DNA of 64,000 bases. It comes from Planctomycetota bacterium. Its GTDB lineage: Bacteria; Planctomycetota; Planctomycetia; Gemmatales; Gemmataceae. Position 1 is the stretch's first letter; every line of letters begins with the position of its first letter. Position numbers and translations under genes: made by a program. The notes beneath the pieces were generated by a model. That model was not told where the DNA came from and made no database searches. It was given only the letters and a program-made list of their open reading frames with translations. The stretch covers positions 1 through 64,000 of the forward strand of contig JAIOPV010000041.1 of NCBI GenBank assembly GCA_021413735.1, in the 5' to 3' direction. Shown here in pieces: positions 1-64,000 of the stretch.

Positions 1-34
1 CTTGCGGCGTAGCGCTCGAGCGCTACGCCGCAAG
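1..34. repeat. Perfect palindrome, family H copy 1 (cut by window edge)
   Basis: The first 34 bases form a perfect inverted repeat with 17-bp arms that read CTTGCGGCGTAGCGCTC and its complement. It sits 21 bases beyond the stop of the leftward lipoprotein gene. A longer copy of the same sequence lies at 2793-2844, also just beyond the stop of a leftward gene. It probably works as a transcription terminator spread as an interspersed repeat. Confidence 0.75.
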
Positions 35-55
35 CGGCGAAATCATTTGTCCGTC

Positions 56-1927
56 TCACTTCTGGTTCGCCATCTTCTCAGCACGAGCCGCGAGTGTTTG
101 AACGTAAGCCGCCCGACCGGGGAACCCGGCCTGTGCGCGAGCACGTTCCGCGTAGGTCTGCCATTCGCCATGAGCAACCTGCCAGGCACCAATCGCGTCC
201 TTTTTGAGCTGCTCAGCTTCCGCTCCCGTTGCGTGTTCCAAACGTGTCTGCACTCGCTCGGCCTGTTCGTGCTTGCACAACGCCATCAGAAACGTCGCCT
301 CGGCGTGCCCGAGTTCTGCCGACACCCGATCGACCATCAACTGCACCAACACCGCGTTCTGTCGCCAGTGATTCTCGACCGCCGCCATCTTTTGCTGCCG
401 ATCCTCAGGCGTCGTGGCAAGCCCTTGCTGGTTGTAAAGGGCGCGGGCTTCCGTCGCCCACGTGCGCAGGTCGTTGTCGGCGTTCTGATTGTTCCGCAGG
501 CGTTCGAGACCGTGCGCGAACTGGTCTTGCTTGGTCACGAGGCTACTCGATGCGTCCTGGAACTGCCCACGCTGGATGCGTTCGCGTGGAGTTGGCACCG
601 CGAAGAACGACTGTCCGGAGATGCCAAAGAACGCACCGCCATACGTGATCGCAACAGCATTTCGGATGCGCTCCGCAGCTTCCACGTTTCCTCGCAGTTC
701 AACAGGCGTGACCCCCACCCCCTCCGGAATCTGACTCCGAAGATACTGGTCGATCGCTCGACCGCCCGGCGGTCTGCGGTCGCTTCCACCTTCGTCGGCT
801 GGCAGAAACATCCGCAACACCCGACCGTACGCGAACGAGTCACCAGGCGGATTCCAGAACGCCGGCTTCGGGTCCGGGAAAGCGTTCCGCAGTGCTGCCG
901 CGTCGATGGCAACCTTCGCGCCGATGTCGGCCTTGAGTTGCTGTTCCAGAGTGCTCATGCGGGGAGCCAGCGAGTTGACCGGCACCGCGAGATAGACCGT
1001 TGCTTTCTTCGCTTCCTCGGCGGTCAGACCAGACACGTTTGCCTTGTCCTCGATCCATGTCTTGGAAGCATCCGGGTTAGCCTTGAACGCATTCAACTGC
1101 GCCGGGAAGACCTGCCCACGCCACGGGTCGTAGAGGCGAACATCGTTTCCGATTCGCACGCCGACAGCCCAGAACGGTCCGCGTGCGGCTCCGGTCAGAA
1201 GCGTCTTCTTGTCCGCACTGAAGACGGGCCACGGCGCGGGTTTGTCACCGGCATCGGGCGGCCCGACGAGACAACCATCAAGCCCCATCTGCTGCAGCAA
1301 CGCGAGGAAAACGTACATCCGTTCCAGTCCTGAACCGTAGCCGCGTCGGAGAACATACGTCGGAGGCACCGATACTGTCAGGAAGCCATCAGGCGTCTGA
1401 ACCACCCACGGATTGAGGTAGACACTGCGACAGACCCACGCGAAGCCGCGGTCGGCGACATCGGTAGCGATTTGGTCGGGGGTCTGACCGGGCAGCGCTG
1501 GCACGTCGAGTGACCGTGCCGCGTCTCGCATGTAGAGGCATTCAGCGAGGTAAGCCGAGTCGTGCGACGTGTACGAAGAATCGCGGAGTTCGGTCTGATC
1601 TTCCGGGTTCAGCGGAACGAGATCGGCGAGGGCTTTCTCGGTTTGCGGGGTGAACGTGCTTGGTTTCGGAGCGTCCGGAGCGGCTTGGAGATCGACATTC
1701 AGCGACGTGAGTGCCAGCTTGCAGGCGACCGCGTCGGAGTCTTTCCGCAACCGCTTCCCGGCATTCACCCACGGCTCGACTTTCGCGGCGGCGGATTGCT
1801 GGTCGTTCTTCAAGAGCGGTGGCGGTTTCCCGCAACCTGGCAACAGCGAGACGATTCCGATTCCGGCTGCGAGGGCAACGATTCCTGCCAGCCACAATCG
1901 CAGCGGACTCCTGACTTCTCGATTCAT
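56..1927 (-). CDS. Lipoprotein with a transglutaminase-like region
   Basis: The 623-residue product starts with a basic N-terminus, a hydrophobic stretch (about residues 11-30) and a lipobox LLPGC with the lipidated Cys at 32, so it should be exported and lipid-anchored. Residues about 160-280 resemble a transglutaminase-like core: a RRGYGSGLERM segment, a helix with LLQQMGLDGCLVG, and a later LYDPWRG. The position where active enzymes carry the nucleophilic Cys is Ser/Gly here, so it may be non-catalytic. The C-terminal third is helical and rich in Gln, Arg and Ala. The ATG at 1927 is 15 bases beyond the kdsA stop, so the two genes are probably cotranscribed leftward. Function is unknown; the transglutaminase link is a remote resemblance judged by eye. 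Confidence 0.8.
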   Translation of the reverse strand: MNREVRSPLRLWLAGIVALAAGIGIVSLLPGCGKPPPLLKNDQQSAAAKVEPWVNAGKRLRKDSDAVACKLALTSLNVDLQAAPDAPKPSTFTPQTEKALADLVPLNPEDQTELRDSSYTSHDSAYLAECLYMRDAARSLDVPALPGQTPDQIATDVADRGFAWVCRSVYLNPWVVQTPDGFLTVSVPPTYVLRRGYGSGLERMYVFLALLQQMGLDGCLVGPPDAGDKPAPWPVFSADKKTLLTGAARGPFWAVGVRIGNDVRLYDPWRGQVFPAQLNAFKANPDASKTWIEDKANVSGLTAEEAKKATVYLAVPVNSLAPRMSTLEQQLKADIGAKVAIDAAALRNAFPDPKPAFWNPPGDSFAYGRVLRMFLPADEGGSDRRPPGGRAIDQYLRSQIPEGVGVTPVELRGNVEAAERIRNAVAITYGGAFFGISGQSFFAVPTPRERIQRGQFQDASSSLVTKQDQFAHGLERLRNNQNADNDLRTWATEARALYNQQGLATTPEDRQQKMAAVENHWRQNAVLVQLMVDRVSAELGHAEATFLMALCKHEQAERVQTRLEHATGAEAEQLKKDAIGAWQVAHGEWQTYAERARAQAGFPGRAAYVQTLAARAEKMANQK

Positions 1928-1942
1928 GGTGTTCGGCTCGGG

Positions 1943-2761
1943 CTAGTGAAGGTCAGCGACCGCCTCGCGAATCCGCTGGCAACGGCGGATCAGATCGGAG
2001 AGTTGGTCGAGCGGGATCATGTTCGGGCCGTCGGAAGGTGCTTTATCCGGGTTGGGGTGCGTTTCGAGAAACACACCGTCGCACCCGGCAGCAATCGCGG
2101 CACGAGCCAGAACAGGAACCATTGTGCGATCCCCGCCGGTTTTGTCTCCGAGCGCCGCCGGTTTCTGTACGCTGTGCGTGGCGTCGAAGATCACTGGAGC
2201 ACCGGTTTCTTGCATCCACGGGATCGCCCGCATGTCGTTCACCAGCATTCCGTAGCCGAAAGTGGTGCCGCGTTCGGTGAGCAAAGTGCGACGATTTCCG
2301 ACTTCCGCGAGCTTCGCGACGACATTCTTCATGTCCCATGGGGCCATGAATTGCCCCTTTTTCACGTTCACGACCCGGCCAGTCTTCCCGCACGCTTCGA
2401 GCAAATCGGTTTGTCGTGCCAGGAACGCGGGCACTTGAAGCACTTCGCAGACCTCCGCAGCGGGTGCGGCTTGCGAACATTCGTGAATGTCGGTCGTGAC
2501 CGGCAACCCGGTGGCATTTCGCACAGCATCGAGAGTCTTCAACCCTTCTTCGAGGCCGACGCCGCGGAACGACTTCCCAGATGTGCGGTTGGCCTTGTCG
2601 AACGACGCCTTGAAGACGAGTTGCAGTTTGAGCGTGTCGGCGATGGTGCGAAGCGTTTCGGCGATGCGCAGGGTGAAGTCGCGTCCTTCGATGACGCACG
2701 GCCCACAGATCCACAAGAGAGGCGAACCCTCGCCTACTCGGTAACTGGCAACCTCGACCAT
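1943..2761 (-). CDS. kdsA: 3-deoxy-8-phosphooctulonate synthase (KDO-8-P synthase)
   Basis: This cytoplasmic enzyme condenses phosphoenolpyruvate with arabinose-5-phosphate to give KDO-8-phosphate, a precursor of the LPS inner core. The 272-residue length is normal for KdsA. Family motifs are clear: ICGPCVIEG near the N-terminus, [12 protein letters not shown] for PEP and phosphate binding, [46 protein letters not shown] and FLETHPNPD. It is followed 15 bases on by the lipoprotein gene on the same strand, which suggests an envelope-related transcription unit. A KDO pathway gene fits a planctomycete with an LPS-bearing outer membrane. DAHP synthase was considered, but the motifs are those of KdsA. 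Confidence 0.97.
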
Positions 2762-2792
2762 GTGGTACCCTCCGTGGATTGTCGCGCTTCTG

Positions 2793-2844
2793 TTTTGCCG
2801 CTTGCGGCGTAGCGCTCTGGAGCGCTACGCCGCAAGCGGCAAAA
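2793..2844. terminator. 24-bp perfect stem-loop, family H copy 2, likely terminator
   Basis: Two perfect 24-bp arms (2793-2816 and 2821-2844) enclose the loop CTGG. The outer ends are TTTT and AAAA, so either transcript would end the stem in a U run. It lies 14 bases past the stop of the leftward pterin dehydratase gene and upstream of kdsA. It shares the core GCGGCGTAGCGCT with the palindrome at 1-34. Confidence 0.75.
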
Positions 2845-2858
2845 CCCAGGACGACACA

Positions 2859-3215
2859 CTACCCCTTCAACTTCGGCTGTTCCAGCGCATCAATCTTCGC
2901 GGCGATGATGAAATCATTCTCGGTCAACCCGTTGGCCGCGTGCGTCCACAACTCGACCGTCACATCACGGTAGTTTGTCAAGTGCAAGTCGGGGTGGTGA
3001 TCCTCAGCTTCGGCCACATCCCCGATTCGACGAAAGAAGTCCAGCCCGGTCACGAAATCGAGGACTCGCCAGGAACGGCTGATCCTTGTGCCATCGCTGG
3101 TGAGTTTCCACAAGGGAACGAGCGTCAGCAGTTCGCGAACCTTTTCGGGGCTGAGGGGGAGCGTTTTTCCGGAACACGCGGCACATTTTCGCGTGGCGAG
3201 TTCGGTTGCGGTCAT
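2859..3215 (-). CDS. Pterin-4a-carbinolamine dehydratase
   Basis: The enzyme dehydrates 4a-hydroxytetrahydropterin during recycling of the pterin cofactor of aromatic amino acid hydroxylases; the family is also called PhhB or DCoH. The 118-residue product has the typical size and the signature EDHHPDLHLTNYRDVTVELW, with the active-site His pair, then WTHAANGLTENDFIIAAKID. The N-terminal CAACSGKT segment adds a CxxC that many bacterial homologues also carry. The gene is divergent from the kinase gene at 3417; the 200-base gap between them should hold both promoters, but no clear -35/-10 pair stands out. The stem-loop at 2793-2844 closes the unit. Confidence 0.95.
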   Translation of the reverse strand: MTATELATRKCAACSGKTLPLSPEKVRELLTLVPLWKLTSDGTRISRSWRVLDFVTGLDFFRRIGDVAEAEDHHPDLHLTNYRDVTVELWTHAANGLTENDFIIAAKIDALEQPKLKG

Positions 3216-3416
3216 CGTTGGCCCTCCTGGGCGACTGATTCAGATATAGCAGGAATCGCTGAATGCGTCTGCTTGTTGAGGGGTCTTGTAACTCCTCCCA
3301 ACCGACCCGGAAAAAAATGCTCTCGTCTTGTAAGAACGCACTTGGTACAGTCCCGCGGCTTTGCCAACGCTCACGATCCACGGACGGATCGCTGCGTGCG
3401 GCATGGAGGTCTCCCC

Positions 3417-5042
3417 GTGGCTCGTCCACGTCGGTTGCGTTACAAGCTGATGCTCGGACTCGGGCTGGTGGTTGGCAGCATTTTGCTGCTCGTCGCCGGC
3501 ACTCTGTTCGGCATTCGTGCGTACACAACAACCGTTCGGACGACCGAAATCAAAATGATCGAGTTGGAGCTCGTCAGCAGTCTCGTGGAAATCTTGAAGG
3601 GGCCTGACCAACCAACGAATCCGATAACCGAGGCAACCGAGTTTGAGCAGTCGTTGCAGAGCGTCGAAACGAAACTCGAAGAATTCCGGAAGATCAACGA
3701 CAGCACAATCGCTCTCGGGCTCGATCCGGATGGTGGCGATCTGGAACGCGGCCTCGTGGGGCAACTCGAAGGTCACCTGAAGAAACTCCACGACGCGATC
3801 AAAAACCGACCACAGGATGATGAAGCCGAGGTTACCGTCCCCGTGCGACTCAAGAAGCACGTCAAGCCGCACTACGACGAAGCCCGTCGTTGTACGGAAC
3901 ACCTTCGACTCGCGGTGATTGACGATATCCAAACTGGCATCAAGCAATCGAACCGCGTTATCGGCCGAACGATTTGGGTCGTGCGAATCGCCACCTTCTG
4001 GGCAATCGTCCTCACGCTGACACTGCTGTTCTACTTCCGCGTGTGGATGTTCCAGCCGATCCGTCAGCTTCAGGCCGGTATCTCCAGGGTCCACGGCGGC
4101 GACTTCGAGCATCCGATCAAGCTCGAATCCGGCGACGAATTGCAGGAACTCGCGGATGAGTTCAACGCCATGACCGCCAGGCTCGGCGCGACTTACGCCG
4201 ACCTGGCCCGACAGGTGAACGAACGCAGTCGGCAGCTCGTCCGCAGCGAACGAATGGTGTCGGTCGGGTTCCTCGCGGCAGGGGTCGCGCATGAAATCAA
4301 CAATCCGCTGGCGAGCATCCTGTTTTGTTCCGAGGCTTTGGAACGCAGGCTACAAGACGTTCTCGATGAGATGAACGGCGCTCCCGCCGGCTCGCACAGC
4401 GGCCCAGCGGAAGCCGAGGTTCTCACTCGCTACCTGAAGATGATTCAGCAGGAAGCGCTGCGTTGCAAAGAGATCACGCACAAGCTCCTCGACTTCAGCC
4501 GCACCGGCGAGAAGAAACGCGACGCGACCGATCTCGGAGCGCTCGTTCGCGGAGTGATCGAAGTCGCGAGCCTGCTGCCGAACTGCCGGGCGAAGAACAT
4601 CAGCTTCGAGCCGAAGGAATACATCGTCGCTCAGGTCAACTCGCAGGACTTGAAGAGCGTTATCCTGAACATGATCGTAAACGCCCTCGACAGCATGGAC
4701 GAAGGCGGCCGGCTTTCGATCACGCTCCGAACCGTGGGCGATCAGGCGGAACTGGCGTTCACCGATACCGGCTGCGGCATGACGGCGGACGTGTTGGAGA
4801 ACATCTTCGAGCCGTTCTTCACGCGGAGCCGCACGGGCAAGGGCACGGGTCTGGGGCTGTTCATCAGTCACCAGATCATCGACCAGCACGGCGGAACGAT
4901 CCAGGCCGCGAGTCAGGGACCGGGTTTCGGCAGCACGTTCACGGTGAATGTTCCGCTGCACGATTCGGGGACTGGCAACGCCGAGAGCGGATCGAATCCG
5001 GAACCGGTGATGTTGCCGTTCCCAGGGGCAAAGGCGGCCTAG
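3417..5042 (+). CDS. Membrane sensor histidine kinase (NtrB/AtoS type)
   Basis: The 541-residue kinase probably pairs with the regulator encoded 146 bases downstream. I chose the GTG at 3417 because GGAGG (3405-3409) lies 7 bases before it; the longer open frame upstream overlaps the divergent dehydratase gene. Two membrane segments (about residues 11-33 and 188-208) bracket a roughly 150-residue periplasmic sensor region. A HAMP domain follows (about 208-262). The H-box GVAHEINNPLAS carries the phospho-accepting His292. The ATPase domain shows the N-box NMIVNALDSM, G1 box DTGCGM, F box FEPFFTRS and G2 box GTGLGLF. The signal cannot be deduced from the sensor sequence. Confidence 0.95.
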   Translation: MARPRRLRYKLMLGLGLVVGSILLLVAGTLFGIRAYTTTVRTTEIKMIELELVSSLVEILKGPDQPTNPITEATEFEQSLQSVETKLEEFRKINDSTIALGLDPDGGDLERGLVGQLEGHLKKLHDAIKNRPQDDEAEVTVPVRLKKHVKPHYDEARRCTEHLRLAVIDDIQTGIKQSNRVIGRTIWVVRIATFWAIVLTLTLLFYFRVWMFQPIRQLQAGISRVHGGDFEHPIKLESGDELQELADEFNAMTARLGATYADLARQVNERSRQLVRSERMVSVGFLAAGVAHEINNPLASILFCSEALERRLQDVLDEMNGAPAGSHSGPAEAEVLTRYLKMIQQEALRCKEITHKLLDFSRTGEKKRDATDLGALVRGVIEVASLLPNCRAKNISFEPKEYIVAQVNSQDLKSVILNMIVNALDSMDEGGRLSITLRTVGDQAELAFTDTGCGMTADVLENIFEPFFTRSRTGKGTGLGLFISHQIIDQHGGTIQAASQGPGFGSTFTVNVPLHDSGTGNAESGSNPEPVMLPFPGAKAA

Positions 5043-5170
5043 GAAATTCGGGTTGCGGAAATTGGGTTACGGCATCATAAGACGCAGCACTCGGGCTGGT
5101 GATTGAGGCTTGCGAAGATGGGTTCCGCGGGTTGATTCAATCCGCAATCCGAATTCCGCAATCCGCAATC
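5043..5170. repeat. Heptad-repeat inverted pair (CCGCAAT family)
   Basis: Two arrays with roughly 7-base period face each other in the kinase-regulator gap. The right array (about 5138-5170) reads as repeats of AATCCGC and ATTCCGC. The left one (5043-5072) is a degraded complement built from CGGGTTG and CGGAAAT. They could fold into a hairpin of about 30 bp with a 65-base loop. Confidence 0.55.
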
Positions 5171-5188
5171 TGGATACGGAGACCGCGA

Positions 5189-6703
5189 TTGGCTACCACT
5201 CCCGCACACAACCGACTGCGAATCCTGTTCGTGGATGACGAAGCTCCACTGCGGGAATTCATGCGGACGGAGTTGCCCCGCCTCGGGCACGAGATCACGG
5301 TTTGCCAGGATAGCAAATCTGGCATCGAAGCCGTCAAGAAAGGCGTGTTCGACGCCGCGATCCTTGACATGCGCATGGAACACGACCGCGCCGGTCTGCA
5401 AGTTCTCGCGGCGCTGAAGCAAGTCTCGCCGGACACCGAAGCCGTCATCATGACCGGCTACGGCAGCACCGAAACGGCTGTCGAAGCTCTCCGTCTCGGC
5501 GCGTTCGACTACCTGACGAAGCCGTGCAAGCTCACGGACATCGAGGCATTGCTGCTTCGGATTCAGGAAAAGCGCCGGCTGAAGAACAAGACTGCCGCGC
5601 TCGAAAGCCGCGTTCAGGCGATGGAAGGCCCGCCCGGACTCATCGGCAGCAGTCCTGCGATGATCCCGGTTCAGCAGTTCATCGACCGCATCGGACCAAC
5701 GGACGGCCGTTGCCTGATTACCGGCGAAACGGGCACGGGCAAGGAAGTCGTCGCTCGCAATCTGTACCTGAAGAGCAAACGGGCCGACATGCCGTTCGTG
5801 CCGGTGAACTGCGGTTCGCTGAGCCAGAACCTTGCCGAGAGCCAGTTATTCGGGCATCGCAAGGGTGCGTTCACGGGTGCGGACCGCGACCACAAGGGTT
5901 TCTTCGAGGTCGCGAACGGTGGCACCGTGTTCCTCGACGAACTCGGCGAACTCGACAAGAACATTCAGGTGAAACTGCTGCGATTCTTGGAATCGGGCGA
6001 GATTCAGCGGCTCGGCGACAACCACCCGATCATGGTAGACGTGCGAGTCGTGTGCGCCACGAACAAGGACTTGCGGCAGATGATTGCCGACGGCCAGTTC
6101 CGCGAGGACTTGCTGTTCCGGCTGAATATGTTCCACATTCACCTGCCGCCGCTGCGGGATCGTCGCGAAGACATCCCCGACTTGGCCCGGCATGCCCTGG
6201 CTCGCCATGCGAAGCGCCCGATTGATACGGTGGCGCACCTGCTGACGCCGGCCGCGTTGCAGATGATGGTTCACTATCACTGGCAGGGCAACGTGCGTGA
6301 GTTGGTGAACGCGATGGAGTATGCGTGGATCGTGTCGGGTGGCCAGGCGATTGGTCCTGAGCATTTGCCGCACGACGTGCGAAACCCGCGTCTGGCCTCG
6401 GTGCCGCTGACCGTGCCAATCGCAACTCCGCAGCATGCACCGGCTCCATCGAGTTATGGCTCGGCACCGACAACGCTGCCATTCCCGACGGGTGGAATGC
6501 AGTCGGCACCGTTGCCTGCTGCTCCGGCGGGTGCGGGTGGCAAGTCGCTGGCAGACGTGGAAATGGAGTACATTCTGCAGGTGTACGCGAAGAACGGCAT
6601 GAACAAGCAGGCGACGTCGGTGGAACTCGGCATCAGCCTGAAGACGCTTTACAACAAGCTCCACAAGTACGAGGAAGAACGCCGCCCCCGTGCTGCGGGG
6701 TGA
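5189..6703 (+). CDS. Sigma-54-dependent response regulator (NtrC family)
   Basis: This 504-residue transcription activator should be phosphorylated by the kinase just upstream. The TTG at 5189 is chosen because GGAG (5178-5181) lies 7 bases before it and because the frame upstream only translates repeat sequence. The receiver domain (about residues 10-125) has the acidic pair DD16-17, phospho-acceptor D60 in ILDMRM, and K111. The AAA+ domain has Walker A GETGTGKE (179-186), the sigma-54 contact loop GAFTGA (226-231) and Walker B VFLDELGEL. A Pro/Ala-rich linker leads to a Fis-type HTH at the C-terminus. The last 67 bases are one arm of the duplicated att site of the integrated element. The copy in the gene differs by one silent base from the copy at 13018-13084, so the protein is intact. 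Confidence 0.95.
   Translation: MATTPAHNRLRILFVDDEAPLREFMRTELPRLGHEITVCQDSKSGIEAVKKGVFDAAILDMRMEHDRAGLQVLAALKQVSPDTEAVIMTGYGSTETAVEALRLGAFDYLTKPCKLTDIEALLLRIQEKRRLKNKTAALESRVQAMEGPPGLIGSSPAMIPVQQFIDRIGPTDGRCLITGETGTGKEVVARNLYLKSKRADMPFVPVNCGSLSQNLAESQLFGHRKGAFTGADRDHKGFFEVANGGTVFLDELGELDKNIQVKLLRFLESGEIQRLGDNHPIMVDVRVVCATNKDLRQMIADGQFREDLLFRLNMFHIHLPPLRDRREDIPDLARHALARHAKRPIDTVAHLLTPAALQMMVHYHWQGNVRELVNAMEYAWIVSGGQAIGPEHLPHDVRNPRLASVPLTVPIATPQHAPAPSSYGSAPTTLPFPTGGMQSAPLPAAPAGAGGKSLADVEMEYILQVYAKNGMNKQATSVELGISLKTLYNKLHKYEEERRPRAAG
6637..6703. other. attL direct repeat of the integrative element
   Basis: These 67 bases, ending with the regulator's stop codon, recur at 13018-13084. The first 57 are identical, then T6694 replaces C13075, then nine more match. 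Homology stops right after the TGA and just before 6637. Both copies encode the same peptide LKTLYNKLHKYEEERRPRAA plus Gly. Confidence 0.93.
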
Positions 6704-6788
6704 GGCAGCAATCCTCAGTTTTCAAGGCAAATCTGCTCTCGGCGATGCTGCGAGAGCAGATGGCATCATAGTGGCCAAAACCGACTTC

Positions 6789-6829
6789 TGGTGACCTTTT
6801 CGCCGTTTCTGGTGACCTTCCTGGTGACC
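6789..6829. promoter_or_regulatory. Left arm-type integrase sites (three TGGTGACC repeats)
   Basis: TGGTGACC occurs at 6789-6796, 6810-6817 and 6822-6829 in direct orientation, each followed by TT. The last two starts are 12 bases apart. The same octamer occurs twice, again 12 bases apart, near the right end (12958 and 12970). Repeats shared by the two ends and lying inside the att repeats are what arm-binding sites of a tyrosine integrase or its accessory protein look like. Confidence 0.7.
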
Positions 6830-6859
6830 TTGAACCGTGGACGGCTACCGCTGTAGGTA

Positions 6860-7024
6860 TCAACCGCCCGACTTCTCTTCCATTTTCTGCTTCAGCCAAT
6901 CGTTCAGTTCCTTCCGCTCGTATTCCGGTTCACAGATTTTCTGAAACCAGTCTTCACCCATAATTGGCATCCAGTGATTGAAACCATGTTCTGATAACCA
7001 TCGCTGGAAAACGGCTGTCTTGTC
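6860..7024 (-). other. +1-frame extension of the replication gene (54 codons)
   Basis: This reading frame opens directly at the TGA that ends the replication protein (7023-7025) and runs 54 codons to a TGA at 6860. It has no good start of its own: the first ATG (6968-6970) is 18 codons in and lacks a Shine-Dalgarno site. The predicted peptide begins DKTAVFQRWLSEHGF and ends KQKMEEKSGG, is charged and looks like normal protein. The junction carries the prfB-type slip signal AGG GGG CTG CTT TGA C (7022-7037), so I read it as the tail of a frameshifted 912-residue product. Alternatives are a separate 36-codon gene or the displaced end of the ancestral gene. Confidence 0.6.
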
Positions 7025-7037
7025 AAAGCAGCCCCCT
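7022..7037 (-). promoter_or_regulatory. RF2/prfB-like +1 programmed frameshift signal
   Basis: On the minus strand the last codons are AGG GGG CTG CTT TGA followed by C. The E. coli prfB site is AGG GGG TAT CTT TGA C. The internal Shine-Dalgarno-like AGGGGG, the 3-base spacer, the slippery CTT, and the weak stop context TGA-C all match in identity and spacing. Slippage of CTT onto TTT would place GAC next and continue for 54 codons. Confidence 0.65.
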
Positions 7038-9596
7038 CTCCTGTTCGCAGTTCGCAGATTCGCCAGCCTGAGCGTCGGTAAGTGGCATTACGGGGTTGGG
7101 GGTTGTTGGGATTGAGAGATCAGATTCGGCAGCCAGAGAACCCGGCGAACGGGCGAACTGCGAACCTGCGAACGATGCCTCTTTCATTGGTTCTTCGTTC
7201 TTGTCGGTTTCCGAACGTGCGAACTGCGAACTGCGAACGTCATCCGGCAAAGTCTCTTTCGGAACATTTGAACAATCAGAAGATTGGCTTGTCGCTTCGC
7301 TGTTCGCTGTTCGCACGTTCGCAGTGTTCGGCGGCTCGGCAGGCTCAACAGATTTCACGGAGAAGACTGCCGAGACTGTTGAGCCACCCCCACCCGTGAA
7401 ACTGCCTGCCAAATACCATCGTCCGTTCATCTCCACGATGAAGCCGCTATCAGTCAACAACTTGAACAGTCCGTTCAGTTCTTCGGCCTTCATCTTGTTG
7501 TTGAACAGCCCATGAGCATCACGCTTGATGATTCCATCCTCTCGGTTCTTGATGAGGTTCAACAGTTTGACGTGATCCGGTTCAGGGAACCTGTGGTCAT
7601 CGTCTTCAGATGAACCATTCGGCGATGTCGGAGGCTTGCCACCGAAGACAGCGAAAGCCGACTTGTCGCAGTAATCCACGAAGGCAAGGGCGGCTTTCAG
7701 GTGCAGCAGTCCGATGACCTTTGCGCCATCCAACACCGCATACACCATTGCCACTTTGAGGCAGTGGACGGAGAGCCGTGCGACGGCTTTGCCGTAATCG
7801 CCTTCTCGCTGCTGTTCCAACCGCCGGTATTCGCCTTCCCATATTTCGGCGGCTTGCCCATCCAGTGACAACGGGCTGTCAGTCTTTGCCGCATTCAGAG
7901 CCGCTGAGAGCCGAGGAGCGAACCGCTTTCCTTCGGAAAAATAGTCCCCCCCGGTGGGCAGGTATCTTCGCCGTTCGCAGTTCACAAGCAGGAAGCGGTT
8001 GATGGTTCCGTTGACCAATTCGGTTCGTCCCTTTGTCAGTTCCCGGAGTTCTTCGCCGGTAATCATCCCGACGATGCTGACGTGCGGTTCTCGGCATCCG
8101 TAGCGGTTCTCTCCTCGGTTCATCACGGACAACGGCTTACCGTCGTAAGCAGAGCGGATGAGGGGCGAAAGGATGCTGTTCTCGGCACGGCAAAGTCTCA
8201 GCGGCTTCGCCCATTCTTCCTCTACGACGAGAAGCCGCTTGTCAGGTATTCCGGTGTCATCGCCGATTGCGTCTCGGATGCGATAGACGAATCCCTGTCC
8301 GCTGCCGAAGCCGCCTTCAACGCAGGATGCGTCCCATTCGGGCATCGCTGTCGCAAGCAAAGATTCTGCGACATCCTGGCAGGTTCCCTTTCGGGAACTG
8401 GTGTTGCCGACGAGTAGCACGAACAAGTTTGCCGAATGCCGTCTTCCGATTTGGTGATGCGTTTGTCTGCCGAGAGCATTCCCGACACCAGTCAGCAGGC
8501 AAGCCAGAATGCCCGCTGGATCGGCTTCGGTGAGCGGTTCCACGGCTCTCACGAATTCGCCGAGAATGCCGTGGTATGCCTCATCAGGTAAGCCAAAAGA
8601 TTGAATTACGGGGGTGGGGTTGTCAGGCTGAGATTTCAGGGCTTGCGAACCTGCGAACGGCGAATGGCGAACAGTGGGTGTTGTCTTCTCACCAGTTTCA
8701 ATCGGATCGGTTGCTTGCAGTTCTTCAAACTGAGCGTCTTGCTTTCGGGCGAAGAACGTCACCTTCTTTTCCATCTCATTGGCGGAATATGGCGGTTCCT
8801 GTTCGTCAGCCCATCGCAACCCATCCGCCAAAATCTGTTCACGAGTGAAGCCGTTGCCGAGCATTGAACCGATGACAGCATTCACCGAGTCGTTCCGTTT
8901 TCCGGATTCCACAAAGCCGAGATCGGCAAAAGTATCACCACGGCTGATTGTCCCCCGCATCGGGTTGAACGGTTCTGGCGTGGGAACTGCGGTTGTTTGC
9001 CGCGCAGCGGCAAACAACCCTTCTGCTTTCAACGGCTCGGCTGACATCAGCGACAACAACCAATCCGGCATATCCGCCAACGGTGTTTCCGGTTGAATCA
9101 ACCACGAATACTTACCTCCTGAATGATGGTTTGACGGAGGCACAATCACGTCCCCACCGCAGAGCAGTTCGGCTCCTGAAACGATGGGCAGTTTCTCTTT
9201 CGTTGTTCGCAACTGAGCAGGACGTTTGAAATAGAAGTGCCGTCCTTTACTGCCGCTCTCGGCTGTCGGCGTTGCTGGCATCTTGCCGTGTTCTGCTTCC
9301 CATTTTGCCAGTTGCTCCATTCCGCCATTCCGGTTTTCAATGTCGAGAACAACGAAATTCTCGACACGAATGCCGACATTTACGGCAGAGGAAGGAAACC
9401 ACAGTTTCAGTTTCTCAGCATCGGTGGTGGCATCCTTTCCGCCGTGAGGAACCATTTTGCCCCACGGATGCTTGCCCGGCTTACATCCTGCCATTCCATT
9501 GCACCAACATTTGCCATTCGTCTGTATGCCCCATACTGGATAGACACGCCAACCGATGCCAGAATATCGCAGGGCAGATTTCAGATTCTCATTCAC
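7023..9596 (-). CDS. PrimPol + DUF3987-type replication protein of the element
   Basis: This is the largest gene of the element and probably starts its replication. I place the start at GTG 9596, with AAGGA 7 bases upstream, giving 857 residues in the zero frame; a TTG at 9632 would add 12. The N-terminal ~200 residues look like a bifunctional primase-polymerase: GWRVYPVWGI, GKHPWGK, VGIRVENFVVLDIE and GSKGRHFYFKRP. A linker holds repeat-derived sequence. The central and C-terminal part resembles DUF3987/YfjI-like proteins: FVLLVGNTSSRKGT is a Walker A-like loop, with LLVVEEEW, VSIVGMITGEEL and INRFLLV downstream. A winged-helix-like region (ending about LTDSGFIVEMNGRWYL) precedes a low-complexity tail encoded by heptad repeats. 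The gene stops at a prfB-like frameshift signal. Confidence 0.8.
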   Translation of the reverse strand: MNENLKSALRYSGIGWRVYPVWGIQTNGKCWCNGMAGCKPGKHPWGKMVPHGGKDATTDAEKLKLWFPSSAVNVGIRVENFVVLDIENRNGGMEQLAKWEAEHGKMPATPTAESGSKGRHFYFKRPAQLRTTKEKLPIVSGAELLCGGDVIVPPSNHHSGGKYSWLIQPETPLADMPDWLLSLMSAEPLKAEGLFAAARQTTAVPTPEPFNPMRGTISRGDTFADLGFVESGKRNDSVNAVIGSMLGNGFTREQILADGLRWADEQEPPYSANEMEKKVTFFARKQDAQFEELQATDPIETGEKTTPTVRHSPFAGSQALKSQPDNPTPVIQSFGLPDEAYHGILGEFVRAVEPLTEADPAGILACLLTGVGNALGRQTHHQIGRRHSANLFVLLVGNTSSRKGTCQDVAESLLATAMPEWDASCVEGGFGSGQGFVYRIRDAIGDDTGIPDKRLLVVEEEWAKPLRLCRAENSILSPLIRSAYDGKPLSVMNRGENRYGCREPHVSIVGMITGEELRELTKGRTELVNGTINRFLLVNCERRRYLPTGGDYFSEGKRFAPRLSAALNAAKTDSPLSLDGQAAEIWEGEYRRLEQQREGDYGKAVARLSVHCLKVAMVYAVLDGAKVIGLLHLKAALAFVDYCDKSAFAVFGGKPPTSPNGSSEDDDHRFPEPDHVKLLNLIKNREDGIIKRDAHGLFNNKMKAEELNGLFKLLTDSGFIVEMNGRWYLAGSFTGGGGSTVSAVFSVKSVEPAEPPNTANVRTANSEATSQSSDCSNVPKETLPDDVRSSQFARSETDKNEEPMKEASFAGSQFARSPGSLAAESDLSIPTTPNPVMPLTDAQAGESANCEQERGLL
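7043..7065. repeat. TTCGCAG heptad array at the end of the replication gene
   Basis: Tandem GTTCGCAG-type heptamers sit directly upstream, in transcription sense, of the frameshift signal. The complementary array GCGAACTGCGAAC at about 7145-7170 could pair with it. Confidence 0.6.
7088..7400. repeat. Heptad module A inside the replication gene
   Basis: The module has G-rich and C-rich inverted ends: TTACGGGGTTGGGGG at 7088 and CCACCCCCACCCGTGAA ending at 7400. Inside lie heptad arrays in opposite orientation, GCGAAC types at 7145-7175 and 7211-7240 and TTCGC types at 7296-7336. It is translated as part of the replication protein and supplies the low-complexity tail with motifs such as SQFARS and RTANSEA. 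Related modules lie at 8606, 10427 and 11612. Confidence 0.6.
8606..8692. repeat. Heptad module B (partial) in the linker of the replication gene
   Basis: TTACGGGGGTGGGGTTGTC starts the module and is followed by GCGAACCTGCGAACGGCGAA heptads. The C-rich right end seen in the other modules is missing. It codes for the linker between the PrimPol and DUF3987-like parts of the protein. Confidence 0.5.
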
Positions 9597-9620
9597 TTGG
9601 AAATCCTTATCCAAAGAGGA

Positions 9621-9645
9621 ACTGCCTACCAAATTGATAGGCAGT
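9621..9645. terminator. Stem-loop between two element genes
   Basis: ACTGCCTA (9621-9628) pairs with TAGGCAGT (9638-9645) around a 9-base loop, followed on the plus strand by TTTTTG. It lies just upstream of the replication gene on the minus strand. It could attenuate leftward readthrough or end an unrecognised rightward transcript. Confidence 0.4.
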
Positions 9646-9671
9646 TTTTGTTATTGACGCTAGGCAACTAC

Positions 9672-10073
9672 TTACGACTGATTTGGCGACAGCATCGCCT
9701 GAGTGACTTCAACCCAGTTCTTATTCGGTTTGTTGCCCACGGTCACCAGATACTTCTTTCCTACGCACGCTGACAAGTCGTATTCAGCAGTTGGTTGCCT
9801 CCCTAGCAACCAAGAGATGACTGTATACTGTCTGCTCTTCACGCTGTTCGCCGTTGATGTCTCCGTGTTCACCAACTTGCCTTTGTGTTCGCCGTCAGAG
9901 ATTTCCCAATTGAACCGGACTGACGGAAACTGCCTCTTGCCTTTGCCCTCCATATCGCCTTCGTGCTCTGGCAGATACTCGGCGGTCTTGAACACCGCCT
10001 GATAGCCACCGCAGGGAACAGTGCCACTCTGTGACACTGTTCCTCGCATCGGATTATAAGTTTCAGCGGTCAT
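9672..10073 (-). CDS. Small element protein, possibly ssDNA-binding (DUF669-like)
   Basis: The 133-residue product starts at an ATG that overlaps the stop of the upstream HTH gene by four bases (10070-10073), so the two are translationally coupled. The sequence includes FPSVRFNWEISDGEHKGKLV and later SACVGKKYLVTVGNK. This alternating beta pattern resembles phage DUF669 proteins, which accompany replication modules and are thought to bind single-stranded DNA. Its N-terminus YNPMRGTVSQSG closely matches FNPMRGTISRGD in the linker of the neighbouring replication protein. A 9-bp inverted repeat (10015-10043) sits inside the coding region. The assignment is tentative; the position between an excisionase-like gene and a primase gene supports a replication role. 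Confidence 0.65.
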   Translation of the reverse strand: MTAETYNPMRGTVSQSGTVPCGGYQAVFKTAEYLPEHEGDMEGKGKRQFPSVRFNWEISDGEHKGKLVNTETSTANSVKSRQYTVISWLLGRQPTAEYDLSACVGKKYLVTVGNKPNKNWVEVTQAMLSPNQS

Positions 10074-10276
10074 ACATGTTTCCCATTGTTGTTTATATTC
10101 TGAACTGTATCAGGCTGAAACCGCCACTGCTTTCCAACACGGATAGCATTCAGTTCACCATTCGCCAAAAGTCTACGAACTGTGCTTTCAGAGACGGATA
10201 GCCGTAAGGCTATCTCCTTCACTGATAACATTTCATCTTCGCTCCTACCTGTCCTCCAGTTGTTTTTGATACTCAT
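10070..10276 (-). CDS. Excisionase-like helix-turn-helix protein
   Basis: The 68-residue product contains the MerR/excisionase-type winged helix: LSVKEIALRLSVSESTVRRL, then NGELNAIRVGKQWRF. Such proteins direct excision of integrated elements or control their genes. It starts 22 bases downstream of a good -35/-10 pair (10298-10326) and overlaps the next gene by ATGA. The place in the element, beside the replication genes and away from the integrase, fits a regulator or recombination directionality factor. A DNA-binding role is clear; excision itself is inference. Confidence 0.8.
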   Translation of the reverse strand: MSIKNNWRTGRSEDEMLSVKEIALRLSVSESTVRRLLANGELNAIRVGKQWRFQPDTVQNINNNGKHV

Positions 10277-10297
10277 ATCTATTCACCACCAGTCAAG

Positions 10298-10326
10298 ATT
10301 ATTGACGAGTATTATTCCGTTTTCAA
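10298..10326 (-). promoter_or_regulatory. Sigma-70-like promoter for the element's replication genes
   Basis: On the minus strand TTGAAA (10326-10321) and AATAAT (10303-10298) are 17 bases apart, each one base off consensus. Initiation near 10291 would give a 15-base leader before the HTH gene. It is in the most AT-rich part of the element. Confidence 0.55.
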
Positions 10327-10426
10327 GATATGTTTTCGCACAAGCATTTTATGTCAAATTTGTAAGGGCGAGCGTTTAGCAAATCACAGAGTGCGCCGAA
10401 TTTGTTGCGTTCCTGTCTGAGACTGA

Positions 10427-10796
10427 TTCACGGGGGGGTGGGGCAGGTGAAAGTTTTTTATATACTTTTGTATACTAATATGATTTCGCCATAACTGACG
10501 AATTGTCAAGGGTATCGGCAGACCGATACCCTTTGAACTCGGCATCCTGCGCCGTGAATTGAGGGTGGCGAACAGCGAACAGCGAACGGTAAATTGTGTT
10601 TAGAGATGTTTGAAACACTGGAATCTGCCTTGTCTGTTCGGCGTTCGGCGTTCGCAGTGTTCGCAGGCAGATAGGAATTTTGATGGGGGCTGGTGGCAAG
10701 TTCGCAGTTCGCAGACTGCCCCGAATGGCGAACAATTGGAGAAGCAAGGAAGCGTTTCTTCTGCCTCAACCAAAAATCCTGAAGTGCCCCCCGTGA
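10427..10796. repeat. Heptad module C, intergenic
   Basis: Inverted ends TTCACGGGGGGGTGGGG and TGCCCCCCGTGA enclose an AT-rich stretch with TATACTTTTGTATA (about 10457-10472), an 11-bp stem (10508-10533), and heptad arrays in both orientations (10565-10590 against 10635-10670, and 10700-10735). It fills most of the 608-base gap between the HTH gene and the cargo gene. I see no convincing gene here. An AT-rich palindrome among repeats could be an origin or operator. Confidence 0.55.
10508..10533. terminator. 11-bp perfect stem-loop
   Basis: AAGGGTATCGG pairs perfectly with CCGATACCCTT around CAGA. It lies about 350 bases beyond the stop of the leftward cargo gene and upstream of the HTH gene. 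There is no long U run on the minus strand, so a terminator role is uncertain. Confidence 0.4.
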
Positions 10797-10884
10797 TGAG
10801 GATACACGAATGAGCAAATGGCAGTGGGGAGGCACAAAGCGAAGATCATTCAAGATGGGCAAACCGTCTACCTCGAACCGAATC

Positions 10885-11568
10885 TCAACTCTTTCCCAAA
10901 ATCAAATCAACTGCCCAACAGCCCCGAACGTGTTCACCCGGCTGTCGGCAATGGCTCAAAACGTCCTCGTTGTCGCAACCGGCGTCTTGAAGGGCGTCGG
11001 CAAGGATGGGCATTCGGTCGAAGGCACGGTCTTCGTAGATGCCTTGGGCGAGAGCGATGACATCTGACGTGAGCCATGACGGATCAGCCACGACGGGGCG
11101 GAAAGGGTTGCCGATAATGTCCCGCAGTAAACCCGCCTGCGCCTGATGATTCTCGTCATGCTTTCTTTCGTTAGTAACAGAAGAAGAAGCCGACGCATAC
11201 GCACGCAACAAGTCCGCATCACCCGCCCAGATGGGATCGCCCCGAAGATAACTGTCGTCATCTTGGAGAAGGTTTCTCGCTGCGCCAACGCACCACATCC
11301 TGGTATGTCTTTTCCGTTGGTTCAGTGCCAAGTATTCGGTCTTCATCTGCTCACGAAGCAGAGCAACTTCTTCGGTCGTGGCTTCGCCTTCAACAAGCCG
11401 TTCAGCGAGCATGACGGCCTCGCAACATTCCTCAATCGCCATTAGGCTCCGCAACCGTCGGCAGCAGGCAATACCGACCAACCGGAGTTTGCGGGGACTG
11501 AGTGTCCGCCCGAGGAAGTTGAACATTAGGTGCGGGGATTTCGCCGCCAACCATTCCGTTTCCGTCAT
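10885..11568 (-). CDS. Cargo gene: Gemmataceae 'HVRGCW' family protein
   Basis: The 227-residue product has the layout of a protein family that, from memory, is very abundant in Gemmata-type genomes. It has MTETEWLAAKSPHLMFNFL at the start, then RKLRLVGIACCRRLRSLM with a Cys pair, an Ala-rich middle, and QAGLLRDIIGNPFRPV. It ends with LADALQDAGCDNEDVLSHCR and HVRGCWAVDLILGK. No biochemical role is known to me. Here it is carried between the integrase and the replication genes of a mobile element, so it is cargo or helps maintain the element. An alanine-rich middle in other members is replaced by a more polar segment. Confidence 0.8.
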   Translation of the reverse strand: MTETEWLAAKSPHLMFNFLGRTLSPRKLRLVGIACCRRLRSLMAIEECCEAVMLAERLVEGEATTEEVALLREQMKTEYLALNQRKRHTRMWCVGAARNLLQDDDSYLRGDPIWAGDADLLRAYASASSSVTNERKHDENHQAQAGLLRDIIGNPFRPVVADPSWLTSDVIALAQGIYEDRAFDRMPILADALQDAGCDNEDVLSHCRQPGEHVRGCWAVDLILGKS

Positions 11569-11611
11569 CGCACGCCCTCATTCATTTCGGCTAATGTCCC
11601 CGGTGTCGGTA

Positions 11612-11835
11612 TAACGGGGTGGGGGTGTGGATTTGATTCCTGCTCCCGTGAGAACCTGCGAACGGCGAACCGTCAATCCCCCTTTAGCAGTCCTGCGAAT
11701 ATCCCGAAAACCGGTTTACCGAATGGCGTTCGCAGTTCGCACTGTTCGCAGGTTCGCAGCCCGATATTCCTTCTCACGATGTTCGCAGGTTCGCTGTTCG
11801 CAGTCGGCTATGAAATCTGCTACCCCACCCCGTAA
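11612..11835. repeat. Heptad module D, intergenic
   Basis: The ends TAACGGGGTGGGGGT (11612-11626) and TACCCCACCCCGTAA (11821-11835) are inverted repeats. Inside, GCGAACGGCGAAC (about 11658-11672) faces a long run of GTTCGCAG-type heptads (11727-11745 and about 11780-11810). It fills the gap between the cargo gene and the integrase. Confidence 0.6.
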
Positions 11836-11862
11836 AACTGTTCCGGATTATAAAGCCGAAAA

Positions 11863-11886
11863 CCCCAGCGGGCAAACCCGCTGGGG
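11863..11886 (-). terminator. Rho-independent terminator of the integrase gene
   Basis: A perfect 10-bp stem (CCCCAGCGGG with its complement) has a 4-base loop and on the minus strand is followed by TTTT. It lies 27 bases past the integrase stop codon. Confidence 0.75.
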
Positions 11887-11912
11887 TCTGCGAACGACGA
11901 ACAGCGAACAGA

Positions 11913-12929
11913 TTACCGCACCTTCCCCGCTGCTGCCCGAAGAACATCAACACGGCTCGTCAGGTGAGAGTAGTGCTTGTGAAGCATTGCCGTTCCGCTG
12001 TGTCCCAACAAAGCCGCTACAGTCGCATCAGGCACGCCGTTGACGAGAGCCGCAGTTGCGTAGGAATGCCGCATTGAATAGCAGACGATTGTCTTCGGCA
12101 GTCCGGCTTTCTTGCGGGCAACCTGAATGGCCTTCATCATCGTCCACCTTGTCCAGCGTCTGCCCAACTTATTGCGGAACAGCAAATCGCCACCAACGGC
12201 TTGCTCTCGGAACAGGACAACCGCTTCGGCGGACAGGAAGATGAGTCGTGGTTTGCCTGTTTTGCCTGATGTCTTGTGTTCCGTCAGGACGGCTACACCG
12301 CTCGTGAAATCCACGTCCTGAACCGTAAGCCGAGCCAGTTCTCCCGGTCGGCATCCTGTCAGCCACAAGCCCCGCAGGAACGGTTTGAAGGTGGCAGAAG
12401 AAGCGATATGTAGCCGAACGAACTCGGCATCAGTGAGAACTGCCGATGCCCCACGACTTCCGCACGGCGGCTTACGGATGCCATTCAAAGGATTTGCCGT
12501 CAATAACCCGGCACGAACCGCCCATCGGAAACAGGTGATGACGGACGTTAGAAAGGCATTCACTGTTGAGTTGCTGATGTTGGGACGACGTGCGAACTGT
12601 TCCACTTCCGGTGGCTTCAAACTGCTGCCAGTCCGTTCTCCGAACTGTTTGGCAAACCTGTTTAGAGCCGATTTCCAGACCGCCATCGTTTCCGGTTTCA
12701 CTCGTTCAACGGCATCAGTCAAGAAAGCCGCCACAATCGCTTTCACGACGATTTCGGCTTTCGGTTGAGGCTTTACCCTGTCTGCCGACATCAGCCGATA
12801 GAACGCATCCTGAGCGGCTTTCTTGCCGTCCTTCCCTTTCACGCCGAGACTGCGTTGTTTGCCATCCACCCACGCATACCAACCATCCTTCACCTTCCGA
12901 TACCACGGCTTTTCACTGTTCGTTCGCAT
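11913..12929 (-). CDS. int: Tyrosine recombinase / integrase
   Basis: The 338-residue enzyme should carry out site-specific integration of the element at the regulator's 3' end. It has an N-terminal arm-binding part (about 1-60), a core-binding SAM-like domain (about 60-155) and a catalytic domain. Catalytic residues visible are Arg194 in TGCRPGEL, a beta-hairpin Lys near 219 in EHKTSGKTGK, Arg287 in YSMRHSY, His310 in LLGHSG and the nucleophile Tyr320 in HKHYSHL. The first His of the usual HxxR box is Tyr284. The gene lies next to attR and reads away from it, with TGGTGACC sites between its start and attR. A terminator follows at 11863-11886. Confidence 0.95.
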   Translation of the reverse strand: MRTNSEKPWYRKVKDGWYAWVDGKQRSLGVKGKDGKKAAQDAFYRLMSADRVKPQPKAEIVVKAIVAAFLTDAVERVKPETMAVWKSALNRFAKQFGERTGSSLKPPEVEQFARRPNISNSTVNAFLTSVITCFRWAVRAGLLTANPLNGIRKPPCGSRGASAVLTDAEFVRLHIASSATFKPFLRGLWLTGCRPGELARLTVQDVDFTSGVAVLTEHKTSGKTGKPRLIFLSAEAVVLFREQAVGGDLLFRNKLGRRWTRWTMMKAIQVARKKAGLPKTIVCYSMRHSYATAALVNGVPDATVAALLGHSGTAMLHKHYSHLTSRVDVLRAAAGKVR

Positions 12930-12957
12930 TGCCGATTACCTTCGGCATCGCAGTTCT

Positions 12958-12977
12958 TGGTGACCCGCTTGGTGACC
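12958..12977. promoter_or_regulatory. Right arm-type integrase sites (two TGGTGACC repeats)
   Basis: TGGTGACC at 12958-12965 and 12970-12977 have the same 12-base spacing as a pair at the left end. The second continues into TTCACCAA, making a short inverted repeat. They lie just upstream of the integrase start, so binding could also control its promoter. Confidence 0.68.
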
Positions 12978-13017
12978 TTCACCAAACGTAATCGTTGAAT
13001 CACCTTGAAAACAAGTA

Positions 13018-13084
13018 CCTGAAGACGCTTTACAACAAGCTCCACAAGTACGAGGAAGAACGCCGCCCCCGTGCCGCGGGGTGA
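13018..13084. other. attR direct repeat of the integrative element
   Basis: This second copy of the regulator's last 67 bases has no upstream part of the gene and is not translated as a protein of its own. It is followed by the former downstream region of the regulator gene, leading to the membrane protein at 13160. Confidence 0.93.
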
Positions 13085-13159
13085 CTTCGGCATCCTGATC
13101 GTCAATCCTGTTCTACGCTTCCGTCGGCTGTGCATCAGTCCGGCTGACGGAGGTTCTTC

Positions 13160-14782
13160 GTGAAGCGGCTGCTTCGTCCCGAAACGCTGTTCTTCCTCGC
13201 CGTCTGGATCATGCTGCTGATCGCGTTTCGCGAACGCGGCTTCTGGGACCCTGGTTCACTCTGGCACATCAAAGTCGGCGACATCATCCGCACGCAAGGG
13301 ATGCCGCAAACCGATCCGTTTAGCTACACGATGGAGAACAAGCCGTGGGTGCCGCAGCAATGGGGCGCGGAAGTTCTCATGTCTCTCACGCATGCCCTCG
13401 GCGGCTTCGATCTGCTGCTCCTCGCGTTCAGCACCGGCGTCGCGCTGCTGTTCACGCTCATCTTCCGACGCTGCATCGTTAGCCCTTCAACCGACATTCC
13501 GGGAACCACGATCAGCGGCGGAATGGGGCCGATCCTCGCGGCACTCATCGTCGGAGCGTGCATCTTCGTCGGCGCGTTCCACTATTACGTCCGCCCGCAC
13601 ATGTTCACCATCGTGCTGCTCGGCTGGACGATGATGTGCATCATCGACTACGAACGCGGTTGGTGTTCGATTCGGCGGCTCGCGGCGTTGATCCCGCTTT
13701 ACGTCATCTGGACGAACCTGCACGGTGGTGTCCTCGGCGGTACGATGTCACTCGGGTTGGCGGTCGCCGGCTGGGGCGTGCTGTTCCTGGCTGGGCGAGC
13801 CCGAAACGTCACGCCAATTCAGGACTGGCGCACGGCTTGGTTACTCGTCGGAATCGTCGTCGCGTGCCTGCTGACGCCGCTGATCAATCCGCACGGCCTG
13901 AAGATGCTCGACATCTGGTATCGACTGCTCGTGTCGAAGGTGATGCCCGCCGTCATCAGCGAACACCAGCCGATGGATGTCACGTCTGAAGTCGGAATCA
14001 TGATCGTCGGCCTCGGCGTGTTCTATATCGCGTTGCTGCTCGGCACACTTCCAAAGTGGCCGCGTGTGTCATGGTTCATTCCACTCGTATGGTTGCTGCT
14101 GACGTTCAAAAGCATCAGACAAGGCCCGCTGTTCACGATCACGGCGGCGGTCTGCATTGCGGATATGTGGCGATACACTTGCTGGCACCGTTACCTCGTA
14201 AAGAACGGCGACGGCTCACTCGCATGGAACGCCGAAGACGATCCCGCGAGGCTCGCGACCGTTCGCAACGGAAATCTCTGGTGGGTCATTCCGGCGGCGT
14301 TCGTGTTGCTCGCGTTCGCGTTGCAGCTCGCTGGCGTTCGGGTTCCCGTCATCGGCCACGGCTGGGTGCGCTTCGACAAGGACTTCGTGCCCGAAGACAT
14401 GAACGACGAGATCAACAAGTACATGGAGAGTGTGCCGCCGGGAACGCACATCTTCAACGATCTCGACCTCGGCGGCTACATGATCTGGTATGCCCCGAAG
14501 CTGAAGATCTACATGGACGACCGCTGCGAACTCTACGGCGACGACATGCTGAAGGAGTACGCCGACACGATCAAGTTGCCGCCGGAAGAGTTCGGCGTTG
14601 TCTTCGAGGGCTGGCGCGAGAAGTGGAAATTCGACCGTGCGATCATCTGGTCAGAGCCAAAAGACGAGACGAAGCCCAACGATGGCAAGCCGCCGATGGA
14701 AGTGTACTTCCTGTCGCATCCGGAACGCTGGCGAGAGGTCGCGCGGGGCAAGCGTGCGGTGATGTTTGAGCTTATCCGGTGA
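13160..14782 (+). CDS. Polytopic membrane protein, glycosyltransferase-like (planctomycete family)
   Basis: The 540-residue protein begins at GTG 13160, preceded by GGAGG seven bases away. It has about ten membrane segments between residues 8 and 410 and a soluble C-terminal part. The extracytoplasmic loop after the first helix has QTDPFSYTMENKPWVPQQWG, and the C-terminal part has HIFNDLDLGGYMIWY and IYMDDRCELYGD. These motifs recur in planctomycete membrane proteins that look like distant relatives of PMT/ArnT-type lipid-linked sugar transferases. The substrate is unknown. Before the mobile element arrived, this gene lay 75 bases behind the sigma-54 regulator and may have been cotranscribed with it. 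It is convergent with the next gene. Confidence 0.8.
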   Translation: MKRLLRPETLFFLAVWIMLLIAFRERGFWDPGSLWHIKVGDIIRTQGMPQTDPFSYTMENKPWVPQQWGAEVLMSLTHALGGFDLLLLAFSTGVALLFTLIFRRCIVSPSTDIPGTTISGGMGPILAALIVGACIFVGAFHYYVRPHMFTIVLLGWTMMCIIDYERGWCSIRRLAALIPLYVIWTNLHGGVLGGTMSLGLAVAGWGVLFLAGRARNVTPIQDWRTAWLLVGIVVACLLTPLINPHGLKMLDIWYRLLVSKVMPAVISEHQPMDVTSEVGIMIVGLGVFYIALLLGTLPKWPRVSWFIPLVWLLLTFKSIRQGPLFTITAAVCIADMWRYTCWHRYLVKNGDGSLAWNAEDDPARLATVRNGNLWWVIPAAFVLLAFALQLAGVRVPVIGHGWVRFDKDFVPEDMNDEINKYMESVPPGTHIFNDLDLGGYMIWYAPKLKIYMDDRCELYGDDMLKEYADTIKLPPEEFGVVFEGWREKWKFDRAIIWSEPKDETKPNDGKPPMEVYFLSHPERWREVARGKRAVMFELIR

Positions 14783-14792
14783 CTCGTTTCGA

Positions 14793-14832
14793 GGCATCGC
14801 CTTGCTCCCAGCGTGGGATACAAGGCGATGCC
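14793..14832. terminator. 12-bp stem-loop between convergent genes
   Basis: GGCATCGCCTTG (14793-14804) pairs perfectly with CAAGGCGATGCC (14821-14832) around a 16-base loop. It lies 10 bases past one stop and 24 bases before the other, so it can serve as a bidirectional terminator. Confidence 0.65.
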
Positions 14833-14856
14833 CACCCGCAACTCCTCAGCGTGTGC

Positions 14857-16140
14857 TTACACCACCGGCAACTCGAAGCCCTTGCGGTACTCGCGGCCCA
14901 TCATCTTGTTCGCTTCCGCGTCGTTCGTCTGCTCCGTCTTCGCGTCGAACAACAGCGTCTTACCTGTGCGATACGCCAAGTTCCCGAGGTGACACAACCG
15001 CGTGCTCTTGTAACCGATCTCGATCTCGGCGTTCGGGGTCGCCTCACCACGAATGCTCGCAATGAAATTGCGAACGTGATCGGTCACCATGTCAGATTTT
15101 GGTTTCTCGGTCGCGTCGTCGCCACCGCGAACCTTCCACGTGTCGCCGTCGAACAACATCGTGCCCTTGTCGCCGTGAATGCTGATGCCGTAACCCTGAC
15201 CCTCCGGCCCCTGTCCCTTCTTCTCCCACACGCGATGTTCCCACACCAGCGTGCAGCCTAACGCTCCGCCAGGCCCCGTCGGGAAGTCGAACGTCGCGAT
15301 CTGCGTGTCCGGCGTTTGCTGTTCGTCGTCGTGGTAATACTTCCCGCCGGCGCAACTGATCTTCGTCGGGGCGTCGAGGCCCATCACGTTCCGGGCAACG
15401 TCGAGACCGTGAATGCCGTTGTTGCCGATCTCGCCAGTGCCCAGATCCCAGAACCAGTGCCAGTTGTAATGGAAACGGTTCTTTGTGAACTCGCCGCTCG
15501 CTGGCCCGAGCCACAGCGAATAATCGACGCCCTGCGGCACCGGCTCCGGCTTCGCGAAGCCGATGTTCGGGCGATTCCCCGCGATCCACGCACGACCGAA
15601 CGCCACCTTCCCGAGCTTGCCAGCAGCCACATATTCACGCGCCGCGATGACACTGGATTGACTCCGACGCTGCGTGCCGGCTTGCACCACCACCTTGTAC
15701 TTGCGGGCCGCCTTCACCATCTGCTGGCCTTCGATCAAGTTGTGAGACACCGGCTTCTCGACGTACACATGCTTGCCGCGTTCAGCAGCCCAGATGGTCG
15801 CCAGCGCGTGCCAGTGATCGGGTGCTGACACCACGATTGCCGTGACGCTCTTATCGTCGAGAACCTTGCGAATGTCTTGCTCGGCTTTCGGTGGGTTCTC
15901 GGGGTTCTTCAGCACATCAAGGACGGGCTTCACCATCGACGGATCGGGATCGACGAGGTGTGTGATCTGGACATTCGGAGCAGCGGCGAAGACGGGGGCG
16001 AGTTGCTTGCCGCGAATCTTCAGCCCCATAATGGCGACGCGAACCTTTTCGTTCGGCTTGTCGGCAGCACGGTTGTAGCTGGCGGCGGATAGCGTGAGGG
16101 CAGACGTTGCGAGAAACTTGCGGCGCGTGAGGTCAGACAT
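14857..16140 (-). CDS. Gfo/Idh/MocA family oxidoreductase, TAT-exported
   Basis: The 427-residue protein starts at the ATG at 16140. The N-terminus has a twin-arginine signal, LTRRKFLATSALTLSAAS, so the enzyme should be exported folded. A Rossmann domain follows (VRVAIMGLKIRG, then THLVDPDP). The family motif EKPVSHNL has the conserved catalytic Lys, and the C-terminal domain has GEIGNNGIHGLDVARNVMG. Family members oxidise or reduce sugars or related polyols with NAD(P). Planctomycetes carry many exported members, and their substrates are mostly unknown. The Rossmann glycine motif is atypical (GLKIRGKQL rather than GxGxxG). The divergent neighbour is an exported GH32 glycosidase, so a role in carbohydrate use is plausible. 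Confidence 0.92.
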   Translation of the reverse strand: MSDLTRRKFLATSALTLSAASYNRAADKPNEKVRVAIMGLKIRGKQLAPVFAAAPNVQITHLVDPDPSMVKPVLDVLKNPENPPKAEQDIRKVLDDKSVTAIVVSAPDHWHALATIWAAERGKHVYVEKPVSHNLIEGQQMVKAARKYKVVVQAGTQRRSQSSVIAAREYVAAGKLGKVAFGRAWIAGNRPNIGFAKPEPVPQGVDYSLWLGPASGEFTKNRFHYNWHWFWDLGTGEIGNNGIHGLDVARNVMGLDAPTKISCAGGKYYHDDEQQTPDTQIATFDFPTGPGGALGCTLVWEHRVWEKKGQGPEGQGYGISIHGDKGTMLFDGDTWKVRGGDDATEKPKSDMVTDHVRNFIASIRGEATPNAEIEIGYKSTRLCHLGNLAYRTGKTLLFDAKTEQTNDAEANKMMGREYRKGFELPVV

Positions 16141-16205
16141 GGCAGCACTCCGGAGAAGAAAAGCGGTGACTGCTATGGTAACCTGTCGGAATGCGAATGC
16201 ACCAA

Positions 16206-16271
16206 CGTTTAGCCGCAGACCCAACGGGTCGCGACTTGGTGAGCGCGACCCGTTGGGTTCGCAGCTAAACG
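16206..16271. repeat. CGTTTAGC double-hairpin repeat, family G copy 1
   Basis: Arms 16206-16233 and 16244-16271 match at 25 of 28 positions. The outer ends are CGTTTAGC and GCTAAACG. Each arm also folds by itself (GACCCAACGGGTC and GACCCGTTGGGTT). It lies in the divergent gap between the oxidoreductase and the GH32 gene. Related copies lie at 26111-26185 and 51741-51800. Confidence 0.75.
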
Positions 16272-16284
16272 AAAAGGCCTCATC

Positions 16285-18489
16285 ATGAAACGCGCTCTCC
16301 CACTTCTCGCGTTGCTGTGTTGTTCGCCCCTCCTCGCGGCCGATGATCGCGCCGAAATCCTCATCGCGGACTTCGAGGGCGACACTTACCCCGAAGGCTG
16401 GAAGACCACCGGCACCGCGTTCGGCAAAGGTCCGGCACGCGGGACGCTTCCCAATCAGATGGCGGTCTCGGGGTTCCTCGGCAAAGGACTCGTGAACAGC
16501 TTCACGGATGGCGACGCCAGCACCGGCACGCTGACATCGCCCGCGTTTCAGATCGACCGAAAGTATCTGAATTTCCTCATTGGTGGCGGCAAGCACTCCG
16601 GCAAGACGTGCGTGAACTTGATCGTTGGCGGCAAGGCCGTTCGCTCGGCAACTGGCCCAAATGACAAACCGGGCGGCAGCGAACGTCTCGATTGGCGATC
16701 GTGGGACGTCGCTGAGTTCGAGGGAAAAGGAGCGATCATCGAGATCGTGGACGACGAGAAAGGCGGTTGGGGGCACATCAACGCCGACCACTTTGTGCAG
16801 GCCGACAAGAAGAAGCAACTCGAACTGACCACTCACGAGATCGTGGTTGATCGACGCTACCTCCACCTGCCGGTGAAGACCGGCGCTCCGATGAAGCGGA
16901 TGAAGTTCATCGTGAATGGGAAGGTCGTGCGTGAGTTCGATATCGAACTCGTCGATGGCGGCGATGCAGATTTCTGGACGTTCGCCGATCTGTCCGCATT
17001 CCCTCACAAGACCACGCTCACCATCGAAACCACCCTCGTCTCGGGATCGAACACGCTCTTCGCTCTCACGCAGAGCGGTGATCTGCCAGACTCCAAAAAG
17101 CTCTACCAGGAGAAGCATCGCCCGCTGTTCCATTACACGAGTCGCCGCGGTTGGCTGAACGACCCGAACGGCCTCGTGTACGCCCCCGACCCACGAGGCG
17201 CGCAGTACCCTGGCGAGTGGCACCTGTACTACCAGCACAATCCGTATGGCGTGAACTGGGGGAACATGCACTGGGGCCATGCCACGAGCAAGGATCTCGT
17301 TCACTGGAAGGAAGAGGGCATCGCACTCTACCCAAAGAAGTACGGCGACTGGGCGTTCTCCGGTAGCGCGGCCTACGATGGCGGCGAACTCGTCTTGGCG
17401 TACACGAGCACCGGTCGCGGGGAGTGCATCGCGACCAGCAAAGATGGTGGCCGAACGTTGACCGAATCGGACAAGAACCCCGTCGTGAAGCATGTCGGTC
17501 GCGACCCGAAACTCGTCTGGCACGCGAAGGCGAACCACTGGGTCATGGCCGTGTACGAAGAGTTCGAGAAGAAGCAGTGGATCGCGTTCTACACGTCGCC
17601 GGATCTGAAGAACTGGACGTTCGCCAGCCGCATCGAGGGCTTCTACGAATGCCCGGATCTGTTCCCGATGCCAGTCGAACTCGCGGAAGCGAGCAAGCTT
17701 CCAACCAAGGAAAAATGGGTGCTGTATGGTGCCGACGCGAGATACATCGTCGGCGAGTTCGACGGCAAGGAATTCAAGCCTGACGTGAAGGAGAAGAAGC
17801 AACTCTGGCACGGCCACTTCTACGCCGCACAGACATTCGACAACGCCCCGCTCATCGAGGCACCACTGTTCAGTTTGATCCAACCACGACGGCGAGTTCA
17901 GATCGGTTGGGCGAACGGCGTCACGTTCCCCGGAATGCCGTTCAACCAGCAGATGACGGTGCCCGTGGAACTCAGCCTGCACGACGAGAAAGACGGCTCG
18001 CGACTTCGCGCACGTCCAGTAAAAGCACTCGAATCGCTGCGTGCAGAACAGGTCGCAAGCGAGCGGCCGTTGCTCGGCGCGATCTGGTTGACGAATCCAA
18101 AAACGGCTCAACTTCGGAAAGTTGTCGCGGAGGATCTCGATGCGTTCGATGTGCAGGCAACGCTCATCATCAGGCCGGTGACGGCCGAGGCCAAGCCGAC
18201 TGTCACGTTCTCACTTCGCGGAACGGAACTGGTGTACGACGTGGCAAAGAAGACGCTCACTTGCAAGGGCGTCACGGCGTCGGTGCCGCTACGTGATGGG
18301 AAGCTGACGTTGCGAATCCTCGTGGACCGTGGATCGGTCGAAGTGTTCGCGGATGAGGGGCGTGTGGCAATGTCGATCGCGGCGATACCGGTCGAGAAGA
18401 ACACCAAACTGGAACTGCACGCCGCGGGTGCGGACCTCGGCGTGCCAGAGTTATCGGTTTGGAGGATGCCCACCTCGTGGGCGAAATGA
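16285..18489 (+). CDS. Exported GH32 glycosidase (levanase/invertase family)
   Basis: The 734-residue enzyme should hydrolyse fructosyl linkages such as those in levan, inulin or sucrose outside the cytoplasm. A signal peptide (MKRALPLLALLCCSPLLAA) is followed by about 250 residues of beta-rich sequence not found in minimal GH32 enzymes, probably a carbohydrate-binding part. The catalytic five-blade domain starts near residue 275. GWLNDPNGL carries the nucleophile Asp293, GRDPKLVW is the transition-state stabiliser motif, and YECPDLF carries the acid/base Glu455. A C-terminal beta-sandwich ends the protein, with VDRGSVEVFADEG typical of GH32. It is convergent with the lipoprotein gene, with only six bases between stops. 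Confidence 0.94.
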   Translation: MKRALPLLALLCCSPLLAADDRAEILIADFEGDTYPEGWKTTGTAFGKGPARGTLPNQMAVSGFLGKGLVNSFTDGDASTGTLTSPAFQIDRKYLNFLIGGGKHSGKTCVNLIVGGKAVRSATGPNDKPGGSERLDWRSWDVAEFEGKGAIIEIVDDEKGGWGHINADHFVQADKKKQLELTTHEIVVDRRYLHLPVKTGAPMKRMKFIVNGKVVREFDIELVDGGDADFWTFADLSAFPHKTTLTIETTLVSGSNTLFALTQSGDLPDSKKLYQEKHRPLFHYTSRRGWLNDPNGLVYAPDPRGAQYPGEWHLYYQHNPYGVNWGNMHWGHATSKDLVHWKEEGIALYPKKYGDWAFSGSAAYDGGELVLAYTSTGRGECIATSKDGGRTLTESDKNPVVKHVGRDPKLVWHAKANHWVMAVYEEFEKKQWIAFYTSPDLKNWTFASRIEGFYECPDLFPMPVELAEASKLPTKEKWVLYGADARYIVGEFDGKEFKPDVKEKKQLWHGHFYAAQTFDNAPLIEAPLFSLIQPRRRVQIGWANGVTFPGMPFNQQMTVPVELSLHDEKDGSRLRARPVKALESLRAEQVASERPLLGAIWLTNPKTAQLRKVVAEDLDAFDVQATLIIRPVTAEAKPTVTFSLRGTELVYDVAKKTLTCKGVTASVPLRDGKLTLRILVDRGSVEVFADEGRVAMSIAAIPVEKNTKLELHAAGADLGVPELSVWRMPTSWAK

Positions 18490-18495
18490 GTCGCA

Positions 18496-18915
18496 TCACT
18501 CCAGTTTGAAGTCGAAGTGATTCGATCCGCTGGCCTTCACCTCGGCCGTCAGCGTGGTCGCGGTGTTGTACTTCTCCGGAAGCCCTTCCTTCCCCTTCGG
18601 CGACGCGCCGGCGGCCTTCTCCTCGGGAGTCTGGATACCACCGGGCACCGCCATCGAGATCGATACCTTGTAAGTGCCCGGTTCCAGTCCGTGTTCCGCC
18701 GGAATGTTGAACCGCCCATCCTTGATGAGTGCGCCGGCGATTGGGCCGGGTGGTCCCTCCATTGCGAAGAACGTGACCGTCGCACCGTTTAATGGCTGTC
18801 CATTGTGGGACACCGAGCCGGAGACGGGTTGCCGACCGCCCTGCATACCGCAGCCAACGAAGCACGTCATCATTGCAACAGCAAGGCCACATCCGGCGAA
18901 GCGAATCAGACGCAT
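18496..18915 (-). CDS. Lipoprotein with a carboxypeptidase regulatory-like domain
   Basis: The 139-residue product has a signal peptide ending in the lipobox FVGC (Cys22). The mature part, PVSGSVSHNGQPLNGATVTF followed by GRFNI and LEPGTYKVSI, is the transthyretin-like fold of small planctomycete lipoproteins usually annotated as carboxypeptidase regulatory-like. It is probably anchored in a membrane, facing the periplasm. The function is unknown. A 362-base intergenic region precedes it. Confidence 0.85.
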   Translation of the reverse strand: MRLIRFAGCGLAVAMMTCFVGCGMQGGRQPVSGSVSHNGQPLNGATVTFFAMEGPPGPIAGALIKDGRFNIPAEHGLEPGTYKVSISMAVPGGIQTPEEKAAGASPKGKEGLPEKYNTATTLTAEVKASGSNHFDFKLE

Positions 18916-19277
18916 TGTTGTTTCTCCGCGAGCGAATTGCTTCCGTTAGAAACTATGGCGAAATGAACTGTGTGGTAGATCTTGGCTGAAGGTGGAGCGA
19001 ATCGCAACCCCGGGCCCAAGGGCAATGCGAGATCACCCGAATGTTCCGTCGCCCCTCGGGGCTTCGTGATATTGGGGTTCGCGTTTCCAGGGGTTGCTCT
19101 CGCTTCGCTCGCTCACCCCTGGCTGCCATCCGCCGTCCCTCCGGGACGAAAACACGGGTGCACTCCGTCGCCCTTCCAGGGCTAAAACACTGGTCGCGTC
19201 TCGCTACCGCTCCTACCCGTAGGCACGCCAAAACGCTACCTTCACTTCACGACCGCATTCCCCTCCCGAGGTGAACA
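18916..19277. repeat. Intergenic region with several short palindromes
   Basis: No gene is visible in this divergent gap. About 19041-19190 holds short inverted repeats: CCAGGGG/CCCCTGG around a CGCTTCGCTCGC loop (19087-19122) and GTCCCTCCGGGAC (19135-19147). The surroundings look like another worn interspersed repeat. Promoters for the lipoprotein gene and xylA should lie at its two ends. Confidence 0.45.
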
Positions 19278-20591
19278 ATGTCCTTCTTCCCCGAAGTGTC
19301 CAAGATCAAATACGAAGGGCCCGACAGCAAGAATCCACTCGCGTTCCGGCACTACAATCCCACCGAAGTCGTCGAAGGCAAGACGATGAAGGAGCACCTG
19401 CGGTTCGCCGTGTGCTACTGGCACACCTTCCGCGGTATGGGCGGTGACCCCTTTGGTCCTGGCTGTGCCGTGCGGCCATGGGAAGACGGCACTGACTCAC
19501 TCGAAATGGCTCTCAAGCGCGTCGACGTTGCGTTTGAATTCATCGACAAGCTCGGCGCTCCGTTCTATTGCTTCCACGATCGCGACGTCAGCCCCGAAGG
19601 GAAGAACCTCACCGAGACCAACAAGAACCTCGACGCCGTCGTGAAGAAGCTCGGCCAGAAGCAAAAGGAAACCGGCATCGAGCTGCTGTGGGGCACCGCG
19701 AACCTGTTCAGCAACGCTCGGTTTGTTCACGGAGCCAGCACGAGCTGCAACGCCGATGTGTTCGCGTATGCGGGCGCGCAGGTGAAGAAGGCGATGGAAG
19801 CGACCAAGGAACTCGGCGGCGTGAACTACGTCTTCTGGGGCGGTCGCGAAGGCTACATGAACCTCTACAACACCGACCTTCGCCGGGAGTTCGATCACCT
19901 TGCGAAGTTCCTGAGCCTCGCCGTCGATTACAAGAAGAAGATCGGCTTCACCGGGCAGTTCCTCATCGAGCCGAAGCCGAAAGAACCGACGAAGCACCAG
20001 TACGACAGCGACAGCGCCGCGTGCATGGCTTTCTTAAAGACCTACGGACTCGACAAGGATTTCAAGCTCAACATCGAGACGAACCACGCCACGCTCGCCG
20101 GTCACTCGATGCACCACGAACTCACTTACGCCAGCAGCTACGGCATGCTCGGCAGCATCGACGCCAACCGCGGCGACGAACTCCTCGGCTGGGACACCGA
20201 CCAGTTCCCGAACAACCTGTACGAGACCGCACAGGTGATGCTCGTCGTGCTCGGGCAGAACGGCATCGGCAGCGGCGGCCTGAACTTCGACGCGAAGGTG
20301 CGTCGCGAGAGCTTCGAGCCGATCGACCTGTTCTACGCGCACATCGGCGGGATGGATGCCTTCGCTCACGGACTGAAGATCGCGGCCGCGATTCGCAAGG
20401 ATGGCGTGCTGAAGGATTTCGTGAAGCAGCGATACGCCTCGTGGGACAGCGGCATCGGCGCCGACATCGAATCCGGCAAGGCGAAGTTCGACGAACTGGA
20501 AGCGTACATGCTGAAGAAGGGCGACGCGGACAAGAACACGTCGGGCCGGCAGGAGTTGCTGGAGAACGTCGTCAACCGCTACCTGAAGTGA
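19278..20591 (+). CDS. xylA: Xylose isomerase
   Basis: The enzyme interconverts D-xylose and D-xylulose in the cytoplasm and usually also D-glucose and D-fructose. The 437-residue length puts it in the longer (group II) class. Metal and substrate motifs are present: [13 protein letters not shown] with the catalytic His, [53 protein letters not shown] and [17 protein letters not shown]-type site sits a few bases before the ATG. No xylulokinase gene is adjacent, so it is a single-gene unit here. It may feed on sugars released by exported glycosidases, such as the one upstream, but that is inference. Confidence 0.97.
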
Positions 20592-20601
20592 GAACAGTTC
20601 C

Positions 20602-20670
20602 TGGCGAGCGGGGGATGGCAGTCCTTCGGTTGTTGGTCACACACCGGGGACTGACGTCCCCCACTCGCCA
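20602..20670. repeat. Imperfect 23-bp inverted repeat after xylA
   Basis: TGGCGAGCGGGGGATGGCAG at 20602 pairs, with three mismatches in 23, with the complement ending at 20670. It lies 10 bases past the xylA stop and is a probable terminator-type repeat. Confidence 0.6.
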
Positions 20671-20798
20671 AGCGGATTCGAACGATTCGAACTAACTCCC
20701 CATCCTGACAATGCACTTCAAGACGCCGGCTGCGATAATGAAGAACTGCTCGCCCAAAGTCTCCGCGATCTAACGAACTCCACCCCGAGCGTTTCGCG

Positions 20799-22277
20799 AT
20801 GTCATACCCCGTCGTCACCCGACTGGCCGCCCCCATCGCCGCAGTCAGCGTGCTGCTGCTTGCGCTCTCCGTCATCGCCGCGTGGTACGTCTGGGATATG
20901 CAGGAACGCGCCAGCGGCCCCATCGCGTCGAGCGTGACAAGCGTGACAGCCGCACAAGAACTGGAGATCAGCATTCGCGAAATCTCGCACCAGTTCAACC
21001 GCTACCTCATCATGCTTGACCGCAAGTATCTCGATCCAATCCCCGGTCTCAAGGCGAAGACGGCGGCGGCGCTGGCGAATGCCGAGGCGTCTGCCACGAG
21101 CCCGGGCGAAGAAGCGTTAATGCAACGAATACGTCGCGGATACGAACACTTCTTTGCGGCCTATGAAAGACTACTCCAGAGCCCACCCAAAGAAGGCATG
21201 TATGCAGAGATCATCAAGCTGAATGACATCGTGCTGAATCCCGAGATTCTTGAGCCGGCCCACGAATATCTCCGGCTCAATGAAGTCACGCTCACCCAGG
21301 CCAGTGAGACGAATCAGGAACTTGCTCGCCACCTCGTGGTCGGGCTTGTCGCAATGGGACTGTTCGGGTCGATTGGCGGATTGCTCGGCGGCGGCGTCAT
21401 CGTGGCGACGATCCGCAGGAACATGGCCCACACTGAGGAACGACTCCGCACCACGGCCGAGACACTCGACCGCGCCGCGAACCGGAGAAGCAAATCGACA
21501 CCCACAATCGCGCTGGCCGATCCGCTGGAGCAGGTCAGCGTCAGCGTGTCGGCGATTCTCGAACGACTCCGCGAAACAGAACGCGACGCACTTCGAGCCG
21601 AGCAACTCGCGTGGGTCGGGCAGATGGCTGCGGGCATCGCGCACGAGATTCGCAATCCGCTCATGGCCATCAAACTGCTCGTGCAGGCCGGAGCCGAGCG
21701 GGCGGGTGGCCCCGCACTGCGACTGCGAGACTTCGAGGTTCTCGATGAGGAAATCACTCGGCTCGAACAGATTGTCTCGGAGTTCCTCGATTTCGCTCGG
21801 CCGCCCCGTCCAAATCTTCGACCGATGGATGCAGCCGAAGCCGTGGCTCAGGCGCTTGAGGGAGTTCAACCGCGTGCGGAGTTGCAGGGGGTTTCGCTTT
21901 TACTCGACCGCCCTGAAGGGCCAATTATCGTTTCCGCCGACCCAAACCAGCTTCGTCAGGTATTCTTCAATCTGCTGTTCAACGCGTTCGACGCACAGCC
22001 AAAAGGCGGTGAAATTCGTATCGGATTGCGAATCGAGCAAGCCCCCGAGCCGACAATGGTAATGACAGTAGCAGACGCTGGCTCAGGGATTGCACCGGGG
22101 GTAGCCGAGCGAATCTTCGAGCCGTTCGTCAGTACGAAAGAGTCTGGGCTTGGTCTCGGGCTCTCAATCTGTCGGCGGATCGTCGATGCCCACGGCGGCA
22201 CCCTCAGTGCCAGCAACCGCCCAGGGGGCGGAGCAGTGTTCACGCTGAGGTTACCTGCCGGAACGAATCACGTTTAA
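20799..22277 (+). CDS. Membrane sensor histidine kinase (NtrB type)
   Basis: The 492-residue kinase is followed 14 bases later by its likely partner regulator. There are membrane segments at about residues 8-32 and 178-204, with a helical extracytoplasmic sensor of about 145 residues between them that resembles four-helix-bundle sensors. A short HAMP-like linker leads to the H-box AAGIAHEIRNPLMA with His282. The ATPase domain has the N-box VFFNLLFNAFDA, G1 DAGSGI, F box FEPFVST and G2 GLGLGLSICRR. The ligand is unknown. Like the first pair at 3417, it belongs to the class that phosphorylates sigma-54 activators. Confidence 0.94.
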   Translation: MSYPVVTRLAAPIAAVSVLLLALSVIAAWYVWDMQERASGPIASSVTSVTAAQELEISIREISHQFNRYLIMLDRKYLDPIPGLKAKTAAALANAEASATSPGEEALMQRIRRGYEHFFAAYERLLQSPPKEGMYAEIIKLNDIVLNPEILEPAHEYLRLNEVTLTQASETNQELARHLVVGLVAMGLFGSIGGLLGGGVIVATIRRNMAHTEERLRTTAETLDRAANRRSKSTPTIALADPLEQVSVSVSAILERLRETERDALRAEQLAWVGQMAAGIAHEIRNPLMAIKLLVQAGAERAGGPALRLRDFEVLDEEITRLEQIVSEFLDFARPPRPNLRPMDAAEAVAQALEGVQPRAELQGVSLLLDRPEGPIIVSADPNQLRQVFFNLLFNAFDAQPKGGEIRIGLRIEQAPEPTMVMTVADAGSGIAPGVAERIFEPFVSTKESGLGLGLSICRRIVDAHGGTLSASNRPGGGAVFTLRLPAGTNHV

Positions 22278-22291
22278 CCTGCGGTGCTGCC

Positions 22292-23770
22292 ATGCCCAAA
22301 TTGCTGATTATCGACGACGAAACGAACGTTCTCTACTCGCTGCAAACCGGCCTCGAAACCGATGATCTGTCGGTGGTCACAGCCAAAACTGGCAAACGAG
22401 GCATCACGCTCGTTCCGAAAGAAAACCCCGATGTCGTGATCGTGGACGTGCGGCTTCCGGATATGTCGGGGCTTGAAGTCTTCGACAGAATCAAGGAGAT
22501 CGCGCCGAAGGTGCCGGTCATCATCATCACGGCGTTCGCAGCCACCGACACGGCTATCGAAGCGATGAAACGCGGTGCGTTCGAGTATCTGCTGAAGCCA
22601 GTCGATCTGCACCATCTGCGGGAAGTCGTGACGCGGGCACTCGAACTGCGGCGAATGCAATCGGTGCCAGCCGTCTTCGACCAACCCGAGGCCACCGCAA
22701 GCGATTGCGACACGGGAACCGACCCGATCATTGGCCGATCGCAGTTGATGCAGGAGGTGTACAAGTCGGTTGGCCGAACGGCTCCGCAGGATGTGACCGT
22801 GCTGATTCTTGGCGAAAGCGGCACGGGGAAGGAGTTGATCGCACGGGCGATCTTCCAGCACAGTAAACGTGCAGACAAGCCATTTCTGGCCATAAATTGT
22901 GCAGCTATCCCCGATGCGTTGTTGGAATCGGAACTGTTCGGGCACGAGCGGGGAGCCTTCACGGGTGCGGATCGTCAGCGCATCGGCAAGTTCGAGCAGG
23001 CAAACGGCGGCACGATCTTCCTCGACGAAATCGGCGACATGACGCCCGCAACACAAGCGAAGGTACTGCGGGTGTTGCAGAATCAGCAGTTCGAGCGGGT
23101 CGGCGGGCAGGACACGCTGACGGTTGATACTCGCGTAATTGCCGCCACGAATCGCAATTTGGAAGCCGAGGTTCTCGCGAGTCGGTTCCGGCAAGATCTC
23201 TTTTATCGGCTGAACGGAGTCACGATCACCCTGCCTTCGCTGCGTGACCGGAAAGACGACATTCCGCTGCTAGTCGATCACTTCATCAAGGTCGCAGATC
23301 GGAAGTTGGACAAGCGTGTTTCGAGCATCGCGCCGGAGGCGATGCGAGTGTTGCGAGCGCATGACTGGCCAGGGAATGTTCGCGAGTTGCAAAACGTCGT
23401 GCGGTATGCGGTGATTCAGGCTGTTGGAGATGTGCTGACGGTGGAATGCCTCCCGGCATCGGTTCGCGGGGGCACGGCTCCGATACCCGGCGGATCGTCT
23501 GAGGACGGCCTCGACGTCCGGAAGCTGACCCGCGATCTGCTCGCGTTTGGCAGCCCCGAAATCTATCGGCGAATCATCGCCGAGGTTGATCGAGTGGTGC
23601 TTGCCGAGGTGTTACGGCACGTCGCGAACAATCAGGTTCACGCGAGCGCACTGCTCGGCATTTCTCGCACGACGCTACGGGCCAAACTCGCCGAAGAGAA
23701 GCAACCGACAACGGTAGCTGAGAAGCCCGTTGAGAAACTCCCCGACACACCGCAAAGCGTGACTGAATAG
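22292..23770 (+). CDS. Sigma-54-dependent response regulator (NtrC/ZraR family)
   Basis: The 492-residue protein activates RNA polymerase with sigma-54. The receiver has the acidic residues DDE8-10, phospho-acceptor D52 in VIVDVRLPD, and a conserved Lys in YLLKPVD. The AAA+ domain has Walker A GESGTGKE, the loop GAFTGA and Walker B TIFLDEIGDM, then the R-finger region FRQDLFYRLN. The C-terminus carries a Fis-like HTH around ALLGISRTTLRAKL. It is cotranscribed with the kinase gene just upstream. A long perfect inverted repeat directly follows the gene (23776-23845). Confidence 0.95.
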   Translation: MPKLLIIDDETNVLYSLQTGLETDDLSVVTAKTGKRGITLVPKENPDVVIVDVRLPDMSGLEVFDRIKEIAPKVPVIIITAFAATDTAIEAMKRGAFEYLLKPVDLHHLREVVTRALELRRMQSVPAVFDQPEATASDCDTGTDPIIGRSQLMQEVYKSVGRTAPQDVTVLILGESGTGKELIARAIFQHSKRADKPFLAINCAAIPDALLESELFGHERGAFTGADRQRIGKFEQANGGTIFLDEIGDMTPATQAKVLRVLQNQQFERVGGQDTLTVDTRVIAATNRNLEAEVLASRFRQDLFYRLNGVTITLPSLRDRKDDIPLLVDHFIKVADRKLDKRVSSIAPEAMRVLRAHDWPGNVRELQNVVRYAVIQAVGDVLTVECLPASVRGGTAPIPGGSSEDGLDVRKLTRDLLAFGSPEIYRRIIAEVDRVVLAEVLRHVANNQVHASALLGISRTTLRAKLAEEKQPTTVAEKPVEKLPDTPQSVTE

Positions 23771-23775
23771 AATGT

Positions 23776-23845
23776 AAAGTATCAGGCACACGCCGTGTGC
23801 CGTCGGAAATCCAAAGAACGGCACACGGCGTGTGCCTGATACTTT
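23776..23845. repeat. 28-bp perfect inverted repeat between regulator and folE
   Basis: Arms 23776-23803 and 23818-23845 are perfectly complementary and begin AAAGTATCAGGCACACGCCG; the loop is 14 bases. It is 5 bases past the regulator stop and 16 before the folE start. It may terminate transcription, and it also contains an ATG (23832) that should not be taken as the folE start. Confidence 0.8.
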
Positions 23846-23861
23846 GCTTCGGAGCGATTTC

Positions 23862-24428
23862 TTGGACGTCGATCACGAGCGTATCCGTAAGGCGGTTCGC
23901 GAAATTCTGATCGCAGTGGGCGAAGACCCCGACCGCGAGGGGCTTCTCGAAACGCCCGACCGCGTGGCACGGATGTACGCCGAGATTTTCAGCGGGCTAC
24001 ACACCGACCCCGCGATTCATCTCCAGACGATGTTCACGCAAAAGCACGACGAAATGGTGCTCGTGAAGGACATCGAGTTCTCGTCTTGCTGCGAACATCA
24101 TCTGCTGCCGTTCATCGGGAAGGCCCACATTGCGTATCTGCCGAACGGCAAGATCGTGGGGCTCTCGAAGCTGGCTCGCGTGGTCGATGCGGTGGCGCGT
24201 CGGCCGCAGGTGCAGGAACGCATGACGGAACATATCGCGGACCTCATCATGGCTCATCTGAAGCCGCGCGGCGTCGGCGTGATCGTGGAAGCGAGCCATA
24301 GTTGCATGACAATCCGGGGCGTCCGCAAGCCCGGTGCGATGACGATCACGAGTTCCATGCGAGGCGGATTTTTGACCGATCCCGCGACCCGAAGCGAACT
24401 GATGTCGCTCGTGTTTGGCGCGAAATAG
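23862..24428 (+). CDS. folE: GTP cyclohydrolase I
   Basis: This enzyme turns GTP into dihydroneopterin triphosphate, the first step of folate and tetrahydropterin synthesis. I choose TTG at 23862 because GGAG (23851-23854) lies 7 bases before it; an ATG at 23832 sits inside the inverted repeat. The resulting 188 residues match the usual FolE core. Zinc and catalytic motifs are present: [43 protein letters not shown] and a C-terminal RSELMSLV. The pterin dehydratase at 2859 acts on a product of this pathway but is not linked in an operon. The next gene starts 34 bases later on the same strand. Confidence 0.96.
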
Positions 24429-24462
24429 TTTCACGTCTCGCGTTCAACGTTACACTAACTCT

Positions 24463-27400
24463 GTGACACTCGAACCCAAGCAAATCACCGAAGACCTCCG
24501 CGGCATCTACCGCGGAGCGCTCCACTTCGACACCCTCACGCGAGGGCTGTACGCAACTGATGGCAGTCCGTTTCAGATCACGCCGCTTGCCGTGGCAGTG
24601 CCCGAAGACGCCGACGATGTGGCCGTGTTGGTTCGCTACTGCTCCGAACACAACTACCCAATCATTCCACGCGGAGGAGGAACCGGCGTCGCGGGCGAAA
24701 GCCTCGGGCCAGCGATCATCCTCGATCTGAGCGTGAAACTGCGCCGCATTGGCGCGATCACTGCCGACACAGTGACGACCGAACCCGGCGTGACCTGCGC
24801 GGCTCTGAACGCGGAACTGGCGAAGCACGGTCGGCGATTCGCCCCCGATCCGGCGAGCGCGAACACCTGCACGATCGGCGGCATGGTCGCCACGAACGCT
24901 TCCGGCGGCAATGCGTTCCGCCACGGATATACACGCGATCACGTCTTGGAATTGGATGTCGTTCTCGACAACGGCACAACCGCTGTGCTGACTCCCCCTT
25001 CCTTTTTAGGAAAGGGGGTTGGGGGGTTAGGTTCTTCAAACGCCGACCCCTCCCCAACCCCTCCCCCAAGGGGAGAGGGGCTTAAGACCGAAACGGAGCG
25101 CCTCGAACAAATCACGCAAGCCACTCGGGAATTGCTCAGCGCGAATCAGGCCGCCATCGCACAGCATCGGCCGCGAACGCCGTTCAATCGTTGCGGCTAT
25201 CTCCTTCACGATATCCTCACGCCTGAAGGCCCAGACCTCGCAAAGTTGCTTGTCGGTTCGGAAGGCACGCTCGCGATCACCACCGCCGCGACACTTCGCA
25301 CAATCGAACTTCCCGGCGGGAGGTGTCTGACACTGTTGGGCTTCCCCACTCTCGACGCTGCGGTGCGCGCTGGCCTCGACCTTCGCCATTTCGAGCCGGT
25401 TGCGTGCGATCTGCTCGACCGTCGGCTGCTCTCAATCACGCGCCGCAGCACGAGCGAAGGAATCGGCCCGATTCCGCCGGTGGTCGGGGCCGCGCTCTTG
25501 GTCACGTTCGAGGGCGACACGGAACGCGAAGCAAGCGAGCGTGCGTGCGGGGCAATCGAAACGCTGCGGAATCGGCACCTGTTGCGAACGCTCGCGGAAC
25601 CGACCTGCACACCCGAGGGAATCGCCCGTGTGCGTGGGTTGAGGGAATCGGCCGTCGGCGGCATGTATGGTCTGACGCACGGTGCGCGACCGGTGGCGTT
25701 CGTGGAAGATGTTGGCGTGCCGGTCGAGAACTTGCCAGCGTATCTCGCGGGCGTTCAGGATGTGCTCAAGCGACACGAACTCACGGCATCGTTTCTGATT
25801 CACGCACTCACGGGGCAAGTTCACACGCGGCCGTTGATCGACCTCGAAAATCAATCCGATCGCGCGAAGTTGTGGCCCGCAGCGGAAGCGATTCATGCGC
25901 TGGCGTTGTCGCTGGGCGGCACCGTTAGCACGCAGCACGGCACCGGTATCGCCCGCACGCCGTGGGTGGAACGGCAATACGGTCCGGTGTATCCGGTGTT
26001 CCGCGAATTGAAGCGTATCTTCGACCCGAAGAACCTGCTGAACCCCGGCAAGATCGTTGGCCCCGACCCGAGCCGGGAAGCGTGGCCTTTGCGGGGGATG
26101 GTGAGCAGTTCGTTTAGCAGCAGCCCCAACGGGGCTGCGCCTCTAAGTGAACAGGGCGCGGCCCCGTTGGGGCCGGCGCTTAACGGCAACCATCAATCAT
26201 CGAGCCTGCTGGTGTGGCGCGATTCCACACCCGCAACCGAAGTCGCGAAATGCACGGGGTGTGGGGATTGTCGCACCGCAAACCCAACGCGGCGAATGTG
26301 CCCGGTATTCCGCGTGACCGGCGACGAAGCTGCTTCGCCGCGAGCCAAAGCGAATCTGCTCCGCGTGCTGACCGATCCCACAGCCGCGACGCCAGAAGAA
26401 GTACAGGATGTTGCGGCGTTGTGCGTCAACTGCAAGATGTGCCGTGAGGAGTGCGATGCCCGCGTGAACATTCCCAAGCTGATGCTCGAAACGAAAGCGG
26501 CCCAGCACGCGGAACATGGCCTCAGTCGAGCCGATTGGGTGCTGGCACGAGCCGAAGGATTCGCGGCACTTGGCAGCAACTTCGCACCGGTCATCAATGG
26601 CTTACTCGCTCGCCCAGGCGCTCGCTGGTTCCTGGAGAAACTACTCGGAATCTCGCGGCATCGCCGGCTGCCCGCGTTCGCGTTGCGGAATTTCTTTCGC
26701 CGGGCACGCGGTGAAAAGCTCACTCGCAAAGGAATCAAAAGTCAGGAGTCGGGAATCAGCAAGTTCCCGTTTAGCCGCGATGCCGAGCGAAGTGTCCGCG
26801 TGGCTTACTTCGTGGATGTGTTCGCAGCGTACAACGATCCGCTGATCGCCGAGGCAACCGTCGCGGTGCTGAAACATAATGGCATCGAGGTGTACGTTCC
26901 GCCGCGGCAGATCGGTTGCGGAATGGCTGCTCTCTCGGTGGGCGATCTCGAAACGGCCCGCGAGAACGCCGTGCGGAACGTGCGTGTGTTCGCTGATCTC
27001 ATCCGGGAAGGTTACCGTGTCGTGTGTTCAGAGCCGACGGCGGCACTCATGTTGTCGCAAGATTACCCCGACCTGCTCGACGACGCAGACACAGCATCGG
27101 TCGCGGCGAACGCGGTCGAACTGACGACATTCCTGGCTGAACTCCACTCGGCAGGTCGATTGCGAACGGACTTCCAACCGCTCGACTTGACGCTTGGGCA
27201 TCACGTCCCGTGTCATGTGAAAGCACTCCGCACGCCGCCTGCGGGGCCAGGGTTATTGTCGCTGATTCCGGGGTTGCGAGTTCGCACCATCGACGTGGGC
27301 TGTTCCGGCATGGCCGGCACCTGGGGACTGAAAGCCGCGACTCGCGAGACGTCGCTGGCTGCCGGGAAGCCGGTGTTCGCGGAGTTGAACCGTCCGGGGC

Positions 27401-27564
27401 TGTTGTTCGGTTCGACGGAGTGCAGTGCGTGTCGGCTTCAGTTGCAGGACGGCACCGGCAAGCGAACGCTGCATCCGATCGAGTATCTGGCGTATGCGTA
27501 TGGGCTGTTGCCCGAGATCGGTGACAAGCTACGGAAGCCGCTCGACGATCTGGTGAGCGAGTGA
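24463..27564 (+). CDS. FAD-linked dehydrogenase fused to Fe-S domains (GlcD-GlcF / YdiJ-like)
   Basis: The 1033-residue protein probably oxidises a 2-hydroxyacid (D-lactate, glycolate or D-2-hydroxyglutarate) and passes electrons through Fe-S clusters to the membrane. The N-terminal half is an FAD_binding_4/oxidase-C module: PRGGGTGVAGESLG, GGMVATNASGGNAF, LVGSEGTLAI and STQHGTGIARTPWV. The second half has CTGCGDCRTANPTRRMCPVF and CVNCKMCREECDARVNIPKL, then CCG-type motifs HVPCHVK, GCSGMAGTWG and STECSACRLQ. GTG at 24463 is preferred; a TTG at 24415 would overlap folE. Three repeat-derived insertions interrupt the gene in frame (24991-25081, 26111-26185 and 26731-26758), at places that look like loops or linkers. 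The substrate cannot be told from sequence. Confidence 0.9.
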   Translation: MTLEPKQITEDLRGIYRGALHFDTLTRGLYATDGSPFQITPLAVAVPEDADDVAVLVRYCSEHNYPIIPRGGGTGVAGESLGPAIILDLSVKLRRIGAITADTVTTEPGVTCAALNAELAKHGRRFAPDPASANTCTIGGMVATNASGGNAFRHGYTRDHVLELDVVLDNGTTAVLTPPSFLGKGVGGLGSSNADPSPTPPPRGEGLKTETERLEQITQATRELLSANQAAIAQHRPRTPFNRCGYLLHDILTPEGPDLAKLLVGSEGTLAITTAATLRTIELPGGRCLTLLGFPTLDAAVRAGLDLRHFEPVACDLLDRRLLSITRRSTSEGIGPIPPVVGAALLVTFEGDTEREASERACGAIETLRNRHLLRTLAEPTCTPEGIARVRGLRESAVGGMYGLTHGARPVAFVEDVGVPVENLPAYLAGVQDVLKRHELTASFLIHALTGQVHTRPLIDLENQSDRAKLWPAAEAIHALALSLGGTVSTQHGTGIARTPWVERQYGPVYPVFRELKRIFDPKNLLNPGKIVGPDPSREAWPLRGMVSSSFSSSPNGAAPLSEQGAAPLGPALNGNHQSSSLLVWRDSTPATEVAKCTGCGDCRTANPTRRMCPVFRVTGDEAASPRAKANLLRVLTDPTAATPEEVQDVAALCVNCKMCREECDARVNIPKLMLETKAAQHAEHGLSRADWVLARAEGFAALGSNFAPVINGLLARPGARWFLEKLLGISRHRRLPAFALRNFFRRARGEKLTRKGIKSQESGISKFPFSRDAERSVRVAYFVDVFAAYNDPLIAEATVAVLKHNGIEVYVPPRQIGCGMAALSVGDLETARENAVRNVRVFADLIREGYRVVCSEPTAALMLSQDYPDLLDDADTASVAANAVELTTFLAELHSAGRLRTDFQPLDLTLGHHVPCHVKALRTPPAGPGLLSLIPGLRVRTIDVGCSGMAGTWGLKAATRETSLAAGKPVFAELNRPGLLFGSTECSACRLQLQDGTGKRTLHPIEYLAYAYGLLPEIGDKLRKPLDDLVSE
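24991..25081. repeat. In-frame palindromic insertion 1 (CCCCAACCCC family) in the dehydrogenase
   Basis: A C-rich/G-rich double hairpin is inserted in the FAD domain. CCCCCTTCC pairs with GGAAAGGGGG, and CCCCTCCCCAACCCC is followed by AAGGGGAGAGGGG. It codes for a Pro/Gly-rich segment with PPSFLGKGVGGLG and PSPTPPPRGEG. The same two modules, in reverse orientation, interrupt the copper ATPase gene at 61376-61461. Confidence 0.8.
26111..26185. repeat. In-frame CGTTTAGC double-hairpin insertion, family G copy 2
   Basis: The outer ends are CGTTTAGC (26111-26118) and GCTTAACG (26178-26185). Inside are the hairpins GCAGCCCCAACGGGGCTGC and GGCCCCGTTGGGGCC. It codes for SSPNGAAPLSEQGAAPLGP in the linker between the FAD and Fe-S halves of the dehydrogenase. 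Confidence 0.8.
26731..26758. repeat. In-frame heptad array insertion in the dehydrogenase
   Basis: Four 7-base units, GGAATCA AAAGTCA GGAGTCG GGAATCA, code for GIKSQESGIS between the Fe-S and CCG regions. It is the same kind of 7-base-period array as at 5138, 28325 and 29423, but without a visible inverted partner. Confidence 0.6.
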
Positions 27565-27583
27565 TGCCAAAGGTGAATCGAAG

Positions 27584-27601
27584 CCCCTCACCGGTGAGGG
27601 G
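27584..27601. terminator. 18-bp palindrome after the dehydrogenase gene
   Basis: CCCCTCACCGGTGAGGGG is perfectly palindromic, lies 20 bases past the stop, and is followed by GGAGTTTTGC on the plus strand. It probably ends the folE-dehydrogenase transcript. Confidence 0.6.
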
Positions 27602-27655
27602 GAGTTTTGCACTGCATTCCCTGAATAACTCGAGTGCGTTATCGGTATTGATCGC

Positions 27656-27901
27656 GTGAACATTTGTGTTCTGCTTTTTGCCGCTGCCAGGGATCACGCC
27701 GGAGTCGACTCCGTCAGCGTTGAGTTGCCCTCTGACGCAACGGTAGCCACGCTACGGGTAGAACTCGCACGCCGAGTTCCCGCACTCGCGACGCTCCTTG
27801 CTCGCTCAGCCGTCGCCGTGAACCACAACTTCGCGGAAAACGATCGCGTGCTTTTACCTGAAGATGAGGTTGCAATCATTCCCCCCGTCAGCGGTGGCTG
27901 A
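27656..27901 (+). CDS. moaD: Molybdopterin synthase small subunit
   Basis: The 81-residue ubiquitin-fold protein carries the sulfur for molybdopterin synthesis on its C-terminal Gly as a thiocarboxylate. The C-terminus IIPPVSGG has the essential Gly-Gly. The fold pattern of MoaD is clear: NICVLLFAAARDHAG, then VATLRVELARRVP, then LLPEDEVAIIPPVSGG. It begins at GTG 27656 and is followed 15 bases on by moaE, its partner in the heterotetrameric synthase. The product may serve molybdoenzymes elsewhere; the ActB protein in this window is of the molybdopterin-oxidoreductase superfamily but is not expected to bind the cofactor. Confidence 0.95.
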   Translation: MNICVLLFAAARDHAGVDSVSVELPSDATVATLRVELARRVPALATLLARSAVAVNHNFAENDRVLLPEDEVAIIPPVSGG

Positions 27902-27916
27902 GCGTATACTGGAAAT

Positions 27917-28369
27917 ATGGCCCGGCTCACCCGCGAACCCATCGACTTTCACGCCCTGACCGAATCCGTGCGCGACCCGCATTGCGGAGCGGTTGCCCTG
28001 TTCCTCGGAACCGTTCGCGATATCACCGGCTCACAGGTTACCGTGTTCCTCGATTACGATGCCTACGGGCCGATGGCCGAGAAGAAGCTCGCCGAGATCG
28101 AGACGCAGGTTCGCGAGAAGTGGCCGGTCGCCCACATCGGCATGATTCATCGGCTCGGTCGCCTTGCAGTTGGGGATGTGAGCGTGGCCGTGGCCGTGAG
28201 TTCGCCGCACCGTGCCGAAGCGTTCGACGCTCTTCGCTTTGCGGTCGATACGCTCAAGGAGTTGGTTCCGATCTGGAAGAAAGAGAACGCCCCGGACGGC
28301 ACCGGCGAATGGGTCCACCAGTCAGGGCGGAAGGCGGAAGGCGGAAAGCGGAGCGAAGACCAACAGTGA
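27917..28369 (+). CDS. moaE: Molybdopterin synthase large subunit
   Basis: The 150-residue protein transfers sulfur from MoaD to precursor Z to make molybdopterin. Family motifs include CGAVALFLGTVRD, LDYDAYGPMAEKKL, IGMIHRLGRLAVGD, VAVSSPHRAEAFDA and the active-site region VPIWKKE. The family usually ends soon after GEWV. Here the C-terminus continues as SGRKAEGGKRSEDQQ, which is encoded by the left arm of a GGCGGAA heptad repeat (28325-28352). The stop overlaps the start region of moaA (TGA at 28367-28369, moaA ATG at 28372), so the genes are coupled. Confidence 0.95.
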   Translation: MARLTREPIDFHALTESVRDPHCGAVALFLGTVRDITGSQVTVFLDYDAYGPMAEKKLAEIETQVREKWPVAHIGMIHRLGRLAVGDVSVAVAVSSPHRAEAFDALRFAVDTLKELVPIWKKENAPDGTGEWVHQSGRKAEGGKRSEDQQ

Positions 28370-28441
28370 GCATGCGACACCCTCTCCAACTGACGAGCGA
28401 TCCGGAGGTGCTTTCCGCCTTCCGCCCTCCGCCTTCCGCCT
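28325..28441. repeat. GGCGGAA heptad inverted pair at the moaE/moaA junction
   Basis: GGCGGAA units (28325-28352) face TTCCGCC units (28411-28441) across a 58-base loop that holds the moaE stop and moaA start. The left arm codes for the moaE tail and the right arm for the moaA N-terminal extension (SAFRPPPSAL). The start of moaA would sit in the loop of the folded mRNA. Confidence 0.75.
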
Positions 28442-29421
28442 TGTTGACCGATTCGTTCGGTCGCCGTCACAACAACCTTCGCATCTCGGTCACCGATCGC
28501 TGCAATCTTCGCTGCACGTATTGCATGCCCGAAGACGTGACGTTCCTCGAACGCTCGGAACTGCTCACGTTCGAGGAAATCGCGCAATTCGTGCGTGTGG
28601 CTGCATCCCTTGGGGTGAACAAGGTCAGGCTCACGGGCGGCGAACCACTCATGCGAAAAGGTTTGCACAAGCTCGTGCAAATGCTGGTGCCCATCCCCGG
28701 TATCACCGATATCGGGCTGACCACAAACGGGTTGCTCCTCGCGGAACAAGCTGCCGAACTGTTCGATGCTGGCCTTCGTCGATTGAATGTGTCGCTCGAT
28801 ACGCTCGACCCCGGACGGTTCCGTGAACTGAGCCGTCGCGATGGCCTCGACCGCGTGCTTGCCGGTCTGGACGCCGCGAAAAAGGTGGGGTTCGGGCCGA
28901 TCAAGGTGAACGCAGTCGCGATCCGAGGATTCGCCGAACACGACGTGGTTCCGCTGGCCCGTTATTGCCGCGAGAATGGCTTCGAGTTGCGATTCATCGA
29001 GTACATGCCCATCGGGGCTGAACTGTGGGAACGCAACAAAGTCTTCTTCGCACAGGAGATTCTCGACCTGATCGGCCGCGACGTTTGTTCATTAAACCCG
29101 ACAAAATCCGACCCCACGGCTCCGGCTGTGGACTACGAATACAGTGACGGCAACGGACGTGTCGGCGTCATCGCATCCGTGTCGCGGCCATTTTGTGAGC
29201 AGTGCAATCGGCTCAGACTCACCGCCGACGGCAAGGTTCGGAACTGCCTCTTCGCTCTGAACGAGGCCGACGCGAAATCGCTGCTTCGCTCTGGGAATTC
29301 ACCCGACACCGCACTCGCGGAAATGATCCGTCGAAGCGTGTGGGAGAAGTGGGCAGGGCACGATTTCAACACGGCACAGTTCGTGAAGCCTAATCGCACG
29401 ATGCACTCAATCGGGGGTTAA
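28372..29421 (+). CDS. moaA: GTP 3',8-cyclase (radical SAM, molybdenum cofactor synthesis)
   Basis: MoaA starts molybdopterin synthesis by rearranging GTP into 3',8-cyclo-GTP. The 349-residue protein begins at ATG 28372, two bases past the moaE stop. The radical SAM cluster motif is CNLRCTYCMPED. LTGGEPLMRKG, LTTNGLLL, VSLDTLDPGRF and IEYMPIG are typical. The C-terminal cluster has CEQCNRLRLTADGKVRNCLF. The C-terminus ends HSIGG, matching the conserved terminal Gly-Gly needed for activity. About 25 residues precede the core DSFGRRHNNLRISVTDRCN and are partly coded by heptad repeat, so they are probably not ancestral. Confidence 0.96.
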   Translation: MRHPLQLTSDPEVLSAFRPPPSALLTDSFGRRHNNLRISVTDRCNLRCTYCMPEDVTFLERSELLTFEEIAQFVRVAASLGVNKVRLTGGEPLMRKGLHKLVQMLVPIPGITDIGLTTNGLLLAEQAAELFDAGLRRLNVSLDTLDPGRFRELSRRDGLDRVLAGLDAAKKVGFGPIKVNAVAIRGFAEHDVVPLARYCRENGFELRFIEYMPIGAELWERNKVFFAQEILDLIGRDVCSLNPTKSDPTAPAVDYEYSDGNGRVGVIASVSRPFCEQCNRLRLTADGKVRNCLFALNEADAKSLLRSGNSPDTALAEMIRRSVWEKWAGHDFNTAQFVKPNRTMHSIGG

Positions 29422-29422
29422 C

Positions 29423-29510
29423 GGAATTCGGAGTGCGGAATTCGGAATGCGGATTCCAAACACTCAAACCCTACTCCTTTTCATTCCGCATTCTTCATTC
29501 CGCATTCCGC
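29423..29510. repeat. GGAATTC/ATTCCGC heptad inverted pair
   Basis: GGAATTC GGAGTGC GGAATTC GGAATGC GGATTCC (29423-29457) faces ATTCCGC ATTCTTC ATTCCGC ATTCCGC (29483-29510). It starts two bases after the moaA stop and may act as its terminator. Confidence 0.75.
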
Positions 29511-29528
29511 GTTGCGAAGAGACCTCCG

Positions 29529-29831
29529 ATGGACCCCCGCGAAGACGACGACATTCCGTATGACTCGGACGACAACGACAACGATCCGATCATTCGTGAA
29601 TTGCGGAACGAGATGGTTCGTCTTGAGGCACAGCTCGATCAACTCCTCGCCGCGGATCGGGAGCGAGCCGAGGAAATCGCGGTTCTTCGCGCTCGGCTGA
29701 CGGAACTCGAAATCATCGTGGAACGGCTTCGCGATCGCTATCGTCGGAACGCTCGCATGTGGGGCTGGATTGCGGGCTTCTACGGCGCCGCGATCGGCAT
29801 GTGGGTAAGCTGGTTATTGCGATTGTGGTGA
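29529..29831 (+). CDS. Small coiled-coil protein with a C-terminal membrane segment
   Basis: The 100-residue product begins at ATG 29529; the frame upstream only translates repeat sequence. Residues 1-20 are acidic (DPREDDDIPYDSDDNDND). Residues about 22-72 form a heptad-patterned helix rich in Leu, Glu and Arg (LRNEMVRLEAQLDQLL and onward), likely a coiled coil. The last 25 residues form one hydrophobic helix, WGWIAGFYGAAIGMWVSWLL. It is probably a tail-anchored membrane protein with a cytoplasmic coiled coil. I do not recognise the family. Confidence 0.7.
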   Translation: MDPREDDDIPYDSDDNDNDPIIRELRNEMVRLEAQLDQLLAADRERAEEIAVLRARLTELEIIVERLRDRYRRNARMWGWIAGFYGAAIGMWVSWLLRLW

Positions 29832-29844
29832 AGGATCGAAACAC

Positions 29845-30116
29845 AAACAAAGCAATGGCACACGGATGACACGGATGAAAGACAGGAGTGAAAACCCGAT
29901 CAGAGAAGAATGTGATCCACAGATGACGCAGAAGACACAGATTTGAAGACCGATTTAGACCAAGCAGGGGTTCAAACACAACTTTGCTTTCTGGCTTCAT
30001 CTGTTTTGAAATCTGTGTCTTCTGCGTCATCTGTGGATCAAACTGCTTTCTATCTTTTGTCTGATCCTCTTGATCCTGTCTTTCATCCGTGTCATCCGCG
30101 TGCCATTGCTTCGTTT
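29845..30116. repeat. Nested inverted repeat, 43-bp and 32-bp arms
   Basis: The outer arms 29845-29887 and 30074-30116 match at 41 of 43 positions (AATGGCACACGGATGACACG type). The inner arms 29913-29944 and 30009-30040 are perfectly complementary over 32 bp (GATCCACAGATGACGCAGAA type). The whole gap between the coiled-coil gene and the vWA gene is made of this structure, and I see no gene in it. Confidence 0.8.
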
Positions 30117-30136
30117 TCTTGCGTTCGAGGTGAGCC

Positions 30137-32785
30137 ATGCCTGCGCCGAAGATGCTGTCGGGGTTGCCCAAACCACTCCTGTTCGGCCTCTACGGTGCCG
30201 TCGGCGGACTCTTCGGCGCACTCATCTTCGGCGAACTCATCTGGTCGTTGTTGAAGCCGCCGCCCGCGTTGCCAGCCGCGCCACAGGTCGCCGTTTCCGC
30301 ATCGGCCACCGTGCAGGTCTACCCCAAGTCCGAAAACGTCTTCCCGGTTCAGATCGTTCGCGAACGCTTCGATGCGAGCGTCACGGTGCAGTTCGGATTG
30401 CTGCCGGTCGGCATGAGCATCTCGCCAATCACTTTCGCGCCAGGACAAACCACCGCACAGGCCACAGTCACGACGACATCGGCGGTGTCGCCGGGCGAAT
30501 ACAAGCTCTCGTTGACCGCCGACGCGAACGTCGATGCGAAACCCGTGACCGCTGCGAACGACTTCAAGGTCGTCGTTCTCCAAACGCCAGCACCGCCACC
30601 GGCGCTGGCCGTGGCAGTGCCACCGAATCTCTCCGTCTACAAGAAGGGCACGGGCAAGTTCACCGTGTCGGTGGCTCGGCGGAGTTACAACGGACCCGTC
30701 GCGGTGACGGTTGCTCCGCTTCCGGCTGGCGTGACCGCTGCACCCGCGACCATTCCCGCTGACGCAACGGATACCGAAGTCACGCTGACGGCAACCGATG
30801 CCGCGGCTCTGGGAAGTGCCACACTCACCGTTTCCGCAGAGGCTGGCGCAGCGAAGCTCAAGGCCGAAGCCTCGACGCTGCTGGCTGTGTCGAGCCCGCC
30901 CGTCGCGCCCGTGGATATCGTGTTCGTACTGGACGTGACCGCGAGCATGCAGTGGGCCATCGACGACCTGAAGAACGGCATCGGCAAGTTCGCCGGCACG
31001 CTCGCGAAGAACCAAGTCAACTTCCGATTGGGGTTGGTCACGTTCCGCGACATCAGCATCGCGGGCGAAACGGTGGATGTGATCGAGTTCAAAGACAAGG
31101 AAGTGTTCACGGCGGACGGCGCTGTGTTCCGCGAGAAGGTCGGGACGCTCAAGGCTTCCGGCGGTGGCGACATCCCCGAGAGCAGTCTGGAGGCTGTCGT
31201 TGAAGCATCGAAGATGCCGTACCGCCAGGGCACGACGAAGATTCTGCTGCTCATCACGGATGCGCCGCCGAAGATTCGCGATGTCAGCGTTGAGGCCACG
31301 GGAACTGCTGTGAAGGATGCGGGCATCGACTCGGTTCACCTCGTGATTCAGAAGCTCGACCTCGACGCATACAAGCCGTTGATGGCGGCAGGCACCGCCG
31401 AGATGGGCGGCAAATACTTCAACCTCGGCGATGTCGTTCGCGGCGACGACGGCTTCGATGGCCTGCTCGAAACGTTCGGCAAAGTGGTGACCGCTGCCGC
31501 GTTCGCACGAAGTCCAGACGCGAAGCCGTTGATCGCGCCACCGCCTGATCCGCCGAAGGTGGCAGCGTCGGCAGCTGTCGCGCCGAAGGCCGCCGAAGCA
31601 GCACCCGCACCCGCCATCAAGAGCCTGCAATCGCGTGAAACCGCTGCGGCTGGAAGCGAGAAGCGAGTCGTGATTCGCAGCGGCGTGTGGGCGGGCGCGA
31701 TTGCGGCGTTCGTGTGTCTGGCACTGCTCGCGGGTCAGCATCATTACCTGCGGGGAGAACTGCCCGCTGTCGGCGGCGCGGCGATGGGCTTGCTCGGTGG
31801 GTTGATCGTGGGGCTGATCGGAGGCGCTGCCGGGCAGGGGTTGTATCTGCTCGCACCCGACGGAAGCAGGCTCGGCACGGTGTTTCAGGTTCTCGGATGG
31901 ACGCTGCTTGGTGGTCTCGCGGGTGCGGGGTTATCGGTGTTCATTCCGAACATGAAGGTCGTCCTCGGGCTGCTTGGCGGAGCGCTCGGCGGGGCAGCGG
32001 GTGCTGTTGGGTTCTTGTTGGCATCATCCATTGACGAAATAGCGGGTCGTCTCGTCGGCGGGTTGCTGCTCGGGTTCTGCATCGGGCTGATGGTCGCGAT
32101 TGTCGAAGCGGCGTTCCGGCGTGCGTGGCTCGAAGTGCGTTACGGTGCCCGCGAAACGATCACAGTCACGCTCGGACCGGAACCTGTGAAGATCGGTGGC
32201 GACGCGAAAGCCTGCACGGTGTGGGCACGCGGTGCCGCTCCGCTGGCGTTGCGGTTCTTCGTGCGTAACGGCAACGTCATCTGCGACGACGCTGTGATGA
32301 AGCGAGAAGCCCCCGCTGCCGATGGCTTCTCGAAGGAAGTCGGCAACGTCACGGTCACTGTGCGAACGGGTTCGGGAACGACGAACACGCCCGCTGCCTC
32401 GCCACCGCCACCACCGAAGCCCACAAAAACGGCACCGGCGAAACCCACTCCGTCGCGCGTGCCGTCAGACGACGAGTACGATTCGCTTCCGATGCCGATG
32501 AGTCCGCCACCGGCACCGCCCGCGAACCTCGCTGCTCCGTTAAGTCTCGATGTTGAAGCCGCCCCGCTTCCGCCGCCTCCACCGCCTGTTCCGGTGGCAA
32601 AGCCAAGCGTGCCGCCACTGAAGCCGGTCGCCACGAAGCCGCCCGCTCCGGTGGCACCACCGAAGCCGAAGCCTCCGGCAACGCCCGCGGTGGCCAAAGA
32701 CCCGAACGCGTGTCCGGGGTGCGGTCGGGGGAACGCAGGCAAGCCGAAGCAGCGTTACTGCATGGTTTGCGACAACACGTATTGA
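30137..32785 (+). CDS. Composite vWA membrane protein with C-terminal zinc ribbon
   Basis: The 882-residue protein has an unusual domain order. After a membrane segment near residues 13-38 come two beta-rich Ig-like repeats (about 50-250). A von Willebrand A domain follows (about 260-455) with MIDAS residues DVTAS (Asp266, Thr268, Ser270). An Ala/Pro linker leads to a Gly-rich bundle of about six membrane helices (about 512-665), then a small beta domain that resembles an FHA domain, a Pro-rich stretch, and a zinc ribbon with Cys859, 862, 875 and 878. The vWA domain should lie outside the cytoplasm and the ribbon on the other side, depending on helix number. I do not know a characterised protein with this layout. 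A signalling or envelope-scaffold role is a guess. Confidence 0.8.
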   Translation: MPAPKMLSGLPKPLLFGLYGAVGGLFGALIFGELIWSLLKPPPALPAAPQVAVSASATVQVYPKSENVFPVQIVRERFDASVTVQFGLLPVGMSISPITFAPGQTTAQATVTTTSAVSPGEYKLSLTADANVDAKPVTAANDFKVVVLQTPAPPPALAVAVPPNLSVYKKGTGKFTVSVARRSYNGPVAVTVAPLPAGVTAAPATIPADATDTEVTLTATDAAALGSATLTVSAEAGAAKLKAEASTLLAVSSPPVAPVDIVFVLDVTASMQWAIDDLKNGIGKFAGTLAKNQVNFRLGLVTFRDISIAGETVDVIEFKDKEVFTADGAVFREKVGTLKASGGGDIPESSLEAVVEASKMPYRQGTTKILLLITDAPPKIRDVSVEATGTAVKDAGIDSVHLVIQKLDLDAYKPLMAAGTAEMGGKYFNLGDVVRGDDGFDGLLETFGKVVTAAAFARSPDAKPLIAPPPDPPKVAASAAVAPKAAEAAPAPAIKSLQSRETAAAGSEKRVVIRSGVWAGAIAAFVCLALLAGQHHYLRGELPAVGGAAMGLLGGLIVGLIGGAAGQGLYLLAPDGSRLGTVFQVLGWTLLGGLAGAGLSVFIPNMKVVLGLLGGALGGAAGAVGFLLASSIDEIAGRLVGGLLLGFCIGLMVAIVEAAFRRAWLEVRYGARETITVTLGPEPVKIGGDAKACTVWARGAAPLALRFFVRNGNVICDDAVMKREAPAADGFSKEVGNVTVTVRTGSGTTNTPAASPPPPPKPTKTAPAKPTPSRVPSDDEYDSLPMPMSPPPAPPANLAAPLSLDVEAAPLPPPPPPVPVAKPSVPPLKPVATKPPAPVAPPKPKPPATPAVAKDPNACPGCGRGNAGKPKQRYCMVCDNTY

Positions 32786-32794
32786 TGTGCATCA

Positions 32795-33355
32795 ATGTCA
32801 TCGCCTCAGCCGAACACGCACGGATTGCCACGAGCAACATGGTCGCGGCTCACCGAAGACCAGCTTCTCACGCAGTGCGAGGTTGACACGTATCGTGCGA
32901 GCGGCCCCGGCGGTCAGAAGCGGAACAAGACGAGTTCGGCCGTGCGGCTGCGTCACCTTCCGACGGGATTGCTGGTCATCGCCGAAGAGAGCCGTTCGCA
33001 GCACGACAACAAGGCGATGGCTCTGAAACGCCTGTGGAAATCGCTGTTCTTGCATCTTCGCGATGATCTTCCCGTCGCGGCCCGCACGCCCGAAATCATT
33101 TCGACGCTTCCCGATTACGCCCAGGCTCGCGGCGCTGACGGTCGGCTTCATCTCTCGGCGAAGAATCCTCAGTTCTGGTTCGCGGTTGGAGTTGTCCTCG
33201 ATGTGTTGGCAGCGTGCGAGGCTCGCGTTGCGGATGCCGCGGCGCTGTTGAGCATTTCGACCGGCAACCTGATCGACTTTCTGCAAACCGATCCGAAGGT
33301 CTGGCAGGAAGCGAATCGCATTCGCACGCTCGCGGGACAGAAACCGTTGAAGTAG
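32795..33355 (+). CDS. GGQ-domain peptide chain release factor-like protein
   Basis: The 186-residue protein has the catalytic domain of class I release factors. [21 protein letters not shown] contains the GGQ loop that triggers hydrolysis of peptidyl-tRNA. The codon-recognition domain of RF1/RF2 is missing, so it resembles ribosome-rescue hydrolases such as ArfB/YaeJ, although the C-terminal ~100 residues are not the short basic tail of ArfB. That part contains [19 protein letters not shown] and an [13 protein letters not shown] segment, which look helical. It follows the vWA gene by 9 bases. Ribosome rescue is the best guess. Confidence 0.85.
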
Positions 33356-33360
33356 TTGTC

Positions 33361-33477
33361 GGTGGTCAGTTGTCAGTCGTCAGTTTGGAGATAAAAACCT
33401 GTAGCCGTGTGTCTCGGCTGATACGATGGGTTTGGGATGTCTGACAACTGATAACTGACCACTGACCACTAACCACC
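33361..33477. repeat. GTCAGTT heptad inverted pair
   Basis: GTCAGTT GTCAGTC GTCAGTT (33365-33385) faces AACTGAT AACTGAC CACTGAC CACTAAC (about 33446-33474). It fills the gap between the release-factor-like gene and the phosphatase gene and ends three bases before the next ATG, so it may hide or replace a ribosome-binding site. Confidence 0.72.
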
Positions 33478-33478
33478 G

Positions 33479-33940
33479 ATGCCCCCAACCGGATTCTCGT
33501 GGGTCGATCAACCGCACCTCGCAGGCATGGCTGCGCCGGGGTCCGTGGAGGATCTGACATGGCTGCGTCGGCACAAGGTCGATGTGGTTGTTTCGCTCAC
33601 CGAAGACCCGCTGCCCCGGCAATGGATCGACGACGCTGGCTTGCTCGTGGTGAACGTGCCAGTGCCAGACATGGAGCCGCCCACCGACCGACAGCTCGAC
33701 TATCTTCTCGACACGATCCGCAAAGCGAATGCGTCTGGAATGGCAGTCGTGGTTCACTGCGGAGCCGGACTTGGGCGAACGGGAACCGTGCTGGCCGCGT
33801 ACTTCGTGTCGCGGGGAATGTCGCCGGGGGAAGCCGTCGAAAAGGTTCGCGATCTGCGTCCGGGTTCGGTCGAAACGACCGAACAAGAACGAGCAGTGGA
33901 TCGCTTTGCCAGTCGCGCTGCTCGTCGTTCGAGTAGTTGA
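33479..33940 (+). CDS. Dual-specificity protein phosphatase-like protein
   Basis: The 153-residue protein has the cysteine phosphatase signature HCGAGLGRTGT (Cys-x5-Arg) after a hydrophobic strand MAVVV. Upstream lies a general-acid-type loop around VPVPDMEPPT. It should dephosphorylate Tyr, Ser/Thr or phosphoinositide-like substrates in the cytoplasm. Planctomycetes have many Ser/Thr kinases, so protein substrates are plausible. The start ATG directly follows a heptad repeat, with no clear Shine-Dalgarno site; the first internal alternative is the Met in HLAGMAAPG. It is convergent with the aminotransferase gene, five bases apart. Confidence 0.9.
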   Translation: MPPTGFSWVDQPHLAGMAAPGSVEDLTWLRRHKVDVVVSLTEDPLPRQWIDDAGLLVVNVPVPDMEPPTDRQLDYLLDTIRKANASGMAVVVHCGAGLGRTGTVLAAYFVSRGMSPGEAVEKVRDLRPGSVETTEQERAVDRFASRAARRSSS

Positions 33941-33945
33941 CCTCC

Positions 33946-35073
33946 TCAGACCGCAAGCGCGGCCCTCAATTCCTTCAAGAATCGCTCCACGTCTTCGGCG
34001 GTGGTGTAGCCGTGGATCGCCACTCGCATCCGGCCCGCTTGACTCATCACATGAACATTCGCGGCCAACAGCCGTTGGTGAATCGCTTCCGCCTTCGGAT
34101 GTCGGAAAGCAAGAATACCCGCGACGTGTTCCGGCTCGTTCGGCGTCAGCATCTCGACCGGCAACTTCCGCAGTTCGGCCAAACATGACAGCACTAGTGG
34201 CCGCGCCGCAGCGTCGATGTTCGCCACGCCAACCCCGCGAATGTAATCGAGAGCCGCACGAATCGCGTACACCGCCGGGTAGTTCGGCATCCCCACCGTG
34301 AAACTCGCCGCACCCGGCTTGCTCACAGCTTTCTCGAAGCGATTCGCTCCGAACGGATCTTCGAGGTTAAACCAACCGCCCGCGGGAACGGTCCACTCTG
34401 CCGCTCGCGCCGAGGGCACGCCGACAAGCCCGCCACCATGCGAAGCGAGAATCCATTTGTGCGTGCTGCTCACGATCAGATCGGCACCGGCAAGGTCGAG
34501 CGGGATTCGTCCGAGAGCCTGCGTCACATCCACCGCGAGCAGCGCCGATGAATGCTTCCGCACAGCCGCGACCACTTCTGGCAACGTGATCCGGAAGCCA
34601 TTGAAGAAGCTCACGAGCGACACCGTCACAAGCCTCGTCTTCGCAGTCAGCAACGGAATCAAATCTTCGACTCGCAAAGCTCCGTCGCGATTTCGCCAGA
34701 CGCGAGTAGTCGCCGCGCACGTTGGCTGAAGCCACGGCGTTGCTCCTGCCGGGAAATCCAGATCATTCACGACAACCTCATCGCCAGCCTTCAGACGCAG
34801 GGCCATCGCGGCGAGGTTGTACGCTTCCGACGAACACGAACAGATGCTGACCTCGCTTGGCGACAGCCCGTAGAACTCGGCCGTGAGCGCCTTGGCCGCT
34901 TCCCACTGTGCCGCGTGTGCCGTGCGACCGGCCATGCCAAGCCGTTTGTCATTGAAGTATTGTTCGAGTGCATCGCGCACCGCTGGCGGCGGGATTCCCT
35001 CGGCAGCGCTGTTGAGGTAGGTCATGCCGTCGAGGACGGCGAAATCGCGACGGCGTGTTTCCGGTGTGAGCAT
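33946..35073 (-). CDS. Class V aminotransferase (PLP enzyme)
   Basis: The 375-residue protein belongs to the class V aminotransferase/cysteine desulfurase-like fold. MTYLNSAAEGIPP is the N-terminal substrate loop, CSSEAYNLAAMAL contacts the PLP phosphate, and LLAVDVTQALGRIPLD holds the Asp that binds the pyridine nitrogen. LIVSSTHKWI has the PLP-binding Lys. The active-site Cys loop of NifS/SufS desulfurases is not visible. The closest general types are isopenicillin-N epimerase-like or kynureninase-like members. The substrate is unknown. The gene is divergent from the OYE-type gene at 35159. Confidence 0.9.
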   Translation of the reverse strand: MLTPETRRRDFAVLDGMTYLNSAAEGIPPPAVRDALEQYFNDKRLGMAGRTAHAAQWEAAKALTAEFYGLSPSEVSICSCSSEAYNLAAMALRLKAGDEVVVNDLDFPAGATPWLQPTCAATTRVWRNRDGALRVEDLIPLLTAKTRLVTVSLVSFFNGFRITLPEVVAAVRKHSSALLAVDVTQALGRIPLDLAGADLIVSSTHKWILASHGGGLVGVPSARAAEWTVPAGGWFNLEDPFGANRFEKAVSKPGAASFTVGMPNYPAVYAIRAALDYIRGVGVANIDAAARPLVLSCLAELRKLPVEMLTPNEPEHVAGILAFRHPKAEAIHQRLLAANVHVMSQAGRMRVAIHGYTTAEDVERFLKELRAALAV

Positions 35074-35158
35074 GTTTGGTGTGGGTTTGGCGTGATGGGT
35101 TCCCTGCCCGATATGCTAACCAGACCAGTGGCTTCTGACTCTCCATCTTTGGTGTCGA

Positions 35159-36553
35159 ATGGCAAACTTCTTCAAGTACAAGTCCGTTGCGGAACTCGAA
35201 GCCGAGAACGCACGGCTCGGAATCTCGCTGCACTTCTCGGACGACCTCTCACAGCTGTTTCGACCGCTCACCATCGCCGGCCGCACAGTTGGGAATCGCT
35301 GGTGCATTCATCCGATGGAGGGCTGCGACGGCGAACTCGACGGGCGACCCGGCGAACTCACGCATCGTCGGTATGTGCGATTCGGAGCGGGCGGCGCGAA
35401 AATGATCTGGGGCGAAGCGTGCGCCGTGACCGACGATGGCCGTGCCAACCCCAGGCAGATCGTGTTGAACGAATCCACGAAGTCCGACTTCGCCCGCATG
35501 GTCGCCGATTGTCGTGCCGCTCACCGAACCGCGAACGGCGACGACACCGATCTGCTGTTCGGTCTGCAACTCACACATTCGGGTCGCTACAGCTATCGCA
35601 AGCCGATCATTGCCACGCATGACCCGCTGCTGATTGGCCGCTACAAGGTGACAGCAGACACGCCGCTCGTGACTGATGACGAACTGAAACGGCTCGTCGA
35701 TGCCTATGTCGCGTCTGCGAAGTTGGCGGTCGATGTCGGCTTCGATTTCCTCGATGTGAAGCAGTGCCACCGTTATTTGCTGAACGAACTGCTCGGCGCG
35801 AAGAACCGCCCCGGCCCATTCGGTGGCAGCTACGAGAACCGCACTCGTCTCGCTCGCGACATCTTCCAGGCCGTGCGGGCTGCAGTGCCGTCGCACGTCC
35901 TCCTCGCCACGCGAATGAACATCTTCGACAGCATCCCGTTCAACCCGCCCGGCGAACCGGTGCCGCACACGCTACCGCTCGCGAATGGCTGGGGCATGTC
36001 GGAGAGCGACCCGTTCACCCCTGACTTGACGGAACCGCTGCGCTGGATCGCGGACATGCGTTCGCTTGGCGTGTCGCTCGTGAACCTGACGATGGGCAAT
36101 CCGTATGCGCAGCCGCATTTCGGGCGACCGGCCGAGTATCCGCCGCCCGACGGCTACGAGTCGCCAGAGCATCCGCTGATCGGCGTCAACCGGCATTTCC
36201 AGGCAACCGAGACGATTCAGCGTGCGAACCCTGATCTCGCGGTGGTCGGCACGGGGTACAGCTATCTGCAAGAGTTTCTCCCGCAGGCAGCCGCGGCGAA
36301 CGTGAGTGACAACCGGGTGTCACTGGTTGGCGTCGGTCGGGCTACGTTGTCGCAGCCAGACTGGGTCCGTCAGTTGCTCGATCACGGCAAACTCGATCGC
36401 AAGCGCGTGTGTCGCACGTTCAGCTACTGCACGGCGATCATGCGAGCGAAGGATCACCCGATGGGTCAATTCCCCACGGGCTGCCCGCCGTTCGACAAGG
36501 AAGCCTACGGCGACATCTGGAAGGAAGTGCAGCAACTCCACGCGAAGAAGTGA
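35159..36553 (+). CDS. NADH:flavin oxidoreductase (Old Yellow Enzyme family)
   Basis: The 464-residue protein is an FMN-binding TIM barrel of the OYE family. Motifs are LFRPLTIAGRTVGNRWCIHP for the first strand and FMN loop, GEACAV, QLTHSGRYSY with the substrate-binding His, FDFLDVKQCHRYLLNELL, and NRPGPFGGSYENRTRLARD. A late VVGTGYSYLQEF and a CRTFSYC segment close the barrel. It is longer than classical OYEs (about 360) through an extended N-terminus, but lacks the Fe-S and second flavin domains of 2,4-dienoyl-CoA reductase. It probably reduces an activated C=C bond with NAD(P)H. Confidence 0.92.
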   Translation: MANFFKYKSVAELEAENARLGISLHFSDDLSQLFRPLTIAGRTVGNRWCIHPMEGCDGELDGRPGELTHRRYVRFGAGGAKMIWGEACAVTDDGRANPRQIVLNESTKSDFARMVADCRAAHRTANGDDTDLLFGLQLTHSGRYSYRKPIIATHDPLLIGRYKVTADTPLVTDDELKRLVDAYVASAKLAVDVGFDFLDVKQCHRYLLNELLGAKNRPGPFGGSYENRTRLARDIFQAVRAAVPSHVLLATRMNIFDSIPFNPPGEPVPHTLPLANGWGMSESDPFTPDLTEPLRWIADMRSLGVSLVNLTMGNPYAQPHFGRPAEYPPPDGYESPEHPLIGVNRHFQATETIQRANPDLAVVGTGYSYLQEFLPQAAAANVSDNRVSLVGVGRATLSQPDWVRQLLDHGKLDRKRVCRTFSYCTAIMRAKDHPMGQFPTGCPPFDKEAYGDIWKEVQQLHAKK

Positions 36554-36583
36554 CAAGACTGGATTTTTGCCCACAAGGGGGCA

Positions 36584-36863
36584 GAGTAGAAATCGTGTGG
36601 GTTGTGGTTTTCACCCCGAAGGGGTGGGACAACATAGCCCAGGGCAAGACAGCAAAGCTGTCGCCGCCCTGGGTTGCGGGACCAACAACCAACCGCACCC
36701 TGAAGGGGTGCGACACCCGCTGGCCTCACATTGTCGCACCCCTTCAGGGTGCATTTTTGTGTTGATCGATGGTACCCAGGGTGCGCCGCAAAGCCGACGA
36801 CCCTGGGCTATGTTGCCCCACCCCTTCGGGGTGAAAACCACAACACCCACACGATTTCTACTC
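36584..36863. repeat. Nested ~60-bp inverted repeat between OYE gene and ferredoxin
   Basis: The outer arms 36584-36644 and 36801-36863 are complementary apart from a 2-base indel and a single mismatch (GTTTTCACCCCGAAGGGGTG type). The inner arms 36695-36715 and 36732-36752 pair perfectly over 21 bp. Two more hairpins lie between them (GACAGCAAAGCTGTC near 36648-36662). No gene is visible in this 472-base gap. The remaining ~160 bases before 37026 should hold the ferredoxin promoter. Confidence 0.8.
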
Positions 36864-37025
36864 GCAGCCGCAAGCTGAGGGGCGAAGACAGCCACAACCT
36901 CCCGTGGTCACTCGACCAAATCGCGTTGGTCACATCTCGCGTTTCCCTCGAATTCCAAGGCGTTTTGCGTCGGCACGCAGCGTGCATTCCGGTCGGGTCG
37001 TTCCCAACCCTACCGGAGAAATGCA

Positions 37026-37301
37026 ATGGCTCATGTCGTGACCGCACCGTGCATCGGCTGCAAGTACACCGATTGCGTCGTGGTCTGCCCGATGGAGTGC
37101 TTCTATGGCGACGAGAAGCAACTCTACATCGACCCAGACGATTGCATCGACTGCGGCGCGTGTGCCCCCGAGTGCCCCGTGAACGCGATCTACCTCGACC
37201 GTGACGTACCCACGCGCTGGGCGGAGTACGTGCAGCTCAACGCTGATCGCGTGAAGATGCTGAAGCCGCTGCCCGAAGCTCACATCACGGAGAAGGTGTA
37301 A
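37026..37301 (+). CDS. fdxA: 7Fe ferredoxin (3Fe-4S / 4Fe-4S)
   Basis: The 91-residue soluble electron carrier has two cluster motifs. CIGCKYTDCVVVCP is the arrangement that binds a 3Fe-4S cluster in FdxA-type ferredoxins. CIDCGACAPECPVNAI binds a 4Fe-4S cluster. The C-terminal DVPTRWAEYVQLNADRV is typical of the 7Fe class. Start ATG 37026 follows a CGGAGAAA-type site. It is a single-gene unit between large intergenic repeats. Its redox partners are not apparent from context. Confidence 0.94.
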   Translation: MAHVVTAPCIGCKYTDCVVVCPMECFYGDEKQLYIDPDDCIDCGACAPECPVNAIYLDRDVPTRWAEYVQLNADRVKMLKPLPEAHITEKV

Positions 37302-37660
37302 GTCGGGGTATCACTCGATTCCGGACTGAACGATCGCTGAGAGTCAAGGAATCTGGCTGCTTCTCATTGCTTCCGGACGGTACGCACACCCCACGCCCGG
37401 AACCATGATTTCAGGCCCGGAACCATGCGTTTGAGCCCCGGAACCATGTCACTCGTCCGGAAGAATCTATATCAGAACGACCCGATTTCCCACATCCCAC
37501 CATGGGCGAAATGCTTACGACGATCGGAGCTAAACGGACGGAAGCACAAGAATAGGGGGCACTCTCCGGAATCAACCGGCGCAGCCTCACCGTGGTACAT
37601 TCCAAGTGTGCGCCGGGTGTGGTACTCTCAGGCGTCCCTTTCCCTCCCGGAGATGCTGCC
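37302..37660. promoter_or_regulatory. Intergenic region with three tandem CCCGGAACCATG sites
   Basis: CCCGGAACCATG occurs at 37396-37407, 37416-37427 and 37437-37448, all in the same direction with starts 20 and 21 bases apart. A weaker TCCGGAAGAAT follows at about 37456. Two helical turns between copies suggests proteins binding on one face of the DNA. The array is 210 bases upstream of the cupin-like gene. I see no gene in this gap. Confidence 0.55.
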
Positions 37661-38407
37661 GTGCAATCCCGCCGCGAATTCCACTCCCGTCTGCTTGGCT
37701 CCGCCATCACGTTCGGCCTCATCGAGTTGCTTCAAACCCGCAATCTGTTCGCCGACACCGTGAAGCCCACCATCGACAAGTGGTTCCTCGAACTGGCCAC
37801 GATGACCAAAGACCTCAAGGACCGCAAACTCACCGACCTCGAATTCCAGACCAAGATGGAAGACCTCTACAAGCGAGTCGATTTGAAGTCGCTGTGCTCG
37901 CTCATCAAACTCGACGAAGTAGAGAAGAAGCCGTTGCCGGATAGCGGCGCGTCGAACGTCGGTTTTGATCTCTCGAAGGTGGAGGGATTGCCCGCGAACG
38001 TCGGCTTCGGCAAGCAGATCTTCGGCTGCAAGAAGGACAAGTCGATTGTGCCGCACGGCCACGCGAACATGTGCACCGGCTTCATCATCCTGAAGGGCGA
38101 GTGGCACGGCAAGCACTACGACCGCCTCGAAACGAAGGCCGACCACTACATCATCAAGCCGACCATTGACCGCGAGTTCGGCGTTGGCGAACTCTCCACG
38201 ATCAGCGACCACAAGGACAACATTCACTGGTTCAAGTCGCTCTCGGACACAGCGTACATTTTCAACGTTCACGTCATTGGCTACGATCCGAAGATTAAGG
38301 ACGCGGGCGGTCGGCTGTACCTCGACCCGGAAGGCGAAAAGCTCGCCGACGGACTCGTGAAGGCACCGAAGATGTCGTCGGCCGACTGCCACCGGAAATA
38401 CGGCTGA
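37661..38407 (+). CDS. Exported cupin-like protein, TAT signal
   Basis: The 248-residue product starts at GTG 37661, with GGAG 8 bases upstream; longer starts lie in unlikely sequence. The N-terminus SRREFHSRLLGSAITFGLIE is a twin-arginine-type signal, so export in folded form is likely. The middle and end look like a cupin: IVPHGHANMCTGFIILKG and EWHGKHYDRLE offer His ligands, and DHKDNIHWFKSLSDTAYIFN is a later strand pair. The pattern resembles thiol-dioxygenase-type cupins, but I cannot name a substrate. The tandem sites at 37396-37448 may control it. Confidence 0.75.
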   Translation: MQSRREFHSRLLGSAITFGLIELLQTRNLFADTVKPTIDKWFLELATMTKDLKDRKLTDLEFQTKMEDLYKRVDLKSLCSLIKLDEVEKKPLPDSGASNVGFDLSKVEGLPANVGFGKQIFGCKKDKSIVPHGHANMCTGFIILKGEWHGKHYDRLETKADHYIIKPTIDREFGVGELSTISDHKDNIHWFKSLSDTAYIFNVHVIGYDPKIKDAGGRLYLDPEGEKLADGLVKAPKMSSADCHRKYG

Positions 38408-38432
38408 CCGTTCTCGGCAATAGGGCACGCAG

Positions 38433-38810
38433 ATGGAAGACGCTGCGACGCAGTTCATCGCTGCCGGGGATGTCGCGGGCTTGCGGGCGTGGCTCGACGC
38501 AGGCGGCGACGTGAATCACGAAAACCCGGCCAATAACCAGACGCTTCTGATAGCGGCGACTTTCGAGGGACAGCACGACATCGTTCGGCTGTTGCTTGAA
38601 CGGGGAGGCGAGCGAGAAGGAGCACTCGTCGCTGCGATTTTGGGTCAACACGGAGTGATCGCCCGCGAATTGTTGTCGCTCGGCTGTGATCGTCACGAGT
38701 TGCAGCAGGCGAATTCGATTCACCGCCAAGTGAGCGAGGGCGTGCCCGTTGCCGACGAGGAGCTGGGCCGCCTTCTTCGTGCGGCATTACGAGCCGCGAA
38801 GAAACCCTAA
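38433..38810 (+). CDS. Small ankyrin-repeat protein
   Basis: The 125-residue product has about three ankyrin-type repeats: AAGDVAGLRAWLDAGGDVN, then NNQTLLIAATFEGQHDIVRL and LLERGG, then a degraded GALVAAILGQHGVIARELL. Such modules bind other proteins. There is no signal peptide, so it is probably cytoplasmic. It lies 25 bases after the cupin-like gene and 23 bases before a SUKH-family gene. Ankyrin and SUKH proteins both occur as immunity proteins in toxin loci, but no toxin gene is adjacent. Confidence 0.8.
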   Translation: MEDAATQFIAAGDVAGLRAWLDAGGDVNHENPANNQTLLIAATFEGQHDIVRLLLERGGEREGALVAAILGQHGVIARELLSLGCDRHELQQANSIHRQVSEGVPVADEELGRLLRAALRAAKKP

Positions 38811-38833
38811 CATTTCAGGGCAAAGTACACGAG

Positions 38834-39316
38834 ATGCCTCAACACTATCATGACGTGGAGTTCACCAAGTCCTTCAGACGTGTGACCGTGACCGCGATCC
38901 GCAAAATCGAAACTCTGCTTGGGGTCGTATTGCCAGACGACTACCGCGAGTTCCTTCGAGCGGTGAATGGTGGCATCCCCACTCCGGGGGAATTTGAGAT
39001 GGCCAAACCAAGTCGTCCAAGTGAGCGGGTCTGCATCGACTTCTTTTATGGCATTGGTGCCACCCGCAGGCAGAACGACCTGCTCCGCGAACAGCGAGAG
39101 GTCATCGAACGTACAGATTCGCTTCCAAAAGGGTTCGTTACGATTGGGTTAGACCCTGGCGGTGCCCCGTACTTCATCAGCACTACAGGCAAAAAATCAG
39201 GGGCAATATACTTCTACGACCCCGATGGCTTTCTCGACCCTGGTGGGTCGCCACAATCGTACCTCGTAGCGAGGAGTTTCACTGACCTCCTCGCACGATT
39301 GGCTGTGGGGTCTTAA
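38834..39316 (+). CDS. SMI1/KNR4 (SUKH) family protein
   Basis: The 160-residue product shows the SUKH pattern. ITAIRKIE-type helices (here VTAIRKIETLLGVVLPDDYR) lead to EFLRAVNGGIP, followed by VCIDFFYGIG and KGFVTIGLDPGGAPYFISTT. The end, AIYFYDPD and ARSFTDLLARL, is also typical. Many SUKH proteins act as immunity proteins against nuclease toxins; others have unknown roles. It follows the ankyrin gene closely on the same strand, and the pair may be cotranscribed. Confidence 0.88.
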   Translation: MPQHYHDVEFTKSFRRVTVTAIRKIETLLGVVLPDDYREFLRAVNGGIPTPGEFEMAKPSRPSERVCIDFFYGIGATRRQNDLLREQREVIERTDSLPKGFVTIGLDPGGAPYFISTTGKKSGAIYFYDPDGFLDPGGSPQSYLVARSFTDLLARLAVGS

Positions 39317-39403
39317 AGACGCCGGTTGCGGTAACTGTGAAGTCGGCCTATCCTTTGGATGTGAAGTTCGGGCAGTTTGGTCTTTCTCATCCAAGGATGG
39401 CTC

Positions 39404-40741
39404 GTGAGTACGGATAAACCTGCCTCCGACACGCCGACATCCAACCCACCACAACCAACCAACAGCAACCCGCGCGGCCTCTGGACCGCCCTTCGCAATA
39501 CCACGTTCCGCTCGCTGCGGCATCGCAACTATCGACGCTACTTCCTCGGGCAAATCGTCTCGTTCGTTGGGTCGTGGATGCAGTCGGCCGCGCTCATGTG
39601 GCTCATGTACGACCGCACCGGCGACCCTCGCTGGCCATCGTGGTTGCTCGTCGCGCAAGTCGGGCCGACGCTCCTCCTCGGCAACTGGGGCGGCGGTCTC
39701 GCCGACCGTTACCCCAAACGTCAACTCATCCTCTGCACACAAACCGCGTTCCTCTGCCACGCGGTTCTCGTCACGCTGCTCATCGGGTTTGATTTGGCTG
39801 TCCCTGGGTTTCTGCTGGCGCTGATGGTCGTGAGCGGCATGATTCAGGCCGTGGACCTCCCCGCACGGCTCGCGTTCGTTCCCGATCTCGTGCCGAAAGA
39901 AGACCTCATCAACGCCGTCGCGCTGAACTCTCTGCTGTTCAACTCGGCACGCGCCATCGGGCCAGCGCTCGCAGGCGTCGTGTTCCTGCTCGCGACAGCG
40001 GCATTGCCGTGGTTCCCGCCAAACACCAGTTCCGTCACGGTGGGAGCGGTCGCGTGTTTCGCACTGAACGCGGTCAGCTTTGTGGCGGTGCTGTTTGCGC
40101 TGCGGGGAATCCACGTTCCGGGCGCGTCCAAGAAGAAGACCGTGGCGACCTCCATGTGGGATGGCGTTCGGTATCTGCGTGAGAACACGGCTCTCGGTGG
40201 GTTGGTGCTGCTGACGCTCGTGATCTGCATTTTCGGCTGGCCACTGCTGACGGTGCTGCCCGCGTTGACCCGGCAGCAACTCGGCGAAGACGTGCCAACG
40301 TACAGCATGCTCGTGAGCATGTTTGGTGCGGGTGCGTTCGTTGCAGCACTCGCCACCGCGACCTTCGGCACCACGCAGCGACGCTGGAAGTTTCTGGTGG
40401 CTGGTGGGATCATCACGTCGCTCGGATTGTTCTGCGTGTCGCAGGCGTTGACGCCAATGTTCGCGGCGATGGGCTGCGTGATCGCGGGCTTCGGGTTGGT
40501 GATGTACCTTTCGACGGGTCAATCGACGCTGCAACTGGCTGTTCCCGATGCGAAGCGTGGTCGTGTGATGGCGTTGTGGGCCATGACGCTCAGCGGCAGC
40601 GCACCGATTGGGCACATCCTCGCCGGGCAAGGTGTGACGGCATTCGGAGTCGAACCCGTACTGCTGACGATGTCGATGGGAGTGGGACTTGCCGCGTTGG
40701 CCCTTGTGGGGATTCTGAAGACACGCCGAACGGGGAAGTGA
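39404..40741 (+). CDS. Major facilitator superfamily transporter (EntS-like)
   Basis: The 445-residue membrane protein starts at GTG 39404, with AAGGA six bases upstream. About 30 soluble residues are followed by FRSLRHRNYRRYFLGQIVSF and roughly eleven or twelve helices. LLGNWGGGLADRYPKRQ is the conserved MFS loop between helices 2 and 3. The N-terminal signature and overall layout resemble the EntS/DUF894 drug and siderophore exporter group. The central loop (KKKTVATSMWDGVRYLREN) is cytoplasmic. The substrate is unknown. It is convergent with the phosphoesterase gene. Confidence 0.9.
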   Translation: MSTDKPASDTPTSNPPQPTNSNPRGLWTALRNTTFRSLRHRNYRRYFLGQIVSFVGSWMQSAALMWLMYDRTGDPRWPSWLLVAQVGPTLLLGNWGGGLADRYPKRQLILCTQTAFLCHAVLVTLLIGFDLAVPGFLLALMVVSGMIQAVDLPARLAFVPDLVPKEDLINAVALNSLLFNSARAIGPALAGVVFLLATAALPWFPPNTSSVTVGAVACFALNAVSFVAVLFALRGIHVPGASKKKTVATSMWDGVRYLRENTALGGLVLLTLVICIFGWPLLTVLPALTRQQLGEDVPTYSMLVSMFGAGAFVAALATATFGTTQRRWKFLVAGGIITSLGLFCVSQALTPMFAAMGCVIAGFGLVMYLSTGQSTLQLAVPDAKRGRVMALWAMTLSGSAPIGHILAGQGVTAFGVEPVLLTMSMGVGLAALALVGILKTRRTGK

Positions 40742-40747
40742 GAGTGT

Positions 40748-41500
40748 TCACCCTGTAGGTTCGGTCGAAGAATCGTCCGCATCCGCGGTCTTGCCAACAG
40801 CCCATCTCCCCACCAAGCCGCGTCCCTGGTAGATGTCGGTCAGCAGTTGCCGCGCGTGCGGATCGCTCACAAATCCCTCCAACGCTGCAATGGTCTCCTC
40901 AACCGGATACTCCACGCGTTTCAACTCAACCTTGCCATTCTCGATAACCGCATATGCTGCTCGCGGATCGCCATTGCGGGTCAGTCCAACGCTCCCAGGA
41001 TTCACCACCGTGATGCCGTTCACATCCAGCGAATAGAGTTGGTGCGTGTGCCCCACGAGTACGAAGTCCACGTAAAGCCCCTGTAGCAGCGGAGCCCATT
41101 GAGTTGCCTCGGCCAGCGTGTATTCGTCCATCGGATCACGCGGCGACGCATGAACCAGCAGGAATCGTTTGCCACCGAGCGTGAGCATTCGCGACGTTGG
41201 AAGATCAGCCAGGAATCGTCGCTGTTCGGGTGTGAGCGATTGGATCGTGAGTGGTCGTGTGACTGCGGTGAGATAGCGGAAACCCGCGGCACCTTGCACG
41301 GTCACGTTCTGTGCGACACCGTGATCGTGATTCCCGCGAACTGTGTGAGTCGCATTCGCCCGCACCCACTCGATGCACGCACCGGGTTCGGGGCCATAGT
41401 CCACGATGTCGCCGAGACACAGGCACACGTCGAACGGCTCGCGGATCGCTTCGAGTGCCGCCCGGTTCCCGTGAATGTCGGTCACGACGAGAATACGCAT
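40748..41500 (-). CDS. Calcineurin-like metallophosphoesterase (YfcE/MJ0936-like)
   Basis: The 250-residue enzyme starts at the ATG at 41500, where MRILVVTDIHGN begins the fold; a longer frame adds eight unlikely residues. All five metal motifs are present: DIHGN, GDIVDYGPEP, GNHDHG, VHASP and GHTHQLYS. The family hydrolyses phosphodiesters or phosphomonoesters using two metal ions. The GSVGLTRNGDPRAAYAVIE segment is typical of the single-domain cytoplasmic members. The physiological substrate is unknown. Confidence 0.92.
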   Translation of the reverse strand: MRILVVTDIHGNRAALEAIREPFDVCLCLGDIVDYGPEPGACIEWVRANATHTVRGNHDHGVAQNVTVQGAAGFRYLTAVTRPLTIQSLTPEQRRFLADLPTSRMLTLGGKRFLLVHASPRDPMDEYTLAEATQWAPLLQGLYVDFVLVGHTHQLYSLDVNGITVVNPGSVGLTRNGDPRAAYAVIENGKVELKRVEYPVEETIAALEGFVSDPHARQLLTDIYQGRGLVGRWAVGKTADADDSSTEPTG

Positions 41501-41722
41501 GACAAGGCAACTTTTGGATCGCAATAAAGAGCCACGGTTTCATTCTACCCCAGCGACGCCACAACTGCATTTCTCCTCTGAACACTTGACACCTGTTCAT
41601 CATCACGCACACTTCCAATAGCACGTCATTCGCACACGTCTTTGTCCTGAAATCACAATTCCACATGCTCACTCCCAGGCTCCTGGAGTCCGCGTGCGTC
41701 CGATCGTCGGAGACTCAGTCCC

Positions 41723-43207
41723 ATGAAAACCTCACTCACATGGCCGCCCGTTTGCGGAACGCCGCGAGCTCATCATGCCTGCAACCTGTTTCAGCGGATC
41801 GCGGAAGCCAGACTCGATCCCGCCGCGTTCATCGGTTTGTGTCTCACCGATCCCCAAGGCGATCCCATTGAGTTGGCTCCAATCCACGAGGAATTGCAGA
41901 CGTTCCTCAGCAATCACCGCCTGGCGTTGGTTGAGTTGCCGCGAGATCACGGGAAGAGTTTTCAGATATGTGGTCGCGTGCTGTGGGAACTCGGTCGCAA
42001 TCCCGGTCTGCGCGTGAAAGTGGTGTGTGCCACGGAAACCGTCGCGGCCGAGCGAAGCCGATTCCTGCGGGATGCCATCGCGAAGAACCCGAACATCCGC
42101 TTGGTATTCCCGACACTTCGTGCAGCAACACCGTGGACTGCCGCAGCGTTCGCGATCCAACGTCCCGCCGAGGCGATTGGTCCAAGTGTGGCCGCGTTTG
42201 GAGTCGGCGCGGGCAGCACGGGCACGCGAGCCGATCTGCTGATCTGCGATGATGTCGTCGATGTTCGGGCACTTCACAGCAAGGCCGACCGCAACCGCAC
42301 GGCGGACTACTTCACGAACAACCTCATGAACCTGCTCGAACCCGATGGTCGCTGTTGGGGACTTTGCACACCGTGGCACCCCGACGATCTGAATTCGCGA
42401 CTGAAAGCGAACGCGGCTTTCGCGTTGTTTCGGCGTGCGATCGGTCCGGAGTTCGAGCCTGTGTGGGCGACAAAGTGGCCAGCCGAGAAACTCCGTGAAC
42501 GCAAGACCGAGATCGGTTCGGTGTCGTTCGCACGCGGCTATCACCTGCGTCCTGTTGCCGAGGAAGACACGCCGATTCGTCCGGAGTGGATTCGCTTCTG
42601 GTTGGAGCCAATGGATTACGACACGGTGATACTGTCGGTTGATCCTGCCGTGAGTTCATCTGCGGGAGCGGATCGTTCGGCGCTTGTGGTGTTGGGGCGA
42701 GTGGCGGCCCACGAGCCACGACCGCAAGGGAGTGGAGACGAAGCCCGCTCCCTTGCGGTCGCGGCTCGCCAAAGTACGTTCGCAGTTCGCCCGTCAACGG
42801 AGATCCGCGTTCTTGCTTCGACAGCGCGGCGAGTGCCTGCCCCAGAGTTGGTCTCGTTAATTGACGCACTCGATCAGCAGTGGAATCCCGCGGTGATTCT
42901 GTTCGAGTCGAACGCGGCATTCCTCGGCATCAAGGATCTGTTGGTTCGACACGCCAGGTTTGGACCACGGGTAAAGGGCGTGTCGCAATCGGCAGACAAG
43001 GCGGCGCGAGTGGCGGCGTTCAGTGTCGCTGTCGAGAACGGTGGGTTTCGACTCAAAGGTGACACGATCGGAACCGTCGATGTGGGACAGCGCGAGCTGT
43101 TCGATGAGATGACGACGTTCCCGTTCGGCGAACACGATGACCTCATCGACGCGGCCGCCACCGGCTGTGCGTATCTACTGGATCGGCGTGAGCCTCGCGT
43201 GTGGTGA
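41723..43207 (+). CDS. Phage-type terminase large subunit, isolated
   Basis: The 494-residue protein has the ATPase-nuclease layout of DNA-packaging motors. Its Walker A-like loop is ELPRDHGKS (71-79), and VVCATETVAAERSR follows. Walker B is DLLICDDVVD (Asp176-177), and LCTPWHPDD fits the coupling motif. The RNase H-type nuclease domain has ILSVDPAVSSSAGADRSA, VILFESNAAF, and GEHDDLIDAAATGCAYL near the end. No portal, capsid, small terminase or tail gene lies nearby, so it is a lone or domesticated copy. A palindromic repeat is inserted in frame after the first nuclease strand (42712-42768; it encodes EPRPQGSG). An otherwise intact frame suggests it is kept by selection or arrived recently. 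Confidence 0.85.
   Translation: MKTSLTWPPVCGTPRAHHACNLFQRIAEARLDPAAFIGLCLTDPQGDPIELAPIHEELQTFLSNHRLALVELPRDHGKSFQICGRVLWELGRNPGLRVKVVCATETVAAERSRFLRDAIAKNPNIRLVFPTLRAATPWTAAAFAIQRPAEAIGPSVAAFGVGAGSTGTRADLLICDDVVDVRALHSKADRNRTADYFTNNLMNLLEPDGRCWGLCTPWHPDDLNSRLKANAAFALFRRAIGPEFEPVWATKWPAEKLRERKTEIGSVSFARGYHLRPVAEEDTPIRPEWIRFWLEPMDYDTVILSVDPAVSSSAGADRSALVVLGRVAAHEPRPQGSGDEARSLAVAARQSTFAVRPSTEIRVLASTARRVPAPELVSLIDALDQQWNPAVILFESNAAFLGIKDLLVRHARFGPRVKGVSQSADKAARVAAFSVAVENGGFRLKGDTIGTVDVGQRELFDEMTTFPFGEHDDLIDAAATGCAYLLDRREPRVW
42712..42768. repeat. In-frame palindromic insertion in the terminase, family F copy 1
   Basis: CGAGCCACGACCGCAAGGGA at 42712 pairs, with 22 of 24 matches, with the complement ending at 42768. 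It encodes EPRPQGSG and ARSLAVAAR in the nuclease domain. The same sequence forms the intergenic palindrome at 46157-46218. Confidence 0.8.
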
Positions 43208-43266
43208 GTCGCGGCAGAATCGGGTACGATTCTTGGAGCGAGGCCGCAACTCGAATGGAGGATCAC

Positions 43267-43446
43267 ATGGCCGCATCAGACAGAGCAGAAGAGCACGAAT
43301 ATCGCCTCATGTGGCGACGCCGAATGATGTTCATTGTGCTGGTGTTGGTTGCGGTGGGAGCATGTGTGTGGTTTGTGCGCTGGGTCGGCGACGGCATCGG
43401 CATGAACCGCATCGGTGAGCACTACAAGCAAGCCGACGACTATTGA
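43267..43446 (+). CDS. Small single-pass membrane protein
   Basis: The 59-residue product starts at ATG 43267 with GGAGG five bases upstream. A charged N-terminus (AASDRAEEHEYRLMWRRR) precedes one hydrophobic helix, MMFIVLVLVAVGACVWFV, and a short polar tail. It lies 60 bases after the terminase gene and just before the NfeD-like gene, probably cotranscribed. I do not recognise the family. Phage holins are short membrane proteins too, but a single helix and this context do not make that case. Confidence 0.65.
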   Translation: MAASDRAEEHEYRLMWRRRMMFIVLVLVAVGACVWFVRWVGDGIGMNRIGEHYKQADDY

Positions 43447-43459
43447 GCCGGGGGAAGGC

Positions 43460-44164
43460 ATGAACATCCGCGTTGGTGGTGTTGGTCGTGCGGTGTCGGC
43501 GTTGTCGCCGAGTGGATACGTCGAGATCGACGGAATGCGACATTCCGCCAAGTCGGAGGGTTCCTACATCAAGGTCGGCAGCGCTGTCATCGTGATGCGT
43601 GGCGACACGTTCGGCCTGATCGTTCGCGAGATCGAACCGGGGAAGTCGCAGCCAGCAATCCCCAACGTCGGCGACATCATCGGCAAGCCCGAACACCAAC
43701 TGAACAGCGCCGATGTCGCTGAGATCGAACGCGAACAACAACGACGTGACCGTGCGGAACTTCGGCAGAGCATGAAGATCGGAGCAGCAATCACCGGGGC
43801 ATTTGGGTTGGTTTTTGGATTGGCGAACGCCGCGATTGGCTCTCACTTCAATTGGGCAGACGTGAACGAATCGGCGAGTGTGCTGCTTCTCTTCGGTGGA
43901 TCGGCTATCGCGTGTGTCGTTGACGGGATCACGCTGTACTTCCTTACGGGCTGGTTCGCTCCGCACATCTTCCCTTACGAGGAACGAGTCTTCGCTGCGG
44001 ACTTCCTCGGCATCGTCGCCGGTTTGCTTGGTGGATTGCTTGGCTTCTGGATTCGATTTGGCGAAGACCCTGGCACTGTCGTGTTGTGGTCGGTTGGGCT
44101 GACATTCGCGTTCGCGGGCGTGGGCTGCGGTATCAGTTGGCTCCTGTCGCTCGTCGCAAATTGA
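43460..44164 (+). CDS. NfeD-like OB-fold membrane protein
   Basis: The 234-residue product starts at ATG 43460. Residues 1-58 look like the NfeD C-terminal OB fold: VGGVGRAVSALSPSGYVEID, then SEGSYIKVGSAVIVM and FGLIVREI. A charged helix follows (ADVAEIEREQQRRDRAEL), then four membrane segments between about 108 and 232. This order, OB fold first and membrane helices last, is the reverse of classical NfeD proteins. NfeD-type domains usually work with flotillin-like proteins or membrane proteases; none is encoded nearby. Confidence 0.75.
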   Translation: MNIRVGGVGRAVSALSPSGYVEIDGMRHSAKSEGSYIKVGSAVIVMRGDTFGLIVREIEPGKSQPAIPNVGDIIGKPEHQLNSADVAEIEREQQRRDRAELRQSMKIGAAITGAFGLVFGLANAAIGSHFNWADVNESASVLLLFGGSAIACVVDGITLYFLTGWFAPHIFPYEERVFAADFLGIVAGLLGGLLGFWIRFGEDPGTVVLWSVGLTFAFAGVGCGISWLLSLVAN

Positions 44165-44182
44165 ACATCGACCAACAGACAG

Positions 44183-44734
44183 TTACACGAACAGTTCGAC
44201 CACGGGGCACGCAAACCCAGGGATGACATCTTCGCCCGACAGCGTGCCTGCCTCATCCACTTCAGCACACGTTCCATCGAGACGGCGAATCAGAACCGTT
44301 CGCGACTTCGGGCTGACGACCCAAATCAGCTTCACACCCGCTGAACGGTATTCTTTCACCTTGGCTTCGACCTCTTCGTAGGTCTCATTTGGCGATATCA
44401 CTTCCACGGCAAGATCGGGCGCGATCTTGATGTAGCCTTCGGGTGTGCGGTCATTGGGCAAACGACCCGTTGCGACGTAGGAGGTATCCGGCATCCGGAC
44501 GGCCTTCGAATCTTTGGGGAAGCACTGGAAGCCTGTTTGCGAACCGTAGACGTGTCCCAACCGATTTGCCTTCACGAAGGCACGGATGAGTGAGCCGGCA
44601 CTCATCGCGACCTCATCGGATTCCGCTCCCATCGGTTTCTCCTTCGGCATGCCATCGATTAATTCGTAGCGATCCCCGTCCGGCATCGCCAACAGGTCTT
44701 CTGGTTCCAGCAATTGAGTCGGCAACTCGTTCAT
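44183..44734 (-). CDS. Uma2 family (DUF820) putative restriction-like nuclease
   Basis: The 183-residue product starts at the ATG at 44734, preceded by GGAGG seven bases away. The family motifs are present: MPDGDRYELIDGMPKEKPMG, then VRMPDTSYV, IKIAPDLAVEVISPNETYEE and VKEYRSAGVKLIWVV. The Glu-Asp-Glu-Lys pattern belongs to the PD-(D/E)XK nuclease fold. Uma2 genes are strongly expanded in planctomycetes and cyanobacteria and their biological role is not settled. The gene is convergent with the NfeD-like gene and divergent from the ABC-GNAT gene. Confidence 0.9.
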   Translation of the reverse strand: MNELPTQLLEPEDLLAMPDGDRYELIDGMPKEKPMGAESDEVAMSAGSLIRAFVKANRLGHVYGSQTGFQCFPKDSKAVRMPDTSYVATGRLPNDRTPEGYIKIAPDLAVEVISPNETYEEVEAKVKEYRSAGVKLIWVVSPKSRTVLIRRLDGTCAEVDEAGTLSGEDVIPGFACPVVELFV

Positions 44735-44793
44735 CCTTCGCCCTCCGTTCCCGTCAAGTTTACCCCATCGCAGCGCCATTTGGGAGGTCTGTC

Positions 44794-45996
<1,203 letters not shown>

Positions 45997-46025
45997 TGTC
46001 ACGATTACCGCAAACGGAGCACAGA

Positions 46026-46151
46026 ATGGCCCCCGTCGCCAAGAAGCACAGCGTCGCGTTCCACGCCTTCATGGTGCTGTTCACCATCTTCGGCATCCCG
46101 ATCATCATCATCCTGCCGTTCCTGTTCTCGGGATTCATCGGCCGCAACTGA
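46026..46151 (+). CDS. 41-residue single-pass membrane protein
   Basis: ATG 46026 has GGAG seven bases upstream and opens a 41-codon frame ending at TGA 46149-46151. A basic N-terminus (MAPVAKKHSVAFHAF) leads into a long hydrophobic stretch around LFTIFGIPIIIILPFLFSG. It starts 29 bases past the ABC-GNAT stop. The good ribosome site and clean membrane segment favour a real small gene. The function is unknown. Confidence 0.6.
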   Translation: MAPVAKKHSVAFHAFMVLFTIFGIPIIIILPFLFSGFIGRN

Positions 46152-46156
46152 GAAAC

Positions 46157-46218
46157 CCCGCTCCCTTGCGGTCGCGGCTCGCAACCAATCTTCCGAGCCG
46201 CGACCGCAAGGGAGCGGG
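46157..46218. repeat. 25-bp perfect inverted repeat, family F copy 2
   Basis: Arms 46157-46181 and 46194-46218 (CCCGCTCCCTTGCGGTCGCG type) are perfectly complementary, with a 12-base loop. It lies just past the small membrane protein gene and 18 bases before the aldo/keto reductase start. It has the same sequence as the insertion in the terminase gene. Confidence 0.8.
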
Positions 46219-46235
46219 TATTGCCTGGAGAGAAC

Positions 46236-47222
46236 ATGAAGACTCGCGTATTCGGTGGTGTGCCGGTGTCGGAAGTCGGGCTCGGTTGCTGGCAGATCGG
46301 CGGCGATCAATGGGGCGATGTGTCTGATGCCGACGCACTCGATGTGTTGAAGGCTTCGGTTGATGCTGGCGTGACATTCCTCGACACCGCAGACGTGTAC
46401 GGCGCCGGTCGCAGCGAGGAACTGATCGGGAAGTTCCTGAAGGGCTATTCGCGCGAGAAGTTCTTCATCGCGTCGAAGTTCGGGCGGTTCCCGCGACCGG
46501 GCATGCCTGGAAACTTTGAGCCGAAAGTGATCCGCGAACACACCGAGAACTCGCTGAAGCGTCTCGGCATCGAGCGACTGGACCTCACGCAATTGCACTG
46601 CCTGCCGATGGATCAGTTGAAACGTGCGGAAGTGTGGGACACGGTGCGGTCTCTCAAAAAAGAAGGCAAAATCGCTCGGTTCGGAGCGAGCGTCGAATCT
46701 TCGGCAGAGGCGGAGGAATGCCTGAAGCAACCCGACTGCGCTTCGCTCCAGATCATCTTCAACATCTTCCGGCAAACGTTCGCGGTGAGTGGTCTCCTTG
46801 ATCGCGCGAAGAAGCAAGGCGTGTCGATCATCGTGCGGCTACCGTTGGCGTCGGGGTTACTGACCGGGAAGTACACGCCAGCGAGCACGTTCGGCCCCAA
46901 CGATCACCGCACGATCAACCGCAACGGCGAGAAGTTCAACGTCGGTGAAACCTTCGCGGGCCTCGGCTTCGAGAAGGGGCTCGAAATGGTCGAGAAGTTG
47001 AAGCCGTTGGTGCCTGCAGGATACACGATGCCGCAACTCGCGTTGCGGTGGTGCCTCGATCATCCCGCTGTGACGACGATCATTCCAGGTGCACGCAACG
47101 CAGCGCAGGCCCAGTCGAACGCTGCCGCGAGTGACTTGCCGCCGATCCCGGCCGCGACGCTGGCGAAACTGCGCGAGTTCTTCGTTCGCGATGTGAAGCC
47201 CGCAGTGCGAGGCCCCGATTAA
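46236..47222 (+). CDS. Aldo/keto reductase
   Basis: The 328-residue protein starts at ATG 46236 with a GGAGA site six bases upstream. It has the AKR (beta/alpha)8 barrel: GLGCWQIGG, TFLDTADVYGAGRSEELIG with the catalytic Asp and Tyr, FFIASKFGR with Lys, and DLTQLHCLPMD with His. The C-terminal IPGARNAAQAQSNAAA binds the NADP phosphate region. It should reduce an aldehyde or ketone with NADPH in the cytoplasm. Family members of this type include sugar-aldehyde and methylglyoxal reductases; the exact substrate is unknown. Confidence 0.94.
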   Translation: MKTRVFGGVPVSEVGLGCWQIGGDQWGDVSDADALDVLKASVDAGVTFLDTADVYGAGRSEELIGKFLKGYSREKFFIASKFGRFPRPGMPGNFEPKVIREHTENSLKRLGIERLDLTQLHCLPMDQLKRAEVWDTVRSLKKEGKIARFGASVESSAEAEECLKQPDCASLQIIFNIFRQTFAVSGLLDRAKKQGVSIIVRLPLASGLLTGKYTPASTFGPNDHRTINRNGEKFNVGETFAGLGFEKGLEMVEKLKPLVPAGYTMPQLALRWCLDHPAVTTIIPGARNAAQAQSNAAASDLPPIPAATLAKLREFFVRDVKPAVRGPD

Positions 47223-47236
47223 AACGAAGAGCGTTT

Positions 47237-47398
47237 ATCCGCAGATTACACAGATGGACACAGATTTGAAAACAGACAACCAAGAGACACAGCAGTGTTG
47301 AAATCTTGATCTCACAGCGTTTGACCAGTTCGCAATGCTCGCTGTAAATCATCCTTGTTTCTGTTTTCAAATCTGTGTCCATCTGTGTAATCTGCGGA
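47237..47398. repeat. 40-bp perfect inverted repeat (CAGATTACACAGAT family)
   Basis: Arms 47237-47276 and 47359-47398 are perfectly complementary over 40 bp (ATCCGCAGATTACACAGATG type), with an 82-base loop. They occupy the gap between the aldo/keto reductase and the respiratory operon, just upstream of the likely actA promoter region. Confidence 0.82.
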
Positions 47399-47484
47399 TG
47401 ACTCTGCTTGTTTTCTTTGCGTATTGGTGGCCACTTGGGCTGACTCGCATAAGTTAGTGAAAAGTTTCACAAGCCGGGTGTACC

Positions 47485-48141
47485 ATGCCCGCTATCTTTT
47501 CCCGATCGCTCGATTTTTACGTCCGCCAACTCGGCGTCGGGCTGGTCGTTGGCGTGTCGCTGTTCTCCATCGGCTTCTACTACTACGCTCTGCCCAGCTA
47601 CACCCGCGTCGGTTACACACCGGAACAACCGGTGCCGTTCTCGCATCAACTGCACGTCGGCCATCTCGGAATGGATTGCACGTACTGTCATCAGGCGGTG
47701 TTCGAGGGGCCGCACGCGAACGTGCCGGCGTCGCAGACGTGCATGAACTGTCACAATCCGAAGAAGGCGAACGTAAAGGGCACAAGCCCGCTGCTCGCGC
47801 CAGTGCGGATGAGCTTCGAAACAGGCTCGCCGGTGGAATGGAAGCGAGTTCACAAGTTGCCTGAGTTCGCGTACTTCAATCATGCTGTGCACGTCAACAA
47901 GGGCGTGTCGTGCGTGTCGTGCCACGGGCAAGTGAACGAGATGAAGGTGATAACGCACGATCAGGTGTTGAGCATGGGCTGGTGTTTGAAGTGTCACAAT
48001 GCACCCGAGAAATCGTTGCGGCCGGTGAGCGAAGTGACGAACCTGACGTGGGCACGCGGAAAGCACGAAGACGACGGGACGGCGATCAAGAAGAACCTGG
48101 CGGTGAATCCGCCGATGAATTGCCAGAGTTGCCACCGATGA
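47485..48141 (+). CDS. actA: Alternative complex III subunit A, pentaheme cytochrome c
   Basis: ActA is a membrane-anchored multiheme cytochrome c of the quinol:cytochrome c/oxidase oxidoreductase that replaces the bc1 complex. One membrane segment lies near residues 13-34. Five CxxCH heme motifs follow: CTYCH, CMNCH, CVSCH, CLKCH and CQSCH. FSHQLHVGHLGMDCTYCH and FAYFNHAVHVNKGVSCVSCH are typical of the family and include distal His ligands. The 218-residue length fits. It opens an operon that continues with the other act genes and a cbb3-type oxidase, so electrons probably pass directly to that oxidase. Confidence 0.94.
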   Translation: MPAIFSRSLDFYVRQLGVGLVVGVSLFSIGFYYYALPSYTRVGYTPEQPVPFSHQLHVGHLGMDCTYCHQAVFEGPHANVPASQTCMNCHNPKKANVKGTSPLLAPVRMSFETGSPVEWKRVHKLPEFAYFNHAVHVNKGVSCVSCHGQVNEMKVITHDQVLSMGWCLKCHNAPEKSLRPVSEVTNLTWARGKHEDDGTAIKKNLAVNPPMNCQSCHR

Positions 48142-48145
48142 TTCT

Positions 48146-48217
48146 TGTAGGGCCGGCTCAGCCGGCCGTTCTTGACGGTGCAGGATGGCGGAAGAGGCCG
48201 GCACAGCCGGCCCTACA
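48146..48217. repeat. 22-bp inverted repeat (AGGGCCGGC family) between actA and actB
   Basis: TGTAGGGCCGGCTCAGCCGG at 48146 pairs with GGCCGGCACAGCCGGCCCTA ending at 48217, with one mismatch in 22. It lies between two cotranscribed genes and contains a spurious ATG at 48185 that would extend actB. Confidence 0.78.
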
Positions 48218-48238
48218 GAACTCACAGTAAGCGTTCAC

Positions 48239-51200
48239 ATGAACGATAACCATCACCACCCGAACCACGACACCCAGGAATTCCCGGGCTACGCCAACGT
48301 CTACGAATCGACGGGCGAAGCCGAGTTCGTGGACGCGGACCCCGAAGCCGCCCAACTCAATCGCCGCAAGTTCCTCGCACTCTCGGCCGCGACGCTCGGC
48401 ATGGCCACGGTTGCAGGCTGTCGTCGACCCGATCTCGAAATCCTGCCGTTCTCGGCCGTTCCTGACGAACAGATTGGCCACCTCAGCCCCGGCCGCCCGA
48501 CCTTCTACGCCACCACTTTTCCGCGGGCAGGCGGGTCGCTGCCGATCCTGGTCGAGAGCCACGACGGCCGCCCCACGAAGATCGAAGGCAATCCGAAGCA
48601 CCCGGCGAGCGGCGGCAGCACCGACATCTTCGCGCAGGCGTCGATCTTCGACCTGTACAGCCCCGATCGCGTGATGTCGGATAAGTATCCGGGCGTGATG
48701 GAGAAAGGCGAGCCTATTCCGAGTCTTCGAGGAATCGGGCGAGACTCAACGACTTGGGCACCGCGGCGCTGGGAAGACTTCGACCAACTGGCCCGCACGC
48801 TGTCCGACAAGTTCATCAAGAGCAAGGGCGAAGGCTTCGCGGTCCTGACGGATCAAACGCCGTCGCCGTCGCTGCGACTGATTCGCGAGCACGTCAAGAC
48901 GCTGCTGCCGAAGGCATCGTGGTACACGTACGAACCCGTCGATCAGTCGGAGGCACTGGCCGGTGCAGAGATCGCGTTCGGGGCGAAGTACGTCGCCCAG
49001 CATGATTTCTCGATGATCGACCGCATCCTCGCGCTGGATAGCGACTTCCTCGGTAACGAGCCTGATGCGGTCGAGTACGGCCGCGAGTTCGCGAAACGCC
49101 GCAAGGTCGAGAAGGCGACCGATAAGATGAACCGGCTGTACGTCGTGGAATCGACGTACACCATGACCGGCACGATGGCCGATCACCGGCTGCGGTTGCC
49201 CGCGTCACAGATCGGCGGATTCTTGATTGCGGTTGCGCGAGAATTGCAGGCGACGCACAAAAAGAAACTGCCGAACTTACCCGACCCCGGCACGGTGTTC
49301 CCCGAGAAGTGGGTGAAAGGCGTCGCAAAGGATTTGGCGGAACAGGATGGCAAAAGTGCCGTCATCGTCGGCCCTCGTCAGCCTGCATGGGTTCATGCGC
49401 TTGCTTTCGCGATGAATGACGTAGTCGGATTCTTCCAGGGAGGGTGGGCTCCGCACTTCGCTACTTGGAATTTGCCCGCAATTCCAGAGCAAACCGAGAA
49501 AGGCATTCGCGATCTGACCCGCGACATGGCTGCGGGGAAGGTCAGCACGCTACTCGTCATCGGTGGCAACCCGGTGTTGAACGCTCCGGCCGATGCGAAC
49601 TTCAAGAACGAGTTGCAGAAGGTTGGCACGAAGATTCGACTCGGGTTATTCCACGATCAGACGTCGGAGCTGTGCGACTGGCACTTGCCACAATCGCACT
49701 ATCTCGAAAGCTGGGGCGACACCGAAACCAGCGAGGGCACGCTCTGCTGCATTCAACCGCTCATCGCGCCGCTGAACGGCGCTCGCACGGCAGGCACATC
49801 GGACGTCGAGCCGCCTCCGCGCGGTGGTCGCACGGCTCTCGAAGTTCTCGCATTGATGACGCAGTTCGCGAACCCCGATGACGGCAAAGCGGTCGGCTCG
49901 TTCTTCGCAGCCCAGAAGGCCGCGTATGCTGCGATTCGCAAAGTGTTCTCGCAGCGTTCAGGCGTGCAGACTGCCGACAAGGCTTTCGACACCGAGTTCA
50001 ACCGCTACAAACAACTTGGGTTTCTGTCGCCGGAAAAAGACAAAAGGCTCGCGCCTCCTGGCGTCATCGAACTGGTTCCGGAGAGGATCGCATCAGCCCT
50101 CGCCAGTTATCGTCCCGCACCGGCCCCAACCAGAGATTCACTCGAAGTCACGTACCACCCAGACGCCACGCTGCTCGACGGTCGGTTCTCCATGAACCCG
50201 TGGCTGCAAGAGCTGCCCGACCCCATCACGAAGCTCGTGTGGGATAACGCGGCCGTCATCAGCCCCAAGACCGCGGCCGAGTTCAAGCTGAAGCAAGGCG
50301 ATCGCGTCAAGCTCACGGTCAACGGCGTGGTCCTCGATATCCCCGTTTACATCCTGCCGGGACAGGCAGATTACTCGATCGCGTTGGCGTATGGGCAGTC
50401 CGGCGAGATGCGGATTGGTCACGTTCCCGATGGCGGTGGCACTGATGTCTTCCCCGCACGCAAGGCGGGTGGCTTCCACACCGCGACCGGTTGCAAACTC
50501 GAAAAGACTGGCCGCACCGCCGACCTCGTGACGACGCAGGAACACGGCGTCATTCCCGAAGGCCGCGACATCATCGGTGAGCACACCTACACATCGTTCG
50601 TGGCGAAGCTCACCCACGACCCGAAGGGGAGCGAGAACGAACACGACGATCCACTCAAGGTCGGCATTCCGCCTGCGGGGCACATCACCGAGGGCGATCT
50701 CAAGAAGGAATTCCAGGGCGGTTACGGCAACCCCCAACAACTGAAAGCACCCGCACGCCAGAAGCAGGAACGCTTCCCACTCGATCTCGCACGACCGGAG
50801 TTGCTCGACAGTCAGTTCCAGTGGGGAATGACGATCGACCTCACGGCCTGCACTGGCTGCACGGCGTGCCTCATCGCGTGCCAGACCGAGAACAACATTC
50901 CGGTGGTCGGCAAGGCGGAGGTGAAGCGGAACCGCGAACTGCACTGGATTCGCATCGACCGCTACTTCTCGTCGGACGGCCTCACCGCCGACGTCGAGCC
51001 GCGAATCGTCACGCAGCCGGTCGCGTGTGTGCATTGCGAGGCCGCACCGTGCGAGCAAGTGTGCCCGGTGAACGCGGCAGTTCACAGCCCAGAAGGGTTG
51101 AACCTTCAGGTGTATAACCGCTGCATCGGCACGCGGTACTGTGCGAATGCCTGTCCGTACAAGGTGCGTCGCTTCAACTGGTTCGACTTCAATAAGCGCA

Positions 51201-51733
51201 AACTCGACGAGTTGCGGGTGCCGACGCCGTTCGCGGAAGGCGGCATGGCACTCATGGAGAACCTGCTCCCCGAAACGCTGCGGATGCAGAAGAACCCCGA
51301 CGTCACAGTGCGGATGCGGGGCGTCATGGAGAAGTGCACGTACTGCGTGCAGCGCATCGAACGCGGCAAGTATGGTGCGAAGATCGCCGCGACGGAAGTG
51401 GCACAGGGTCGCCGTGTAATCGAAACGGATGCGGCATACAAAGCGGAAGGCCCCGCGACCGCGTACCGCAAGCCAAAGAATCCGAAGGCGGCAGGGTACG
51501 ACCTCGACAAGCAGGGGCGCGTGATCGTTCCCGATGGCGTGATCGTGACCGCGTGCGAGGGTGCCTGCCCGACGAAGGCAATAACCTTCGGCAACGTGCT
51601 GGACCCGAACAGCGCCGTGTCGAAGGCGAAGGCACAGCTCGGCGATTACCTGTTGCTGGGCGAACTGAACACGAAGCCGCGAACGAGCTTCTTGCCGCGA
51701 CTGCGAAATCCGAACCCGGAATTGATGGGGTGA
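48239..51733 (+). CDS. actB: Alternative complex III subunit B, Fe-S protein
   Basis: The 1164-residue protein starts at ATG 48239 rather than in the repeat upstream. A twin-arginine motif with lipobox ([21 protein letters not shown]) directs export and anchoring. Residues about 65-780 match the molybdopterin-oxidoreductase-like part of ActB, which in characterised complexes does not carry the cofactor. The C-terminal part binds four Fe-S clusters: [46 protein letters not shown] and [12 protein letters not shown] followed by [10 protein letters not shown]. It should relay electrons from quinol toward the heme subunits on the periplasmic side. The gene is followed by a double-hairpin repeat and actC. 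Confidence 0.94.
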
Positions 51734-51740
51734 TGTGTCG

Positions 51741-51800
51741 ACGTTTAGCGTTGGTCCCAACTGGACCAACGGCCGCCCCGGTGGGGCGGCCGCTAAACGT
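51741..51800. repeat. CGTTTAGC double-hairpin repeat, family G copy 3
   Basis: The outer arms ACGTTTAGCG (51741-51750) and CGCTAAACGT (51791-51800) enclose two hairpins, TTGGTCCCAACTGGACCAA and GGCCGCCCCGGTGGGGCGGCC. It separates actB and actC. A half copy (CGTTTAGCG plus one hairpin) follows at about 53914-53945 and a lone GGTCCCAACGGGACC at 58183-58197. Confidence 0.78.
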
Positions 51801-51819
51801 GATTCACGAACCGGAATTC

Positions 51820-53913
51820 ATGATGACCGCAACCCACACCGCCGACACGCACACGAGCCACGGGCCGAAGTTCCCGGAGCCGTTGCCGCGCATTCCGCTC
51901 GTGTGGGGACCGGCAACCTACGACTCGCTTTCCGAGCAGATCAGCGAAATCACCGAGAAGGGCCAGCCCGCGTGGTGGTGGCCCGCGTTCCTCATCTCGG
52001 CGTCACTCCTCACGGGCGGAATCGTCGCGGCGACGTACCTGATCTCGACCGGCATCGGTGTATGGGGCTCCAACAACCCCGTGAACTGGGCGTTCGATAT
52101 CACCAACTTCGTATTCTGGATCGGCATCGGCCACGCGGGCACTCTCATCTCGGCCATCCTGTTTCTGTTCAGGCAACGGTGGCGAACGAGCATCAACCGT
52201 TTCGCCGAAGCCATGACGATCTTTGCCGTGATTTGCGCCGGCATCTACCCTGGCATTCACGTCGGTCGCTTCTGGTATGCGTGGTTCATGTTCCCGTTAC
52301 CGAACGCGAACCACATCTTCCAGAACTTCCGCTCGGCGTTGCTGTGGGACCTGTTCGCCGTTAGCACGTACTTCACGATCTCACTGATCTTCTGGTACAT
52401 CGGGCTCATCCCCGACCTCGGCACACTCCGCGATCGTGCGAAGAGCCGCACACGCCAACTGATCTTCGGGTTCCTGTCGCTCGGCTGGCGGGGCAGCACA
52501 CGAAACTGGCGACACTACGAAGTCGCGTACCTCATGCTCGCCGGACTCAGCACGCCGCTGGTGTTGTCGGTTCACTCGGTCGTGTCGTTCGACTTCGCAA
52601 CGTCGCTGATTCCGGGCTGGCACACGACGATCTTCCCGCCGTACTTCGTGGCGGGGGCGATCTTCGGCGGCTTCGCGATGGTGCTTCAGTGCATGATCCC
52701 CGCACGAGCCGTGTACAAGCTCGACAACGTGGTGACGATCAAGCACATCGACGTGATGTGCAAGTTCATCCTCGCGACCGGCACGCTGGTGGGTTACGCC
52801 TACTGCATGGAGCTGTTCATCGCGTGGTTCTCGGGCAACCCGTATGAATGGCAGACGTTCAAGGATCGCGCCTTCACCGGCGACTACGTCTGGGCGTACT
52901 GGGTGATGATGACGTGCAATCTGTTCATTCCGCAGGTCTTCTGGATTCGCTGGTGCAGGCAGACGCCGTGGTTCGTGCTGATCGTGGTGACGTTCGTAAA
53001 CGTCGGCATGTGGTACGAACGGTTCGTCATCATCGTGCAGTCGCTGCATCACGATTTCCTGCCGGGAAGCTGGGGGCAGTTCTATCCGTCGTGGGTCGAC
53101 TGGCTGCAAATGATCGGCGACTTCGGGCTGTTCTTCACGCTCACGCTGCTGTTCATCCGGTGCCTGCCGATGATCGCGATTGCGGAAGTGAAGGGCGTGC
53201 TGCCGATGGCTAACCCGCACGGCCACCCCGTTGCCGAAGACAAGTATCTGAAGGGCGAAGACGGTCAGTATCCGACCGAAGATCACGCGATGGCAGCAGA
53301 GTATGGCGCACCCGCTCACGCTTCGACCGAAGTGAAGCCAAGCCCGACACCTGTGCCTGCGTTCATTCCGACAGCGGGCGGCAACGGAACTCCGTGGGGA
53401 GCGGTTGCGGAGTTCGCGAACGGAACGCTTCTTCTCGCGGCGGCGAAGGCGACCGTCGCGGCAGGCTACAAGCATGTCGATGCGTGGACGCCGTTCTACG
53501 TTCACGGCATGAAGGAAGCGATTGGCCGCACGCGGAGTCGGCTGCCGTTGTTCACGCTGGCGGGGGCGCTCACGGGTTTGACCGCTGCGGTCGCGATGCA
53601 GTTCTACCTGATGGCGTATTACTACCCGACGATCGTGGGCGGTAAGGAGTATCGTTCGTGGGAAGCGTTCACGCCGATCTTCTTCGAGATGACGGTGCTG
53701 TTCGCGGGCTTCTTCACGCTGTTCTCGCTGATCGGACTGTGTGGCTTGCCGCGTTTCTTCCACCCGCTGGATAGCCACCCGACGTTCAACCGCAGCACGC
53801 AGGGCGGCTTCTTCCTGACGATCGAAGCGAAGGACGCGAAGTTCAACCCCGACACGGCGCGAGCGTTTATGGAATCGCTCGGTGGGAAGCACGTGGCAGT
53901 TGTCGAGGCGTAA
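51820..53913 (+). CDS. Alternative complex III subunits C and D fused in one protein
   Basis: The 697-residue product starts at ATG 51820. Residues about 1-460 are ActC, an NrfD-like integral membrane protein with ten helices that binds quinol. [40 protein letters not shown] and [20 protein letters not shown] are typical. After a polar linker of about 60 residues, residues about 520-690 match ActD (DUF3341). There, [20 protein letters not shown] precedes two membrane helices, and the end has [15 protein letters not shown] and [12 protein letters not shown]. In most act operons these are two genes, so this is a fusion. It lies between actB and actE in the expected order. Confidence 0.92.
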
Positions 53914-53960
53914 CGTTTAGCGTTCGTCCCAGCGGGGCGACGCACGACGAGAGTTCAGTC

Positions 53961-54833
53961 ATGTACATGATCGACACGAACCGGTTCATGAACTGGGTGC
54001 TGGGGCTAACCCTCGCCGCAGGCGCGTTCGTGTTCTTCGTCACGCTCGTTCTGGCCATGTTCGGCGGCAAACGCACCGGCCGCGTGATGTCGTATCTGTA
54101 CATGCTCAGCGGCATCTTCGGCGTGTTTGCAGTCGCAGTCGTTGTGATGGGGTTGCGTGGTCGCAAGAGCGATGGCAGACCGTGGCACGTCTTCCTCGAC
54201 ATGAAGTATCAGCCGAAGTACACCAGCCAGGGGCAAAGCAAGTTCTTCGCGGATGGTCGCAGCAATCGCCTGCCTCCAACGAACACGATCCCGTTCGATG
54301 GCGGTGACTACACGGCCGACGCGGGCTATCACGACAGCCCAAACCCGATCTTTCTGAAGGCCGACGCACGCTATTTCTTCGGCGTCGCGAACGCGGACAT
54401 GAAAGACAAGGATGGCGTGCCCGCGAAGCCGAAGTGGGACGCCGGGAAGCTCAATGGTGAAGGCTACTTCGTGAACCACATTCCGGCTGAAGCGATTACG
54501 CAGGCCGGCGGATGGGAACCGCTTCTCAAACGCGGGCAGCAACAGTTCAACGTTCACTGTGCGGTGTGTCACGGAGCGAGTGGTCGCGGCGGCGGCGGCG
54601 ACGTGGCTTACGGGATCGTCGGGGCGAAGGGGTTGTCGGTACCGCCGTCGAACGTGGTGACGCCCGAAGTGCAAGCGCAGGCCGATGGGCAGTTGTTCAA
54701 CACGATCACGTACGGTGTGCGGAATATGCCGGCGTATGCGGCGCAAGTGAAGGTGCAGGACCGCTGGGCGATCGTGGCGTATGTGCGAGTGCTGCAATAC
54801 GCCGCGGGTAACACAGCGAACGAGAAGAAGTGA
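53961..54833 (+). CDS. actE: Alternative complex III subunit E, mono-heme cytochrome c
   Basis: The 290-residue protein has two membrane segments near the N-terminus (about 12-35 and 44-66) and a periplasmic cytochrome c domain with one heme motif, CAVCHGASGRGGGG. The axial Met is probably in YGVRNMPAYAAQV. In the complex it accepts electrons from the other redox subunits and passes them to the oxidase. It ends two bases before the actF ATG, so translation is coupled. ActE proteins in other species are shorter and anchored by a lipid, so the two N-terminal helices may be a variation. Confidence 0.88.
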   Translation: MYMIDTNRFMNWVLGLTLAAGAFVFFVTLVLAMFGGKRTGRVMSYLYMLSGIFGVFAVAVVVMGLRGRKSDGRPWHVFLDMKYQPKYTSQGQSKFFADGRSNRLPPTNTIPFDGGDYTADAGYHDSPNPIFLKADARYFFGVANADMKDKDGVPAKPKWDAGKLNGEGYFVNHIPAEAITQAGGWEPLLKRGQQQFNVHCAVCHGASGRGGGGDVAYGIVGAKGLSVPPSNVVTPEVQAQADGQLFNTITYGVRNMPAYAAQVKVQDRWAIVAYVRVLQYAAGNTANEKK

Positions 54834-54834
54834 G

Positions 54835-56106
54835 ATGACGACCGAAACCACCAACACCGGCGAACCGCAGCCGCTCACCTATCCGGATGGGCTGCCGGAG
54901 AGCGTTGCGCCGCTTGGCGACAAGGCCGTCGGTGCGCTGCGAATTCTGATCCCGGTGACCAGCTTCGCGGCTGGCGCCTTGATCGTCGGCTGGATTCTCA
55001 ATCCGAAGCAGTTCTACTACTCGTATCTGTTCGGCTACGTCTTCGCTCTCGACATCGCTCTCGGGGCACTGTTCTGGACGCTGATTCACCACGTTTCGGA
55101 TGCCGGGTGGTCGGTTGGCTTGCGGCGCGTGTTCGAGAACATCAATCGCGCCATCCTTCCGCTGACGGTCCTGTTCATCCCCGTATTGATCGGCATCTAC
55201 AGCGGGAACTTGCACAAGTGGTATGAGTTCATCCACAAAGACCCGTCAACGCTCGCGGAACACGAAGTACACCTTCAGCATGTGAAGCATGTATACTTCT
55301 CGACGCCGTTCTTCTTCGCACGATTGACCCTCTACTTCGGCGTGTGGATCCTCTACTCCACGATGATGCGGAATTGGTCGGTGAAGCAAGACAGCATCGG
55401 CGGTGCGACGCTGACGCGAAAGATGCAATGGTGGGCACCGTCGGGGGTGGCGTTGCTCGGTCTCACCACGACGTTCTTCGCCTTCGATATCTTGATGAGC
55501 CTGCAATACTCGTGGTTCAGCACGATCTTCGGCGTGTACTTCTGGGTCGGCGGCATTCGCGGTTCGCTGGCAACGTGCGTGCTGGTCGTGCTGGCCCTTC
55601 GTCGTGCGGGCTATCTTCAGCAGACGATCACCGTTGAACACCTTCACGATGTCGCCAAGATCATGTTCGGCTTCGTGGTGTTCTGGGCGTACATCGGTTT
55701 CTCGCAATACTTCTTGATCTGGTATGGAAACATGCCCGAAGAGACGCAGTTCTATTTGCTGCGTCGTAACGGGGCATGGTATCCGATGTCGATCCTGCTG
55801 CCGATCCTGTACTTCGTGGTGCCGTTCTTCATGCTGTTGCCGCGAGCCCACAAGCGGAGCGTTCGCTGGCTCGCGGTGATTTGCACGTGGACGCTCGTGA
55901 TGCACGCATACGACCTGTACTGGCAGATCATGCCAGTGCTGCACAACGATACGATCCACTTCCACTACCTGGACGTGGCTGCGCCTGTGTGCATGTTCGG
56001 CGTGCTGCTGCTCGCGACCGTTTGGGGACTTCAGCGATTGCCGTTGATTCCGATTCGCGACGCCCGCCTTGGCGAGAGTGTCGGGTACGAGAACGAGACG
56101 CCGTGA
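54835..56106 (+). CDS. actF: Alternative complex III subunit F, NrfD-like membrane protein
   Basis: The 423-residue protein starts at ATG 54835, one base after the actE stop codon. It has about ten membrane segments and is the smaller paralogue of ActC. HVYFSTPFFFARLTLYFGVW, QYSWFSTIFGVYFWVGG and FVVFWAYIGFSQYFLIWYGN are typical of ActF. It forms part of the membrane core of alternative complex III. Genes for two small membrane proteins and the oxidase follow. Confidence 0.94.
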   Translation: MTTETTNTGEPQPLTYPDGLPESVAPLGDKAVGALRILIPVTSFAAGALIVGWILNPKQFYYSYLFGYVFALDIALGALFWTLIHHVSDAGWSVGLRRVFENINRAILPLTVLFIPVLIGIYSGNLHKWYEFIHKDPSTLAEHEVHLQHVKHVYFSTPFFFARLTLYFGVWILYSTMMRNWSVKQDSIGGATLTRKMQWWAPSGVALLGLTTTFFAFDILMSLQYSWFSTIFGVYFWVGGIRGSLATCVLVVLALRRAGYLQQTITVEHLHDVAKIMFGFVVFWAYIGFSQYFLIWYGNMPEETQFYLLRRNGAWYPMSILLPILYFVVPFFMLLPRAHKRSVRWLAVICTWTLVMHAYDLYWQIMPVLHNDTIHFHYLDVAAPVCMFGVLLLATVWGLQRLPLIPIRDARLGESVGYENETP

Positions 56107-56151
56107 CTTGGCGAGCATCGAGGCGTGAGCCCGACGGTGGAGACTTGAACA

Positions 56152-56493
56152 ATGGCCGACCACACAAATACCGATTTGCCGCCGCGTGGCTTTCCGCTGT
56201 TCACGGTTGCCATCACACTCGCCACGCTATTCGCGTTCCTGGGCTTGATGGTGTTGGCATACCGATCGCCCAACTACCTCGACGAGACAAAGACCGAACC
56301 GAAGGCTGACCCGGTCGCGAGGCTCAACGAGGTGAAGGCGCGAAACGAAGCCGTGCTGAACGGAACTGATTCGAAGATGCCTGTGACGAAAGCGACGGCG
56401 GAACTTCTCGGCAAGCTCAAAAGCGAGAAGGATCACATGCCGTTCCCGGCTCCGGAACCGCCGACAGCGCCGGCGCCCGCACCGAAGAAGTGA
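56152..56493 (+). CDS. Small single-pass membrane protein of the respiratory operon
   Basis: The 113-residue product has one hydrophobic helix, FPLFTVAITLATLFAFLGLM, near residues 14-36, then a charged segment and a Pro/Ala/Lys-rich tail. It lies between actF and ccoS in the same operon. I do not recognise the family. It could be an accessory subunit that links alternative complex III and the oxidase, or a CcoQ/CcoH-like helper, but nothing in the sequence decides this. Confidence 0.75.
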   Translation: MADHTNTDLPPRGFPLFTVAITLATLFAFLGLMVLAYRSPNYLDETKTEPKADPVARLNEVKARNEAVLNGTDSKMPVTKATAELLGKLKSEKDHMPFPAPEPPTAPAPAPKK

Positions 56494-56505
56494 TCGGAGA
56501 TTCCC

Positions 56506-56694
56506 ATGAATGCCGCGAATGTCGCGATGTTCGCAGTTGTGATCGGGTCGATTGTGGTGTTCGGCACCGCGACGATTCTGGCTCTCGGGTGGGCATTCCG
56601 AAACGGTCAGTTCGATAATTTCGACCAGGGTGCGGCCTCGATCTTCGGACCCGATGAACCCGTCGGCGAACCAACCGACGCATTCCCGAAGTAA
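56506..56694 (+). CDS. ccoS: cbb3-type oxidase assembly protein CcoS-like
   Basis: The 62-residue product has one membrane helix (MFAVVIGSIVVFGTATILAL) followed by GWAFRNGQFDNFDQGAASIF. This matches the CcoS pattern in which a helix is followed by a (F/W)A(I/L)xxGQFDDL motif. CcoS is needed to insert heme b and copper into CcoN. Its place directly before ccoN supports the call. The tail after the motif is short and ends FPK. Confidence 0.82.
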   Translation: MNAANVAMFAVVIGSIVVFGTATILALGWAFRNGQFDNFDQGAASIFGPDEPVGEPTDAFPK

Positions 56695-56732
56695 GTTCTG
56701 CAGCACCGTTCAGCGTTTGGAGAATTGCTGAA

Positions 56733-58178
56733 ATGTCCAGTGTCACCGTGATTCCGCTGCACGACCGCGAACGGGCCGCCGCCGAGCGTGCCAGTATCGA
56801 CGGCTCGTGCCGTGGCCCGGTGCTGTACTTCACCGCCAGCGCCCTCTTCTGGTTGCTTGCCGGCTCCATTCTCGCGATCATCGCGTCCGCGAAGTTGCAT
56901 AGCCCATACTTCCTCACGGGGATTCCCGAACTCACGTTCGGTCGCGTGCGAATGGCGCACCTCCAGGCAGTTTCCATTGGGTGGACCTCGATGGTGACCA
57001 TGGGGGGCAGCGTGTGGATGATGTGCCGGCTGTGTCGCACCGAATTGATTTACCCCAAGTTGCTGTACGTCTCCGCGACACTGTGGAACATCGGTACGCT
57101 TCTGTCGGTGGGTGGCATCCTCCTTGGCGATGGGCAATCCGTCGAATGGCTCGACGCCCCACCGTATGCCCCGCCATTCTTCGTAGCCGGGCTCGGAATT
57201 GTTTCAGCATGGGTGGCTGCCACGTTCCGCCGTCGCCGTGAAAAGCACGTGTACGTCACGCAGTGGTACATCCTTGCCGCATTGTTCTGGTTCCCGTGGT
57301 TGTACACCGTTGCCGTGTTCATGATCTTCTGGAGCCCTGCGACGGGGGTCGTGCAACCAATCGTGAACTGGTGGTTCAACCACAACTTCCTGGGCTTGTG
57401 GCTGACGCCCGTGGCCGTGGGCACCGCGTACTACCTGATCCCGAAGATTATCGGCCGGCCGATTCACAGTTATTACCTGAGCATCACTGGCTTCTGGGCG
57501 CTTGCGTTGTTCTACTCGTGGGCCGGAATGCACCACCTGATTGGCGGCCCGATCCCTGCGTGGCTTTCCACGGCCAGCACCGTCGGCAGCATGATGATGT
57601 TCATTCCTGTCATCGCGGTGGGAATCAACCACCACATGACGATGCGGAATCACTTCCATCGCCTGAAATATAGCCCGGCATTGCGGTTCACCGTGTTCGG
57701 GGCCATCACGTATACCTGGGTCAGTTTCCAGGGGTCAATCGAGTCGTTGAAGGATTTCAGCGAAGTCGCTCACTTCACGCATTACACCGTGGCCCACGCC
57801 CACCTCGGAGCCTACGGCTTCGTGACGATGATCTTCTTCGGCCTCTACTACTACATGATTCCGAGGCTCACGGGCCGCGAATGGTCGAGCAGCACGTTGA
57901 TACGCATTCACTTCTGGTGTGCGAGCGTCGGCATTACAATTTACTTTGTGTCGCTGTCGATTGGCGGTTGGTGGCAAGGGCGAATGCTGAACAATCCGGA
58001 TGTGTCGTTTGGAAATATCACGCGATATTTGCTGCCGTATTTGTTCTCGCGAACCGTGGCAGGGATTCTGTTGACCATCGGGCACATCGCGTTCGCAACA
58101 TCGTTCGTGATGAACCTCGCGGGTTGGGGCAAGAAGCGCACGGGCGGCCCGACGTTCTTTGTCGAGAAGGTCGCGTAG
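56733..58178 (+). CDS. ccoN: cbb3-type cytochrome c oxidase subunit I
   Basis: The 481-residue protein is the catalytic subunit of a heme-copper oxidase, with about twelve membrane helices. Heme and copper ligands are visible in GRVRMAHLQAVSIGW (low-spin heme His), WWFNHNFLGLWLTPVAVG (Cu-B His), YSWAGMHHLIGGP (Cu-B His pair) and AHFTHYTVAHAHLGAYGF (heme His residues). It reduces oxygen to water and pumps protons. It follows ccoS and precedes ccoO, and all are downstream of the alternative complex III genes, which suggests the two complexes form one electron-transfer unit. Confidence 0.96.
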   Translation: MSSVTVIPLHDRERAAAERASIDGSCRGPVLYFTASALFWLLAGSILAIIASAKLHSPYFLTGIPELTFGRVRMAHLQAVSIGWTSMVTMGGSVWMMCRLCRTELIYPKLLYVSATLWNIGTLLSVGGILLGDGQSVEWLDAPPYAPPFFVAGLGIVSAWVAATFRRRREKHVYVTQWYILAALFWFPWLYTVAVFMIFWSPATGVVQPIVNWWFNHNFLGLWLTPVAVGTAYYLIPKIIGRPIHSYYLSITGFWALALFYSWAGMHHLIGGPIPAWLSTASTVGSMMMFIPVIAVGINHHMTMRNHFHRLKYSPALRFTVFGAITYTWVSFQGSIESLKDFSEVAHFTHYTVAHAHLGAYGFVTMIFFGLYYYMIPRLTGREWSSSTLIRIHFWCASVGITIYFVSLSIGGWWQGRMLNNPDVSFGNITRYLLPYLFSRTVAGILLTIGHIAFATSFVMNLAGWGKKRTGGPTFFVEKVA

Positions 58179-58215
58179 CGGCGGTCCCAACGGGACCGTC
58201 TTCGGGGATATTGTC

Positions 58216-59037
58216 ATGGATCGCGGGATGGTCATCTTCCTCGGTGCGCTGCTCACGTTCTCGTCGAGCTGGCTCGGCCTCATTCTGTTCCCGTACTGGC
58301 AACTGAACAACGAGAAGCCCTACCAGAAAGAGCCCGGCGACGATCCGTACCCGATGCCGCTGCAAGGCGAGGCACTCGCGGGTCGCAAGATCTACCAGGC
58401 AAATGGCTGCATTTACTGCCACAGTCAGCAAGTCCGCAGCGAGAAGTTCGGCAACTGGTGGGACGAGAACGGTCAGGAACACACGGGTGCCGACATCAAA
58501 CGTGGTTGGGGTTCCCGGCGAAACGTGTCGCGCGATTACATCTACGACAACCCGACGATGCTCGGCACCATGCGAACCGGCCCCGACATCGCGAACGTCG
58601 GCAGCCGATACTCCGAAGCCTGGCAACACAGCCACACGTTCAACCCGCGTGCCCTGAACGACTGGAGCATCATGCCGTCGTTCGCGTTCTTGTACCGCAA
58701 GGAAAAGGTAGTCGGCGAACGCTCCGAGAAGGCGTTGAAACTCGGTCGCGAATGGACGGTCGACCCTGGCTATCGGTGGCGTCCGAGTGCGAGCGAATGG
58801 GACGCGATCCTCCAACAGAGCGGCGACGCAATCAAAAGTCGGTATCTCACTGAGCCAACCCACACGGGTGGCATCGACCCGAACACCCCCGACGGCAAAA
58901 AGCGTCTCCTCGACTTCTGGCTAACGACCGAGGAAGAAGGCATTCAGATTGTGCCGACCGGCAACGCCAACGCACTCGTCGCGTATCTGCTCGCACTGCG
59001 GAAGGCCGAAGTTCCGGTTCCGGAGGCCAAGGAATGA
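58216..59037 (+). CDS. ccoO: cbb3-type oxidase mono-heme subunit
   Basis: The 273-residue protein starts at ATG 58216; the frame upstream only translates repeat sequence. One membrane helix (about 5-27) is followed by a cytochrome c domain with CIYCHSQQVRSEKFG, the CcoO signature. RDYIYDNPTMLGTMRTGPDI and NPRALNDWSIMPSFAFLY include the distal Met. It passes electrons to CcoN. The end overlaps the next start by four bases (ATGA), so the two are translationally coupled. Confidence 0.94.
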   Translation: MDRGMVIFLGALLTFSSSWLGLILFPYWQLNNEKPYQKEPGDDPYPMPLQGEALAGRKIYQANGCIYCHSQQVRSEKFGNWWDENGQEHTGADIKRGWGSRRNVSRDYIYDNPTMLGTMRTGPDIANVGSRYSEAWQHSHTFNPRALNDWSIMPSFAFLYRKEKVVGERSEKALKLGREWTVDPGYRWRPSASEWDAILQQSGDAIKSRYLTEPTHTGGIDPNTPDGKKRLLDFWLTTEEEGIQIVPTGNANALVAYLLALRKAEVPVPEAKE

Positions 59038-59912
59038 GTACCCCAACGAATCCAGCGCCGGAACCCGATCCAGTCGTGGGCGTCGACTCCGTTCTCGACA
59101 TTCACCGTCAACTCATGGCAGAGTTGAACGACGCCTCGATGACCGCCGACGGCATGCCGCCAGAAGACGAAGAGCCAGACACCATCCAGCGCTTGCTCGC
59201 CGTGATCGCTCGCGAAAATGCGGAGCCTCGCGACGGCTTCGAGCCAGTGCCGTTCTGGGTGGCGTGCGTGTTCGGAACGCTCCTCGCGTGGGGCGGCTAC
59301 TACCTCGGCACGAACACGGCCGATTTCCGCAAGGATGTCTTCGACCGCAGCGATTTGCGGATGCCGGAAGGTGGGTCGGCTGCCGCGAATGTGCCCGACC
59401 CCGACCCGCAGACGCTCGAAGAACTCATGAAGATCGGTGGCCAGAAATTCCAGGCCGTGTGTGCGTCGTGTCATCAACCGAACGGCCAGGGCAAGCCAGC
59501 CGAGAACATCCCGCCGCTCGACGGCTCCGAATGGCTCGTCGGCGATCAAGCGTCGGCAGCGCGGCAATGTCGCATTGTGCTGTACGGGCTGTCGGGGCCG
59601 GTAACGGTGAAGGGACGCACGTTCAACGGGGTGATGCCGAACCAGGGCAACATCATGAAGGATTACGAGATCGCGGCCGTGCTGACGTATGCTCGCAACA
59701 GTTGGAGCAACGCCGCCGACAAGGGGAAACCGCCAGCGATTACTGCTGCGACCGTGCGAGCAGCACGAGCCAAGGAAGGAACGCGAAAGACGAACGGCAC
59801 GCAACCCGTGAGCGCTCCTGAGTTGCAGAAACTGCCGCTGGATTATAGCGACAGCGGAGCGACGCCGACGCCGGAGAAGAAAGACGAGAAGAAGGACCCG
59901 CCGAAGCCATAA
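59034..59912 (+). CDS. CcoP-like mono-heme cytochrome c subunit
   Basis: The 292-residue protein has an acidic cytoplasmic N-terminus of about 75 residues, one membrane helix (VPFWVACVFGTLLAWGGYY), and a periplasmic cytochrome c domain with a single heme motif, VCASCHQPNGQG. The axial Met is probably in FNGVMPNQG. Its place after ccoO is that of ccoP, but CcoP normally carries two heme c groups. The C-terminal 60 residues are Lys/Pro-rich. It overlaps ccoO by ATGA. A mono-heme third subunit seems to be a lineage variant in which alternative complex III heme subunits may take over the missing function. Confidence 0.85.
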   Translation: MSTPTNPAPEPDPVVGVDSVLDIHRQLMAELNDASMTADGMPPEDEEPDTIQRLLAVIARENAEPRDGFEPVPFWVACVFGTLLAWGGYYLGTNTADFRKDVFDRSDLRMPEGGSAAANVPDPDPQTLEELMKIGGQKFQAVCASCHQPNGQGKPAENIPPLDGSEWLVGDQASAARQCRIVLYGLSGPVTVKGRTFNGVMPNQGNIMKDYEIAAVLTYARNSWSNAADKGKPPAITAATVRAARAKEGTRKTNGTQPVSAPELQKLPLDYSDSGATPTPEKKDEKKDPPKP

Positions 59913-59924
59913 CGCTGCGTTCTC

Positions 59925-62771
59925 ATGTCCATTTGCGACTACTGCCGGGGTCCGATCACTGGTGCCGGGCACAGTGGCCGACCCTGGCCCGGTCGCGCGG
60001 CAAGCACCTACTGCTGCTTCGGCTGCCTCAGCCTCGGCGAACAGCAAGAACAACTCGCCACTTCACAATCGCTTCCCCCTTCTGGATGGAAACTCGACGG
60101 CCTCGGCATCCGCCTCGGAATCGCGCTCCTCGTCGTCGGTCAGTCGATGATCTTCGGGCTTGCGCTGAACCTGCATGACGATGTGCCGCCCGACGTGCGA
60201 TGGATCACGCAGTCTCTCATCTTGCTCGCGACGCTGGTGGTGATTGGGTTGCTTGGCCCGCCGTTGTTTCGCACTGCGTGGCACGAGTTCCGACGCGGTC
60301 GCGTCACCATCGAAGCGTTGTTTCTGCTGACGATGACGGGCGCAATGGCGGCTTCACTTCAGGCACACATCACAGGGCACGGCAAAATCTACTACGAAGT
60401 CGTGTCGATTCTGCTGGTCGTGTACACGCTCGGGAAAGTGATCGGCTCACGCAGTCGGGCGGTTGCGCTCGCGGGCGCGAGAGCATGGGCTGGGCAACTC
60501 GAAACGTGTCGGCTCGTCGATGCTCACGGAAGAACGCGAACAGCGTCCGTAACGGAAGTGTTGCGAGGCGATGTTGTCGAAGTGAACCCGGGCGAGACGT
60601 TCGCGGTTGATGGCGTCATTCGCGAAGGCGTCGGCTTTATCACGGAAGCGGCGGTAACCGGCGAACCGTTCGCGGTGGTGCGTCGACCGGGTGATCGCGT
60701 CCTGGCGGGTGCCGCGAGTAACGATGCCACCTTCCGAATTGAAGCGACCGCCCCAGGTACAGAACGACAAGTCGATCGCCTTATCGCGGCCGTCGATGCT
60801 GCGAGTGACAAGCCAGTGTCACTGCAAGCCCAAGCCGACGCGCTGGGGCAGTGGTTCTTTCCTTTGGTGGTTCTCACGGCGTTCGGCACCTTCGGTTACT
60901 GGACGCTCTTCACATCCGAAGGATGGGAAGCGGCGCTGTTCAATGCGATGTCGGTGTTGCTCGTCGCGTGTCCGTGCGTGATCGGTCTTGCAACGCCGAT
61001 TGTGATTTGGTCTGCCCTCGGGCGTCTCGCGGAACGCGGCGTCATCGTTCGGGCTGGTGATGCGGTCGAGCGATTAGCCGAAGTCGATTGCGTGATGTTC
61101 GACAAGACCGGCACGCTGACCGACGACAGCTTCGCACTGCTCGACATCGCGACAACCAGCACAGGCGACGATCGCGCGAAGTTGCTCGGCTGGCTCTCGG
61201 TGATCCAAGAGCGAAGCAATCACCCCGTTGCACGGCCATTCGCAAAACTGCCGCGACCATTCGCTTCGCGTGTCGATTCTCTGCGAGTGATTCCGGGCTG
61301 CGGCGTGGTAGCCGAGATTGATGCGAACGGCGTCAAGCATCTCGTTCACATCGGCACACCGCAGTGGATCTCGCAGAACCTAACCCCCCAACCCCCTTCC
61401 CTGGAAAGGAAGGGGGAGCAAAGCCCCCTCTCCTTTTGGGGGAGGGGGTTGGGGGAGGGGTTATCCGAGACACTTCGTGCCTCCGGTCACCGCATCGACA
61501 TTGCCCTCGACGGCGAACTCGTTGCGTGTGCGGTTCTCGCCGAACAGCTCCGCGATTCAACCCCGCAAGCGCTCGCTGGGTTTCGTCGGCTTGGGTTGCC
61601 TGTCGAAGTCCTCACCGGTGACACCGCCGAGCGCGCCGCCATCCTGAACCTTCCAGCCCGAAGCGGTCTCCTTCCCGATGACAAACGACTCGCCATCGAA
61701 GCTGCGAAGGCGAGCGGCAAGCGGCCGCTGTTCGTGGGTGATGGGATCAACGACGCTGCTGCTCTTGCCTCGGCGCATGTCGGAATCGCGCTCGCCAGCG
61801 GAACCGACATCGCGGTCGGCGCAGCAGACGTAACCCTCTACCACAATGACCTCCGCCTGTTGCCGTGGGCGGTCGAACTGAGCCGGGAGGCGGTCCGTGC
61901 GGTCCGACGAAACATGCTCTGCGCACTTTGCTACAACCTGTTCGGAATGACGCTCGCCGCATGCGGGATCCTTCACCCCGTTGCTGCAGTCGTGCTGATG
62001 CTCGTCTCCAGTTTGTCGCTGATCTTCTCATCAACACGGGTCGGTGTCTCAGCTTCCCACTGCTCGGAAGAACCGGGTATCGGGGATGTCGGGAAGCGGG
62101 AAGCGGAAACACCGCAGGCCAAACGCGCTCTTTTGCACGGGTTCGCGTTCGGACTTCAGGGCGCCACGTTCCTGTTGCTTCTCAGCACAGCTCGGGAATG
62201 GCCGGCTGTCTTGTTCGTGTTGGGTGGGTTCGCGGTCGTGGGGGGCGTGCTCGCATACCTCTGGAACCGCTGGACAACGATTCCGCACTCGGCGGATATG
62301 TGCTTCGGAATGCTCACGCTCGGGAACCTCGGAATGCTTCTCGGCTGGTGGGCCGATGCGGGCTTCAGTGCGTTGAGCGATCACGGTTGTTGTCGCTGCG
62401 TTGAAGCGATGCGAGGCGACATTCTTACGTCGCCATGTATGTGGATTGGTATGTTGCTGTTCGCGAACGCGGCGATGCTCTGGCTACCGCGACGCTCGGG
62501 GGTGCATTCAGGGAATCACGCCGCCGCGATGTACACCGGCGGAAACTTCGGCATGGTGTTGGGTATGATTGCGGGCGGCTGGTGTGCGTCGCAGTTCGAG
62601 ACGGATTCGATGTCGTTCGCGGTCGTCAGTAGCTTCGCGGGAATGACCGCAGGTATGCTCGTCGGGATGTTACTCGGGACATGGTTGACCGAACGAGTGC
62701 TTGGCTTCGCTCGGTTGCTTTTGCTGGTGCCGCGTTGGTTGCGAACGGGAAATGTCAGCCGTAGCGCCTGA
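59925..62771 (+). CDS. ccoI: Copper-translocating P-type ATPase for cbb3 oxidase assembly
   Basis: The 948-residue P1B ATPase should move copper across the membrane for oxidase maturation. The N-terminus has a Cys-rich metal site, CDYC and YCCFGC, typical of CcoI/FixI, with no HMA domain. The core has TGEP, the copper motif CPC in LLVACPCVIGLATP, DKTGTLTDD with the phosphorylated Asp, and GDGINDAAAL. About 230 residues after the core form extra membrane helices rich in Gly and Met (MCFGMLTLGNLGMLLGWW, GNFGMVLGMIAGG, GMTAGMLVGMLLG) not found in standard CcoI. Two repeat-derived insertions are in frame, at 61376-61461 in the cytoplasmic ATP-binding region and at 62051-62109 before the extra domain. 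It closes the respiratory operon and overlaps the convergent TauE gene by 17 bases. Confidence 0.93.
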   Translation: MSICDYCRGPITGAGHSGRPWPGRAASTYCCFGCLSLGEQQEQLATSQSLPPSGWKLDGLGIRLGIALLVVGQSMIFGLALNLHDDVPPDVRWITQSLILLATLVVIGLLGPPLFRTAWHEFRRGRVTIEALFLLTMTGAMAASLQAHITGHGKIYYEVVSILLVVYTLGKVIGSRSRAVALAGARAWAGQLETCRLVDAHGRTRTASVTEVLRGDVVEVNPGETFAVDGVIREGVGFITEAAVTGEPFAVVRRPGDRVLAGAASNDATFRIEATAPGTERQVDRLIAAVDAASDKPVSLQAQADALGQWFFPLVVLTAFGTFGYWTLFTSEGWEAALFNAMSVLLVACPCVIGLATPIVIWSALGRLAERGVIVRAGDAVERLAEVDCVMFDKTGTLTDDSFALLDIATTSTGDDRAKLLGWLSVIQERSNHPVARPFAKLPRPFASRVDSLRVIPGCGVVAEIDANGVKHLVHIGTPQWISQNLTPQPPSLERKGEQSPLSFWGRGLGEGLSETLRASGHRIDIALDGELVACAVLAEQLRDSTPQALAGFRRLGLPVEVLTGDTAERAAILNLPARSGLLPDDKRLAIEAAKASGKRPLFVGDGINDAAALASAHVGIALASGTDIAVGAADVTLYHNDLRLLPWAVELSREAVRAVRRNMLCALCYNLFGMTLAACGILHPVAAVVLMLVSSLSLIFSSTRVGVSASHCSEEPGIGDVGKREAETPQAKRALLHGFAFGLQGATFLLLLSTAREWPAVLFVLGGFAVVGGVLAYLWNRWTTIPHSADMCFGMLTLGNLGMLLGWWADAGFSALSDHGCCRCVEAMRGDILTSPCMWIGMLLFANAAMLWLPRRSGVHSGNHAAAMYTGGNFGMVLGMIAGGWCASQFETDSMSFAVVSSFAGMTAGMLVGMLLGTWLTERVLGFARLLLLVPRWLRTGNVSRSA
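61376..61461. repeat. In-frame palindromic insertion 1 in ccoI (CCCCAACCCC family)
   Basis: CCTAACCCCCCAACCCCCTT starts a C-rich module that ends in GGAAGGGGGAG and is followed by CCCCCTCTCC and GGGGGAGGGGGTTGGGGGAG. It encodes NLTPQPPSLERKG and SFWGRGLGEGL. It consists of the same two modules as the insertion at 24991-25081, in the opposite strand order. Confidence 0.8.
62051..62109. repeat. In-frame heptad insertion 2 in ccoI
   Basis: Units CGGGTAT CGGGGAT GT CGGGAAG CGGGAAG CGGAAAC (62074-62110) follow a short inverse GCTTCCCAC (62052-62060). The stretch encodes CSEEPGIGDVGKREAETP between the ATPase core and the extra membrane domain. Confidence 0.6.
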
Positions 62772-63546
62772 TGAAGTAGAACGCCGACAACCCGAAGCCA
62801 ATCGAAATCACCGCGTAACGGACATAAGTCGCAGGCAGTCGGAGTGCCACTCGCGCCCCGACGTAGCCGCCGACAATCGCGGTCACAGCCATCGGAATCG
62901 CATAATTCCAGTTCACCAAACCATCGCGGATGAATACCACCGCAGCGGCTGCGTTGATGCCAGTCGCCAGGAATGTCTTCACCGCATTCATTCGATGAAT
63001 GTCGCCCACACCCATGAAGCCGAGCGTACTCAACATCAAGATGCCAATGCCCGCACCGAAGTAACCGCCATACACAGCGACGAAAAACTGGAAGCTCACC
63101 AACAACACCTGCGTGATCCAACTCGGTTCATGATGTTCAGGCTGAACCCCCTCAACGCTCGCCCTCCGCTTCAACCACTTCGACACCGGACCCTGCACGA
63201 CGAACAACACCGCTGCCGTGAGGATGAGCCATGGGACAAGATCCGCGAACGTCTCCTTATCGCGGCCCACGAGATCAGCGCCGATGTATCCCCCAATGAG
63301 GCTCGGCACAATCATCTTCAACACGAAGCGTCGGCACTCCCAAAGTTCCTTGCGGTAACCGAGTGAACCAGCCAACGAACCGGGCATCAGCGCGATGGTA
63401 CTTGTCCCGTTTGCGACCGCAGCCGAGACAACAGTGGTCAGCGCGGGGAACGTGAGCAGTGTGCCACCGCCAGCGATGGAATTCATCGCTCCAGCGAGGA
63501 ACGCGGAAACGCACAACGCGAGGAGTGTCCAGTCGAGAGGTGGCAT
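62755..63546 (-). CDS. TauE/SafE (TSUP) family membrane carrier
   Basis: The 263-residue protein has about eight membrane helices in two similar halves. NSIAGGGTLLTFPAL in the first half and GYFGAGIGILMLSTLGFMG in the second are the paired TSUP signatures, and FLATGINAAAAVVF follows. Family members export or take up sulfite, sulfoacetate or similar organosulfur anions. The substrate is not predictable here. The 3' end overlaps the convergent ccoI gene by 17 bases. Confidence 0.93.
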   Translation of the reverse strand: MPPLDWTLLALCVSAFLAGAMNSIAGGGTLLTFPALTTVVSAAVANGTSTIALMPGSLAGSLGYRKELWECRRFVLKMIVPSLIGGYIGADLVGRDKETFADLVPWLILTAAVLFVVQGPVSKWLKRRASVEGVQPEHHEPSWITQVLLVSFQFFVAVYGGYFGAGIGILMLSTLGFMGVGDIHRMNAVKTFLATGINAAAAVVFIRDGLVNWNYAIPMAVTAIVGGYVGARVALRLPATYVRYAVISIGFGLSAFYFIRRYG

Positions 63547-63581
63547 CGGGACATGATATGAGGCGAGTTCCGCCTGTCCGC

Positions 63582-63629
63582 AAACGACAGCGGCCGGCCA
63601 TTCCCGAAGGAGAGGCCGGCCACTGTCGT
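63582..63629. terminator. 17-bp inverted repeat (CGGCCGGCC family)
   Basis: AACGACAGCGGCCGGCC (63582-63598) and GGCCGGCCACTGTCGTT (63613-63629) pair with one mismatch around a 14-base loop. It lies 18 bases past the stop of the last gene on the minus strand and is probably its terminator. Confidence 0.65.
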
Positions 63630-63647
63630 TGTTACTTCAGACGCAGA

Positions 63648-64000
63648 TTACTTCGCGCCATCGACGATCTTGAGGGCACCATCGCCAGCGTTGGCCCGCT
63701 TGTACAGCGGCAGGTGGCGGTAGTAAACCTCAAGCGTCAGGATCATCATCGCGGTGGTGCCAAGGCGACCACAGCTCCGGCCGATCCAACCCGGTTCTGG
63801 CTCGAAGCTCCCCTGGTTCGGGCCGTCCTTCTTGTTCTGGAGGCTGATGAGCCAGTCACGCATGCCGCCCTTGCGTGTGCCGTCAGCGCCCTTCGGGCCT
63901 TCGTTCCAGGTCTTCCATTCATCGCCTTCGTAGAAGTGAACGACCTGCGTGGCGTAATAGTAGAAGTACATGTCCGGCGAAGCGGTGGACTTCACAGGTG
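63648..64000 (-). CDS. Prenyltransferase/squalene-cyclase-repeat protein, C-terminal part
   Basis: The frame is open to the window edge, so only the last ~117 residues are seen. MYFYYYATQVVHFYEGDEWK, then GGMRDWLISLQNKKDG, GSFEPEPGW and GRLGTTAMMILTLEVYYRHL are the tandem helix-plus-QxxDGSF-like pattern of squalene-hopene cyclase/prenyltransferase repeats. Planctomycetes have many such alpha/alpha-barrel proteins of unknown role, often exported. A GTG at 63995 is not the true start. A terminator-like repeat follows the stop. Confidence 0.85.
   Translation of the reverse strand, partial: PVKSTASPDMYFYYYATQVVHFYEGDEWKTWNEGPKGADGTRKGGMRDWLISLQNKKDGPNQGSFEPEPGWIGRSCGRLGTTAMMILTLEVYYRHLPLYKRANAGDGALKIVDGAK

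Follow-up and report, generated by a model that had tools for sequence, protein, structure and literature searches.

Does the replication gene of a planctomycete mobile element carry a working version of the +1 frameshift site of prfB, the gene for release factor 2 (RF2), or a mere likeness of it? The question is raised by the 3′ end of an 869-codon open reading frame (ORF) in the window, by which is meant the whole 64,000-nucleotide stretch of DNA analysed here. The RF2 shift cassette consists, according to the available part of PMC12421855, of AGGGGG, a 3-nt spacer, CTT, TGA and C. A search of the whole window for AGGGGG-N3-CTTTGAC returned an exact match, AGGGGGCTGCTTTGAC, at positions 7037-7022 of the minus strand, and no other site at up to two mismatches, a tolerance at which shuffled sequences contain 1.37 sites on average. 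On that strand the gene ends ...GAA CAG GAG AGG GGG CTG CTT TGA C. The motif AGGGGG CTG CTT TGA C (7022..7037) is in frame with the ORF: the Shine-Dalgarno (SD)-like AGGGGG stands 3 bases ahead of CTT, CTT-TGA-C is read in the frame of the upstream coding sequence and the stop TGA occupies 7025-7023, as at a prfB site. The AGGGGG, 3-base spacer, CTT, TGA and C that the original prediction had described at this gene end are thus present exactly and in frame with the 869 codons. In the 9.8-Mb genome the motif is the single exact match, with four further places at one mismatch. The original prediction had not mentioned a second SD-like sequence, AGGAG (7038..7042, minus strand), which the sequence reads directly upstream of AGGGGG. 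In prfB, the sequence ahead of the SD is said in the legend of Figure 12 of PMC5009743 to be unable to pair with the anti-SD, whereas AGGAG at 7042-7038 should be able to do so. A promoter and terminator scan gave no prediction on the minus strand.

The replication gene and its mobile element

The ORF that ends in the motif (7023..9632, minus strand, TTG start as listed, ending ...ERGLL*) matches the Prim-Pol (PF09250, E 2.7e-30, 106.3 bits) and DUF3987 (PF13148, E 8.2e-17, 61.9 bits) families of Pfam, both above the cut-offs. It belongs to an integrated element of ~6.4 kb that lies between 67-nt direct repeats (99%) of the 3′ end of a sigma-54 response regulator gene, the attL-like repeat being the 3′ end of the gene (6637..6703, plus strand) and the attR-like repeat a copy of it (13018..13084, plus strand). 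Also on the minus strand are a tyrosine integrase (11913..12929; PF00589, E 1.6e-21; phrog_1, E 7.8e-50), a helix-turn-helix, excisionase-like protein (10070..10276; HTH_17, E 1.5e-11), a 133-aa protein without a Pfam match that weakly resembles a phage ssDNA-binding family (9672..10073; E 0.033) and a 227-aa protein without a Pfam or PHROG match (10885..11568). The integrase gene stands between direct repeats of a target-gene end, the mark of an integrative mobile element, and no structural gene was found among the five predicted proteins of the element that were tested. The same integrase, helix-turn-helix/excisionase-like protein, PrimPol-DUF3987 gene and direct repeats of a 3′ gene end are shared with small integrative elements, and the element presumably resembles those of satellite or ICE type that have a tyrosine integrase and a PrimPol-type replication gene. 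A second integrase and PrimPol-DUF3987 pair exists in the same genome (L038, G000:C130); its PrimPol gene also ends CTT TGA C, with no SD and only 25 open +1 codons at that gene end.

The reading frame beyond the stop

After CTT, the +1 frame stays open for 54 codons, as had been claimed. This extension (DKTAVFQ...EEKSGG; 6863..7024, minus strand) runs to a stop at 6862-6860 and has its first ATG at 6970. Upstream, a stop near 7087 closes the same frame, and the sequence from there to the motif reads without ATG, GTG or TTG; the extension can thus be translated only after a shift or from an internal start, ATG 6970 for example. Open stretches of this length are unremarkable in themselves, since a first-order model of the local composition gives 54 open codons a chance probability of P = 0.19.

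The original prediction had further held that the frame past the stop looks like normal protein, which is weakly supported by the codon usage of the element and unsupported by that of the host. With a host table made from the long ORFs of the window, a mechanical set that overlaps in places, 28% of the wrong-frame open stretches score as high over 36 codons (n=3498) and 31% over 54 codons (n=2478), so that the extension does no better than wrong frames. With a table made from the element genes, these fractions fall to 4.6% (36 codons, n=480) and 1.1% (54 codons, n=285), in overlapping windows whose counts are not independent and with a table that rests on few codons, and the extension scores no lower than the median of true-frame stretches. 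The G+C content is 0.537 in the element versus 0.598 in the window and the element table is better suited to the element; by this table, a coding character of the extension is weakly supported. Mononucleotide shuffles reached the score of the extension at a frequency of 0.0002 with the element table and in 0/5000 cases in a second test. Much of this signal comes from ATG 6970 onwards, since the score of the codons from there was reached by 0/5000 shuffles versus 555/5000 for codons 1-18; by the element table, codons 1-18 are also coding-like (0.168). Single-sequence structure prediction folded the extension into three helices with a mean pLDDT of 71.6, a value that does not discriminate because the −1-frame control reached 67.0.

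Relatives of the extension were sought by a tblastn-type search. Among the genomes of the order, the matches were its own genome and, at a chance-level E of 0.0075, the genome G071, where the match is antisense to an ORF that resembles, by eye, elongation factor G. Six of the 392 genomes of the phylum, besides its own, gave chance-level matches (E 0.017-0.038). No relative was confirmed in the genome and viral contigs, and the phage and plasmid searches gave three records at E 0.4 or worse and seven at E 2 or worse, respectively.

Homologues, chance and the prfB gene of the host

Homologues of the PrimPol protein were found in 50 of the 102 genomes of the order and, at E 1e-40 or better, in 13 of the 392 of the phylum. 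A single-protein scan of IMG/VR for close PrimPol relatives found none; an alignment query of the same collection gave 99 loci, of which the best 80, mostly distant, were taken, and the GTDB contigs held one relative, the distant locus L111. Gene ends were read when the match reached query residue 540 and the stop lay inside the fetched DNA, which gave 88 distinct ends from the order, the phylum and IMG/VR (best 80 of 99 loci). AGGGGG-N3-CTTTGAC occurs in 0/88 of these ends. One of them, that of L038, has CTT TGA C without AGGGGG, and one more has TTT TGA C. The closest homologue, L007, is 63% identical over residues 343-675 and its gene ends differently. The original prediction had looked to homologues for conservation of the motif and of the frame downstream, and this expectation was disappointed on both counts, in a set of distant homologues. 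Most homologues end shortly past the winged-helix region, at query residue ~735, and the C-terminal tail of the element protein (7027..7399, minus strand) is non-conserved and repeat-bearing. Conservation is lost past residue ~745, and the site thus falls where the homologues offer no useful comparison. With 88 distant homologues and an unconserved tail, the motif is not a feature of the family, and shifting in this one element is not thereby disproved; non-conservation is weak evidence here, close relatives of the element being absent from the comparison.

How often should such a site arise by chance? CTT-TGA-C closes 2 of 277 mechanical gene ends of the window and a set of further loci (this PrimPol gene and L038), and AGGGGG has a frequency of 2.5e-4 per position. 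The full motif is thus expected at ~1-2e-6 per gene end, which corresponds, with estimated gene numbers, to ~1e-4 per window, 0.01 in this genome and 0.5-1 in the 102 genomes of the order. In those 102 genomes there are six exact AGGGGG sites, of which only that of the element closes an ORF of >100 codons, and reversed-pattern controls are as frequent as the pattern. The motif is striking in one window and not beyond chance across many genomes or windows; over a large scan a chance origin is likely, while for a single genome the site is unusual. The exact prfB 16-mer was also found at seven places in IMG/VR, none of which gave any sign of being a shift site. At four of them (L228, L230, L231 and L233) +1 is the coding frame and reads the 16-mer as plain GGIFD codons, with no shift at the motif, and at the other three (L227, L229 and L232) the 16-mer lies in DNA that looks noncoding by eye; L231 and L233 are locally identical, as are L227 and L232. 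Two of these places were considered as second cases of shifting and rejected: L228 needs no shift, its +1 frame being open from the ATG to the end of the protein, and in L230 the frame breaks upstream of the 16-mer, at a G8 run. Both 16-mers (L228, 4902-4917; L230, 10697-10712) lie in genes for phage-type DNA methyltransferases. Long G runs (G8 or more) occur in these genes, which are possibly phase-variable or assembly artefacts.

In the host prfB (L054), CTT TGA C closes the first frame and the rest of RF2 is encoded in the +1 frame, so that the gene reads as needing a +1 shift, and the 16S tail has CCTCC, a normal, intact anti-SD. Since the host prfB reads as shifting at CTTTGAC, this slippery half of the cassette should be functional in the host, and a +1 shift at the element site is physically plausible. 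The 31 prfB loci of the order (L054, L080-L109) gave 26 readable CTTTGA sites, with no site in L097 and four loci that could not be parsed. C follows CTTTGA in 25 of the 26 and AGGGGG precedes it in none; the usual hexamer is CGGGAC or CGAGAC (CGGGGG in L081), and the usual form is CGGGAC-TCT (or AGT)-CTTTGAC, despite the normal anti-SD of the host. The element motif therefore matches the consensus of other bacteria, and does so better than the prfB of its own host. The string 'planctomycet' does not occur in the available text of PMC12421855.

We favour, at about an even chance of being right, the reading of the motif as an incidental prfB look-alike at the unconserved end of the PrimPol-DUF3987 gene that the 6.4-kb integrative element carries. 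On this view, the purine-rich AGGAGAGGGGG would have arisen beside the GCGAAC-type repeats of the element, in a gene whose last bases are CTT TGA C by coincidence. The majority of ribosomes should then terminate at TGA, and some may slip to +1 at a low level, since the needed parts are present in the sequence and the prfB of the host reads as shifting at CTTTGAC. No selected role of the longer protein is evident, and the site is most likely unselected. This reading appears supported by the 0/88 homologue ends, by the lack of relatives of the extension and by one site observed in the order where 0.5-1 is expected. The prfB sites of the order, 0/26 of which have AGGGGG, the AGGAG upstream, the viral 16-mers read as GGIFD and the P of 0.19 for the open run would all point the same way. 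Counting against it are the ~0.01 sites expected in this genome, the PrimPol tail, which is open for >120 codons ahead of the motif, the 1.1% of 285 wrong-frame stretches that score as high as the extension and its shuffle scores of 0.0002 and 0 of 5000. Read in this way, the case shows how easily an exact cassette arises by chance, as do the viral 16-mers in GGIFD codons or in noncoding-looking DNA.

Other readings of the site

It is possible, and in our judgement unlikely, that the site is a programmed prfB-type +1 frameshift by which some of the ribosomes would add a helical extension of 54 residues to PrimPol, and would do so more often when RF2 is scarce. AGGGGG would pair with the anti-SD and create tension, the tRNA-Leu would slip from CTT to TTT, and the slip would compete with RF2 at TGAC. 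Every part of the cassette is present in order and spacing, the host prfB reads as using CTTTGAC with the anti-SD intact, and the extension is coding-like by the element table and is modelled as three helices (pLDDT 71.6). Against this stand the absence of the motif from all 88 homologue ends and of relatives of the extension, the 31% of 2478 wrong-frame stretches that score as high by the host table, the fold, matched nearly by its −1-frame control, and the AGGAG directly upstream, which competes and may hold the anti-SD in another register, something that prfB is said to avoid (PMC5009743, in the part available). An equally doubtful extension of this reading is that the mobile element took up or evolved an RF2-sensing cassette, so that low RF2 would yield extended PrimPol and the replication of the element would be coupled to the state of translation in the host. 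We know of no RF2-sensing frameshift outside prfB, and a shift at this site, if real and used, would be the first. In the available parts of the sources, all CUU-stop +1 sites of RECODE belong to prfB (PMC10885494), which also counts against a programmed shift, and the 428 frameshifted prfB genes of GeneTack form a single cluster (PMC3711429).

The comparison with known systems is likewise divided. The element has the AGGGGG, 3-nt spacer, CTT, TGA and C of the prfB consensus (PMC12421855, available part), in frame with the upstream ORF as in prfB. The prfB site, however, lies near codon 26, whereas that of the element is reached at codon 869, in a replication gene, and in the element, unlike in prfB, it is the short product that would be functional. 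The element further differs from prfB in the AGGAG before its SD and in the lack of conservation of its motif, and the order's own prfB genes lack AGGGGG. The phage PSA, as described in the available part of PMC5009743, is alike in being a mobile element that lengthens a protein at its C terminus through a +1 shift close to or at the stop; it differs in that its shifts take place on a proline codon in structural genes and are experimentally supported.

Somewhat less probable again is that the extension is a remnant, once read otherwise, with PrimPol or as another gene, and parted from its frame by an indel or an assembly error, the likeness to prfB being accidental. The G5 run inside the motif, one of 13 G or C runs of at least 5 in the repeat-bounded element, and the neighbouring repeats, of which those of TGCGAAC type end few bases upstream of the motif, are likely places for indels, and the coding-like score by the element table would fit. 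On the other hand, nothing resembling the extension follows in any homologue, and a full shift cassette exactly at the junction would be left unexplained.

Least probable, and rather improbable on the whole, is that AGGAGAGGGGG serves as the ribosome-binding site of a small coupled downstream gene, which would start at TTG 7026 or further on, for example at ATG 6970. In its favour, a 40-codon −1-frame ORF (6904..7026, minus strand), possibly a reinitiation ORF, has its TTG at 7026 overlapping the stop (TTGA) at SD distance behind AGGAG/AGGGGG, and much of the coding signal comes from ATG 6970 onwards (0/5000 shuffles versus 555/5000). Against it, the 40-codon ORF is poorly coding-like (codon score −0.509), and ATG 6970 has no clear SD and follows codons 1-18, themselves coding-like by the element table (0.168). 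The closest homologue (L007/L041) does have an open +1 ORF with a GTG inside that overlaps the PrimPol end, but this ORF shows no relationship to the extension (score 19, versus 23.2 on average for shuffled sequences) and lacks a Pfam match.

Apart from the question of the shift, the element is rich in short repeats. GCGAAC/GTTCGC repeats occur in both orientations from 7043 to 12928, some of them within the last 110 codons of the PrimPol ORF; TGCGAAC is present 27 times in the element (4.19 per kb) versus 0.49 per kb elsewhere in the window, and 8 of the 12 genome-wide sites of TGCGAACNGCGAAC fall in the element. These repeats are possibly iterons, or a repeat that has spread within the element. 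Near the opposite ends of the element, TGGTGACC is found three times at 6789-6829 and twice at 12958-12977, and these copies may be arm sites of the integrase.
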